Shown here: in pieces, positions 1 through 45,747 of the stretch | Layout of the letters: each line of letters begins with the position of its first letter | Position numbering within the stretch: position 1 is the first letter of the stretch | NCBI GenBank assembly: GCA_017413025.1 | Contig: JAFPVE010000010.1 | Span: 1-45,747, forward strand | From: Acetobacter sp. | Lineage (GTDB): Bacteria > Pseudomonadota > Alphaproteobacteria > Acetobacterales > Acetobacteraceae | Reading direction: 5' to 3' | DNA length: 45,747 bases | The notes under the pieces: generated by a model | Told to the model about the DNA's origin: nothing | Databases searched by the model: none | Seen by the model: the letters and a program-made list of their open reading frames with translations, nothing else | Position numbers and translations under genes: made by a program

Positions 1-139
1 CAACATTCACTTTGTCTGTCTCAAGCGAAACAATACTATCACCCTCATTCACGGCTTCCCCAGGCTGCTTAAGCCATTTGCCTACGGTCGCAATCGTCAC
101 ACTCTCTCCTAACGTCGGAACTTTAATTTCAATGGACAT
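1..139 (-). CDS. odhB: 2-oxoglutarate dehydrogenase E2 (dihydrolipoyl succinyltransferase), N-terminal part only
   Basis: Only the first 46 residues lie in the window; the rest runs off the left edge. The ATG at 139 opens [14 protein letters not shown], the usual start of an OdhB/SucB lipoyl domain. The peptide ends in the lipoylation motif ETDKV, where Lys43 would carry the lipoyl group. E2 transfers the succinyl group from E1-bound thiamine diphosphate to CoA, and forms the core of the 2-oxoglutarate dehydrogenase complex in the TCA cycle. It lies 81 bases downstream of odhA on the same strand, the common odhA-odhB order, so the two are probably co-transcribed. The ETDKV motif is shared with pyruvate dehydrogenase E2; the odhA neighbour decides for OdhB. 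Confidence 0.9.
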
Positions 140-220
140 TAATCTTTCCTATCTCTGTTTAGCAATTTTGGGAAAACATGAAACCATGCCCGGCTCCCTA
201 CCCGCTGTAGATCGAAACCC

Positions 221-3079
221 TTAACCTACAAGCGCACTTTGAACCAATTTTTTCTGTTCAGCAAGATGAATACGTGCCAGACCCGTTGCAGGGCTAGCTG
301 CTGCTGGACGTCCAACATAACGCGGACGCTGTGTCTTATGAGTAACCTTTAATAAAGTCTTCTCAAGACGACGATCGACGAAATGCCACCCTCCTCCGTT
401 CTCTGTTTCTTCCTGACACCAAATAATCTCTGCTTGGCTGTAACGTGCCAACTCTTTTGCGAGAAGATCTTCTGGGAAAGGATAGAATTGCTCTAAACGT
501 AGAATAGCAACATCTTTCATATTCTTTTCACGCCGTTCCTCTAACAGATCGTAATAAACCTTACCCGAACAAAGCACAACCCGCCGAATTTTTTGATCCG
601 CATCGAGAGTGTCTATTTCTGGTAAAACAGGCATAAAATGCGTTCCTGGACCAAAATCCTCCAAAGAGGAGACCGCTAATTTATGACGTAATAGAGATTT
701 CGGCTCCATCAAAATAAGCGGCTTACGATATGTTAGCTTCATCTGACGACGCAAAGCATGGAAGTAATTCGCCGGCGTCGTAATGTTACAAACAAACACA
801 TTATTTTCTGCACACAGCTGCAGGTAACGCTCTAAACGCGCAGATGAGTGCTCTGGACCCTGTCCTTCATAGCCATGTGGCAACAGCATGACTAAGCCAG
901 ACATACGCAGCCATTTCATTTCTCCAGAAACAACAAACTGATCAATAATTGGCTGGGCACAATTGGCAAAATCACCGTACTGAGCCTCCCACAAAACAAG
1001 GGTGTGGGGATTATGAAGAGAATAACCGTATTCGAAACCAAGTACAGCAAATTCAGAAAGAAGCGAATTGCAAATTTCAATCTCTGCCTGCCCATTTTGA
1101 ATATGGTTAAGGGGCGTAAAATGTTTTTGATTGACTTGATCAATCCAAACACCATGCCTTTGGCTGAACGTACCGCGTTGACAATCTTCCCCAGAAAGGC
1201 GTACACGATGTCCCTCAAGCAACAGAGAGCCAAAAGCAATCGCCTCACCTGTCGCCCAATCAAAACTATGCCCTGCGTCAAACATAGCTTGTTTTGCTTT
1301 GAGCTGATGTGCAATTTTGCTATTGAGATTAAAGCCTTCTGGAACAGTGGTAATTCCTTTCCCAACTTGACGTAAAACATCAAGCGCAACACCTGTTTTA
1401 GGAATATCGTGTATATCAGCTTCTGTTGCAGCGTGGAAACCTTTCCATTTCCCTTCAAACCAATCGGCTTTATCGACTTTATAGGTTTCAGAAGCAATAT
1501 GATCGGCTCTGAGGCGAGTCTGAAAACTATCCCACTGTTCTTGAACTTCGCTCTCGGTCATAACCCCAAGTTGTACAACACGCTTTGCGTAGATAGCATG
1601 TGGTGTTTCATGACTCGCGATGGCTTTGTACATAATTGGCTGCGTAAAGACAGGCTCATCAAGTTCATTATGACCATGCCGGCGATAACAAACAATATCG
1701 ATTAAAACATCCTTACCAAAGGTTTGACGATAATCGGCTGCAAGGCGCGAGAGATAGACCACAGCCTCGGCATCATCACCATTAACATGCAAAACCGGCG
1801 CATGGACAGATTTCGCAATATCTGTTCCATAAACACCTGAATGACCATCTTCAGAGTTCGTCGTAAAACCAACCTGATTATCGACGACAATGTGAATCGT
1901 GCCACCCGTCCGATAACCGCTTAACTTTGACATAGAGAAAGTTTCGGAAACAACACCTTCCCCTGAAAAAGCGGCATCACCATGAAGCGTAATAACCAGA
2001 CCAGAATCGCGTTTTTCTGTATCACCAGCTTCGTCTTGAATAGCACGCATTTTACCGCATACAACCGGATCAACCGCTTCTAAGTGAGAGGGGTTAGGTT
2101 GAAGAGAAATATGAACTTCATGTTCTCCGACTTTAATATCGGTAGAAAAGCCTAAGTGATATTTAACGTCACCAGATCCTTCAACGTTATCAGGCTTAAA
2201 AGATCCGCCTGCAAATTCATTAAAAAGAGCTACGTAAGGCTTACGAACAACGTTAACCAGCGTGTTCAAACGCCCACGATGAGACATACCAATAACAATA
2301 GATCGAACCCCTTGAGACGCTGCTTGATCGATTATTGCATGAAGAGAAGCAATAGAAGTTTCTGCTCCTTCTACCCCAAAACGCTTTTGCCCAACATAGT
2401 GCTTCTGACAGAAATAGGCAAACCCTTCTGCTTCCGTTAAACTCCGTAAAATATTTTTACGTTCTTCAACAGAAACAGCTTGTTTCCAATTATCTCCCTC
2501 AAGGCGTTGACGAAACCAATCACGTTCTTCTTGTGTAGCGGTGTGCATATACTCAGCACCAATAGTACCGCAATATACATCACGCAACGCCTCAACCACT
2601 TCCCGCACGCGGGCGGTCGACCGACCAGAAAGGAGAGGTTTTAATAAACTACCGATAAAAACTTCCCTTCCTAGGGCATCTTCTGAAAAGCCATAAGTCG
2701 CAGGGTCAAGCTCGGGCAAAGATGGTGGCACTTTAATGCCTAGTGGATCGAGATGTGCCTCACGATGTCCAAATGTCCGATAGGCTTGGATCAATCGAGC
2801 AATAGCCAAACTATCTTGTGCGGCAAAATGACTTGCAGCAGAAGCAGAGGTTGTTGTTTCCTCAGGCTCTTCCCCCGTAATAATTGACGGACGCGGTGCC
2901 CACGAAGCACCAATGGCATCTTGAAGTATCGCTGTTTCATCATCACCAAGCGATTCAAACAAGACATTAAAAGACGGATCAACACTTTTTGGGTCCTTTG
3001 CCCATTGTGCATAGAGATCCGCAAGATACGTGACATTAGCACCGTTCAACGCAGTGGCTAACATATCTGAACCCACCAC
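221..3079 (-). CDS. odhA: 2-oxoglutarate dehydrogenase E1 component
   Basis: The product is the thiamine-diphosphate-dependent decarboxylase of the 2-oxoglutarate dehydrogenase complex. Visible family motifs in order are an N-terminal E2-binding-type segment (YLADLYAQW), GHREAHLDPLG, MSHRGRLN, PNPSHLEAVDPV, and the ThDP/Mg site HGDAAFSGEG followed by VDNQVGF. The length of about 950 residues fits SucA/OdhA. The frame is open from an ATG at 3118, but that start has no Shine-Dalgarno sequence and adds an unusual MSITLFRRR leader. A GTG at 3079 has AGAGGAG eight bases upstream and gives MVGSDMLATALNG, so I prefer it. A further ATG lies at 3064. The gene reads into odhB. Confidence 0.95.
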   Translation of the reverse strand: MVGSDMLATALNGANVTYLADLYAQWAKDPKSVDPSFNVLFESLGDDETAILQDAIGASWAPRPSIITGEEPEETTTSASAASHFAAQDSLAIARLIQAYRTFGHREAHLDPLGIKVPPSLPELDPATYGFSEDALGREVFIGSLLKPLLSGRSTARVREVVEALRDVYCGTIGAEYMHTATQEERDWFRQRLEGDNWKQAVSVEERKNILRSLTEAEGFAYFCQKHYVGQKRFGVEGAETSIASLHAIIDQAASQGVRSIVIGMSHRGRLNTLVNVVRKPYVALFNEFAGGSFKPDNVEGSGDVKYHLGFSTDIKVGEHEVHISLQPNPSHLEAVDPVVCGKMRAIQDEAGDTEKRDSGLVITLHGDAAFSGEGVVSETFSMSKLSGYRTGGTIHIVVDNQVGFTTNSEDGHSGVYGTDIAKSVHAPVLHVNGDDAEAVVYLSRLAADYRQTFGKDVLIDIVCYRRHGHNELDEPVFTQPIMYKAIASHETPHAIYAKRVVQLGVMTESEVQEQWDSFQTRLRADHIASETYKVDKADWFEGKWKGFHAATEADIHDIPKTGVALDVLRQVGKGITTVPEGFNLNSKIAHQLKAKQAMFDAGHSFDWATGEAIAFGSLLLEGHRVRLSGEDCQRGTFSQRHGVWIDQVNQKHFTPLNHIQNGQAEIEICNSLLSEFAVLGFEYGYSLHNPHTLVLWEAQYGDFANCAQPIIDQFVVSGEMKWLRMSGLVMLLPHGYEGQGPEHSSARLERYLQLCAENNVFVCNITTPANYFHALRRQMKLTYRKPLILMEPKSLLRHKLAVSSLEDFGPGTHFMPVLPEIDTLDADQKIRRVVLCSGKVYYDLLEERREKNMKDVAILRLEQFYPFPEDLLAKELARYSQAEIIWCQEETENGGGWHFVDRRLEKTLLKVTHKTQRPRYVGRPAAASPATGLARIHLAEQKKLVQSALVG

Positions 3080-3280
3080 TCCACAAACTCCTCTTCTACG
3101 AAACAATGTAATCGACAAACAATGTCATTAAGCAAACTGTTTAACGCAACACATCAAAACATAACACTATCCGCAACAAAGGATAGCATTAAAAACGCAT
3201 TTCTTAATTAGAAAAAATAGTTTACATCTTATATTCCTCTCAACAAAGAACTAAAGCCTTCAGATAATTTTTTCATCGTT

Positions 3281-4498
3281 CTAATAACTATGGGCTCTCC
3301 GCGCAGCTTCAGCGCCATGTTCTAACCAGCTTTTACTCCCCATTTCAACAAGACGTGACACTGTACGCATAAAAGCATCTGCCACTTCTCCTTCTGTAAA
3401 TAATTTGTCGGGCACAGCTTCCGCAGAAGCAAATAACAAATTCCCGTTATCATACAACGCATCAACAATCGTAATAAACCGATAGGCTGTGTTGACATCA
3501 TCAGGACCCATACAGGGGATTCCCTCAATAATAACGACAGGAAAACGTTTGGCTAAAGCTAAATAATCGTTAGGTCCGAGGGGTTTGGCACATAGAGAAT
3601 TAAAATCAAACCGACAGACAGGACCTGCCGCCATATTCACCTCTAAACTGCGTCCGCTAAATTCAAGCGTTACAGGTTCAGCATGCGAATCGCCTGCAAA
3701 ACGGGCAAAGATTTCATCTAACGTATGGCGCGCTACCTCATCAGCCGGAACAAGCCATGTTTGTTTATCTTGGTTTCTTCCACGTCTATAATCACGCGGC
3801 GAATCGAGCGCTATGATATCCATTTCTCGCCGAATAATCGCAATAAATGGCTTAAATGCATCAGCCCCCGGACGATTTTGAAACAACTGCGACGGTTCGG
3901 TATTTGATGTCGCTACCACCACCACTTTACGCGCAAACAACGCCTCAAAAAGACGCCCTAAAATCATGGCATCGGCGATATCGTTGATTTGAAACTCATC
4001 AAAACACAATAAAGTAGCGCGTTCGGCAATAGAATCGGCTAAAGGCGGAATCGGGTCTGCCATATCGGGATGAGCGCGTTTCAACTCGTAGAGTTTCTTA
4101 TGCACCTCTTGCATAAAATGTAAAAAATGTAACCGCTCTTTTCGTTTCACAGGGGCACAGGCGTAAAACAAATCCATAACCATGGTTTTACCGCGCCCAA
4201 CACGCCCAACAATATAAAGCCCACGCGGATAGGGAATCTGAGGCTCCGGCGGTTGGAATTTCAAATAACGCGCAATATCTTGAAAGAATTTGTGCCCCCC
4301 TTTTTTAGGAGGAGGAAGAGGTGGCAAACGATCTGGCATTGCCAATAATTCGTGCCAAAGTTTATCAAGCCGCGTCACAACACGTTCTTGATCGGAATCA
4401 TAATTGAGTTCACCCGTCGCAACCCGCTCCCGATAAACTGCTAAAGGGGTTTGCTGTTTGTGCCCCTCATTTTTATTGATCTGTGTCATATTTGTCAT
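3281..4498 (-). CDS. zapE: Cell division protein ZapE / AFG1-like ATPase
   Basis: This is a 405-residue AAA-type P-loop ATPase of the AFG1/ZapE family. Walker A is GRVGRGKT at residues 98-105 and Walker B is LLCFDEF at about 163-169, followed by the family segment QINDIADAMILGRLFEALF. In E. coli ZapE associates with the Z ring under stress; mitochondrial AFG1 relatives handle membrane proteins. The length fits the alphaproteobacterial family. The ATG at 4498 is preceded by an AAGG element about five bases upstream; an ATG three codons later is an alternative. It is transcribed alone, with AT-rich spacers on both sides. The family call is firm; the cellular role is taken from homologues. Confidence 0.92.
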   Translation of the reverse strand: MTNMTQINKNEGHKQQTPLAVYRERVATGELNYDSDQERVVTRLDKLWHELLAMPDRLPPLPPPKKGGHKFFQDIARYLKFQPPEPQIPYPRGLYIVGRVGRGKTMVMDLFYACAPVKRKERLHFLHFMQEVHKKLYELKRAHPDMADPIPPLADSIAERATLLCFDEFQINDIADAMILGRLFEALFARKVVVVATSNTEPSQLFQNRPGADAFKPFIAIIRREMDIIALDSPRDYRRGRNQDKQTWLVPADEVARHTLDEIFARFAGDSHAEPVTLEFSGRSLEVNMAAGPVCRFDFNSLCAKPLGPNDYLALAKRFPVVIIEGIPCMGPDDVNTAYRFITIVDALYDNGNLLFASAEAVPDKLFTEGEVADAFMRTVSRLVEMGSKSWLEHGAEAARRAHSY

Positions 4499-4857
4499 GC
4501 TTGCCTTAATACCTGATCTCTAGGACTTTTGGCAAGGGGTTTGGTTTTTCCTGTTTTCTTATTCAGAATTAAGTATTAAAAATACATAAATATAAACATG
4601 TCATGCTTGCATAACGAACATAACAAAAAGGATCCACCCTCATGTCTCACGAAGTTAAACATTTAAAGTCAAGAAAAACCACTAGCAGCACACCCAAAGC
4701 CTTATTCTTTTTTTACCGCGAAAATAAATGTAGCATCTACATAGTTCAATAAAGAAAATAACTCCGCCTTCTTTATATTCTTTCTTCTAAACATCACTTA
4801 AAGACAGAACTGAAGTCTATACTAGACTCCAGTCTATATCTTCCGTTTTTGACTTAT
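4499..4857. other. AT-rich spacer between zapE and the acidic orphan gene
   Basis: This 359-base stretch holds no convincing gene. The only coding possibility is a 36-codon plus-strand frame (separate entry). I see no tRNA-like fold and no clear hairpin followed by a T run. The promoter of zapE should lie in the part next to 4498, but no clean -35/-10 pair stands out. Confidence 0.5.
4642..4752 (+). CDS. Possible 36-residue basic small protein
   Basis: A short frame begins ATGTCTCAC at 4642 and ends at a TAA at 4750-4752. AAGGA lies about nine bases before the ATG. The predicted peptide starts MSHEVKHLKSRKTTSS, is rich in Lys/Arg/Ser in its first half and hydrophobic/aromatic after that (ALFFFYRE). 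I do not recognise it. It lies alone in a gene-free spacer and could be chance; the Shine-Dalgarno-like element is the only positive sign. Confidence 0.2.
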   Translation: MSHEVKHLKSRKTTSSTPKALFFFYRENKCSIYIVQ

Positions 4858-5271
4858 TCAGTCTTCTTGCTCTCTTCTTGCAAGATAATATGCATCAAGC
4901 TCACTTGTACTAAATTGAATGGACTCCAGATTCCCTAACATATCATTAGCTTCATCTATATTAGTATCATACATATCTCGTCCTTTTAAGTTAAAGAAAC
5001 TCTCATCACATTTATCCATGATAACATGTTCAGGAGAATCTTGTATACAATCACCGTTGTCATCAAGCACTTCTTCACGAGCTACAAAGTTAGCGCGAAT
5101 CTTTTCGAAATTTTCTACAATGTTACGTGACTTTAAAACACACTCTTCTAAGATTTCAAAGAGTTCATCATCCTTGACTGATTCTCTGAGATCATCCAAG
5201 TCTACACTAGCATAATCTTCTACAACATGCATATACTCATCATCCATGATGTATCCGTCATATATAGTCAT
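4858..5271 (-). CDS. Highly acidic 137-residue protein of unknown function
   Basis: A strong ribosome-binding site (AAGGAGAAGG, ending about eight bases before the ATG at 5271) marks this as a real gene despite its isolation. The product has 39 Asp/Glu against 12 Lys/Arg, so it is strongly negative along its whole length. It has no signal peptide or membrane segment and only three cysteines. Stretches such as DYASVDLDDLRES and KDDELFEILEECV look helical. I recognise no family. The charge would suit a nucleic-acid mimic or a partner of a basic protein, but that is conjecture. It is on the same strand as comEC upstream and zapE downstream, separated by about 100 and 360 bases, so it probably has its own promoter. 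Confidence 0.75.
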   Translation of the reverse strand: MTIYDGYIMDDEYMHVVEDYASVDLDDLRESVKDDELFEILEECVLKSRNIVENFEKIRANFVAREEVLDDNGDCIQDSPEHVIMDKCDESFFNLKGRDMYDTNIDEANDMLGNLESIQFSTSELDAYYLARREQED

Positions 5272-5369
5272 TTTATTACCTTCTCCTTAAAAAAAGAACC
5301 AACTTCTAGAGTTTACACTTAACTAAGTTTATTTGTTTAGTAAACGATCTTTTACGTATCTACCCTCCC

Positions 5370-7610
5370 TTACTCCGCCTCTGCCATAGGCAATAAAGGC
5401 GTAGCATGCTCGCCTGGGCGCAGTACCCAGAGGCGTTCTTGTTGTGCTTTTTCAATAGAGGGTATTCCTTTCAGAAAAATTTCTTGCGCCCCGTTCCACC
5501 ACGCGCTTGACCGATCCACTCTTAAGGGAACCTTTGCGCATACTCGCCCTAATGTTTCTACGCTAATAACAACCTCAACGCCTTGGCACAGGGTTTCAAG
5601 GGTTTCTTGATTGTCATTGTCAAATTGTTTATTTTGTAGAAAAATAAGAATTGTTTTTCCGTCACGGCGTAAAACACATGTGGAAGAAAGTTTTTGTCCG
5701 CCGCACTGTAAAAGTGTTTGAGAGGCGTTGAAAACTTTGTTCCCTTTGAGGGCTTGAACAGGAATACGCTTAACAGGAAGTGCTAAGGCTTGTGCCCAAG
5801 CCTGTTCAACACGACGTTCGGCATAGCTATGCCCTAAAACATATAACACGCCCTTCCCCCGAATCCCTATCATTTGCCCTGTCGGGTCGAATAAAATATC
5901 GGGTTGTTGTCGACACCACGGCGATAAACAGCCTAGTGCAAGCACAATAAACCCCACACGCCAGCGCCACGCCCCGCGCCATAAACAAAGCCAGCATATT
6001 CCTAACAAACTCGCAAGCAACCCCCAGCCCGGCATATGGGGAACAGGCAAACGTGCCCCTGTCCAATTTGCTACGCCGTGGGCAAGTTCTAAAACAAGGC
6101 GAATCCCCTCGCCCATAATCCATAAAGCAGATCCTGCTCCATGAAACGGCATAAGGCACAAAGCAATAAGCCCTGCGGGCATAATCCACACCGCCATAAT
6201 AGGCACGGCGATAAGATTGGCGAGAATAAAATACGGCTCGATAGCGCCAAAATGCGCCATAATAACGGGCATGGTTGCTAAACCGGCGAAAAGACTTGCA
6301 CTTATTAGCTCTATGCCATGCTGTACTATCCAGCGCGTAGGGGCAGAACGTTGTAAAATCCACTCTGCCCTATGGGTTTTCATAAAGTTGTTAATGCTTT
6401 CATACCCGGCGATAAGTGCCATAACCGCCACCATTGACATTTGAAACGCAACACTTATAACAACTTGTGGGGAAAAAACTAATAACACACACGCCGCCCA
6501 TGCCAAGCCACGCATGGGTGATCCTCGGCGCCCTATGACAAGGGCCAAAAAGACAATACTTGCCATAAGCCAACCGCGTTGCGCGGGTAAATGCTCCCCT
6601 GTTAATAAAACATAAGCCCCACCAGCTATTAAGGCTAACAATGCTGAAAAAATTTTACAGGGAAAACGAAGGGCAGCATATTCCCACGAGGCTAAACAAA
6701 AACGGCTTACTTCCATGACAATAGCCATAACAATGCCGAGATGTAGACCAGCAACGGCTAAAAGATGGGCTAAACCAGATTCTGCAAAATCTTCACGAAC
6801 ACTCGGGGATAAATTGCTGGTTTGTCCTACAAGCAAAATAGCTGCAACATTACCGACCGATCCGTGTAAAACCGCACGTATTCGGCAACCTATATCCGAC
6901 CGTAAACGCGCTAACCCTGTAGCGATTCGTTCCCAACCTTGCCTCTGTTGCCCTAAAACTTGCACTGTCGACAAGGCTATACCGCTGCCTGCTTCGTTGT
7001 TAAACCATGCTTCAAATTGCCGATCACGTCCGCCGGAAAAAGCCGGAAAAGGTGGTGATCTTAAAAGAGCACGGACTCTTATTTGATCCCCTAAAGAGAG
7101 AGATATTTTGTCTTCTTTACGAAGTCGCACAAACAGCGTACGAGATAAAGGTGGTGTCTCTCGCATGAGGTAATCTTGAAATCTGACACCGGAAAGCACC
7201 ACCCGACGAGGAAGAGTCTTTCCATTAACGAGAGACTGTGCCAACAATATTTTTTGCACAGTACCCGACAAAACAACAGCCCGCCGAGGCAATTCAGGCA
7301 TAGGAGGTTGCGCATACAACACCTGCAATGCCAAAATATTTCCTATTGCTAACGCGATACAACCGCCACCACAGAGTCGTGCTAAAAGCCAGTTCCACCC
7401 TATAGCGAGAACGAAACACCCTATGCACAGCAAAAATGAAAATATCCCTAAACCTATCCACCGTGGTATTTCCCACGGAAGATTAAAAAAGAATGCTGCA
7501 CCAAGAGCTATGCCGACAGGCACCCATAAAATAAGTTGTCGTTGCTGTATAAGAAGTTGTTGTTCAATGATATCAATGAATGATCGTATATATCGTACAT
7601 AAGGTTTCAT
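5370..7610 (-). CDS. comEC: ComEC/Rec2-family DNA-uptake channel protein
   Basis: This 746-residue integral membrane protein matches ComEC/Rec2, the inner-membrane channel that passes single-stranded DNA during transformation. An N-terminal pair of hydrophobic segments (about residues 28-78) precedes a soluble OB-like region to about 225. The competence core follows, with LLVGQTSNLSPSVREDFAESG and the signature HLLAVAGLHLGI near residues 282-292, then a series of membrane helices to about 560. The C-terminal 180 residues are soluble, but I see no HxHxDH metallo-beta-lactamase motif. dprA lies about 4 kb away on the other strand. The ATG at 7610 has no obvious Shine-Dalgarno sequence, so the exact start is uncertain. 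Confidence 0.9.
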   Translation of the reverse strand: MKPYVRYIRSFIDIIEQQLLIQQRQLILWVPVGIALGAAFFFNLPWEIPRWIGLGIFSFLLCIGCFVLAIGWNWLLARLCGGGCIALAIGNILALQVLYAQPPMPELPRRAVVLSGTVQKILLAQSLVNGKTLPRRVVLSGVRFQDYLMRETPPLSRTLFVRLRKEDKISLSLGDQIRVRALLRSPPFPAFSGGRDRQFEAWFNNEAGSGIALSTVQVLGQQRQGWERIATGLARLRSDIGCRIRAVLHGSVGNVAAILLVGQTSNLSPSVREDFAESGLAHLLAVAGLHLGIVMAIVMEVSRFCLASWEYAALRFPCKIFSALLALIAGGAYVLLTGEHLPAQRGWLMASIVFLALVIGRRGSPMRGLAWAACVLLVFSPQVVISVAFQMSMVAVMALIAGYESINNFMKTHRAEWILQRSAPTRWIVQHGIELISASLFAGLATMPVIMAHFGAIEPYFILANLIAVPIMAVWIMPAGLIALCLMPFHGAGSALWIMGEGIRLVLELAHGVANWTGARLPVPHMPGWGLLASLLGICWLCLWRGAWRWRVGFIVLALGCLSPWCRQQPDILFDPTGQMIGIRGKGVLYVLGHSYAERRVEQAWAQALALPVKRIPVQALKGNKVFNASQTLLQCGGQKLSSTCVLRRDGKTILIFLQNKQFDNDNQETLETLCQGVEVVISVETLGRVCAKVPLRVDRSSAWWNGAQEIFLKGIPSIEKAQQERLWVLRPGEHATPLLPMAEAE

Positions 7611-7665
7611 CTATGATTTCATAACATATAGCTTTATATGCTCACACATGATAAGCAAAGATTCT

Positions 7666-9069
7666 ATGACTATTCGTACACGTTTTGCTCCGAGTCCAAC
7701 AGGGCTACTCCATATTGGCAATGCCAGGGCGGCTTTGTTCAACTTTCTTTTTACACGCCACCACGGCGGTAAATTCCTTCTTCGTATTGAAGATACCGAT
7801 CGCGAACGTTCTACCCAAGAGGCGATAGAGGTTATCTTCGCGGGTCTAAAATGGATGGGGATAACCCCTGATGAGGAACCCGTTTTCCAATCCTCTCGCG
7901 AAGCACGTCATCGTGAAGTAGCTCTTGATCTTCTTAAAAAAGGTCTAGCTTATAAGTGTTTTTGTACACCAGAAGAACTTAAAGAAATGCGGGAAAGTGC
8001 CCTTAAAGAAGGTAAACCCCCGCGTTATAATGGTCTATGGCGTGATCGTGACCCTTCCGACGCCCCGGCAGGTGCGCCCTATGTCATTCGTATTAAAGCC
8101 CCACGAGAGGGAGAGACCATTATTACTGATTTAGTTCAAGGGGAAGTGCGTGTTGCCAATGCCGAGCTCGATGACATGATCCTGCTTCGATCAGATGGCA
8201 CCCCCACTTATCAACACGCGGTTGTTGTTGATGATCATGATATGGGGATTACCCATGTTTTACGTGGTGATGATCACCTAACCAATACATTCCGTCAAAC
8301 AATGATCTACAGCGCTATGGGGTGGGATTTACCTCATTTTGGTCATTTACCTCTTATTCATGGACCAGATGGAGCTAAACTCTCTAAACGCCACGGGGCT
8401 TCATCTGTGATGGAATTTTGTAACATAGGCTATTTACCAGAAGCCCTTTGTAATTATTTGCTCCGTCTTGGGTGGGGACATGGAGATGTTGAAATTCTCT
8501 CTCGTGAAGAACAGATTCAACTTTTTGATATTGACGGTGTAGGTCGATCTGCTTCGCGAATGGATTATGCTAAATTAGAACATTTTAACGCTGTATGGCT
8601 TCGCCAGACTGACAACACGCGTCTTACGAATGACGTCATGGAGCGATTTAAAAACTTAAAAGACGTACAAGCTGATGAGACGACTCGCCTCCGTGTAAAA
8701 ACACTGATGCCAGAATTAAAAGAGCGCGCACGCACCCTTGTGGAGCTTGCTGAAAATGCTTCTTTCCTCGCACGTCGTACCCCGCTGCCTTTCACCCAGA
8801 AAGCAGAAAAAATCCTAACACCCGAGGCACGTCTTATGCTATGTGAACTCGCAAAAGATTTGGCAGATCTTGAACCCTTCACCTGTGAGGCAATCGATGC
8901 GACTCTGCGTCAATTTGCTGAAAAACATGGTTACAAATTAGGACAAATTGCTCAACCTCTTCGGGCAGCCGTTACCGGATCTCATTCTTCTCCCGGAATC
9001 GACGCCACTTTGCACGCTCTTGGACGTGATGAAACACTTGCACGATTAGGGGCACTTCATGACTCATGA
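7666..9069 (+). CDS. gltX: Glutamyl-tRNA synthetase
   Basis: This class I aminoacyl-tRNA synthetase charges tRNA-Glu; in many alphaproteobacteria one GltX copy also glutamylates tRNA-Gln for later amidation. The N-terminus reads [17 protein letters not shown], with the HIGH-type signature as HIGN at residues 16-19. The second signature is [10 protein letters not shown]. At 467 residues the length is standard. The frame is open from an ATG at 7648, but the ATG at 7666 gives the usual [11 protein letters not shown] start, so I use it. It is divergent from comEC and heads a plus-strand run; its stop overlaps the pyrB start by 11 bases, which suggests translational coupling. Confidence 0.95.
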
Positions 9070-10003
9070 ACCATGTCGTAACGCTACACGGCACTTACTC
9101 GGGCTAGAAGGGATATCTTCTGACAAAATTACCTCTTTACTCGATCTTGCAGAATATTATGCTCAAATGGATTGCCGTACAACGTCTTCGCGTGATGTAT
9201 TACGTGGTCGTACATTAATCAATCTCTTCTTTGAGGATAGCACACGTACTCGTACCTCATTCGAAATCGCTGGTAAACGGCTAGGGGCGGATGTTATCAA
9301 CATGTCTGTGCCACAATCCTCTATCAATAAGGGGGAGACTTTGCTTGATACAGCCGCAACGCTTAATGCGATGCACACCGATTTATTGGTTGTCCGCCAT
9401 TCTCAATCGGGGGTACCAACACTTCTTGCAAAAAAAGTTGATGCTTCTGTAATCAATGCTGGAGATGGGCTTCACGAACATCCTACGCAAGCTCTCCTTG
9501 ATGGGTTAACAATTCGACATTACCTCGGTACTTTAGCAGGGCTAACCGTAGCTATTTGTGGCGATATTGCCCATTCTCGAGTTGCCCGCTCTAATATTTA
9601 TCTCCTTACAACAATGGGAAGCCATGTAAGGCTTATTGCTCCGCCTACATTGCTGCCTAACACTTTTAGGCAGATGGGGGTCGATATTTATCACCATATG
9701 GATGAAGGGGTTAAAGATGTTGATGTCATTATGATGCTCCGACTTCAGCGTGAACGAATGTCAACAGGATTAGTGCCAAGTGCGAGAGAATATTTCCGTT
9801 TTTTTGGGTTAGATCATAGACGGTTAAACCTTGCCCGTAAAAACGCGTTAGTGATGCATCCAGGTCCTATGAATCGTGGTATAGAGATTGAAAGTAGTGT
9901 TGCTGATTCTGATCAAAGTGTTATTCAAAAACAGGTTGAGATGGGAGTTGCTGTGCGGATGGCTGTCTTAGACGACCTTACCCGAGGTAAAGATATACCA
10001 TGA
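9059..10003 (+). CDS. pyrB: Aspartate carbamoyltransferase catalytic subunit
   Basis: PyrB joins carbamoyl phosphate and aspartate, the first committed step of pyrimidine synthesis. The carbamoyl-phosphate loop STRTR lies at residues 61-65 in [20 protein letters not shown], and the second signature is [11 protein letters not shown]. The length (314 residues) is normal for the catalytic chain. No regulatory pyrI is adjacent; instead a dihydroorotase-like gene overlaps its stop by four bases (ATGA). This arrangement fits the class of ATCase that assembles with a dihydroorotase-like partner. Confidence 0.96.
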
Positions 10004-11295
10004 GCCTATTGCTTTTTGAAAACGTTCACCTTGTTGATCCGTCTTCAGATTTAAATCAGAGAGGACGATTACTTGTATGCAAAAACCGTATAGCAGGTAT
10101 TGACACACGATTAGATGAAGCCGTGCCAGATGGTGCAACAATTATTAACGGCAACGGGGCTGTACTTTGCCCGGGTCTTGTCGATATGCGCGTTGAAATT
10201 GGAGAACCAGGATACGAATACCGTGAAACAATAGCCTCTGCTGCGCGCGCTGCTTCTGCGGGGGGCATTACAACTATTGCTGTGATGCCAACATGCCGTC
10301 CCGCTATTGATAACCCTGCTCTTGTACGCATGTTACGTACTCGTGGCGAAGAAACAGGAGCTATTACGATACTTCCTTATGGGGCTCTCACCAAAAATTG
10401 TGAAGGAAAAGAATTAACAGAAATAGGGCTTTTACACCAAGCCGGCGCTATCGCTTTTACAGATGGTATCCATGCTATTGACCCTGCACAATTGATGTAT
10501 TTAGCTTTATCCTATGCAAGTGGGTTTAATGCCCTTATTGTTCAACATCCAGAAGACCCCTCTTTAGCTAAAGCTGGTTGTGTCACCTCGAGTGTATTAG
10601 CCACACGATTAGGACTTCCTAGTATTCCAGCAGCAGCTGAAACTATCATGATTGCACGGGATATTCGTTTAGCCGAATTAACAGGTGGTCGTCTCCATTT
10701 TGGTCATGTTTCTACAGGTGAAGGCGTCGAACTTATCCGACAAGCAAAAGCGCGTGGTCTTCCAATAACTTGTGATACGGCACCCCACTATTTTGATCTC
10801 AACGAAAATAGTATTGGTGATTTTCGTACTTACGCTAAATTTTCTCCTCCTCTTCGAAGTGAACAAGACCGATTAGCTCTTTGTACAGCACTTGCCGACG
10901 GCACAATCGATGCGATAGCCTCCGATCACATTCCGCGTGACGCTGATGATAAACGTGTACCTTTTACACAAGCTGCTACTGGTGGGACAGGAATGGTCAC
11001 GCTGTTAAGTATAACATTAACACGTGTCCATGATGGAACTCTTACACTTCCGCAAGCTATTGCTCTGCTCACACACAAGCCTGCTTCTTTACTAGGCATA
11101 CAAGCAGGGTCTCTTACAATAGGAAGCCATGCCGATTTATGTTTGTTTTTACCAAAACAAAATTGGATCGTTCATTCAGGATGTTTACCTGGTCGTGCTC
11201 AAAACACGCCTTTTGACCGTCGCTCTTTAGAGGGACAAGTTATCGGTACATGGAAGGCTGGGCGCTGCGTGTATAAAACAGATGCTTTTGTATGA
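10000..11295 (+). CDS. pyrC: Dihydroorotase-like protein lacking the HxH metal motif (PyrC'-type)
   Basis: The 431-residue protein has the amidohydrolase/type I dihydroorotase fold signature, but several catalytic positions differ. The metal-binding HxH normally seen in a GLIDMHVH-type sequence is here [13 protein letters not shown], with Arg64 and Glu66 in place of the two histidines. His183 (QHPED), His236 (HFGHVST) and Asp309 (SDH) are kept. In Pseudomonas an inactive PyrC' of this kind is a structural partner of PyrB, and dihydroorotase activity comes from another gene. By analogy this may be an assembly subunit. It overlaps pyrB and plsY by four bases on each side. Automatic annotation would probably call it dihydroorotase. 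Confidence 0.88.
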
Positions 11296-11936
11296 TTTAT
11301 TTTTTTCACAATAACCTTTGTGTTTTTATTGTAACAGGGATTTTTTCTTATCTCCTTGGCAGTATACCTTTTGGTCCTCTCTTTACAAGGTTTGCAGGTC
11401 TTGGCGATTTACGCCATATCGGTTCTGGCAATACAGGAGCTACTAATGTTTTACGTACAGGGCGTAAAGGTCTTGCTGCTGCAACATTACTATTAGATGC
11501 AGCAAAAGGAAGTATAGCTGTCATCCTTGCTTCAGTATTTTTCCCTCATTTAAGCTCTCAAACATCGGCGATTGCAGCCCTTGCTGCTGTGATAGGACAT
11601 TGTTACTCTATTTTTCTTGGCTTTCGTGGTGGTAAAGGTGTTGCAACAGGACTAGGTGCCTTGTTAGCCCTCTCTCCTACGACAGGGTTATTCGGTTGTG
11701 CCACATGGCTATGCGTGGCATGGATTACGCGTATTTCTTCAGCAGGAGCGCTGGCAGCTTTCATTTTTATGCCGATCGTTGCTTCCATAAAGTATGGATT
11801 TTCTCTTCAACACTCCTTTATTCCTATAACAACGTTTCTTATCAGTGCTTTTGTTGTTACTAGACATCACAGTAACATCACTCGTATTCTTTCTGGTAAA
11901 GAATCAAAAATTAGTACGCATAAACAAACTCATTAA
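11292..11936 (+). CDS. plsY: Glycerol-3-phosphate acyltransferase PlsY
   Basis: PlsY transfers the acyl group from acyl-phosphate to glycerol-3-phosphate, making lysophosphatidic acid at the inner membrane. The sequence shows several hydrophobic helices, the motif SGNTGATNVLR at residues 45-55, and the glycine-rich GFRGGKGVATGLGALLALSP segment. At 214 residues it has the usual length. Its ATG lies in the ATGA overlap with the pyrC stop, so translation is probably coupled. dprA follows 31 bases after the stop. Confidence 0.94.
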   Translation: MIYFFHNNLCVFIVTGIFSYLLGSIPFGPLFTRFAGLGDLRHIGSGNTGATNVLRTGRKGLAAATLLLDAAKGSIAVILASVFFPHLSSQTSAIAALAAVIGHCYSIFLGFRGGKGVATGLGALLALSPTTGLFGCATWLCVAWITRISSAGALAAFIFMPIVASIKYGFSLQHSFIPITTFLISAFVVTRHHSNITRILSGKESKISTHKQTH

Positions 11937-11967
11937 AACGAGATATTTTATTGTAAGACTTTATTTT

Positions 11968-13140
11968 ATGAATACATTAACCCATTGCCTCCGTCTTGCC
12001 CGAACAGATCAAGTTGGTCCACGCACTTGGCGACGCCTTATGGCAATGTATAATACACCAGAAGAAGCCATTGAAGCACTTCCATCTTTGAACATAAAAG
12101 GACATAGTAAACAACATTTAACCCCTCCGCCTATTGAGAATATTGAACGTGAAATTGAAGCTACTTACGCGTTAGGCGGATCTTTTCTCACCCTTCTTGA
12201 TCCAGCCTATCCCGATTTACTGCGTGCTTTGCCTGATACCCCACCCGTTATTAGCTTTTTAGGAGATATCAGCTGTGTATCTCGCCCTACTCTTAGTATT
12301 GTAGGTGCACGTAATGCTTCTGTACAAGGGTTACGCTTAGCAGAAAGTTTGGCGACAGAACTTACTGAACAAGGTATCGTTGTCGTTTCTGGTTTAGCTA
12401 TTGGTATTGATTCTGCGGCACATCGTGGCACTTTATATCGCCATGGCATGACAATTGCTGCTATTGCAGGAGGGTTAGATTGTCCCTATCCGCCAGAAAA
12501 TGCCAAACTTCAAGAACAAATTGCCGCGACAGGACTCGTTATAACAGAAGCGCCTTTAGGCGTTGCACCACAAGCACGCAGCTTTCCACGTCGTAATAGG
12601 CTTATTGCAGGGCTATCACTAGGGTGTATTGTCATAGAGGCGTCTGTACATTCAGGCACACTCATTACAGCACAAATGGCACTTGATTACGGGCGTGAGC
12701 TTTTTGCTGTTCCCGGATCTCCGTTAGACCCACGCTGTCGTGGAAGTAATAATCTCTTAAGACATGGTGCAATTTTAACGGAAAATATTCACGATATTCT
12801 CCCACATATTGCCAACACTACTAGTAAAGGACTTTATACGCCACCAACAAAATACCAAAAAATACGAGAGTCCTCTATTGTATCTCTCTCGTATGATGTG
12901 CAAAATACGCCTTCTTTACCAGAAGAAAACTTACATACAAAGCTTATCAACCTTCTCTCTTTCACGCCTACTCCTGTTGATGATCTTATACACCATAGCC
13001 AATATCCCGCACCTGAGGTACTAACAGCTTTAACAGAGCTAGAGCTTTCAGGACGTGTTATTTCTACTTTAGATGGACGCATCAGTTTGGTAGAACATAA
13101 AGATCATAGTGTAAAAACAGTTCAATCCACACATTTATAA
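11968..13140 (+). CDS. dprA: DNA-processing protein DprA
   Basis: DprA binds incoming single-stranded DNA in transformation and loads RecA. The Rossmann-like core is clear: SIVGARNASVQGLRLAESLA with the GxR motif at residues 113-115, then VVSGLAIGIDSAAHRGTL, GGLDCPYPPEN and FPRRNRLIAGLS. A C-terminal winged-helix-like region follows (TPTPVDDLIHHSQYPAPEV). The frame extends upstream into plsY, to 11845, but the ATG at 11968 gives the normal MNTLTHCLRLARTDQVGPRTW start and removes a long overlap, so I chose it; the product is 390 residues. topA follows 16 bases after the stop, a neighbour pair seen in many bacteria. Confidence 0.94.
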   Translation: MNTLTHCLRLARTDQVGPRTWRRLMAMYNTPEEAIEALPSLNIKGHSKQHLTPPPIENIEREIEATYALGGSFLTLLDPAYPDLLRALPDTPPVISFLGDISCVSRPTLSIVGARNASVQGLRLAESLATELTEQGIVVVSGLAIGIDSAAHRGTLYRHGMTIAAIAGGLDCPYPPENAKLQEQIAATGLVITEAPLGVAPQARSFPRRNRLIAGLSLGCIVIEASVHSGTLITAQMALDYGRELFAVPGSPLDPRCRGSNNLLRHGAILTENIHDILPHIANTTSKGLYTPPTKYQKIRESSIVSLSYDVQNTPSLPEENLHTKLINLLSFTPTPVDDLIHHSQYPAPEVLTALTELELSGRVISTLDGRISLVEHKDHSVKTVQSTHL

Positions 13141-13156
13141 AAAATTTGGAGCATAA

Positions 13157-15862
13157 ATGAGTAACGTTGTTGTTGTTGAGTCACCTGCTAAAGCAAAAAC
13201 AATTCATAAATATTTAGGAAGTGAATACACGATTATTGCTTCTTTGGGTCACGTACGTGATCTCCCTCCTAAAGATGGATCTGTTGATCCTAACAATAAT
13301 TTTGAAATGATTTGGCAATCTGATGAACGAGGCAACAAACAAGTTACAGCCATCGCTAAAGCACTTAAAAATGCTAAAAATCTTTATCTCGCTACTGACC
13401 CAGATCGTGAAGGAGAAGCCATTTCTTGGCATATTCTTGCCATGTTAGAGGAACGTCACGCCCTTAAAAATATTCATGTTCAGCGTATTACGTTCCATGA
13501 GATTACGAAAAATGCTATTCGCTATGCTGTTGATCACCCTCGGCACATTGACATGCCTTTAGTAGAAGCCTATCTTGCACGCAGAGCGTTAGATTATTTG
13601 GTAGGCTTTACATTATCACCTGTACTTTGGCACAAACTTCCCGGCTCACGCAGTGCGGGACGCGTTCAATCTGTCGCCCTTCGTTTAGTGTGTGAACGTG
13701 AAGCCGAAATTGAGATGTTCAAACCTCGGGAATATTGGAATATTACAGCCTCTTTTCTCACACAAGCGGGCGCCGCTTTTACGGCACGCCTCACCCATCT
13801 CAACGGTCATAAACTTGATCAATTTGACCTTGCCAATGCTGAACAAGCTGAAAAAGCGCGCCAAGCCGTTGAAACAGAACATTTTTCTGTTCACACTATT
13901 GAACGCCGTACAGTACGTCGCAATCCGTCTCCCCCCTTTACCACGTCTACCCTTCAACAAGAGGCTTCACGCAAATTAGGAATGACGGCACAAAACACCA
14001 TGCGGACAGCCCAACAGCTTTATGAGGGTGTTGACCTTGACGGTGAAACAGTAGGACTTATTACCTATATGCGTACAGATGGCACCACCCTCTCAGAGGA
14101 AGCTGTACATGCTATCCGGCACTATATCGATACCCTTATCGGCAACACCTATGTGCCCAGTAAACCTCGAATTTACACCTCCAAAGTTAAAAACGCTCAA
14201 GAAGCGCATGAAGCCATACGCCCAACAGATGTTTTACGCACACCAGACTCTGTTGCACCTTATCTTACCTATGAACAGAAACGCTTATACGAACTCATCT
14301 GGAAGCGTGCCGTGGCAAGCCAAATGGAATCGGCTCTTTTCGATCAAGTGACCATTAACATCAGTAATGCTTCTGCACAAACAATACTCCGCGCTAATGG
14401 CTCTATTATGACCTTTGATGGGTTTTTACATCTCTATCGTGAAGGACAAGATGATACAGAAGAAATAGGACAAGATGAGTCCCGGCTTCTTCCCCCTATG
14501 CAAGAGCAAGAGTCATTAACCCATGATGGCATAAAAACAGAACAACATTTTACACAACCCCCTCCCCGTTTTTCGGAAGCCTCCCTTGTTAAAAAGCTAG
14601 AAGAACTTGGCATCGGTCGCCCGTCAACCTATGCGTCTATTCTTGAAGTTTTACAGGATCGCCATTACGTCAAATTAGAAAACCGCCGTTTTATTCCAGA
14701 AACACGAGGACGTATCGTCACAACTTTTTTGGTTTTATTTTTTGAACGTTATGTTAATACAGGATTTACAGCTGAATTTGAAACTTTATTAGACGATATT
14801 TCTGATGGACGCGCTCAATGGAAATATGTTTTGGAATCTTTTTGGAAAGATTTTTCTAAAGCTATTGCTGATACGAAAGAGTTAAAAAATGCAGATGTGA
14901 TTGATGCACTTGACAAAACCCTTGAACCTTTCTTTTTTCCTCCCCGCTCCGATGGATTAGATCCTAGACAATGTCACTCTTGTCAATCAGGAAGACTCGG
15001 ACTGAAACTTGGAAAACATGGTGCCTTTATTGGGTGCTCTGATTACCCAGAGTGCCATTATACTTGTGATATCTCAAATTTTATGACATCATCTTTTTCA
15101 AAAGAAAATAGTCATGAACATACTTTTAAAGATGGTATATATCTTTTAGGGCAACATCCTCTAACAAAAGAAGATATTACTCTTCGCCAAGGTCCATGGG
15201 GATTATACCTACAGCAAGGCACATCCGACTCTACAGATAAAAAAGAAAAAGTTAAACGAAAGACACTTCCTAAAAATATCAGTGAAAAAGACATCACGCT
15301 AGAACAAGCTATAGGACTTTTATCTCTCCCAAGAATTATCGGTTTACACCCAGAAACAAACGAACCTATTGAAGCTGGTCTTGGTCGTTTTGGTCCCTAT
15401 GTTAAAATGGGTTCTGTTTATAGTTCACTTGATAAAGACGATGATATTTTCACCGTAGGCATTAATAGAGCTGTTGACGCTCTGGCAAAAAAAATGTCTT
15501 CGATCCGCGTATTGGGACAACATCCCGTTGATCATCAGCCTGTTACCCTTCACAAGGGACGATTTGCTCCTTATATACAACACGGTTCTATAAGGGCGAA
15601 CCTATCACGTGATACAGATATCGATACAGTCACGCTTGATGACGCCCTCACTTTTCTTACACAGAATGGCAAGCCTTTCAAAGCAAAAGCAAAAACCCCT
15701 AAAAAAACCTCTTCCAAAGAAAAAAAGGCTTCAACTTCTTCAAAGAAAGTTCAAAAAATAACAAAGAGTTCTGTCAAAACAGCAACAAAACCCCATAAAA
15801 CAGTTACACGCTTAAAAAAGAAAATGACAACGGATGTTATTCCTAATATATCTTTATCATAA
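13157..15862 (+). CDS. topA: DNA topoisomerase I
   Basis: Type IA topoisomerase, 901 residues, which relaxes negative supercoils through a 5'-phosphotyrosine link. The TOPRIM domain opens the protein (VVVESPAKAKTI, Glu8) and has DPDREGE at residues 81-87. The active-site tyrosine is Tyr304 in GLITYMRTDGT, and SAGRVQSVALRLVCERE is the family signature. One four-cysteine zinc ribbon (CHSC...GCSDYPECHYTC) lies near residue 610. It is followed by repeated topoisomerase C-terminal modules (LGQHP, LGRFGPYVKMG, KGRFAPYIQHG). The last 70 residues are a lysine-rich tail, as in many proteobacterial enzymes. GGAG stands six bases before the ATG. Last gene of the gltX run. Confidence 0.97.
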   Translation: MSNVVVVESPAKAKTIHKYLGSEYTIIASLGHVRDLPPKDGSVDPNNNFEMIWQSDERGNKQVTAIAKALKNAKNLYLATDPDREGEAISWHILAMLEERHALKNIHVQRITFHEITKNAIRYAVDHPRHIDMPLVEAYLARRALDYLVGFTLSPVLWHKLPGSRSAGRVQSVALRLVCEREAEIEMFKPREYWNITASFLTQAGAAFTARLTHLNGHKLDQFDLANAEQAEKARQAVETEHFSVHTIERRTVRRNPSPPFTTSTLQQEASRKLGMTAQNTMRTAQQLYEGVDLDGETVGLITYMRTDGTTLSEEAVHAIRHYIDTLIGNTYVPSKPRIYTSKVKNAQEAHEAIRPTDVLRTPDSVAPYLTYEQKRLYELIWKRAVASQMESALFDQVTINISNASAQTILRANGSIMTFDGFLHLYREGQDDTEEIGQDESRLLPPMQEQESLTHDGIKTEQHFTQPPPRFSEASLVKKLEELGIGRPSTYASILEVLQDRHYVKLENRRFIPETRGRIVTTFLVLFFERYVNTGFTAEFETLLDDISDGRAQWKYVLESFWKDFSKAIADTKELKNADVIDALDKTLEPFFFPPRSDGLDPRQCHSCQSGRLGLKLGKHGAFIGCSDYPECHYTCDISNFMTSSFSKENSHEHTFKDGIYLLGQHPLTKEDITLRQGPWGLYLQQGTSDSTDKKEKVKRKTLPKNISEKDITLEQAIGLLSLPRIIGLHPETNEPIEAGLGRFGPYVKMGSVYSSLDKDDDIFTVGINRAVDALAKKMSSIRVLGQHPVDHQPVTLHKGRFAPYIQHGSIRANLSRDTDIDTVTLDDALTFLTQNGKPFKAKAKTPKKTSSKEKKASTSSKKVQKITKSSVKTATKPHKTVTRLKKKMTTDVIPNISLS

Positions 15863-15934
15863 TGTTTTACTGTCTGAACACCTTTAGAGCCTCTTCTTTT
15901 CTTTATACCAACGTGTTACACTGCTCATAGAATT

Positions 15935-17116
15935 ATGATACTACGCAGCAAAAATCTTATCACACACACGTTATTCTCTGCCTCTGTCGCAACGTGGCTT
16001 TTGGCTATTCCTTTTATTACCCATGCTCAGCCAGTGCAAGGGCTGTATATAGCGGGAGAAGGAGGTGCTACTTTTAACCAAGACCAATACATTCGTTCCT
16101 CCAAGATGTTCCCTGATGGTCGTGACCGCTGGCATACAGGCGGTATTGGTATTGGTTCTATAGGATGGGGACTAGGCAATGGATTTCGCGTAGAAATGGA
16201 AGGTAATTATCGGAGTATGGCTTATAAACGATTTATTACGAACGCCTTTCATAATGAACACGTGGGAGGTCGTCGACAAACTTATGGTTTTATGGCCAAT
16301 GCCTTTTTCGATATGGATGTCGGTAGTCCTTGGATATTTCCTTATTTTGGTGCTGGTATTGGATATGATTGGACAAGTCTGCACACCTCGGTTATGGTAC
16401 CTAATAAACAATTTGACGAACATGTTTGGGGAACGTTTGGTAATTTTGCTTATCAGGCTATATTTGGTTTGTCCTTTCCAACACCGTGGATTGTTGGTCT
16501 TTCTGCAACAGCAGAATACCGTTTTTGGACAATGCTCGGTCCACAGTCATATCATGCGACGTCGTGGGGAACAATAGGGGGTACTGTTAACGGTATAACA
16601 CAAACGCACCCTTATGGATTTTCTAGTGGCAACCACGATACGAGAACAGATTTTAACCATTCTCTTATGCTAGGATTACGATATGAGTTCAATCCGCCAC
16701 CCCCACCGCCGATGCCGACGGCGTCCACAACATCAATAACTCCAACTATTCCGGCACCACAAGCCTTACGGAGTTATCTTGTTTTCTTTGATTGGGATAA
16801 AGCAGACCTTACTAACCGTGCCCGTACAGTTATCAACACTGCAGCAAAAGCAGCAACGCACATTGCCCTAACGCGTATTACTGTATCAGGCTATACAGAT
16901 AACACATCTGCTCATCCAGGTCAAAAAGCAGGCTTAGACTACAATCTTAAACTTTCCCTTCGTCGTGCAGAAGTCGTTAAAGCAGAACTCATTCGTGACG
17001 GCGTTCAAAAGTCAGTAATCTCTATCTACGGTTATGGACAAGCGGATCCTATCGTCAAAACAGGTCCTAACACAAGAGAACCTCAAAACAGACGCGTGGA
17101 AATCGTTCTCCGCTAG
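15935..17116 (+). CDS. OmpA-family outer-membrane protein
   Basis: The 393-residue product starts with a signal peptide (hydrophobic core SASVATWLLAIPFITHA, likely cut after Ala31). The mature part begins QPVQGLYIAGEGG and runs as alternating aromatic/glycine beta strands typical of an eight-strand barrel. A Pro/Thr linker (PPPPPPMPTASTT) follows. The C-terminal OmpA domain begins LVFFDWDKADLT and contains VSGYTDNTS and NRRVEIVLR, which bind peptidoglycan. It probably anchors the outer membrane to the wall. It sits in its own unit after topA and ends at a strong bidirectional terminator. The start has no strong Shine-Dalgarno sequence. Confidence 0.92.
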   Translation: MILRSKNLITHTLFSASVATWLLAIPFITHAQPVQGLYIAGEGGATFNQDQYIRSSKMFPDGRDRWHTGGIGIGSIGWGLGNGFRVEMEGNYRSMAYKRFITNAFHNEHVGGRRQTYGFMANAFFDMDVGSPWIFPYFGAGIGYDWTSLHTSVMVPNKQFDEHVWGTFGNFAYQAIFGLSFPTPWIVGLSATAEYRFWTMLGPQSYHATSWGTIGGTVNGITQTHPYGFSSGNHDTRTDFNHSLMLGLRYEFNPPPPPPMPTASTTSITPTIPAPQALRSYLVFFDWDKADLTNRARTVINTAAKAATHIALTRITVSGYTDNTSAHPGQKAGLDYNLKLSLRRAEVVKAELIRDGVQKSVISIYGYGQADPIVKTGPNTREPQNRRVEIVLR

Positions 17117-17149
17117 AAAACAATTTATTAGAATTAGATCTGTAAAAAT

Positions 17150-17188
17150 AAAAAACCTGCCTATCCATAAATGAAAAGCAGGTTTTTT
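17150..17188. terminator. Bidirectional intrinsic terminator between the OmpA-family gene and cysK
   Basis: Bases 17150-17160 (AAAAAACCTGC) pair perfectly with 17178-17188 (GCAGGTTTTTT) around a 17-base loop. The A run on one arm and T run on the other make it work in both directions. It sits exactly between the converging OmpA-family gene and cysK. Confidence 0.85.
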
Positions 17189-17206
17189 CGTTATTTTACT
17201 ATATTC

Positions 17207-18175
17207 CTACAAACCATCAAAAAGAGGAGTAGATAAATATCGTTCGGCACAAGATGGCGCAATAGCAACAATCGTCTTACCTGTATATTCTTCTTTTTTT
17301 GCTAAGTTTAACGCGGCATGTAAGGCAGCCCCTGAAGAAATACCAATAGGGATACCATCAACCTTTGCGCATTTACGTGCAGTCTCTATAGCATCACGTT
17401 CTGGAACCATAATAACACTATCTAAAATACTAACATCTAATATTTCAGGCACAAACCCGGAACCAATTCCCTGAATTGCATGTGGGCCGGGCTCATGTCC
17501 ATTCAAAACCGCACTTTCAGAAGGTTCAACGGCAAATACGCGTAACTCTGATTTGCGAGGTTTTAATGCGTGCGCAATACCTGTTACCGTTCCACCAGAA
17601 CCAACGCCAGCAACAACAACATCTACTTCCCCATTCGTATCAGCCCAAATTTCCTCTGCTGTCGTAGCAACATGCACTTCAGGGTTAGTGAGATTCGTAA
17701 ATTGGCTCGGCATCCAAGCCTTTGGATTTTCAGCCAAAATTTCATTAGCCCGTGCAATAGCACCTTTCATCCCTAATTCAGGAGGTGTTAGCTCCAAATG
17801 CCCTCCTAGTAACTTTACCATACGCTGTCGTTCTATAGATGCCCCTTTTGGCATAACAACAGTTAAACGATATCCTCGTGCAGCTGCAACAAAAGCCAAA
17901 GAAATACCTGTATTGCCTGATGTTGGCTCAACAAGGAGAGTCTTTTCAGGTGTAATCAATCCTTTATTTTCAGCATCAAGTACCATCGCAACGCCGATTC
18001 TGTCCTTAACAGAAGACAGCGGATTAAAATATTCTAGTTTTAAGAGTAATCGGCTTTTTAACTGCTCTTGATATGTTAAGCGAGGTAAAGCAACGAGTGG
18101 CGTCCCACCTACTGTATTGATAATTGAGTCATAAACACGCCCCCTCGGAGCGACAAAACCAAACCGATTTTCCAT
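17207..18175 (-). CDS. cysK: Cysteine synthase A (O-acetylserine sulfhydrylase)
   Basis: This PLP enzyme makes cysteine from O-acetylserine and sulfide. The cofactor lysine is Lys57 in NPLSSVKDRI; the substrate loop is PTSGNTG at residues 84-90; the phosphate-binding glycines are GSGGTVTG; and the C-terminal motif is GISSGAA. Its length of 322 residues is standard. AAGGAG lies six bases upstream of the ATG at 18175. It is transcribed towards the shared terminator at 17150-17188. No cysE or sulfate genes are nearby. Confidence 0.95.
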   Translation of the reverse strand: MENRFGFVAPRGRVYDSIINTVGGTPLVALPRLTYQEQLKSRLLLKLEYFNPLSSVKDRIGVAMVLDAENKGLITPEKTLLVEPTSGNTGISLAFVAAARGYRLTVVMPKGASIERQRMVKLLGGHLELTPPELGMKGAIARANEILAENPKAWMPSQFTNLTNPEVHVATTAEEIWADTNGEVDVVVAGVGSGGTVTGIAHALKPRKSELRVFAVEPSESAVLNGHEPGPHAIQGIGSGFVPEILDVSILDSVIMVPERDAIETARKCAKVDGIPIGISSGAALHAALNLAKKEEYTGKTIVAIAPSCAERYLSTPLFDGL

Positions 18176-18270
18176 TTCTTACTCCTTCCACACTGTATTT
18201 ATTGCATTATAGCTCTATAGATTAAAACGCATTGGTTACTAGAAGTTTAAAAACTATGATTCTTAAAAAA

Positions 18271-18301
18271 TATTTAAAAATCATTCCAATATTTTTAAAT
18301 A
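18271..18301 (-). terminator. AT-only inverted repeat downstream of the lipoprotein gene, possible terminator
   Basis: Bases 18271-18281 (TATTTAAAAAT) and 18291-18301 (ATTTTTAAATA) form a perfect 11-base-pair stem around a nine-base loop. On the minus strand it is followed by a T-rich tail (ATTTTTTAAG), so it could end transcription of the lipoprotein gene at 18338-18895. The stem has no G-C pairs, which makes it weak. Confidence 0.4.
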
Positions 18302-18337
18302 ATTCCTCATTCCTATATATTTTGAGAGTTTTTGATG

Positions 18338-18895
18338 TCATTTATGCTTATATGCTGATACGGCACGATGACTTCTTTTCCGTGTAAAATGATGTCTTGA
18401 TTCTACATGATTAGACTCTGTCGTAGCAGGATAAGGAACAGGAACACCTGTTGCATCAACGTATGCAACAACAACGAGATGATCACGCTTTTGCCCAGGC
18501 GCAGGTAAAAGAGTAACGTTAAATTTATCTTGTCCAGCGTAACCTAATGTTGGCGTATAGGTAACATGTGTATCGTCATCTAACGAATAAAGAAAGGCTT
18601 TGCCATGTTGAGGAGGTGGTTCCACGCCAAAAGATATATAAGCCTTTCCATTAGGTTGAGAAACTTTGAACTCACAAAGTCCACCGTCTGAACGTACAGT
18701 CATTGTTGTTGACAGATTTCCGTCAGCATCTTTTTTAACAGGTTCAACCTTACAAACAGCAGATTTTTTCATATACGCAAAGGGATTAGGCGATGCGACA
18801 CGCATAGGAACACTTTTCTTCACTGCTGTTGTGGTCGTACAAGCAGAAACAACTCCACAAGCTATCGTCAAAACAATAATTTTCGTTAAACGCAC
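18338..18895 (-). CDS. Lipoprotein with a cadherin/Big-like repeat
   Basis: The 185-residue product starts at a GTG with GAGAAG just upstream. It has a lipoprotein signal (IIVLTIACGVVSAC, lipobox VSAC with Cys19 lipidated). The mature part contains one Ig/cadherin-like module: SFGVEPPPQHGKAFLYSLDD followed by VTYTPTLGYAGQDKFNV, the HG-x-YTP-x-GYxGxDxF pattern of bacterial repeat domains. The C-terminus is basic and histidine-rich (SRHHFTRKRSHR). It is probably periplasmic, attached to a membrane. I know no specific function. Its divergent neighbour is also a small exported protein. Confidence 0.8.
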   Translation of the reverse strand: MRLTKIIVLTIACGVVSACTTTTAVKKSVPMRVASPNPFAYMKKSAVCKVEPVKKDADGNLSTTMTVRSDGGLCEFKVSQPNGKAYISFGVEPPPQHGKAFLYSLDDDTHVTYTPTLGYAGQDKFNVTLLPAPGQKRDHLVVVAYVDATGVPVPYPATTESNHVESRHHFTRKRSHRAVSAYKHK

Positions 18896-19332
18896 GTTAC
18901 TTCTCTACCTTTCTCTACTTTAGTTATTGTTATGTATAATAGTTTAGTATATCAATGGCTATCACTTACTCTGGTACTCTGGTAAACACAGTTTATAGCA
19001 TATTCTTCATACGTACTTTAATACATAACTTTACACAACATCGCCATTTGCATTTTATGCATTACATAACTTATGCTATTACATAACTTATGCTATTTTA
19101 TTACAACTAGGTAACTATACCGAACTCTCTATGTATTGTCATGCATATCTTAAACTACAAATTTTGTCAAAATTGTTGATCTTTACAAGTTTATCATTTC
19201 AGAAATTAGGGCAGTATTTTGATACTCTCTTAATACTTAAACATTTTCTACCTTCTATGTTATTGTTTTCTCTGTTGCCTAGCTCTTTAACCTATTTTTT
19301 TAATCTTATCTTAAATCTTGGAGGTTTTTCTT
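18896..19332. other. AT-rich divergent spacer with a 17-bp tandem duplication
   Basis: This 437-base region separates two divergent exported-protein genes and must carry both promoters. I see no reliable gene here; long hydrophobic frames reflect its T-rich composition. It contains a perfect 17-bp tandem duplication at 19061-19094 (separate entry). The last bases carry GGAGG before the start at 19333. Confidence 0.5.
19061..19094. repeat. Perfect 17-bp tandem duplication
   Basis: The unit ATTACATAACTTATGCT occurs twice head to tail (19061-19077 and 19078-19094) with no mismatch. It lies between two divergent genes, where promoters or operators would be expected. Confidence 0.85.
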
Positions 19333-19866
19333 ATGTCTTTTCTTTCTCGTTCTGTTATGACAGCTATTCTTACAATAGGAATAGGTTCTATAGGGGTTCT
19401 GTATCATGCCGTTGCTTTTGCTGAAAATATTCCATGTAATCACTCTCCTGCCCATGAAGCTTTTAATGTACAAGGTTTAAAAAGTGAACTTATGGTAACA
19501 GCTCTCTCTTGCCATGCACAAAAACGTTATAATAATTTTGTCGCTCAATTTCGAGATATCCTTCTCAGTGAAGACAGAACACTTAATAGCTATTTTCGTT
19601 CTGTATACGGGAGAAATGCTCAACGTAAACACGATGCTTATATTACTCAGCTTGCTAATGTACAATCTGAACAGGGTCTACAAGCTGGTACCATTTTTTG
19701 TTTGCAACGTATGCCAATGTTTGATGAGACAAAAGTTCTCACGAATGGAGAAGAACTTTCCGCTTATGCCGAGGCTAAAGATGTAACACAACCATATTCT
19801 TTTGAAGTCTGTAAAAATCCTCAAAGTAGACATCATGAATCTCATAGACATTCACATCGCGTATAA
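19333..19866 (+). CDS. Secreted four-cysteine protein of unknown function
   Basis: The ATG at 19333 has GGAGG about eight bases upstream, so I prefer it to the ATG at 19318. The 177-residue product has a signal peptide ending AVAFA|E near residue 30. The mature part has four cysteines (NIPC, LSCHAQ, IFCLQR, EVCKNP), which could form two disulfides in the periplasm. A helical core with VAQFRDILLSEDRTLNSYF and YITQLANVQSEQGL follows, and the tail is histidine-rich (RHHESHRHSHRV). I recognise no named family. parE follows 94 bases downstream on the same strand. Confidence 0.8.
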   Translation: MSFLSRSVMTAILTIGIGSIGVLYHAVAFAENIPCNHSPAHEAFNVQGLKSELMVTALSCHAQKRYNNFVAQFRDILLSEDRTLNSYFRSVYGRNAQRKHDAYITQLANVQSEQGLQAGTIFCLQRMPMFDETKVLTNGEELSAYAEAKDVTQPYSFEVCKNPQSRHHESHRHSHRV

Positions 19867-19960
19867 TTCATTGCTTTTGAAGTAACATCAGCAATACTTT
19901 TGCGTGTTTGTGGGCACGCTATAAATCTTTATTATGAACAAGAATTTAATAGGGTAGAAA

Positions 19961-21973
19961 ATGGTTATAAGTGATCACTCTCTCCCTTTGATATCAGATT
20001 TTATCTCACAGAATACGCATACTCCAAAAGATTATGATGCACATACAATTGAGGTTTTAGAAGGACTTGAACCCGTACGTCGGTGTCCGGGTATGTATAT
20101 TGGAGGTACTGACGAAACAGCACTACATCATCTTGCAACAGAAATTCTCGATAATGCTATGGATGAGACTATTGCAGGACACGCGAACCTTATTGAGGTA
20201 CGGTTAGAAAAAAATAATTATTTAACCATCCGCGACAACGGGCGTGGTATTCCTGTAGATGCCCATCCTCTTTATCCTGATCGTTCAGCTTTAGAGGTTA
20301 TTTTAACAACCCTTCATGCGGGTAGTAAATTTTCAAATAAAGCCTATGCGACATCAGGAGGCTTACATGGTGTCGGTTCTTCTGTCGTAAACGCTCTTTC
20401 TTCCTCTATGGTTGTAGAAGTGGCTCGCAACCGCGTTTTATGGCGACAATCCTACAAACGTGGTCAAAGTGTTTCTCCTTTAGAATGCATTGGTACCGTT
20501 CAGAATCGTCGCGGAACACTGATAACCTTTCAACCTGACTCTAAAATTTTTGGTAATTGTGCCTTTGTACCTGCTAGATTGTACAAACTTTGTCGCGCCA
20601 AAGCTTTTTTATTCCGTGGTGTTACGATCCGTTGGTCATGCGACCCTGCACTTATTCATTCAGGAGATGAAACACCTTCTCAAGCTGTTTTACACTTTCC
20701 TGGTGGTTTGGCGGATAGCTTAAGAGAGGAGATCGGATCTAAAACACCACTCCTCACACCAATTTGGACAGGTGAAGCTTCCTTACCGACGACAGAAAAA
20801 ATAGAAACAGGCAAAATAGAGTGGGCTATTGCTTTTCTTGAAAGTGGAACAGCATCACTTATTTCCTATTGTAACACCATCCCTACTTCTCTTGGTGGTA
20901 CGCATGAGACTGGTTTTCGCAATGCTCTTCTTAAAGGGTTACGTGCTTGGGGAGAACGACGTTCTATTAAAAAAGCACAGAATATTACAGCCATTGATAT
21001 TTTGACTATGCTTGCTGGACGACTCTCTATTTTTATCCCTTCTCCGCAATTTCAAGGACAAACTAAAGAAAAACTTACCACGATAGAAGCAACAAAACTC
21101 GTTGAAACAGCTCTTCGTGATCGTTTTGAACACTGGCTGGCACAAAATCCTCATCAAGCAGATACACTTCTTAATTTTGTAATAACACGCGTAGAAGAAC
21201 GTTTACGTCATAAAGACAAAAAAAACATTTCTCGTAAAAAAGCAACGAGTCGTTTACGTCTCCCGGGCAAGCTCATTGATTGCACAAAAGAACATGCTGA
21301 AGAAACAGAGATTTTCCTCGTAGAAGGAGATTCAGCAGGCGGCTCTGCAAAACAAGCCCGTAATCGTGAAACACAGGCGATTTTACCTCTACGCGGTAAA
21401 ATTCTTAATGTTGCTAGCGCAACAACAGAAAAGTTCCATGCCAATCAAGAACTCCGAGATCTCGTTGAAGCCTTGGGATGCGGTTCAGGTGATACTTTCA
21501 ACATTAATAAACTCCGTTATAATCGTATTATTATTATGACAGATGCCGATGTTGATGGTGCTCATATTGCATCTCTACTCATAACTTTTTTTTACCATAA
21601 ACTTCCTGAAATTATCCATAAAGGGCATCTCTACCTTGCACAACCCCCGTTATACAGACTGACACAAGGATCACAAAGCCTCTATGCTATGGATAACGCT
21701 GATCGGGATCATAAGTTAAAAACAGCTTTTAAAAATAAGGGGAAAATTAGTATTTCTCGCTTTAAAGGGCTTGGCGAAATGCCCCCAACGGATCTCAAAG
21801 AAACAACCATGGCACCGCATCGCCGCACTTTGCTACGTGTAACCATGCCACAAGAAGAAATAACCCACACACACCAATGCGTTGAAAATCTTATGGGGCG
21901 TAAACCAGAACTCCGCTTTGCCTTTATTCAAGAACACGCACAATCTCACAATGAGATGTTACTCGACATTTAA
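19961..21973 (+). CDS. parE: DNA topoisomerase IV subunit B
   Basis: ParE supplies the ATPase half of topoisomerase IV, which decatenates daughter chromosomes. The GHKL ATP site shows Glu61/Asn65 in EILDNAMDET, DNGRG at residues 92-96, and GGLHGVGSSVVNALS. The TOPRIM part has LVEGDSAGGSAKQARNR and MTDADVDGAHIASLL, and the end carries RFKGLGEMPP. The motif QTKEKL, with length 670, fits ParE better than GyrB. AGGG precedes the ATG. parC is not in the window. A stem-loop and T tract about 100 bases after the stop should end the transcript. Confidence 0.93.
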   Translation: MVISDHSLPLISDFISQNTHTPKDYDAHTIEVLEGLEPVRRCPGMYIGGTDETALHHLATEILDNAMDETIAGHANLIEVRLEKNNYLTIRDNGRGIPVDAHPLYPDRSALEVILTTLHAGSKFSNKAYATSGGLHGVGSSVVNALSSSMVVEVARNRVLWRQSYKRGQSVSPLECIGTVQNRRGTLITFQPDSKIFGNCAFVPARLYKLCRAKAFLFRGVTIRWSCDPALIHSGDETPSQAVLHFPGGLADSLREEIGSKTPLLTPIWTGEASLPTTEKIETGKIEWAIAFLESGTASLISYCNTIPTSLGGTHETGFRNALLKGLRAWGERRSIKKAQNITAIDILTMLAGRLSIFIPSPQFQGQTKEKLTTIEATKLVETALRDRFEHWLAQNPHQADTLLNFVITRVEERLRHKDKKNISRKKATSRLRLPGKLIDCTKEHAEETEIFLVEGDSAGGSAKQARNRETQAILPLRGKILNVASATTEKFHANQELRDLVEALGCGSGDTFNINKLRYNRIIIMTDADVDGAHIASLLITFFYHKLPEIIHKGHLYLAQPPLYRLTQGSQSLYAMDNADRDHKLKTAFKNKGKISISRFKGLGEMPPTDLKETTMAPHRRTLLRVTMPQEEITHTHQCVENLMGRKPELRFAFIQEHAQSHNEMLLDI

Positions 21974-22071
21974 TAAACCATAAAAGTGTTTCTTTATCTT
22001 GTTCTCTCTCTCAAACATTCAAGAGAATATGATTCTTGCAAGTGTAAAGAACTATCAGTTGTCTTTTTTCT

Positions 22072-22099
22072 CTGTGGCCTTCCACAGCTATTCTTTTTT
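22072..22099 (+). terminator. Intrinsic terminator downstream of parE
   Basis: CTGTGG (22072-22077) and CCACAG (22082-22087) form a G-C-rich six-pair stem with a CCTT loop. It is followed by a T-rich tract (TTCTTTTTT, 22091-22099). The polarity fits parE, which ends at 21973. Confidence 0.7.
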
Positions 22100-22251
22100 A
22101 TGTAAACGGTACCCTAAAATTTCTTTATTCTTGATTTACTTTTTATAACAGATTTTAGATTCCGTCATTAAGTGCCATAGAAATCATTATCAAAAAGCAA
22201 AAAGAAAAGCCAAGTTATTTATTGTTCAGATCATATCATAATAAGTTATTT

Positions 22252-23787
22252 TTATCGGCTAGCTACGTGAATAACTGCGCCACCGATATCACTTCCATGC
22301 AATGAGGCGGATAAAGTCCCCATCGTCACACCATGGACAGTTTGCATAACAACCGGATCAAACAGGCGTATGAAACTAGAGGGATATACACCCATCCACA
22401 AAGTAACAACAGCCAACGGAACAAGAACAGCCATTTCACTCGCTGTTAAATCGCGTATTAAGGCTATCGTTTCTTTAACACTGCCAAACAAAACTCGATG
22501 ATATAAAGAGAGCATATAAACAGCCCCCATAATCAAGGTCGTTCCTGCCAATAATGCCAGCCAAAAAGAGATTTTGACAGCTCCCATGAGAACGAGCACC
22601 TCACCAACAAAAGCACCTGTTCCCGGCAAACCAACATTAGCCATTGTAAACAACATCGCAAACAGAGCCAAAAGGGGCATTTGATGCGCAACGCCTCCTA
22701 GCCTATCAATTTGCCCTGTTTTTGCGCGCCACGCTACAATGGCTACACAGAAAAATAAAGCCACGATAATTACGCCATGCGATAACATCTGAAAAATGGC
22801 ACCATCAACGCCTTCTACTGTCAGCGTAAATAAACCAACAGCAATCATTCCCATATGAGAAAAAGAAGAATAAGCAATAAGCTTTTTCATATCTGTTTGT
22901 GCAAACGCAATAAAAGCGGCGTAAATGATCGCTATAACCCCTAAAACTAATAAATAAGGCGCAAACAACCTTACAGCATCAGGAAACATCAAAACCCCAA
23001 AACGGAGCAAGCCATAAGCACCCGCTTTTGACAAGACCCCAGCCATCATAGCCGTCGCCGGCGTTGGTGCTTCTGAATACGCATCAGGTAGCCATGCATG
23101 CAATGGAAATAAAGGAAGTTTAACACCAAAAGCCAAAACAAAAGACAATAACAACCAGCACTGCAAAGCCGTATCCCAATGCGTATGCATTAACGTTGGA
23201 ATATCTGTTGTACCAGATTGTTGCCACATGGTGATCAAACCGATCAACATAAATAAAGAGCCACCAAACGTAAAAAGAAAAAACTGTAATGAGGCCCAAG
23301 TACGACGTGCTCCTCCCCATACACCAATCATGAGACTACTTGGAATAAGCGTTGCTTCATAAAAAACATAAAACAGTACCAGATCTTGTGCCGAAAAAAG
23401 CCCAAACAACGCTGTTTCCAGCAATAGCATCGCTACCACAAAATGACGAGTCTGTGTTTTGATACTATGCCATCCAGACACTAAAGCTAATGGTGTTAAA
23501 AATGCTGTGAGTAAAATAAAGACAAGGGATATACCATCAACCCCTGTGTGATATGTCACACCATATTTCCCTAGCCAGTTTAATCGGTCTTCAAACTGTA
23601 ATCCTAAAACTGTAGGGTCAAAATTCACCCACATTAATACGCTAAAACCAAGCGTGATAAGCGTTGTCCAAAGCCCTAACCAACGTGCAGATTTATCTCG
23701 TGCCTCAGCGTCACCAAAACACAACAAGACAGATAACGCGCCGACGAGCGGAAAGTAAGTAATTAACGGAAGCAGAATCTGCTGCAC
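22252..23787 (-). CDS. nuoM: NADH-quinone oxidoreductase subunit M, standing alone
   Basis: NuoM is an antiporter-like proton-pumping subunit of complex I. The 511-residue protein is hydrophobic throughout. It keeps the key charged residues: Glu144 in VFYEATLIPSSLMIGVWGG, Lys223 in AFGVKLPLFPLHAWLPDAYSEAPT, and the later Glu in GAFVGEVLVLMGA. The start is a GTG with GAGGG about nine bases upstream. It is odd that no nuoL or nuoN flanks it; upstream is mutL and downstream is the convergent parE. The charged residues argue that it is functional. Related Mrp antiporter subunits are possible, but the end-to-end pattern fits NuoM better. Confidence 0.88.
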   Translation of the reverse strand: MQQILLPLITYFPLVGALSVLLCFGDAEARDKSARWLGLWTTLITLGFSVLMWVNFDPTVLGLQFEDRLNWLGKYGVTYHTGVDGISLVFILLTAFLTPLALVSGWHSIKTQTRHFVVAMLLLETALFGLFSAQDLVLFYVFYEATLIPSSLMIGVWGGARRTWASLQFFLFTFGGSLFMLIGLITMWQQSGTTDIPTLMHTHWDTALQCWLLLSFVLAFGVKLPLFPLHAWLPDAYSEAPTPATAMMAGVLSKAGAYGLLRFGVLMFPDAVRLFAPYLLVLGVIAIIYAAFIAFAQTDMKKLIAYSSFSHMGMIAVGLFTLTVEGVDGAIFQMLSHGVIIVALFFCVAIVAWRAKTGQIDRLGGVAHQMPLLALFAMLFTMANVGLPGTGAFVGEVLVLMGAVKISFWLALLAGTTLIMGAVYMLSLYHRVLFGSVKETIALIRDLTASEMAVLVPLAVVTLWMGVYPSSFIRLFDPVVMQTVHGVTMGTLSASLHGSDIGGAVIHVASR

Positions 23788-23933
23788 GATCAGAGTCCCT
23801 CACAGAATAAAATTATTACGGAAGCAACCACCTTCTTGGTTATGGCTATAATAAAAGGTTTGTTTATGACAAACAACTGTATTTCCTCATACTCATTTCA
23901 CTATACCTTATTTGACCATCTAAACCTAATTAT

Positions 23934-25778
23934 CTAACGGCGTCCAAACATTTTCTCAAGATCATTTCTTGTCAATTTTATCCAAGTGGGACGACCATGA
24001 GAACACGTTCCCGCATAAGGCATAGCTTCCATTTGTCGCAATAGAGCATTCATTTCCTCAAGTGTCAACCTCTGCCCCGCACGTATACTACCATGACACG
24101 CCATACGCGCAATAACAGAATCGATTCTACTATCAATAGCAACTATTTCATCTGGAATTGTATACTCATCTCCCGACAGTTCATCAACTAAATCACGTAA
24201 TAAATCAGACGATTCTATCGTGCCCAACAAACTTGGTAAGGTACGGACTAATAGCGAATCTTTACCAAAAATTTCAATTTCTATACCGAGTCTCTCTAAT
24301 ATGACTTGATACGTCAAGAGTTGTTCTACACTTGTACGAGATAAATTAACAACATCGGGTACCAAAAGTCTTTGTGCAAAAACACGACCACTCAAAAACT
24401 GCTCACGCAAACGCTCATGGGTAAGACGCTCGTGGGCTGCATGTTGGTCGACCACAATAAGACCACCATCACATGTAATAGCCAATATATAGGTCTCTAA
24501 TATCTGTGCAATAGCTGTTCCCAATGGTTTTTCAATAGTATCCGCTGATTCTTTCGTTACAAAATTTTTATTTTCTATCGATTCCGACATTGTAACAGGA
24601 GAAGAAAATTTTTCTTTAAGGAACAGACGATTTTCTTTAAAAGCAGGATTATGTTCCTGAAAAGGTCTTATATTAGACATTGTGTCAGCAGAGGTCGAAG
24701 AGTAACTCTTTCTGTTTTTATAGGGAGTTTTATAGGAAGAAAAAGTAAACGTTTTTGTAGATATACTTCCTGCACCACACGCCAAAACACGTTGAATAGC
24801 CTCTATCACAAAAGATCTTACAGCTGATTCCTCTGCAAAACGTAATTCTGTTTTAGCAGGATGGACATTTACGTCAACGCTTTGTAAAGGTACCGATAAG
24901 GCAAGAGCCACTACAGGATACCTGCCTGCCTCGATAACACGCCTATACGCCAACCGCACTGCTGTTCGTAATAGCGGGTCGATAACAGGACGACCATTAA
25001 CCAGCATCAACTGTCCATTTGTCGTTGCACGATGAATAGATGGCGGACAAATAACACCCGATAAAACCATTTCCTGACGTTCTTCAGAAATAGGTATAAG
25101 ACTATCAATATCCTCTATCTCAAGTAAGGCAGCAGCGCGTGCTGGTAGATCTTGTTCAGGTAAAGTCAATAACTCGTAGCCGTCCACAATAAGACGAAAA
25201 GCTATATGTGGTCTTGCAAAAGCAAGACGCCTTACAACCATTTCAGCATGACGCCCCTCGACTTTCGGACTTTTTAGAAATTTACGGCGCACCGGTGTTG
25301 CAAAAAATAAATCTTCTACCACAATGTGGGTACCATAATCACCGGCTGTCGGCTCTAAAGCTGTTTGAATCCCTCCTTCAACCCTTATACGCCAGGCTTC
25401 ATCTGTAATACGATCGGCAATGCGACAACGAGACGTGATACACAGCCGCGCTGCTGCCCCTATAGACGGAAGAGCCTCTCCACGAAAACCAAGAGTTTCA
25501 ATCTGTACAAGTGTTTCATCATGTAATTTAGAAGTGCAATGACGATCAACAGCTATAGCCAGATCTTCTGGTAACATACCACTACCATTATCCGTAACGA
25601 TAACTCGTTCTATTCCACCCTTTTCAAGGGTTATATCAATACGTGTAGCCCCTGCATCAATCGCATTTTCAATGAGTTCTTTGACAACAGCAGCAGGTCG
25701 TTCTACAACCTCACCTGCGGCTATTTTATTTACCACATTTTCTGGTAGACGACGTACCCGAAGAAGTCCTTCAGACAC
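23934..25778 (-). CDS. mutL: DNA mismatch repair protein MutL
   Basis: MutL couples mismatch recognition by MutS to strand incision. The GHKL ATPase domain shows ELIENAIDAGATRIDI, DNGSGM and LGFRGEALPSI. The C-terminal domain has DQHAAHERLTHE, which fits the DQHA(x)2E(x)4E endonuclease motif, and later ends in CSHGRPTW. So this is the endonuclease type found in bacteria without MutH. The frame is open further upstream to a TTG inside the preceding gene. I prefer the GTG at 25778 (MSEGLLRVRRLPENV, 614 residues), which has CGGAGG four bases before it and starts 19 bases after the upstream stop. Last gene of the ileS-lspA-lipoprotein-mutL unit. Confidence 0.94.
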   Translation of the reverse strand: MSEGLLRVRRLPENVVNKIAAGEVVERPAAVVKELIENAIDAGATRIDITLEKGGIERVIVTDNGSGMLPEDLAIAVDRHCTSKLHDETLVQIETLGFRGEALPSIGAAARLCITSRCRIADRITDEAWRIRVEGGIQTALEPTAGDYGTHIVVEDLFFATPVRRKFLKSPKVEGRHAEMVVRRLAFARPHIAFRLIVDGYELLTLPEQDLPARAAALLEIEDIDSLIPISEERQEMVLSGVICPPSIHRATTNGQLMLVNGRPVIDPLLRTAVRLAYRRVIEAGRYPVVALALSVPLQSVDVNVHPAKTELRFAEESAVRSFVIEAIQRVLACGAGSISTKTFTFSSYKTPYKNRKSYSSTSADTMSNIRPFQEHNPAFKENRLFLKEKFSSPVTMSESIENKNFVTKESADTIEKPLGTAIAQILETYILAITCDGGLIVVDQHAAHERLTHERLREQFLSGRVFAQRLLVPDVVNLSRTSVEQLLTYQVILERLGIEIEIFGKDSLLVRTLPSLLGTIESSDLLRDLVDELSGDEYTIPDEIVAIDSRIDSVIARMACHGSIRAGQRLTLEEMNALLRQMEAMPYAGTCSHGRPTWIKLTRNDLEKMFGRR

Positions 25779-25797
25779 AAAACCTCCGAAAATATTC

Positions 25798-26370
25798 TTA
25801 AAAAAGTTGGTGTAGCCATTGACCAATACTCATTTCTTTAGTTGATTGTTTCGTTGGTGTTGTTCCTTTTGTAATCGGCTTACCTAGAGCTAAATTTCTT
25901 TTCAAACGACGATTTTCAGCCTCTGCATCAACCACTGAACCAGGCTGTTCTCCTTTCCAAAACATAACTCTTTCAGAAAAAGTTGGTGCTGCAGGACCTA
26001 ATTCATCATTATCAGGCACATCTGCCGCACTAATAGCACGGTTAATTAAAATTGTTTGCCCTTCACTGGTACTCCCTCCCGTACCACTCAAGGCAACATC
26101 AGGTGAAAGAGTTTCAAGCGCTTGGAGGCGTTCACTTTCATCTTGCTCTTGTGGAGTAGTTTTTCCAAACTTAACCAACTCGTCTGACGGTGGCATAGAA
26201 AGAGGTTTTCGCGTTGTCACCGTATATTCATTTGGCATATCCCGTTGGAGACCTAACGCCCGTGCGACGTCTCTTCCTGAACACCCACTAATAAGAAAAC
26301 TAGTTCCAAACAACGAGAATGAAATAAGGATCGTCGAAACATAACGTAATTTCATATGCTTTTCACTCAT
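25798..26370 (-). CDS. DUF3035-like lipoprotein
   Basis: The 190-residue product has a lipoprotein signal (TILISFSLFGTSFLISGC, Cys30 in lipobox ISGC). The mature start MPNEYTVTTRKPLSMPP matches the P-(D/N)-E-(F/Y)-x-V-x-x-R-x-P-L-x-x-PP pattern I associate with the alphaproteobacterial DUF3035 family. The rest is low in hydrophobics and rich in polar and acidic residues, probably a periplasmic extended protein. It overlaps the lspA stop by eight bases; an ATG five codons later is an equally good start. It is apt that it follows lspA, the lipoprotein signal peptidase. Function unknown. Confidence 0.82.
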   Translation of the reverse strand: MSEKHMKLRYVSTILISFSLFGTSFLISGCSGRDVARALGLQRDMPNEYTVTTRKPLSMPPSDELVKFGKTTPQEQDESERLQALETLSPDVALSGTGGSTSEGQTILINRAISAADVPDNDELGPAAPTFSERVMFWKGEQPGSVVDAEAENRRLKRNLALGKPITKGTTPTKQSTKEMSIGQWLHQLF

Positions 26371-26902
26371 CTGAAACAGAACAACCTACATGTTCTTGTG
26401 AGTTCTGCCGATGACCAGACAGAAAACTTTGTAACAATAAAACACATACAGAACACACTATAGCGGAATCAGCGACATTAAACACATACCACGACCACCC
26501 GAACGCATGAGCATGCAAAAAATCAACCACAGCACCGTAATGAAAACGGTCAATAACATTTCCTACCGCGCCTCCTGCAATCGTCCCTACACATATGGCT
26601 GTTAATTTATAAGGTGTACGATACATCCACACCCACAACACACAAACAATAAAAAGAGAAACTCCAGAAAATACATAACGTCCTGAAGATCCTATCCAAC
26701 CAAACATACCAAAAGTAATAGCTCTATTCCAAACGAGAGTAAAATTAAGAAAAGGTAAAATTTGAATAGATCCACGCGCCGGTAAGTCAATTCCATAGAG
26801 AATCCAATACTTACTCAGTTGATCCGCTAAAAGCGTTAAAACAAAGGCTATAACGCCTAAAGTAAACGACCATGGCACAAATGGAAGGATATTTTTTTTC
26901 AC
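26363..26902 (-). CDS. lspA: Lipoprotein signal peptidase (signal peptidase II)
   Basis: LspA cleaves prolipoproteins before the lipidated cysteine, in the inner membrane. The 179-residue sequence has four hydrophobic segments and both catalytic aspartates: Asp127 in NVIDRFHYGAVVDFL and Asp145 in FNVADSAI. The start is a GTG that overlaps the ileS stop by four bases (GTGA). The ileS-lspA order is common in proteobacteria. Its C-terminus overlaps the next gene, itself a lipoprotein and so a likely substrate. Confidence 0.95.
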   Translation of the reverse strand: MKKNILPFVPWSFTLGVIAFVLTLLADQLSKYWILYGIDLPARGSIQILPFLNFTLVWNRAITFGMFGWIGSSGRYVFSGVSLFIVCVLWVWMYRTPYKLTAICVGTIAGGAVGNVIDRFHYGAVVDFLHAHAFGWSWYVFNVADSAIVCSVCVLLLQSFLSGHRQNSQEHVGCSVSDE

Positions 26903-29835
26903 ATGTTCTCCTGCATAGAGGCAACAACATCAACACATCGTAAACATAATCCCTGATATCCTGGACATGTGCCGGTTTCAGGCAACACTTTCCAACAACG
27001 CACGCATTTTTCTCCCTCAGCGACAGAGACAACGGGAACAGCCACAGCAATATCTCCTTCATCTTGTTCAAAATAAGGAGAAGAACTTATGGGAGAGACC
27101 AAGACTTCGACATAAGACACAATAGCAAGCTCACTCCAATCAAGACCTGCAAATAAAGCGGCATCTTCTTGTGAAAGTGTTAACGACACTTTAGCCTGTA
27201 AAGATGACCCTATAATACCACTCTGGCGAGCATTTTCAATTTCTGTCGTCATAATACGTCTGATAGCACGAATACGTCTCCAACGTTCGTTAAGAGTAGA
27301 ATCTTCCCACTCAGATGGTATTTCCATAAATAATTGTTCGTGCACACTTGTTTGAAGCCCAAAACGCGCTGTCCAAGCCTCTTCTGCTGTAAATACTAAA
27401 ACAGGCGCAAGCCATGTCGTTAAAAAACGATGTAGAATATCAAGCACAGTACGCACAGATTGTCTTACAGGGTTAGATTGCGCGTCACAATATAATACAT
27501 CTTTACGAATATCAAAATAAAAAGCAGAAAGATCCGTTGTACAAAAACTATGTATAGCCGGGTAAACCCCTACCCATTCATGTGTTTCGACAGCGCGGGC
27601 TATTAATGCCCCTAATTCTGTTAAACGATACAACACCCAACGTTCTAACTCGGGTAATTCTGCGTAAGGCACAATCTCAGACTCAGTAAACCCTTCTAAC
27701 CCACCGAGTAACCAACGCAGTGTATTTCGTAACCGACGATAAATCTGCCCCTGTTGTTCAAGAATAGCACGCCCAATACGTTGATCTCCATTCGTATCAG
27801 AGTCCATAACCCAAAGTCGCAAAACATCGGCTCCCATGGTATCATTGACATTTTGTGGATCAATAACATTCCCAAGGGATTTAGACATTTTCCGACCTTG
27901 CTCATCTAAAACAAACCCATTTGTCAGCAAAGCACGAAAAGGTGCAACACCACGCGTCCCAACACTTTCAAGTAAAGAGGATTGGAACCAACCACGATGT
28001 TGATCAGATCCTTCAAGATAAAGATCAGCGGGAAAATTTAAGCCTGTTTTCTCTGATTGATTTGGTTGATCAAGGACAAAAGCATGGGTAGATCCACTTT
28101 CGAACCAGACATCAACAATATCAAAAACCTGTTCATAGGCTTGCGCATCATACGCAGAACCAAGAAACCGCTCCGGAGAAGAGGTGTACCAAGCATCAGC
28201 CCCCTCTTTACGAAAAACATCTACAATACGCTGCATAACAGTAGCGTCACGTAAAACATTTCCCGTACGTTTTTCAACAAAAACCGCAATAGGCACACCC
28301 CATGCACGCTGACGACTAATACACCAATCAGGACGTGTTCGTATCATAGATGTTAGACGATTCCGTGTTTGACGCGGTATAAAAGCAACACTCTCTAACG
28401 CTGTTAAAGCCTGTTCTCGTAGAGAATCTTGCCCATCCATACGAATAAACCACTGTGGTGTTGCCCGATAAATGACCGGCGCCCGCGAACGCCACGAATG
28501 CGGATAAGAGTGAGTCATCTCCCCTCGACTTATAAGCCCAGCAGGTGCACGCCCAGCCTTATTCGCTTCATTCATCGCTTCGGATAGAACTTCACAAATA
28601 ACATCCGTTGCCTTAAAAACATGTACCCCTGAAAAACAAGGCACCCATGAGGCATAAGTCCCATCAGATTGGACGACTTCAGGTTCAGGCACCTCGATAC
28701 CATGCGCCCGACATAGCCTAAAATCGTCTTCACCATGAGCAGGTGCTTGGTGTACGAGCCCCGTCCCTGTTTCGGTGGTCACAAAATCTCCGGCTAAAAG
28801 AGGTACATCAAATTCGTATCCTTTACCTCGCAATGGGTGCGCACAAACAACACCACTTAAGGCAACACCGGGTAAAATGTGAAGAATATGAAAAGCCTCA
28901 ATATGTGCCTCACGACAAAACGATTCAACGAGAGCCTCGGCAACAACAACTTTAGCTCCTTTTTTTATTAAAGAATCAGAAGAAGTTTTTTCAACATGTA
29001 CAACAGCGTAAGGAATATCTGGTCCATACGCTAGCGCACGGTTAGCAGGAATAGTCCAAGGTGTTGTTGTCCAAATAACAATCGAAGCATTAGAGAGTAC
29101 ATGCGTCGGCGTATTTTCTTTAATAATGGGGAAAGCAACAAAAATCGTCGTCGACTTATGATCGTGATATTCAACTTCCGCTTCCGCAAGAGCTGTTTTT
29201 TCAACAGGACTCCACATCACAGGACGTAAACCGCGATAAAGTTTTCCGTTTAACAGAAAACGCCCAATTTCCTCAACAATCGCGGCTTCTGATGAAAAAT
29301 CCATAGTCGCATAACGGTTATGCCACTCTGCTTGTATACCAAGTCTACGAAATTCTTCCATTTGCACTTGCAACCAGTGGGCGGCATAGGCACGACATTC
29401 CGCACGAAACTCTAAAATAGAAACACTTTCTTTATTGCGTTTTGCTTTACGATAATTTTCTTCTACTTTCCATTCAATGGGTAGACCATGACAATCCCAG
29501 CCGGGGACGTAGCGAACGCCATACCCCGCCATACGATGGGCACGATTAATCACGTCTTTATTTATTTTATTCAAAGCATGTCCAATATGAAGATTCCCAT
29601 TCGCATAGGGTGGACCATCATGCAATGTAAAAGGAGGTCTTGCTTCTGCCTGACGGGCTAATCGTTCGTCTAACCCACTCACGCGCCAATGTTCCAGCCA
29701 CCTAGGCTCCTGCACAGGAAGGTTCCCCCGCATGGGGAAAGATGTACGCGGAAGAAAGACCGTCTTCCGATAATAATCAGCAAGCGTCTTTTCTTCTAAA
29801 GGCAGATGATCTGCTTCATTGTGAGGTGTAGTCAT
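26899..29835 (-). CDS. ileS: Isoleucyl-tRNA synthetase
   Basis: Class I synthetase for isoleucine, 978 residues. The HIGH signature is at residues 83-86 (PPYANGNLHIGHALNK) and the KMSKS signature is in GRKMSKSLGNVIDP. An editing domain lies between, with ATTP-like text as WTTTPWTIPANRALAY. A C-terminal zinc site shows CVRCW followed by CLRC. This is the bacterial type 1 arrangement. There is no T-box leader in the 200 bases upstream that I can see. The start ATG at 29835 has only a weak Shine-Dalgarno sequence. First gene of the ileS-lspA-lipoprotein-mutL unit. Confidence 0.96.
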   Translation of the reverse strand: MTTPHNEADHLPLEEKTLADYYRKTVFLPRTSFPMRGNLPVQEPRWLEHWRVSGLDERLARQAEARPPFTLHDGPPYANGNLHIGHALNKINKDVINRAHRMAGYGVRYVPGWDCHGLPIEWKVEENYRKAKRNKESVSILEFRAECRAYAAHWLQVQMEEFRRLGIQAEWHNRYATMDFSSEAAIVEEIGRFLLNGKLYRGLRPVMWSPVEKTALAEAEVEYHDHKSTTIFVAFPIIKENTPTHVLSNASIVIWTTTPWTIPANRALAYGPDIPYAVVHVEKTSSDSLIKKGAKVVVAEALVESFCREAHIEAFHILHILPGVALSGVVCAHPLRGKGYEFDVPLLAGDFVTTETGTGLVHQAPAHGEDDFRLCRAHGIEVPEPEVVQSDGTYASWVPCFSGVHVFKATDVICEVLSEAMNEANKAGRAPAGLISRGEMTHSYPHSWRSRAPVIYRATPQWFIRMDGQDSLREQALTALESVAFIPRQTRNRLTSMIRTRPDWCISRQRAWGVPIAVFVEKRTGNVLRDATVMQRIVDVFRKEGADAWYTSSPERFLGSAYDAQAYEQVFDIVDVWFESGSTHAFVLDQPNQSEKTGLNFPADLYLEGSDQHRGWFQSSLLESVGTRGVAPFRALLTNGFVLDEQGRKMSKSLGNVIDPQNVNDTMGADVLRLWVMDSDTNGDQRIGRAILEQQGQIYRRLRNTLRWLLGGLEGFTESEIVPYAELPELERWVLYRLTELGALIARAVETHEWVGVYPAIHSFCTTDLSAFYFDIRKDVLYCDAQSNPVRQSVRTVLDILHRFLTTWLAPVLVFTAEEAWTARFGLQTSVHEQLFMEIPSEWEDSTLNERWRRIRAIRRIMTTEIENARQSGIIGSSLQAKVSLTLSQEDAALFAGLDWSELAIVSYVEVLVSPISSSPYFEQDEGDIAVAVPVVSVAEGEKCVRCWKVLPETGTCPGYQGLCLRCVDVVASMQENM

Positions 29836-30040
29836 AAGTCACAAAAATCACTTCAGTTCAAGAGTTTTAAGAACAATTTAAGAAACACAGAAAACACGTT
29901 AGAAAATATGTAACACATACACATGTCATAGAGTAAATATATGTGGCAAATATAAATATATACAATCTCTTCCGAACTTTTTCGTATCGTTTATTATATC
30001 CATTTCATCTAATCATCTGCCAAAAAGGAAAATGACATCA

Positions 30041-31006
30041 TCAAAGCAACTTTTTAGGAGAGGCTGCTAATATTTCTTGCGCCATCTTAACATCTTGAGC
30101 AATCTGTGCTTTAAGGGCTTCCAACCCTGAAAAACGTTGTTCTTGTCGCAATAATTGATGCAAGGCAACCGAGATTTGTTGCCCGTAAAGATCACCCGAA
30201 AAATGGAATAAATGAACTTCTAAACGACTTTCCTGCCCGTCAGAAATTGTGGGACGTAAACCAATATTGGCAATACCTGAATACTTTTCTCCGTTCGATA
30301 AGCACACTGTCACAATATAGACCCCTCGTGCGGGTTCTAGGTATCGACCGAGTGAAATATTAGCTGTAGGAAAACCTAATTTTTGCCCATATTGGTTCCC
30401 TCGTTGTACTTTGCCCTGAATAGACCACGGTCTACCTAATTCTTCGGCGGCTTTTTCTGGATAACCGTCCTGTAATAAACGTCGAATCCGTGTTGAAGAA
30501 TATGGACCTCCCTCATCACTTCGCGTTGAGACACATGTAAAACCAATACCTAAAGATTCTGTTTGTTCAGAAAGAAAAGAGACCCCTCCCCCACGTCGAT
30601 AGCCAAAAGCAAAATCCTGCCCACAACCAACATGCCGTACCCCTAAAGCTTTATGTAAAACCTCATTGACAAATTCTCCAGCAGACATATGCGCAAAATT
30701 ATCATCAAAACAAATCCGAAAAATATGTTGAATCCCTACCGCTTCTAGTGCCTCACATTGCCCTTGAGGTAACGTTAAACGAAAAGGAGGATCTTGCGGA
30801 CGAAAAAATTCCCTCGGATGTGGATCAAAGGTAACAACAGCACGCGGTAAATCAGGCCTTGCGGCATAAACTGCATGGATAAGATGGACGTGCCCCAGAT
30901 GCACGCCATCAAAATTTCCTAACGCTACAGCACATCCTACTGCCTCTTGAGGAATAGAACGCCACTCTGTATGAAGGCAAATCTTTTGTTCTTTATACCC
31001 CCTCAT
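30041..31006 (-). CDS. ribF: Bifunctional riboflavin kinase / FAD synthetase
   Basis: RibF converts riboflavin to FMN and then FAD. The N-terminal adenylyltransferase shows ALGNFDGVHLGHVHLI (HxGH type) and STRIRRLLQDG. The C-terminal flavokinase shows GFPTANISLG. The length of 321 residues is standard. The frame is open from a TTG at 31015, but the ATG at 31006 (MRGYKEQK) is the better start. ribF is often next to ileS-lspA in proteobacteria; here it is upstream on the same strand, with a 205-base gap. I saw no FMN riboswitch. Confidence 0.94.
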   Translation of the reverse strand: MRGYKEQKICLHTEWRSIPQEAVGCAVALGNFDGVHLGHVHLIHAVYAARPDLPRAVVTFDPHPREFFRPQDPPFRLTLPQGQCEALEAVGIQHIFRICFDDNFAHMSAGEFVNEVLHKALGVRHVGCGQDFAFGYRRGGGVSFLSEQTESLGIGFTCVSTRSDEGGPYSSTRIRRLLQDGYPEKAAEELGRPWSIQGKVQRGNQYGQKLGFPTANISLGRYLEPARGVYIVTVCLSNGEKYSGIANIGLRPTISDGQESRLEVHLFHFSGDLYGQQISVALHQLLRQEQRFSGLEALKAQIAQDVKMAQEILAASPKKLL

Positions 31007-31099
31007 TGTCTTCAACTTTAATGCTTAATCATTCTTTAATGGAATTTAATAGTTCGAAATCATCTTCGATGATTAAGGAAAGTGCTTTTACGGTTACGA

Positions 31100-31444
31100 T
31101 TATCGAGTCGTTGATTGTGACGATGCTTGTTGAGGCGGCACGACAGTAATATTTTCTTCTTGTGGTAAAACGCCTGAAGAGGTCTGTTGCCCTACCTGAT
31201 GAGAGGCTTGTAGGGAAGCTTGTGGTATAGTTTGGCTTACTGTTGAGTGTGTTTGCGTAGGAATTTGAGCCACAGGAGGAAGAGTTGCTCCCTCTCCTGG
31301 TTCATCCTCTGCCATGTTTTTCTTAAATGATTTTAACCCTCTTGCTACATCACCCATGAGCGTGCTAATACGCCCTCCTCCGCCAAAGAGCACCAATACA
31401 ACAATAAGCACAATTAACCAGTGCCAAATACTTAAGCCACCCAT
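31100..31444 (-). CDS. tatA: Sec-independent translocase subunit TatA
   Basis: TatA forms the pore element that exports folded twin-arginine proteins. The 114-residue protein has one N-terminal membrane helix ([18 protein letters not shown]), a hinge, and an amphipathic helix ([19 protein letters not shown]). A long Gln/Ser/Pro-rich tail follows. The usual FG(x)GK(I/L)P hinge is FGGGGRIS here. tatB and tatC are not adjacent. AAGGA lies about 12 bases before the ATG, rather far for a Shine-Dalgarno sequence. TatB is less likely because of the short helix and the FKKNM motif. Confidence 0.9.
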
Positions 31445-31609
31445 GACATATTATTCCTTACATCATTTCTCATACACAGATTACACATAAAAATTATTTG
31501 TTTATCTAATTCTACTATTTTTTTTACAAGATTTTAACCTCTTTCAGAGGCTTTTACTTTCTATCTCTCTTTAAATATTTTTATTCCTTCTACCTCTACC
31601 ACATTATGA

Positions 31610-32083
31610 TTATGGTTCTATAAATCCATAGGTAGAGTATACCGTTTTTCCTACAGCATGGGTAGGTGTCCACCAAACACGTACACGCGTCCAATTATTA
31701 CGTGGAGAAACATCGACAATAGGCGCGCGACGCGTGACAACACCAGGTTCCCAATTTGCATGATCAACAAGCACAAGGCGAGAGCCACGTACCTGCCGTA
31801 CAACACAAACATGTCCCAAAGGCAAACGTCGTGACGCACGAAAAACCAAAACATCTCCACGATGAGGTCTATGAGATCGCCGATATCGCCCTCTTGCCTC
31901 CCACCACCATGAAGCCGCATTGCCTACAAGTTTTATATTAGAATGTTGTCGTGCATAGGGCGCACATTGCACGGATCCATTCCATACAGACCTGGAAGAA
32001 CTACAGGCTGCTAGAAAAAACGCCAATAAGAGTACGAGTCCCCATTTTACGATTCGGATCTCATACGGTTGAGCCACCGCCAT
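31610..32083 (-). CDS. CHAP-domain lipoprotein, probable peptidoglycan amidase
   Basis: The 157-residue product has a lipoprotein-type signal (GLVLLLAFFLAAC, Cys27). The rest resembles a CHAP/NlpC-P60 cysteine peptidase: candidate nucleophile Cys40 in VQCAPYAR, a WWWEARGRYR segment, then GDVLVF, His91 in PLGHVCVV, and the polar residue in VDHANW near 110. Such enzymes cut peptide bonds in peptidoglycan. The ATG at 32083 has AGGGAG five bases upstream, inside the 3' end of recX, so the two genes overlap by 37 bases. The GHVCVV-type text fits a CHAP domain; activity is inferred. Confidence 0.85.
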   Translation of the reverse strand: MAVAQPYEIRIVKWGLVLLLAFFLAACSSSRSVWNGSVQCAPYARQHSNIKLVGNAASWWWEARGRYRRSHRPHRGDVLVFRASRRLPLGHVCVVRQVRGSRLVLVDHANWEPGVVTRRAPIVDVSPRNNWTRVRVWWTPTHAVGKTVYSTYGFIEP

Positions 32084-32739
32084 GCCTCTCCCTCATCCAT
32101 TTTTAAAACACGTTCTGCTATGTCCCTGACAAAACCTGCACGTGCAAAAACAGCCAATGCGCGTTTTTTTTGTTCTTGTTTTTGGTGCACATAAGGTTTT
32201 TGTCGCGCAAAAATATCCCCTGTTTCAGAAAAATTTTGTAAAAGGGGGGAAGCAAAAGGTCCGAGTTTACGTTTGCGCGCCAAAACAAGAGCGGCACATA
32301 AATCTCGATCCGTTTCGCTCAGCCTTTCACTTTCTTCTTGGCTGAAAATAGATTTTTTTATAGATTCCTCAACCCCAAAAGTTGTTAAATATTTTTTTAT
32401 AGCCCGCACTGAACGACCTGTCCGCATCAACCTATTGGCACAAGAAAGAGAAAAAGCGTAATCATTCACAATTCCCAAATTGACCATTTCTTGAACAACA
32501 TCATCGATCAGTGTTTTGAGGTCATGCGTTAATGCTTTTACTGTTTCTTGTGTTAATTTCTGTGGTGATTCCTGCATGTCTGCCATCGTGTTTTGTTGAT
32601 AGGGTTTTGTTTGTTGTTGCCAACAGAGAACACGATGTGTTAGAACACGCGCCAATCTATCACGCGTTGTACTAAAACGAGCAAGATATTCTAAAGCCGC
32701 ATTTCTGATTCTTGATCGATTAATAATAGAATTATCCAA
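32047..32739 (-). CDS. recX: Regulatory protein RecX
   Basis: RecX binds RecA filaments and limits their growth. The 230-residue protein is helical and charged, with the family features: RNAALEYLARFSTTRDRLARVL at the N-terminus, LGIVNDYAFSLSCANRLMRTGRSVRAIKKYL in the middle, and KKRALAVFARAGFVRDIAERVL at the end. The start is a TTG with AGGGAG about eight bases upstream. recA is not in the window. Its end overlaps the CHAP lipoprotein gene, which suggests coupled translation of two unrelated functions. Confidence 0.85.
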   Translation of the reverse strand: MDNSIINRSRIRNAALEYLARFSTTRDRLARVLTHRVLCWQQQTKPYQQNTMADMQESPQKLTQETVKALTHDLKTLIDDVVQEMVNLGIVNDYAFSLSCANRLMRTGRSVRAIKKYLTTFGVEESIKKSIFSQEESERLSETDRDLCAALVLARKRKLGPFASPLLQNFSETGDIFARQKPYVHQKQEQKKRALAVFARAGFVRDIAERVLKMDEGEAWRWLNRMRSES

Positions 32740-33152
32740 CGTTTTTCTCCCTTAAAGATCTTTTCTTTCCATAAGAGATTTATTTAATTGAGATATCTTT
32801 TTTAATTTGGGCATCTATTATGAAATAACTCCTAAAATCCTTTTTCCTATTTTTTAATTATAAATGACTATGAACACTTCATTCTGACTCAAAACCTATT
32901 CCTTACAAATTATAAAGCTTTATAAAAAGTTATATAATTTTTGTATTTCAAAACTCTTTTTTCTTTTCATAAAACTTTTTTGCATAGAGTATTTCTATAA
33001 AGTTAAATAATGTTTTGTGCCTTTAAATATTGACATGTCAACGATACACGTTAGAGAATTACTTTTTTATCCTTAAATTATTATTGATAATTGATACTCC
33101 TTATTGAATATCTAGGAAATCCTAAAATTTTGACATCAAGGTTCGTCCCTCA
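32740..33152. other. AT-rich divergent spacer between recX and argD
   Basis: This 413-base region must hold promoters for recX (minus) and argD-argF (plus). It is very AT-rich and has no believable gene. The one distinct element is a palindrome at 33030-33041 (separate entry). I could not recognise an ArgR-type box pair or an SOS box. Confidence 0.5.
33030..33041 (+). promoter_or_regulatory. Palindrome TTGACATGTCAA, possible -35 element or operator of argD-argF
   Basis: The 12-bp sequence is a perfect palindrome 112 bases before the argD start. Its left half, TTGACA, is a consensus -35; a poor -10 candidate (TTAGAG or TAGAGA) lies 16-17 bases later. It may be a promoter element, an operator, or both. 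Confidence 0.3.
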
Positions 33153-34346
33153 ATGATTTCTCCTCTTATGCCAACTTATAAACGCGCTGATCTTGCTTTT
33201 GAACGTGGAGAAGGTTCTTGGCTTTACACGTCTGATGGACGATGTTTTTTAGATTTTGCGGCTGGCATTGCCACATGTGCGCTTGGGCATGCACACCCTC
33301 ATTTAGTCGAAACGCTACAAACACAAACAGGGAAGCTCTTGCATGTTTCAAACCTATTCCGCATTCCTCAAGCTGAAAGACTCGCCGAAAGGCTTGTAAC
33401 CCATACTTCTTTTGCAGACAGTGTCTTTTTTTGCAATTCTGGCGCAGAAGCCAACGAAGGAATGGTTAAAATGGTTCGCCGTGCGCATATGTTGGCAGGA
33501 CATCCTGATCGAAGCGATATTCTTTGTATGGAGGGGGCTTTTCACGGTCGTACGCTTGCCATGCTTGCCGCTACAGGAAATCCTCAATATCTTGAAGGTT
33601 TCGGCACGCCTGTTCCCGGATTTTATCATGTTCCTTACAACGATATTCACGCGTTACGCGCTGCTCTAACCCCTCGTACAGCGGCTATTATGCTTGAGCC
33701 TATTCAAGGTGAAAGCGGTATTAGGGCAGCCGATAGGGATTATTTACGCGCTGTGCGCGCCCTTTGTGACGAAACCGGTGTTTTTCTCGCCCTTGATGAA
33801 GTACAAACGGGTGTTGGGCGTACAGGTTCTTTATTTGCTCATGAATGGGCAGGAATCGAACCTGATATTATGAGCATAGCCAAAGGATTAGGCGGAGGCT
33901 TTCCTATCGGTGCCATTCTTGCACGTGAAGACATTGCTCGTGGCATGACTGCTGGCACGCATGGCACAACTTTTGGCGGCAATCCGCTGGCATGTACAGC
34001 AGCAAATGCTGTACTTGACGCACTGCTTGCCCCTGGTTTTTTAGAACAAGTACAAGCCAGAGGCGCTTTACTTGCCCACCTTCTTGATGATCTTATTGTA
34101 CGCTATCCCCATATTCTTGCTGAACGGCGTGGGCGTGGGCTTTTGATTGGGCTTCGTTGTATTCCGCCTGTGAGTGTTGTTCAAAATGCGGCACGAGATG
34201 CGCATTTACTCTGTATAACAGCGGGTGACAATGTTCTTCGTCTTGTGCCACCCCTTACCGTATCAGAAGAAGAATGCCGTCTGGCAATAACGCGCCTTGC
34301 TCAAGCGATGGATACCCTTACACCTGAATACCTTTCTTCCCTTTAG
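33153..34346 (+). CDS. argD: Acetylornithine aminotransferase
   Basis: This PLP-dependent class III aminotransferase makes N-acetylornithine in arginine synthesis. Motifs are FCNSGAEANEGMVKMVRRA, EPIQGESGI, LALDEVQTGVGRTG, and the cofactor lysine Lys244 in SIAKGLGGGFPIGA. Its length of 397 residues is standard. The ATG at 33153 has only a distant AAGG; an ATG five codons later is possible. argF starts nine bases after its stop, a common argD-argF pair. Succinyl-diaminopimelate aminotransferase activity often accompanies ArgD. Confidence 0.94.
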   Translation: MISPLMPTYKRADLAFERGEGSWLYTSDGRCFLDFAAGIATCALGHAHPHLVETLQTQTGKLLHVSNLFRIPQAERLAERLVTHTSFADSVFFCNSGAEANEGMVKMVRRAHMLAGHPDRSDILCMEGAFHGRTLAMLAATGNPQYLEGFGTPVPGFYHVPYNDIHALRAALTPRTAAIMLEPIQGESGIRAADRDYLRAVRALCDETGVFLALDEVQTGVGRTGSLFAHEWAGIEPDIMSIAKGLGGGFPIGAILAREDIARGMTAGTHGTTFGGNPLACTAANAVLDALLAPGFLEQVQARGALLAHLLDDLIVRYPHILAERRGRGLLIGLRCIPPVSVVQNAARDAHLLCITAGDNVLRLVPPLTVSEEECRLAITRLAQAMDTLTPEYLSSL

Positions 34347-34355
34347 GTTCTTTTT

Positions 34356-35360
34356 ATGACTTCTCATTTTTCCACAGACTCACATTCATCACACAAATCT
34401 CTACGCCATTTTCTTGATATTAAGGATTTAGAAAGCCATACACTCCGCCATATTCTTGATGTGGCGCAAGCCATCAAGCATATGCAAAAAGGTCGCCAAT
34501 TTCCTCTCCACCCGCGTGCCCCTCTTTCTGGTCGGCAGATTGGGTTAATATTTTCATGCCCATCGACGCGTACACGCGTTTCTTTTGAAATTGGTATTCG
34601 TCAGCTCGGCGGTGATTCTCTTGTGCTCTCCACACAAGAAATGCAATTAGGACGTGGTGAAAGCCTTGCCGATACAGCCCGTGTTCTCTCGCGTTTTGTT
34701 GATGGAATCATGTTACGCACAACAGACACATATGCCCTTTATGAATTAGCACGATGGAGCACCGTTCCCGTTATTAACGGTTTGACACCGCACTCTCACC
34801 CTGTACAAATCATGGCTGATATTATGACTTATGAAGAACATCGCGGTTCTGTCCATGGTCGAACGTTTGCTTGGGTCGGTGATGGTAATAATGTTCTCGT
34901 TTCGCTGATTGAGGGCGCAGTACGTTTTGGCTTTACACTTCATATTGCGACTCCTAAAGATATGAAGCCACCGCAAAAAGTCATGGACTGGGCACATCAT
35001 GAAAATGGCTCTATCAAATGGACATCACACCCTCAAGAAGCCGTTTATGGGGCTGATTGTGTCATGACCGATACGTGGACAAGCATGTCACATACCTGTC
35101 AGGATACATGTAAAAAATCCCGCCATGATGTGTTAAAACCTTACCAAATCAACAAAGCTCTTATGGAAATTGCTGCGCCTGATGCTCTTTTTATGCACTG
35201 CCTTCCCGCCCATATTGGCGAAGAAGTAACGGCAGAAGTTTTTGAAAGTCGGCAATCGGTTGTGTTTGACGAAGCCGAAAACCGACTCCATGCCCAAAAA
35301 GGTATTTTAGCTTGGATTTTCGGTGGAAAAACTTGGCGCTCTTGGGGTGAAGAGGCGTAA
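34356..35360 (+). CDS. argF: Ornithine carbamoyltransferase
   Basis: ArgF makes citrulline from ornithine and carbamoyl phosphate. The carbamoyl-phosphate loop STRTR is at residues 70-74, followed by the family motifs HPVQIMADIMT and HCLPAHIGEEVT; the last one tells OTCase from ATCase. Its length of 334 residues is normal, with a slightly long, His/Ser-rich N-terminus (MTSHFSTDSHSSHKSL). It directly follows argD. The gene converges on valS over a 122-base gap in which I see no strong terminator. Confidence 0.95.
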   Translation: MTSHFSTDSHSSHKSLRHFLDIKDLESHTLRHILDVAQAIKHMQKGRQFPLHPRAPLSGRQIGLIFSCPSTRTRVSFEIGIRQLGGDSLVLSTQEMQLGRGESLADTARVLSRFVDGIMLRTTDTYALYELARWSTVPVINGLTPHSHPVQIMADIMTYEEHRGSVHGRTFAWVGDGNNVLVSLIEGAVRFGFTLHIATPKDMKPPQKVMDWAHHENGSIKWTSHPQEAVYGADCVMTDTWTSMSHTCQDTCKKSRHDVLKPYQINKALMEIAAPDALFMHCLPAHIGEEVTAEVFESRQSVVFDEAENRLHAQKGILAWIFGGKTWRSWGEEA

Positions 35361-35482
35361 TTTTTATCTCCCTTATTATTTTATTATTGTGATATGCCCT
35401 GTTTTGCAGAGGTTACGCCTCGCTCCTTTTATCTTTTAAGAGGTGTGTTTTTAATCGGTCGCGTTTTTACGTGTGTTTTTTT

Positions 35483-38197
35483 TCAACACGCTTGTAAATG
35501 GGCTAACGCTGCGTTAATTTGCTCACACCTATGGTGTTGGCTTTCAAGACGATGGCGCATTTCTTGCACAATGTCAGGATGTGCCTTATTGATAAAATTC
35601 TCATTATCAAGTTTTTTAGCTGTTTTTTGTGCTTCCTCCGTCGCCTTGGCGTATTCTTTTTGTAGACGGGTTTTTTCTGCTTCAATATCCACAATGCCGG
35701 CTAAAGGTAATAATAACGTTATGTCATCAACGAGCAGTTGAATTGCTCCACGTGGGGATTCTCCTGTAAGAGAGCTTATCTCATCAACGCGTGCCATACG
35801 GCAAATAGCTTTTTCCCATCGCACAATACGTTTTTGTGTACACGCAGCTATACCCCGTAAAATAACAGGTACAAGCCGCGAGGGTGGAATATTGAGCTCA
35901 GAGCGCACAGTACGAATCTCTGTAATTATGCGAATCATTTGTTCACACTCCTCGTAAGACTCCTTCACTGCCTGTTGAGGAAGAAAAACTTCAGGCCACG
36001 GTGCATTGATGAGGCTTGCTTGTTCACCAAATCCAAAAGAATGCCATAATGTATCGGTAACAAAAGGAATTACCGGCTGAAGAAGACGTAAGATAACCCC
36101 TAACACATAGGCAGCGACAGCGCGTATTTCCGCAGCTTGTGAAGAATCTTGTTCAGCAAAAACAGGTTTAGCAAATTCTAAAAACCAATCACAAAAGCGG
36201 TTCCATACAAAGCGATAACATGCCGAAGCATATTCATCAAACCGGTAATTTTCTAGGGCTTGCGTTGCCTGTGATAGGGTTGAAGCAGTTTCTACCAAAA
36301 TCCACCGGCAAAGTGCTAACTGCGCCTGTTCTGGCTTAAATTCGGGTTGTGGGACAATGCCGTTCATTTCACAAAAACGCGCAGCATTCCACAACTTGGT
36401 GATAAATGTACGATAATTTTCAACGCGTTTGTGACTGAGTTTAATATCACGCCCTACCCCTGTTAAAGCACAAATGGTAAAGCGTAAGGCATCAGCACCG
36501 TATGTCTCAACCAATTCGAGGGGGTCTATTCCGTTTCCTTTGCTTTTAGACATTTTTTGTCCGTGTTCATCACGTACTAACCCATGAATAAACACATGAC
36601 GAAAAGGCACATCTCCCATAAAATGTTGCCCCATCATCATCATTCGGGCAACCCAAAAGAAAATAATATCAAACCCCGTAACAAGCACATCTGTAGGATA
36701 ATAGCGGGCAAGGTCAGGCGTTTTTTGAGGCCATCCTAAGGTTGAAAAGGGCCAAAGAGCTGAAGAAAACCACGTATCTAAAACATCCTCATCACGCGTG
36801 AGAGGGGTTGATTGTCCATAGTGAGATATGGCTTGTTGAGCTGCTTCGACTTCATCATAAGCCACAAAAACATGCCCATCAGGTCCGTACCATGCGGGAA
36901 TGCGATGCCCCCACCAGAGTTGGCGTGAAATACACCAAGGTTGAATTTCGCGCATCCAGGCAAAAAAAGTATTTTCCCATTGTTTGGGTAAAAAAACCGT
37001 ACGCCCTGCTGTAACAGCCTCAATGGCTGCTGGTGCAAGTTTTTGTGCATCACAGTACCATTGGGTTGTTAACCGTGGTTCTACGACTGTACCGCCACGC
37101 ACGGCATGAGGTACTTGGTGCCGATGTGGTTCAATTTTTTCAAGCCACCCTTTTTGATCTAACCAAGAAACAATAGCTTTTCGGGCTTCTTCACGTGGTA
37201 AACCCACCAAAGAACGCACAAAATCAGGGTCAGAAAGCCCTTCCTGATCCGTAAGCGAGGTCGATTCTTCTTTGGTTATTTCTTCAAGCGTAATACGTGC
37301 CTCTTCATCAAGAACAGACAACATTGGCAAATTATGCCGTCGTCCTACCTCAAAATCATTAAAATCATGGGCGGGAGTAATTTTAACGGCTCCCGTCCCT
37401 TTTTCAGGGTCTGAATAAGTATCTGCAATAATTGGAATACGCCGTCCTGTCAGCGGTAAGCGTATAAAACGCCCGATTAAAGCCGTATAACGCTCATCAT
37501 TAGGGTGAACAGCAACAGCTGTATCCCCGAGCATAGTTTCCGGACGTGTTGTGGCAACGGTAATAGTTAAAGCCTCGTTTTCCTCCAATGGGTAGCGAAT
37601 ATACCAAAGATGTCCCGCCACCTCTTTACTTTCGACTTCCAAGTCAGAAATTGCCGAACGAAAAGCAGGATCCCAATTGACAAGACGCCGATCACGATAA
37701 ATAAGCCCCTCACGATAAAGGCTTACAAAAACCTCTCTCACAGCTTGAGAAAGCCCCTCATCCATCGTAAAACGTTCGCGCTGCCAGTCTAACGACGCCC
37801 CAAGTCGGCGTAATTGGCGCGTAATCCCCCCGCCTGAATCTTCTTTCCATTGCCAAACACGTTCGATAAAAGACTCACGCCCCATGTCATGACGCGTTTT
37901 TCCCTCGGCAGCAAGATGCCGTTCAACAACCATTTGTGTTGCAATACCGGCGTGGTCGGTGCCGGGTTGCCATAAGGTATCGTATCCCTGCATACGCTTC
38001 CAACGGATAAGCGTATCTTGTAATGTCATGGTTAGGGCATGCCCCATGTGCAAGGTGCCCGTAACATTCGGCGGGGGGATCATAATGGTAAAAGGTTTTT
38101 TCTGACTTGTAGAACGTGCAGAAAAAGCCTGCTGACTTTCCCAAAGATCGTATAACGTGTGTTCTATTTGTGCGGGGTCAAAAGTTTTGTTGAGCAT
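35483..38197 (-). CDS. valS: Valyl-tRNA synthetase
   Basis: Class I synthetase for valine, 904 residues. The HIGH motif is HMGH at residues 50-53 in PPPNVTGTLHMGHAL; the KMSKS motif is in GQKMSKSKGNGIDP; the editing domain contains TVATTRPETMLGDTAVAVHP. The C-terminal tRNA-binding coiled coil (IEAEKTRLQKEYAKATEEA onward) is present and complete. The start ATG at 38197 has a weak ribosome-binding site. It stands alone, converging on argF. Confidence 0.96.
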   Translation of the reverse strand: MLNKTFDPAQIEHTLYDLWESQQAFSARSTSQKKPFTIMIPPPNVTGTLHMGHALTMTLQDTLIRWKRMQGYDTLWQPGTDHAGIATQMVVERHLAAEGKTRHDMGRESFIERVWQWKEDSGGGITRQLRRLGASLDWQRERFTMDEGLSQAVREVFVSLYREGLIYRDRRLVNWDPAFRSAISDLEVESKEVAGHLWYIRYPLEENEALTITVATTRPETMLGDTAVAVHPNDERYTALIGRFIRLPLTGRRIPIIADTYSDPEKGTGAVKITPAHDFNDFEVGRRHNLPMLSVLDEEARITLEEITKEESTSLTDQEGLSDPDFVRSLVGLPREEARKAIVSWLDQKGWLEKIEPHRHQVPHAVRGGTVVEPRLTTQWYCDAQKLAPAAIEAVTAGRTVFLPKQWENTFFAWMREIQPWCISRQLWWGHRIPAWYGPDGHVFVAYDEVEAAQQAISHYGQSTPLTRDEDVLDTWFSSALWPFSTLGWPQKTPDLARYYPTDVLVTGFDIIFFWVARMMMMGQHFMGDVPFRHVFIHGLVRDEHGQKMSKSKGNGIDPLELVETYGADALRFTICALTGVGRDIKLSHKRVENYRTFITKLWNAARFCEMNGIVPQPEFKPEQAQLALCRWILVETASTLSQATQALENYRFDEYASACYRFVWNRFCDWFLEFAKPVFAEQDSSQAAEIRAVAAYVLGVILRLLQPVIPFVTDTLWHSFGFGEQASLINAPWPEVFLPQQAVKESYEECEQMIRIITEIRTVRSELNIPPSRLVPVILRGIAACTQKRIVRWEKAICRMARVDEISSLTGESPRGAIQLLVDDITLLLPLAGIVDIEAEKTRLQKEYAKATEEAQKTAKKLDNENFINKAHPDIVQEMRHRLESQHHRCEQINAALAHLQAC

Positions 38198-38601
38198 ATT
38201 AGTTTAACCATCTTTATGAGTTTATGATTTTGTAAAATTCTATCAACAACAGGCACATTCTTAAATTTTAGCTTCATCATTCATGTCTCAAAAACCGATA
38301 TGTTACTAAGTGTTTTCATAGAGAAAAACTTCACACCGTTGTTTTTGCCTATCTCATCATAAATCATCAAAAGCACAATGAAACATTCACAAAAGAACAC
38401 GATACAAGTCGCTTCTTTAAGGCGAACAAAAGAGGGGTTAAGATAAGTAAGCACAATAAAAGCGTCATGTTTAAGTATTTTTACTGCCCTTTTATCCCTC
38501 TATTCCCCGATGGCTTTTTCTTAATATTCTGCCTTAATATCCCTGATAATTCCTAAAGTTGAACGCGCCTCTTTAACCTATTTTCTCTTTTTTTAGCATT
38601 T
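38198..38601. other. Gene-free spacer between valS and the methyltransferase gene
   Basis: This 404-base, AT-rich region contains no frame with a ribosome-binding site. I saw no tRNA, riboswitch or strong terminator. The promoter of valS should lie in the first half. Confidence 0.5.
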
Positions 38602-39336
38602 TTAGAAAACAAATGCGCTTGAAGGTTCTAGCCCCGGTAATATGGGAATACGCGCCTCTGTAAAGAAAATAAACGCTAACCCCTTTTCTTGTTCCGACGC
38701 CCTTTGAGCGCGAAAAAGTTCAGGAAGACGATTAGGTTTTTGTAAAAAACCTACAACCCGCCCTTGATTGGCGAGGTCACGCGTAAAAAATTCCGGCAAG
38801 GTCGCAATAGCACCGTCACAATAAATGAGGTCATATGGGGCGTTCTCGGCAACCCCTTCAGCTAATGATCCCTCGTACCATGTGACAGAAAAACCAAGTT
38901 TTTGACAAAACTCTTTTCCCTGCTTTGCTAAAACTTCATCCGATTCGAGAGCTGTTACAGAAAGCCCTAACGAGGCAAGTACCCCGGCGGCATATCCGGT
39001 ACTTGCTCCTACAACTAAAGCGCGTTCTCCTTCATGCGGAGTGGCTTCTTGTAAAAGGCGCGCCGTAAATAAAGGCTGCAAAAAAACCCGCCCCCGTGTA
39101 AGAGGAAGACTTAAATCCGCATAAGCCGCCACTTGTTGATGTGCGGAAACACAAAATTCACGCGGTAAAAGACGCATAGCCCTTAAAATATCTGGATGTG
39201 TTATTTCGCTAGGGCGTAACTGATCATCCACCATTAAATGCCGCGCTTGTTCCCAAATATGTGCGTTAGTTTCTTCCTCTTTAAGGGCAACAGCCGTTGT
39301 TTCTAATGTCTGATGTTTTTGTACCTGTAGCGTCAT
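38602..39336 (-). CDS. PCMT-like methyltransferase
   Basis: The 244-residue protein belongs to the protein-L-isoaspartate O-methyltransferase superfamily: HLMVDDQLRPSEITHPDIL, LPREFCV, an AdoMet loop as VVGASTGYAAGVLASLG, and the acidic strand end LESDE. True Pcm enzymes carry a TISQP-like substrate segment and a GTGSGY loop; here the places read VFLQPLFTARLLQ and GASTGY. It is therefore better called PCMT-like than a proven repair enzyme. Alphaproteobacterial copies of this type often sit before tolC, which is not seen here. AAGGAAT is repeated three times upstream of the ATG at 39336. Confidence 0.85.
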   Translation of the reverse strand: MTLQVQKHQTLETTAVALKEEETNAHIWEQARHLMVDDQLRPSEITHPDILRAMRLLPREFCVSAHQQVAAYADLSLPLTRGRVFLQPLFTARLLQEATPHEGERALVVGASTGYAAGVLASLGLSVTALESDEVLAKQGKEFCQKLGFSVTWYEGSLAEGVAENAPYDLIYCDGAIATLPEFFTRDLANQGRVVGFLQKPNRLPELFRAQRASEQEKGLAFIFFTEARIPILPGLEPSSAFVF

Positions 39337-39681
39337 GAAATAATTCCTTATATATTCCTTATATATTCCTTTACCCTTTTTAAGCGTGTTTATTATAACG
39401 CTATTCCCTTAATATACCTACTTCTATAAACGATCATAACGCATTTTTCTTTATTTATCCTGATTTAATCCTGATTTATTATTTTTACTTATTTTTTTAC
39501 CTTATCTTCTTTTTGTTTATTGAATTTTATTAAGACTTGACTTATGAAGCATTTACAGCCAGCATATAACCAAGCCTGAGGAACAAGTGGCGGTAACGGT
39601 GTTTTATTTAGTGCTTCATTTTATGAATGTTTTCATTTTTCATAAAAGTTGTTTCTCAATCTTGAATAAGGTCTAAACTGA
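39337..39681. other. AT-rich spacer between the methyltransferase gene and tRNA-Cys
   Basis: This 345-base region is strongly T-rich on the plus strand. Apart from the short repeats at its left end I see no gene. It should contain the tRNA-Cys promoter and the promoter of the methyltransferase gene. Confidence 0.5.
39343..39372 (-). repeat. 11-bp tandem repeat carrying Shine-Dalgarno-like motifs
   Basis: The plus-strand unit ATTCCTTATAT occurs at 39343-39353 and 39354-39364, with a partial third copy to 39372. On the minus strand it puts AAGGAAT three times before the methyltransferase ATG at 39336; the nearest is at normal ribosome-binding distance. Confidence 0.8.
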
Positions 39682-39755
39682 GGTCTGGTGGCAGAATGGT
39701 GATGCAGCGGACTGCAAATCCGCGAACGTGGGTTCGATTCCCGCCCAGACCTCCA
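39682..39755 (+). tRNA. tRNA-Cys (anticodon GCA)
   Basis: A full cloverleaf can be drawn. Acceptor GGTCTGG (39682-39688) pairs with CCAGACC (39745-39751); T at 39752 is the discriminator, as in tRNA-Cys; CCA is encoded at 39753-39755. The D stem is GCA/TGC. The anticodon stem GCGGA/TCCGC encloses CTGCAAA, with GCA at 39714-39716. The T arm is GTGGG-TTCGATT-CCCGC. No second tRNA is next to it. Confidence 0.97.
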
Positions 39756-39810
39756 CTTTAGTTTCGCCATTTTTTGAGTCCCGCCATTTTTTTTGATATT
39801 TTTTGACTAT

Positions 39811-41244
39811 TTACGCCGTTTTATTGTTTTCCGTTTTATTATTTTTCAAGGCAACCAAATCGGTAATATGCCCTATCGTATGTAAAATAATGCCTATATC
39901 CTCCAACGCGCGGGGAGGGGTATTCGTCCGGGTTGTTTTTGTTACTTTTCTAGGAAGAACAGCTTTAGAAAAGCCCAGTTTTGCCGCCTCTTTAAGACGT
40001 AACTCTTCTTGTGGCACTTGCCGAATTTCGCCTGATAACCCTATTTCACCAAAATAGACTTCATTAGGGTTTGTCGGCACACCGGTTACAGAAGAAATGA
40101 GGGAAGCCGCAACGGCAAGGTCAGCGGCGGGCTCTGTTATTTTTAACCCTCCGGCAACGTTAAGATAAACATCCATTCCCGATAGTTTTAAGCCACCTCG
40201 CGTTTCTAATACAGCCAACAACATAGCCAGCCTGCCGCTATCCCATCCAACAACGGCACGTCGCGGCACACCCTCGCCCCCTTTAGAAGCAAGGAGTACT
40301 TGTATTTCTAGTAAAACGGGGCGCGTTCCTTCCATACCGGCAAAAACAGCCGACCCCGCAATATTGCCCCTGCGTTCTGCTAAAAAAAGGGCTGAAGGGT
40401 TATCCACTTCGGCTAACCCGCGATCTGTCATGCTAAAAACACCAATTTCATCGGTGGCACCATAGCGGTTTTTTGCTGCCCGCAAAATACGGAATTGATG
40501 CCCACGGTCGCCCTCAAAATATAAAACCGCATCGACCATATGCTCTAACACGCGCGGTCCCGCCAACGCCCCCTCTTTAGTGACATGCCCAACCAAAACC
40601 AACGCAAAACCACATCTTTTTGCCGTATGTATAAGTTCAAAAGCACACGCACGCACTTGGGAGACTGTGCCGGGCGTGCTCTCTAACGTTTCTAGCCACA
40701 TGGTTTGGATAGAATCAATCACCACAACGCTGATATTAGGCTCACTTTCAAGGGTTGCGATAATGTCAGCCACGTTCATAGATGCCGCCAATTCAACTTG
40801 CGTATGGCTTACAATACCCAAACGTTTCGCCCGTAGGCGAATTTGCTCTATTGCCTCCTCTCCGGAAATATAGATCACCCGCTTTTTTTGAATCGCCAAT
40901 TGACTCATGGCTTGCAAGAGTAAAGTTGATTTTCCTATGCCCGGATCGCCACCAAGTAAAACAACAGAAGCCGGCACAAACCCGCCTCCTAACACACGGT
41001 CTAACTCCGCGATACCTGAACAAATGCGGGGTGGAAGAGGCGATTCTCCCTCTAATTTTTCTAAACAAATTTGCCGTCCCGCTCTTATCGGCAGGGAAGA
41101 AGCCACCGAAGAGGACTCTTTTGTTTCTTGAAGTGTGTTCCACTCATGACAAGCCTCACACTGCCCTGCCCATTTGGCATGTACCGCCCCGCAAACATGG
41201 CACACATAGTGATGAGAGGGCTTTTTTACCTGTTTTTTTGCCAT
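39811..41244 (-). CDS. radA: DNA repair protein RadA
   Basis: RadA is a RecA-like ATPase that drives branch migration in recombination and transformation. The N-terminal zinc finger has Cys15, Cys18, Cys29 and Cys32 (YVCHVCG...GQCEACHEW). Walker A is GDPGIGKST at residues 99-107. The RadA-specific KNRFG motif appears as KNRYG. The C-terminal Lon-like domain contains GGLKLSGMDVYLNVAGGLKITEPAADLA and GEIGLSGEIRQV. Its length of 477 residues is typical. GGAG stands seven bases before the ATG. A cluster of DnaA boxes lies 64-131 bases upstream of the start. Confidence 0.96.
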   Translation of the reverse strand: MAKKQVKKPSHHYVCHVCGAVHAKWAGQCEACHEWNTLQETKESSSVASSLPIRAGRQICLEKLEGESPLPPRICSGIAELDRVLGGGFVPASVVLLGGDPGIGKSTLLLQAMSQLAIQKKRVIYISGEEAIEQIRLRAKRLGIVSHTQVELAASMNVADIIATLESEPNISVVVIDSIQTMWLETLESTPGTVSQVRACAFELIHTAKRCGFALVLVGHVTKEGALAGPRVLEHMVDAVLYFEGDRGHQFRILRAAKNRYGATDEIGVFSMTDRGLAEVDNPSALFLAERRGNIAGSAVFAGMEGTRPVLLEIQVLLASKGGEGVPRRAVVGWDSGRLAMLLAVLETRGGLKLSGMDVYLNVAGGLKITEPAADLAVAASLISSVTGVPTNPNEVYFGEIGLSGEIRQVPQEELRLKEAAKLGFSKAVLPRKVTKTTRTNTPPRALEDIGIILHTIGHITDLVALKNNKTENNKTA

Positions 41245-41307
41245 GGGCTTTCTCCGTTTTGACTTTCTTTGTTTTTGTCCATATTTTTATTTTTTAATGT
41301 TTTTTAT

Positions 41308-41375
41308 TTATCCACAGTTTCTTGGTATAACATTCTGGATAACGCTGTGGATAAGCATTTATAAATTCTGAATAA
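41308..41375. promoter_or_regulatory. Cluster of DnaA boxes upstream of radA
   Basis: TTATCCACA, the strongest E. coli DnaA-box sequence, is at 41308-41316 on the plus strand. It recurs on the minus strand at 41346-41354 (TGTGGATAA). Between them is a one-mismatch copy (TCTGGATAA, 41334-41342), and beyond them a two-mismatch copy (TCTGAATAA, 41367-41375). The surroundings are very AT-rich. It may be a DnaA-controlled promoter region, a DnaA-titrating site or a replication element; the sequence alone cannot decide. Confidence 0.6.
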
Positions 41376-41413
41376 CTCAATAAACGCTGAAAATACCGCA
41401 GAAATTTGGGAAA

Positions 41414-44260
41414 TTATATTTTTTGTTTCCAACTTTTTCGCATAAACTCGGAAAAATCGCGACGTGAGAGCACTTTGGCACAATCGCGCCAATCTTGTTC
41501 TTTTGGTTCTGCAGTAGCACGATAGCGCAGATCAAACCCCGTTGCCTCTTTTTGGTTTTTAATATATTCGTCCATTTTTTCGTCGAGTGTTTCAATATCT
41601 TCAATCCATTCATCTTTAATGGTATCGGGCAGAGATCCGAATAAATCAAACCGATCGCGCATACGTTCCGATAACCGATTATAAACTTTCTCATCGACTG
41701 TTTGCGCGTTCACGAGGTTGAGCATATCGACCTCATCGCGACGTTGACCAAAACGTTTAATACGCCCAATGCGTTGCTCCAAACGTGTCGGGTTCCAGGG
41801 TAGGTCAATATTGATTAACGCCCCTAAAGTTTGTAGGTTGAGCCCTTCACACGCGGCATCAGTCGCTACCATGAGCTTAATTTGATGTTCAGCCACCATT
41901 TTTTTAAGCACTTCACGCTCGACCCCAACGCTACTCCTTTCTTTATAGAGTTTGCTTCGTGTGGCTCCGGCGTATAAACCCACAGCATAGTCGGGGTAAC
42001 GTGCGGCTAAAGAGTCTGCTACCCATTGCGCGGTATCGTAATATTGGCTAAAAATAATAACCCCGTAATTTTTAAGCCAGTTTTCTTCTTCAAGAAAATA
42101 GAGAATAGCTTTGAGTTTGGGGTCTTCCTCATTTTCTTCTATGTCTTCTAAATGTTCAATAAGGCGTTGAAGGGCTTCTTTTTCTTCTGGCATATTTTCT
42201 TCAAGTTTGAAAGTGAGTAAATCGCCATCGGTTTCCTCTTCTTCTGTTTCTTCTTGCACGGCTTTCCCCTCGAGTAGCATGCGTGCTGTTTTAAGCCCGG
42301 CATAAATGCTTGAGCATATCCGTTGCTCCATCAGGCTTTTCATAAAACCGCCTTTTCTTTTTCCGTGAGAAAGTGCTTTGCCAAAAAGGCAAGCTGCCTC
42401 GTACGCTTCTTGAAAACTTTGGCTTGTACGTAGAGCTTTGCCCTCAAAAAGAGTTGTAAAACCTCTTTTATTCTCGTCTTTAACGGCTTCTTTATCGGGG
42501 TGGAGTATCACGCCTATTCTGCGTAAAAGCTTTTTTTCTTCTAAATCAACGCGTTTACGTAAAACAATATGACGTATCAGCGGGTTTTCGCGTTGAAAAA
42601 ACGTCGTTCCGTTAATTTCTCTCTCGAGCTCCTCTCCTAAACATTCACGCGTATCCCAGCGCAAAGAGGCAAGCGATTTTTGGCATTCGGTTTGCTTTTT
42701 ACCTAAATCCAAATCTTGACGTATAGCGTCTAAAAGTTTTCGGGCATTAGGCTCATCTGTCGAGTCAATAAGAGGCAACGGTGCGCGTAACAAGTCCCAC
42801 CCCTCGTCAAGGTCTGTTACTTTTTCTTTTCCAGAAAGAATGGGCAGCACCTTCTCGGGGTAACGCCATTTCGAGAGTGTATCCCCCAAAACAAACGCCC
42901 CTTTTCCCTCGGCTAATATCCTCATCAAATCCCATAAATCTTCGGGGGCTGTTTGGATCGGTGTGGCTGTGCCGAGTAAAACATGGTCAGCCCGTCTGGC
43001 AATATCTTGCATAAAACGCAAAAGGTTATTCGGCTTACGCTCTTTTTCCCCCAAAGCGCGGGCACTTCTGGCTTTATGGGCTTCATCGAGAATAACAAGC
43101 CCGTAATTTTCCTCTAATAAATGCTTTTTTTCGTCGCTATCGCGCATCATTAAACCCGTTGAAATAATGCCGATCCGCCATGGACAACGAGTAATTTCTT
43201 TAGCCCCTTGCGGTGAAATCGCACGTTCTTTATGGTCTAACCACACTTTTTTTTGGGTATCCCAACGCGCACAAGGTACATCAAGTTTATCAAACATTTC
43301 GGTCTGCCATTGTTCGCACAAAGTAGCGGGGGCAAAAATAGCCACGGGTTTTACCCGTGTCATATTATTCGATATAGGGGGCTTCGCGCGTGCTATATTA
43401 TTCGAAGATAGAGAGGAGTTTGCCTGTTTGGCATATTCCGGCAATAAACACAAGGTAAGCGCGGCTGTCCCCAATGAAAGCGTTTTACCAAGCCCGACTT
43501 CATCGGCAAGTAAGAGGCGTACACAACCGTGATTGTTATAATGGCGTAAGACTTCTGTTAAAAAGCCTTGTTGCCACGGCTGTAGCGAAGCCCCTTCGCG
43601 ATAAAGCGGTGATTCAATTAAGGCGGCAGGAGCAATGTCTTTTACCTCTTCAAGCTCTTCAAACGTAATTTCTTGCCGTTTTCCACGGCGAACAATTTCT
43701 TGAATCACCACGCGCGGCAACTCTTTGGCGTGTTGCCACAAATACTCAAATTCTTCCTCAATCCATAAAATTCCCTCGGCAGAGGTATCTTCCCAAAGAA
43801 TTTCGTAATGGTTTTGCCACCCATTACGGGTTTCGTTCATCGAACCTATAAAGCCCACTTTTTGCCCGTCGGCACGCGTAATAACCCCAGCTTTTCCGTG
43901 CAAAAATCCGCAAATATCATCGGGGGCAACCCGCACCACTTGCCCATGTTTTTGTAAAAAACGATCAAGCTGGCTATAACGTTGTTTATGGTAAAGCGCT
44001 TCGGCGGCTAATGGCTTTTCATTCCACCGCCCGATCATTTTTGCCTCACGCACTTGTGCAACTTGTAAATCTTCAGGGTGAATATCGCTGTTACACACAA
44101 TTTTAACATCGGGAATATCGTATAACAGCTCGCCCGCCACTTCAAAAAGTGAGCTTGTAAAATACCCCGCAATGCGTTTATAGGCTTTTGCCCCTACAAG
44201 ATGTTCTTTCAAAAAACTATCTAATGTCCCTAATCGTGATGAAAAACGCCGAATAGTCAT
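41414..44260 (-). CDS. Fused phospholipase-D-like / SNF2-type helicase
   Basis: This 948-residue protein joins two modules. The N-terminal part (about 1-180) is PLD-like with a single HKD-type motif: His121 and Lys123 in FLHGKAGVI, then GSMNE at 139-143. The SNF2/SF2 motor follows: LQPWQ at 226-230, Walker A DEVGLGKT at 253-260, DEAH at 392-395, TATPIQ at 431-436, and C-terminal motifs VATDAACEGLNLQ and LEQRIGRIKRFGQ, as in RapA/HepA-like proteins. An acidic coiled stretch (EEETEEEETDGD) lies between the lobes. PLD domains of this type can be nucleases. Similar parts occur in DISARM (DrmC, DrmD), but as separate proteins. The start ATG has a poor ribosome-binding site. Confidence 0.85.
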   Translation of the reverse strand: MTIRRFSSRLGTLDSFLKEHLVGAKAYKRIAGYFTSSLFEVAGELLYDIPDVKIVCNSDIHPEDLQVAQVREAKMIGRWNEKPLAAEALYHKQRYSQLDRFLQKHGQVVRVAPDDICGFLHGKAGVITRADGQKVGFIGSMNETRNGWQNHYEILWEDTSAEGILWIEEEFEYLWQHAKELPRVVIQEIVRRGKRQEITFEELEEVKDIAPAALIESPLYREGASLQPWQQGFLTEVLRHYNNHGCVRLLLADEVGLGKTLSLGTAALTLCLLPEYAKQANSSLSSNNIARAKPPISNNMTRVKPVAIFAPATLCEQWQTEMFDKLDVPCARWDTQKKVWLDHKERAISPQGAKEITRCPWRIGIISTGLMMRDSDEKKHLLEENYGLVILDEAHKARSARALGEKERKPNNLLRFMQDIARRADHVLLGTATPIQTAPEDLWDLMRILAEGKGAFVLGDTLSKWRYPEKVLPILSGKEKVTDLDEGWDLLRAPLPLIDSTDEPNARKLLDAIRQDLDLGKKQTECQKSLASLRWDTRECLGEELEREINGTTFFQRENPLIRHIVLRKRVDLEEKKLLRRIGVILHPDKEAVKDENKRGFTTLFEGKALRTSQSFQEAYEAACLFGKALSHGKRKGGFMKSLMEQRICSSIYAGLKTARMLLEGKAVQEETEEEETDGDLLTFKLEENMPEEKEALQRLIEHLEDIEENEEDPKLKAILYFLEEENWLKNYGVIIFSQYYDTAQWVADSLAARYPDYAVGLYAGATRSKLYKERSSVGVEREVLKKMVAEHQIKLMVATDAACEGLNLQTLGALINIDLPWNPTRLEQRIGRIKRFGQRRDEVDMLNLVNAQTVDEKVYNRLSERMRDRFDLFGSLPDTIKDEWIEDIETLDEKMDEYIKNQKEATGFDLRYRATAEPKEQDWRDCAKVLSRRDFSEFMRKSWKQKI
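43356..43405 (-). repeat. 33-bp duplication inside the PLD-SNF2 helicase gene
   Basis: Two diverged copies with a 33-base offset read, on the plus strand, CGTGTCATATTATTCGA (43356-43372) and CGTGCTATATTATTCGA (43389-43405). In the protein they give SNNIARAKPPI followed by SNNMTRVKP (about residues 286-305), an in-frame 11-residue duplication just after Walker A. It probably lengthens a surface loop. Confidence 0.75.
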
Positions 44261-44279
44261 TGATATAGATTTCCCTTTA

Positions 44280-44305
44280 ATCCCTAACTTAAATCCCTAA
44301 CTTAA
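44280..44305. repeat. Perfect 13-bp tandem duplication upstream of the helicase gene
   Basis: The plus-strand unit ATCCCTAACTTAA occurs twice head to tail (44280-44292 and 44293-44305). It lies 20 bases before the helicase start, in the spacer shared with the divergent membrane-protein gene. Confidence 0.85.
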
Positions 44306-44513
44306 TCTCTGAAAACTCTATCGTTCATGTGTTGTTTGTTTGATTTTTCGGATATTTTTTGGCACTTTAAGCGCATACCCCTATCAACTCTTATCACCCC
44401 TCATCAATGCCCCTTTTAATAATCGATGTTCGCCTCCATTATTGAGAATAAATAAAAATTCAATAAGAATAAATAAACCACGTCGCTTTATGGCTTTATA
44501 GGATTTTTTCAGC

Positions 44514-45257
44514 ATGCCCTTAAATTCTTCCTTAAATGCTTTAGTTATTTTTTGTCTTGTTTTTATGCCCGGTATTGTATGGAACTTTATCGCCTTAAAA
44601 ATTTACCCGAGAAGCCGTAGTTATCCTAATGCTAGCATATTCATTATACAATCGATTATACTCACAGTTATTACTTATTGTATTGAATTTATGGGGTATT
44701 CCCTCATTTGTTGCTTATCGTTTTATCTCCTCCATTATACGCTTCCAACTATTTCCCCAGACGATTTATTACTTCAAAATTTTTCCGGACCTGAATTTAT
44801 TTTTGAAATCGTTGCGATATTCTTGGCAGTGGTTTTAGCCGTTATCTATTTGTTTTTATGGAAACGGTATTTTAAGATTGATCCGTTAATATTTTTTCTT
44901 CGGAAGTTCAAACTCACGCATGAGTTTAGTGGTTTAGATGTTTGGGACGATTCCATCGTCGAGCACCAAGAAACAGAAGATAAATCTGGAACAAAAGGGG
45001 CTTGGGTACGCGTTTTTGATTTTGAAGACAAAACCATATGCGAAGGGCGTATTCGTGTCTGCTCACATCTGCTGAACGAAACAAAAGGGATTATCGAGCT
45101 TGAGTTACACGAGGCGACTCTTTACGATTGTAGTGAGAGTGGCGATTTTTATAATAATAATCATAAGAAGAAGGTTATTACAGAAAATAGTATTTTATAT
45201 GTCAGTAAATCACGAGAATCCGTTATCATAGAACTCTTAAAGGAAAAGGAAAAGTAA
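44514..45257 (+). CDS. Three-TM membrane protein, DUF6338-like
   Basis: The 247-residue product has an N-terminal hydrophobic helix (ALVIFCLVFMPGIVWNFIAL), a long hydrophobic stretch at about 42-75, and a third helix (EIVAIFLAVVLAVIYLFLW, near 98-118). A soluble C-terminal half of about 130 residues follows, containing LDVWDDSIV, GAWVRVFDFEDKTICEGRIRV and IIELELHEATLYD. This resembles my recollection of the DUF6338 family, whose function is unknown; I am only moderately sure. AGGA precedes the ATG by about ten bases. It is divergent from the PLD-SNF2 helicase across a 253-base spacer, and on the same strand as the small acidic gene downstream. A membrane-bound effector or sensor partner is conceivable. 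Confidence 0.75.
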   Translation: MPLNSSLNALVIFCLVFMPGIVWNFIALKIYPRSRSYPNASIFIIQSIILTVITYCIEFMGYSLICCLSFYLLHYTLPTISPDDLLLQNFSGPEFIFEIVAIFLAVVLAVIYLFLWKRYFKIDPLIFFLRKFKLTHEFSGLDVWDDSIVEHQETEDKSGTKGAWVRVFDFEDKTICEGRIRVCSHLLNETKGIIELELHEATLYDCSESGDFYNNNHKKKVITENSILYVSKSRESVIIELLKEKEK

Positions 45258-45385
45258 AGGAAGGGTAAAGGAAAAGACGTAAAAACCTCATACGACAAAG
45301 ATCATATGACAAGAAATAGCGTAAAAAAAATCCCCGTCAAAAAGTCCTTATCACAAAAGTGAGCCACAAAGAGATAACGCTACGC

Positions 45386-45493
45386 ATGCCTCCCACGCAT
45401 AACCCTACTCGTAAACCAAGGCATAACCCAAGGCATAACCCAAGGCATAACCCAAGGCATAACCCAAGGCATAACCATGACAGAAAACTCTAA
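45386..45493 (+). CDS. Possible leader peptide made of PRHN repeats
   Basis: A 35-residue frame starts at ATG 45386 (MPPTHNPTRK), then reads PRHN five times through the 12-bp repeat, and ends HDRKL at TAA 45491-45493. Its end overlaps the start of the next gene (ATG 45477) by 17 bases in another frame, an arrangement that would allow translational coupling. The peptide is very basic. The ribosome-binding site is weak, so this is a candidate only. Confidence 0.35.
   Translation: MPPTHNPTRKPRHNPRHNPRHNPRHNPRHNHDRKL
45417..45476 (+). repeat. Five perfect 12-bp tandem repeats abutting a start codon
   Basis: The unit CAAGGCATAACC is repeated five times without mismatch (starts 45417, 45429, 45441, 45453, 45465). 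The ATG of the next gene follows at once. Every copy carries AAGG, and the last one lies seven bases before that ATG, as a ribosome-binding site would. A degenerate partial copy (ACGCATAACC) lies just upstream. Confidence 0.95.
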
Positions 45494-45740
45494 CACGCCT
45501 CAATATATCTCGCCCACACCCCCAACGGATCAAGAGCAGCACCCAGATCAAGAGCAAAACCCGACTCAAAACCAAGCCCTAGAAGCCTATTTGGCAGGTT
45601 ATGAACGGATCAATTCTGTTTTTGATTGCTTTAGTCTGCCCAACACAGCAGAAAATTTCATGCCTTTTCCCCCAGATGTTCCCAATGACTCAAACGATCA
45701 CGTATATGCTACAGAAGTGTATGATGTCGACAAAGAATAA
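45477..45740 (+). CDS. Small acidic Gln/Pro-rich protein of unknown function
   Basis: The 87-residue product has a low-complexity N-terminus (PPTDQEQHPDQEQNPTQNQ), then a probably helical core (ALEAYLAGYERINSVFDCF), and an acidic Pro/Asp-rich tail (PPDVPNDSNDHVYATEVYDVDKE). There is no signal peptide or membrane segment. The ATG at 45477 is preceded at seven bases by AAGG from the last 12-bp repeat. I recognise no family. It ends seven bases before the window edge, so its downstream context is unknown. Confidence 0.6.
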   Translation: MTENSNTPQYISPTPPTDQEQHPDQEQNPTQNQALEAYLAGYERINSVFDCFSLPNTAENFMPFPPDVPNDSNDHVYATEVYDVDKE

Positions 45741-45747
45741 AAGTAAG

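What the first reader, a model, noticed from the sequence alone, without database searches (positions are those of the whole stretch)
41414..45740. Candidate undescribed system: PLD-SNF2 helicase with a divergent membrane protein and a small acidic protein
A single protein joins a one-HKD PLD-like domain to a complete SNF2/RapA-like motor. Across a short spacer stand a three-TM protein with a soluble C-terminal half and a small unknown protein. Known defence systems use the same kinds of parts: DISARM has separate PLD and SNF2 helicase genes, and many systems end in a membrane effector. Here the nuclease and motor are fused and the set is compact. The rest of the window is housekeeping, so this block looks accessory. 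The divergent layout does not prove that the genes work together.
Basis: partly seen in the sequence, partly recalled or inferred. Interest (0 to 1): 0.72.

Follow-up and report, generated by a model that had tools for sequence, protein, structure and literature searches.

The report
Lone effector of known phage-defence operon
The large gene is an already catalogued bacterial anti-phage nuclease-helicase that normally sits in a four-gene operon, but here it appears without its three partner genes and beside two unrelated small genes, so this does not look like a new defence system.

Summary
The ORFs are real. The 948-residue protein scores above the curated cut-off of NCBIfam NF042964, 'phospholipase D-like domain-containing anti-phage protein' (1174 bits, cut-off 1100), and matches PADLOC PLD_Helicase over residues 1-944 (1313 bits). 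It is the HKD-SNF2 effector of DUF499-centred 'Type-2 BREX-related' systems (PMC12839542), normally encoded with a DUF499 ATPase, DUF3780 and a DUF1156 methyltransferase. At least one partner lies beside the helicase in 26 of 28 other loci examined. Of the other two, one has a broken helicase and one contig starts 152 bases upstream of the gene. None of the 28 matches the 247-residue membrane protein, a divergent DUF6338 relative found elsewhere without the helicase. The 87-residue ORF has no credible relative found. The proposed three-gene system is not supported. One mild surprise remains: no DUF499, DUF3780 or DUF1156 match was found in the host assembly, so the helicase looks like an intact orphan. 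It keeps 174 of 174 residues invariant in 16 relatives and has host-like codon usage. The contig ends 1.5 kb upstream in a draft assembly, so hidden partners cannot be excluded.

The parts
41414..44260 (-). PLD (HxK...GSxNE)-SNF2 helicase, 948 aa; NF042964 / PADLOC PLD_Helicase; effector type of Type-2 BR (DUF499-type) systems
   Evidence: alignment with 16 relatives
43736..44110 (-). PLD-like nuclease domain (residues 51-175); H120, K122, S139, N141, E142 invariant in 17 sequences
42905..43534 (-). SNF2 N-terminal motor lobe (residues 243-452); K258-T259 (Walker A), D391-E392 (DEAH)
   Evidence: motif names recalled
43382..43435 (-). 18-residue insertion (residues 276-293) found in none of 16 relatives
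41747..42106 (-). Helicase C lobe (residues 719-838); Q828-R829...R832 (motif VI)
   Evidence: motif name recalled
44261..44513 (.). 253-base divergent spacer; stops in all three frames on the helicase strand; no match to DUF1156 proteins
44514..45257 (+). 247-aa three-TM membrane protein, divergent DUF6338 relative; not shown to belong with the helicase
45477..45740 (+). 87-aa acidic ORF, no credible relatives; codon use host-like, may be a real gene

Best explanation
The 948-aa gene is the nuclease-motor effector of a known restriction-like phage-defence operon (DUF499 ATPase, DUF3780, DUF1156 N6-methyltransferase, PLD-SNF2 helicase; 'Type-2 BR'). In this genome it is most likely an orphan, left after, or acquired without, the other three genes. 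Shown: family membership, kept active-site and motor residues, operon context elsewhere, no partner match in this assembly, no association with the two neighbouring ORFs in 28 other loci. Inferred: the SNF2 lobes move along DNA by ATP hydrolysis and bring an N-terminal half-site nuclease, probably a dimer acting through a phospho-histidine intermediate (recalled from other PLD nucleases), to cut DNA. In full systems the methyltransferase would mark self-DNA while DUF499/DUF3780 recognise the invader and license cutting (proposal of PMC12839542). Without them the protein is most likely tightly gated or weakly active, kept as a single-protein DNA nuclease/translocase. The DUF6338 protein and the 87-aa ORF are probably independent genes at a variable site upstream of radA.
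For: NF042964 1174 bits over cut-off 1100; PADLOC PLD_Helicase 1313 bits, residues 1-944. Partner gene(s) beside the helicase in 26 of 28 other loci. PADLOC numbers DUF1156_MTase, DUF3780 (two models), DUF499 and PLD_Helicase consecutively (PDLC02189-02193). No match in the own genome to PF04465, PF06634, PF12635 or a DUF1156 protein, while PF12635 rang in 4 of 4 positive controls and the DUF1156 protein in 1 of 1. The window keeps 174 of 174 columns invariant in 16 relatives. Codon score -1.068, inside the range of 14 other window genes (-1.024 to -1.211); genes of five relatives score -1.17 to -1.45. Of three congeners whose radA was looked up, the closest (84%) has an AbiL-type pair upstream of radA. 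DUF6338 in 0 of 28.
Against: The contig stops 1487 bases upstream of the helicase start, on the side where partners would lie, and the assembly is a draft (45 contigs, 96.5% complete, no 16S match). In 7 of 28 other loci extra sequence or genes lie between methyltransferase and helicase (L004, L063, L070, L071, L103, L105, L107), so partners could lie beyond the end. PF04465 and PF06634 were tested for sensitivity only by ringing in 1 of 14 standard control genomes. The codon ranges overlap. No functional assay of the window gene is known to me.
Confidence: 0.72

Rival explanations
1. A complete Type-2 BR system is present, and the three partner genes lie in sequence that was not assembled or not binned, just beyond the contig end, with the DUF6338 gene and the 87-aa ORF in between.
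For: The contig ends 1.5 kb upstream of the helicase; draft assembly without a 16S match; extra sequence or genes between methyltransferase and helicase in 7 of 28 loci.
Against: No match to DUF499, DUF3780 or DUF1156 in 1.46 Mb at 96.5% completeness. The two ORFs upstream point away from the helicase; in the five of those seven loci whose intervening genes were annotated or matched a family (L063, L070, L071, L103, L105) they run with the operon.
Confidence: 0.2
2. One reading: PLD-SNF2 helicase plus membrane effector plus small protein work together.
For: Adjacency and divergent layout only.
Against: 0 of 28 other helicase loci match the membrane protein, and the 87-aa ORF gives one chance hit of 31 residues at E 0.17; the two convincing DUF6338 relatives lie in genomes without the helicase and a third lies among unrelated genes on a plasmid; the helicase has other, known partners.
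Confidence: 0.04
3. The helicase is a remnant without function that has not yet broken (a fate of the orphan, so it overlaps the best explanation).
For: Partners not found; one of 28 loci (L109) shows such a gene in pieces with no partner match in a 20 kb stretch.
Against: A 948-codon frame that is intact and keeps 174 of 174 family-invariant columns, with host-like codon use, which points to long residence under selection; a recent gain from a donor of similar codon use would look the same.
Confidence: 0.25

Closest known systems
Type-2 BREX-related (BR) system helicase (PMC12839542); NCBIfam NF042964; PADLOC PLD_Helicase PDLC02193
   Same: Full-length homology; N-terminal HKD-type nuclease fused to SNF2 motor; 67% identical to the Vibrio and Cycloclasticus copies
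   Different: No DUF499, DUF3780 or methyltransferase found with it; an 18-residue insertion (276-293) absent from 16 relatives
DISARM DrmD / BREX BrxHI-BrxHII / HmaA / DpdE
   Same: Related SNF2-type motor, best-matched stretch in the C-terminal lobe
   Different: Far below curated cut-offs where these exist (DrmD 181 bits against 610, DpdE 114 against 500)
RapA
   Same: Motor lobes; best solved-structure match by sequence (8so8, E 1.3e-14)
   Different: 92 bits against cut-off 576; no PLD domain (recalled)
DUF6338 (PF19865), for the 247-aa protein
   Same: Aligns along its length with three proteins that pass the DUF6338 cut-off, at 26-27% identity
   Different: Itself below Pfam's cut-off (12.5 bits against 26.5)

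Membership tests
NF042964 phospholipase D-like anti-phage protein | Score above curated cut-off over the whole profile | tested here: met
   1174.2 bits, cut-off 1100, profile 1-895 of 895
Type-2 BR helicase | N-terminal HKD-type nuclease fused to SNF2 motor | tested here: met
   Pfam PLDc_2, SNF2-rel_dom, Helicase_C; alignment
Type-2 BR helicase | TUDOR domain absent at the N-terminus | tested here: inconclusive
   No TUDOR model among the Pfam matches at E up to 1; no structure was predicted
Type-2 BR system (whole) | DUF499 ATPase | tested here: not met
   No match in G000; draft assembly, sensitivity shown only by 1 of 14 control genomes
Type-2 BR system (whole) | N6-methyltransferase (DUF1156) | tested here: not met
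   positive control W01 found; draft assembly
Type-2 BR system (whole) | DUF3780 | tested here: not met
   4 of 4 positive controls rang; draft assembly
DISARM | DrmD-type helicase over its cut-off, PLD in a separate gene | tested here: not met
   181 bits against 610; PLD fused
DUF6338 (247-aa protein) | Score above Pfam gathering cut-off | tested here: not met
   12.5 against 26.5 bits; relatives L028, L029, L079 pass
Anti-phage activity | Protection against phage in cells | not testable with these tools
   Family name only

The most novel reading that the evidence does not exclude
The helicase works alone in this lineage as a methylase-free, single-protein HKD-SNF2 nuclease. That would mean the effector of a BREX-related restriction system can be uncoupled from self-marking and still be tolerated and useful, perhaps by sensing DNA state directly.
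Probability: 0.2. Interest if true: 0.4.

Novelty: new member of a known kind. Interest (0 to 1): 0.12.

Why it matters
It removes a false candidate system from the list. What remains is a small testable point: whether the nuclease-motor of a DUF499-type restriction system can persist and act without its methyltransferase and recognition partners.

Tried and rejected
New compact system of three proteins: rejected on co-occurrence. DISARM or Dpd membership of the helicase: below curated cut-offs; BREX and Hma models score far lower than PLD_Helicase in PADLOC. Operon remnants in the window: tblastn of four sets of DUF499/DUF3780/DUF1156 proteins gave only chance-level hits (best E 0.12). Phage origin: 0 of 50,697 phage records hold 80% of the helicase, 11 hold a partial match; no phage hit for the membrane protein and no relative confirmed in viral contigs. 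Naming the host: no 16S match; Alphaproteobacteria is inferred only from recalled gene orders, so no organism is named. Literature: searches gave nothing on this protein family; others listed PMC12839542, the only paper I found that describes it. I looked at passages only of four other papers (PMC11078745, PMC12458937, PMC12715929, PMC9252829), none of which describes this helicase there. DUF6338 occurs in one paper of the library, seen in the listing only. From memory I suspected that the four-gene set is the 'restriction-like' system of Gao et al. 2020; I could not confirm it and do not claim it.
Full report
What is there. The window is one complete contig of a 1.46 Mb draft genome (G000:C26; 45 contigs, 96.5% complete). 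Left of them lie a radA-like gene and a pcm-type gene (Pfam domains), a Cys-tRNA, valS (named by eye) and other housekeeping genes. The contig ends 7 bases after the 87-residue ORF.

What the large protein is. It matches NCBIfam NF042964 (phospholipase D-like domain-containing anti-phage protein) over the whole profile at 1174 bits, above the equivalog cut-off of 1100, and PADLOC PLD_Helicase over residues 1-944 at 1313 bits. Pfam sees PLDc_2, SNF2-rel_dom and Helicase_C. In an alignment with 16 family members, 174 columns are invariant among the 16 and the window keeps all 174; they include H120, K122, G138, S139, N141, E142, K258, T259, D391, E392, Q828, R829 and R832. The aspartate of the textbook HKD motif (recalled) is not conserved: position 127 is T here and varies in the 16. 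Other helicase families score far below their cut-offs (DrmD 181 bits against 610, DpdE 114 against 500, RapA 92 against 576).

Known biology. PMC12839542 (sections 28 and 30 with its sub-sections read in full, abstract and passages elsewhere) describes DUF499-centred BREX-related systems. In Type 2 the helicase carries an N-terminal HKD nuclease in place of a TUDOR domain and is accompanied by a DUF499 ATPase, an N6-methyltransferase and DUF3780. The authors propose an RM-like mechanism and report the system in 1120 taxa, with the HKD-helicase fusion in 921. PADLOC's models for the four proteins are numbered consecutively (PDLC02189 to PDLC02193).

Context in relatives. I examined 28 other loci, in stretches of 5 to 27 kb. 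Three came from species genomes. Thirteen were plasmid records (H1-H5 and H12-H19, of 20 records with 80% coverage; six further A. baumannii plasmids, H6-H11, listed at the same 45.3% identity, and H20 at 26% were not fetched). Three were E. coli chromosomes, of 49 of 5426 genomes with a match. At least one of DUF499, DUF3780 and DUF1156 lies beside the helicase in 26 of 28. All three are seen, whole or in part, in 21 of 28, not counting L104; among these DUF499 is cut by the stretch in L070 and L103, split in L071 and in two frames in L072. The remaining seven: L004, L102 and L107 (only DUF1156, at a contig edge), L105 (DUF1156 but no DUF3780 or DUF499 in the 3.5 kb held upstream of it), L104 (DUF499 and DUF3780 on the other side of the helicase, a 33-residue scrap of DUF1156), L109 (helicase in pieces, no partner match in 20 kb) and L110 (contig begins 152 bases before the gene, so uninformative).

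The window differs. No DUF499, DUF3780 or DUF1156 match was found in G000 by Pfam model or, for the methyltransferase, by protein. Controls: PF12635 rang in 0 of 14 standard control genomes but in 4 of 4 genomes or records chosen as positive controls, and not in G000; the DUF1156 protein rang in 1 of 1 control record and not in G000; PF04465 and PF06634 each rang in 1 of 14 standard control genomes. Remnants in the window itself are at chance level. A full-length match is absent from 36 of 36 other same-genus genomes (best 94 bits, against 2165 for the query itself), and 1 of 385 genomes of a class sample is over the family cut-off, the one being G000.

The neighbours. The 247-residue protein is below the DUF6338 cut-off (12.5 against 26.5 bits) but aligns along its length with three proteins that pass it (26-27% identity). 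Of 147 related genomes searched, 6 match at E 0.01 or better including its own; two are convincing (G111 E 1.7e-7, G116 E 3.4e-6), the other three are near E 0.005 and two of these have stops inside. G111 and G116 have no NF042964 protein (best E 1.1e-8 and 2.2e-5, levels that generic helicases give). A plasmid DUF6338 relative sits among unrelated genes, and L028 lies between hisG-like and murA-like genes (named by eye). DUF6338 queries find none of the 28 helicase loci, though they find each other and the window; the 87-residue ORF gives one chance hit of 31 residues at E 0.17.

The site. I looked up radA in three of the 36 congeners and in two same-family genomes. In the closest (G012, 84%) the stretch upstream of radA holds an AbiLi/AbiLii-type pair; in G002 it holds mlaE and an ABC gene; no other window gene lies within the stretches held around radA in the five. 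So this side of radA is variable, and in two small low-GC genomes it carries defence-type genes. Two genomes are too few to call it a hotspot.

Age and selection. The helicase's codon score (-1.068) lies within the range of 14 other window genes (-1.024 to -1.211). Genes of five relatives score -1.17 to -1.45, three of them still inside that range, so the sign is weak: it fits long residence, or a donor with like codon use. An insertion of 18 residues (276-293) is absent from 16 relatives; a diverged 33-base tandem duplication (43346-43405) overlaps it.

Mechanism. Shown: domain make-up, kept active-site and motor residues, family, normal partners. Inferred: ATP-driven movement on DNA delivering a half-site phospho-histidine nuclease; in whole systems, self-marking by methylation and licensing by DUF499/DUF3780. 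For the window copy I think an intact but uncoupled effector most likely, perhaps weakly active alone. I put about 0.2 on partners hidden by the assembly. The confidences overlap, since decay (0.25) is one fate of the orphan.

Verdict. Real ORFs and a correct guess of a defence-type protein, but a known family and not a new system. The orphan state is a minor curiosity.

Noticed in passing
L086:481-2054 (G012 contig C24): AbiLi/AbiLii-type pair (AAA_21 plus RloB) directly upstream of radA in the congener with the closest RadA of three tested, at the site where the window has the helicase.
   Followed up: partly
L103:10598-13409 and L105:6714-9582: Two extra genes between methyltransferase and helicase; in L103 they match PADLOC candidates PDC-M28B and PDC-M28C, and the first gene of each pair matches ParA/ArsA-like ATPase models. 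Possible accessory pair of Type-2 BR systems.
   Followed up: partly
L109:8820-10266 (G659): Helicase relic in pieces, 94% identical to the E. coli copy in one piece, with no partner match in a 20 kb stretch.
   Followed up: no
L066:8947-11744 (Sinorhizobium plasmid): Helicase annotated as two overlapping ORFs, SNF2-related and helicase-related.
   Followed up: no
L072:2235-5248 (Rhizobium plasmid, unannotated): DUF499 gene matches in two pieces in different frames, so it may be frameshifted.
   Followed up: no
L104: Rearranged operon: helicase followed by DUF499 and DUF3780, preceded by a 33-residue scrap of DUF1156.
   Followed up: no
window 43343-43435: Perfect 7-base inverted repeat (43343-43359) and a diverged 33-base tandem duplication (43346-43405) in and beside an 18-residue insertion in the helicase absent from 16 relatives.
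   Followed up: partly
window 45416-45475: Five exact copies of a 12-base unit (CCAAGGCATAAC) directly before the 87-aa ORF.
   Followed up: no
G000: No 16S rRNA match in the host assembly, so it is probably incomplete in at least one respect.
   Followed up: no
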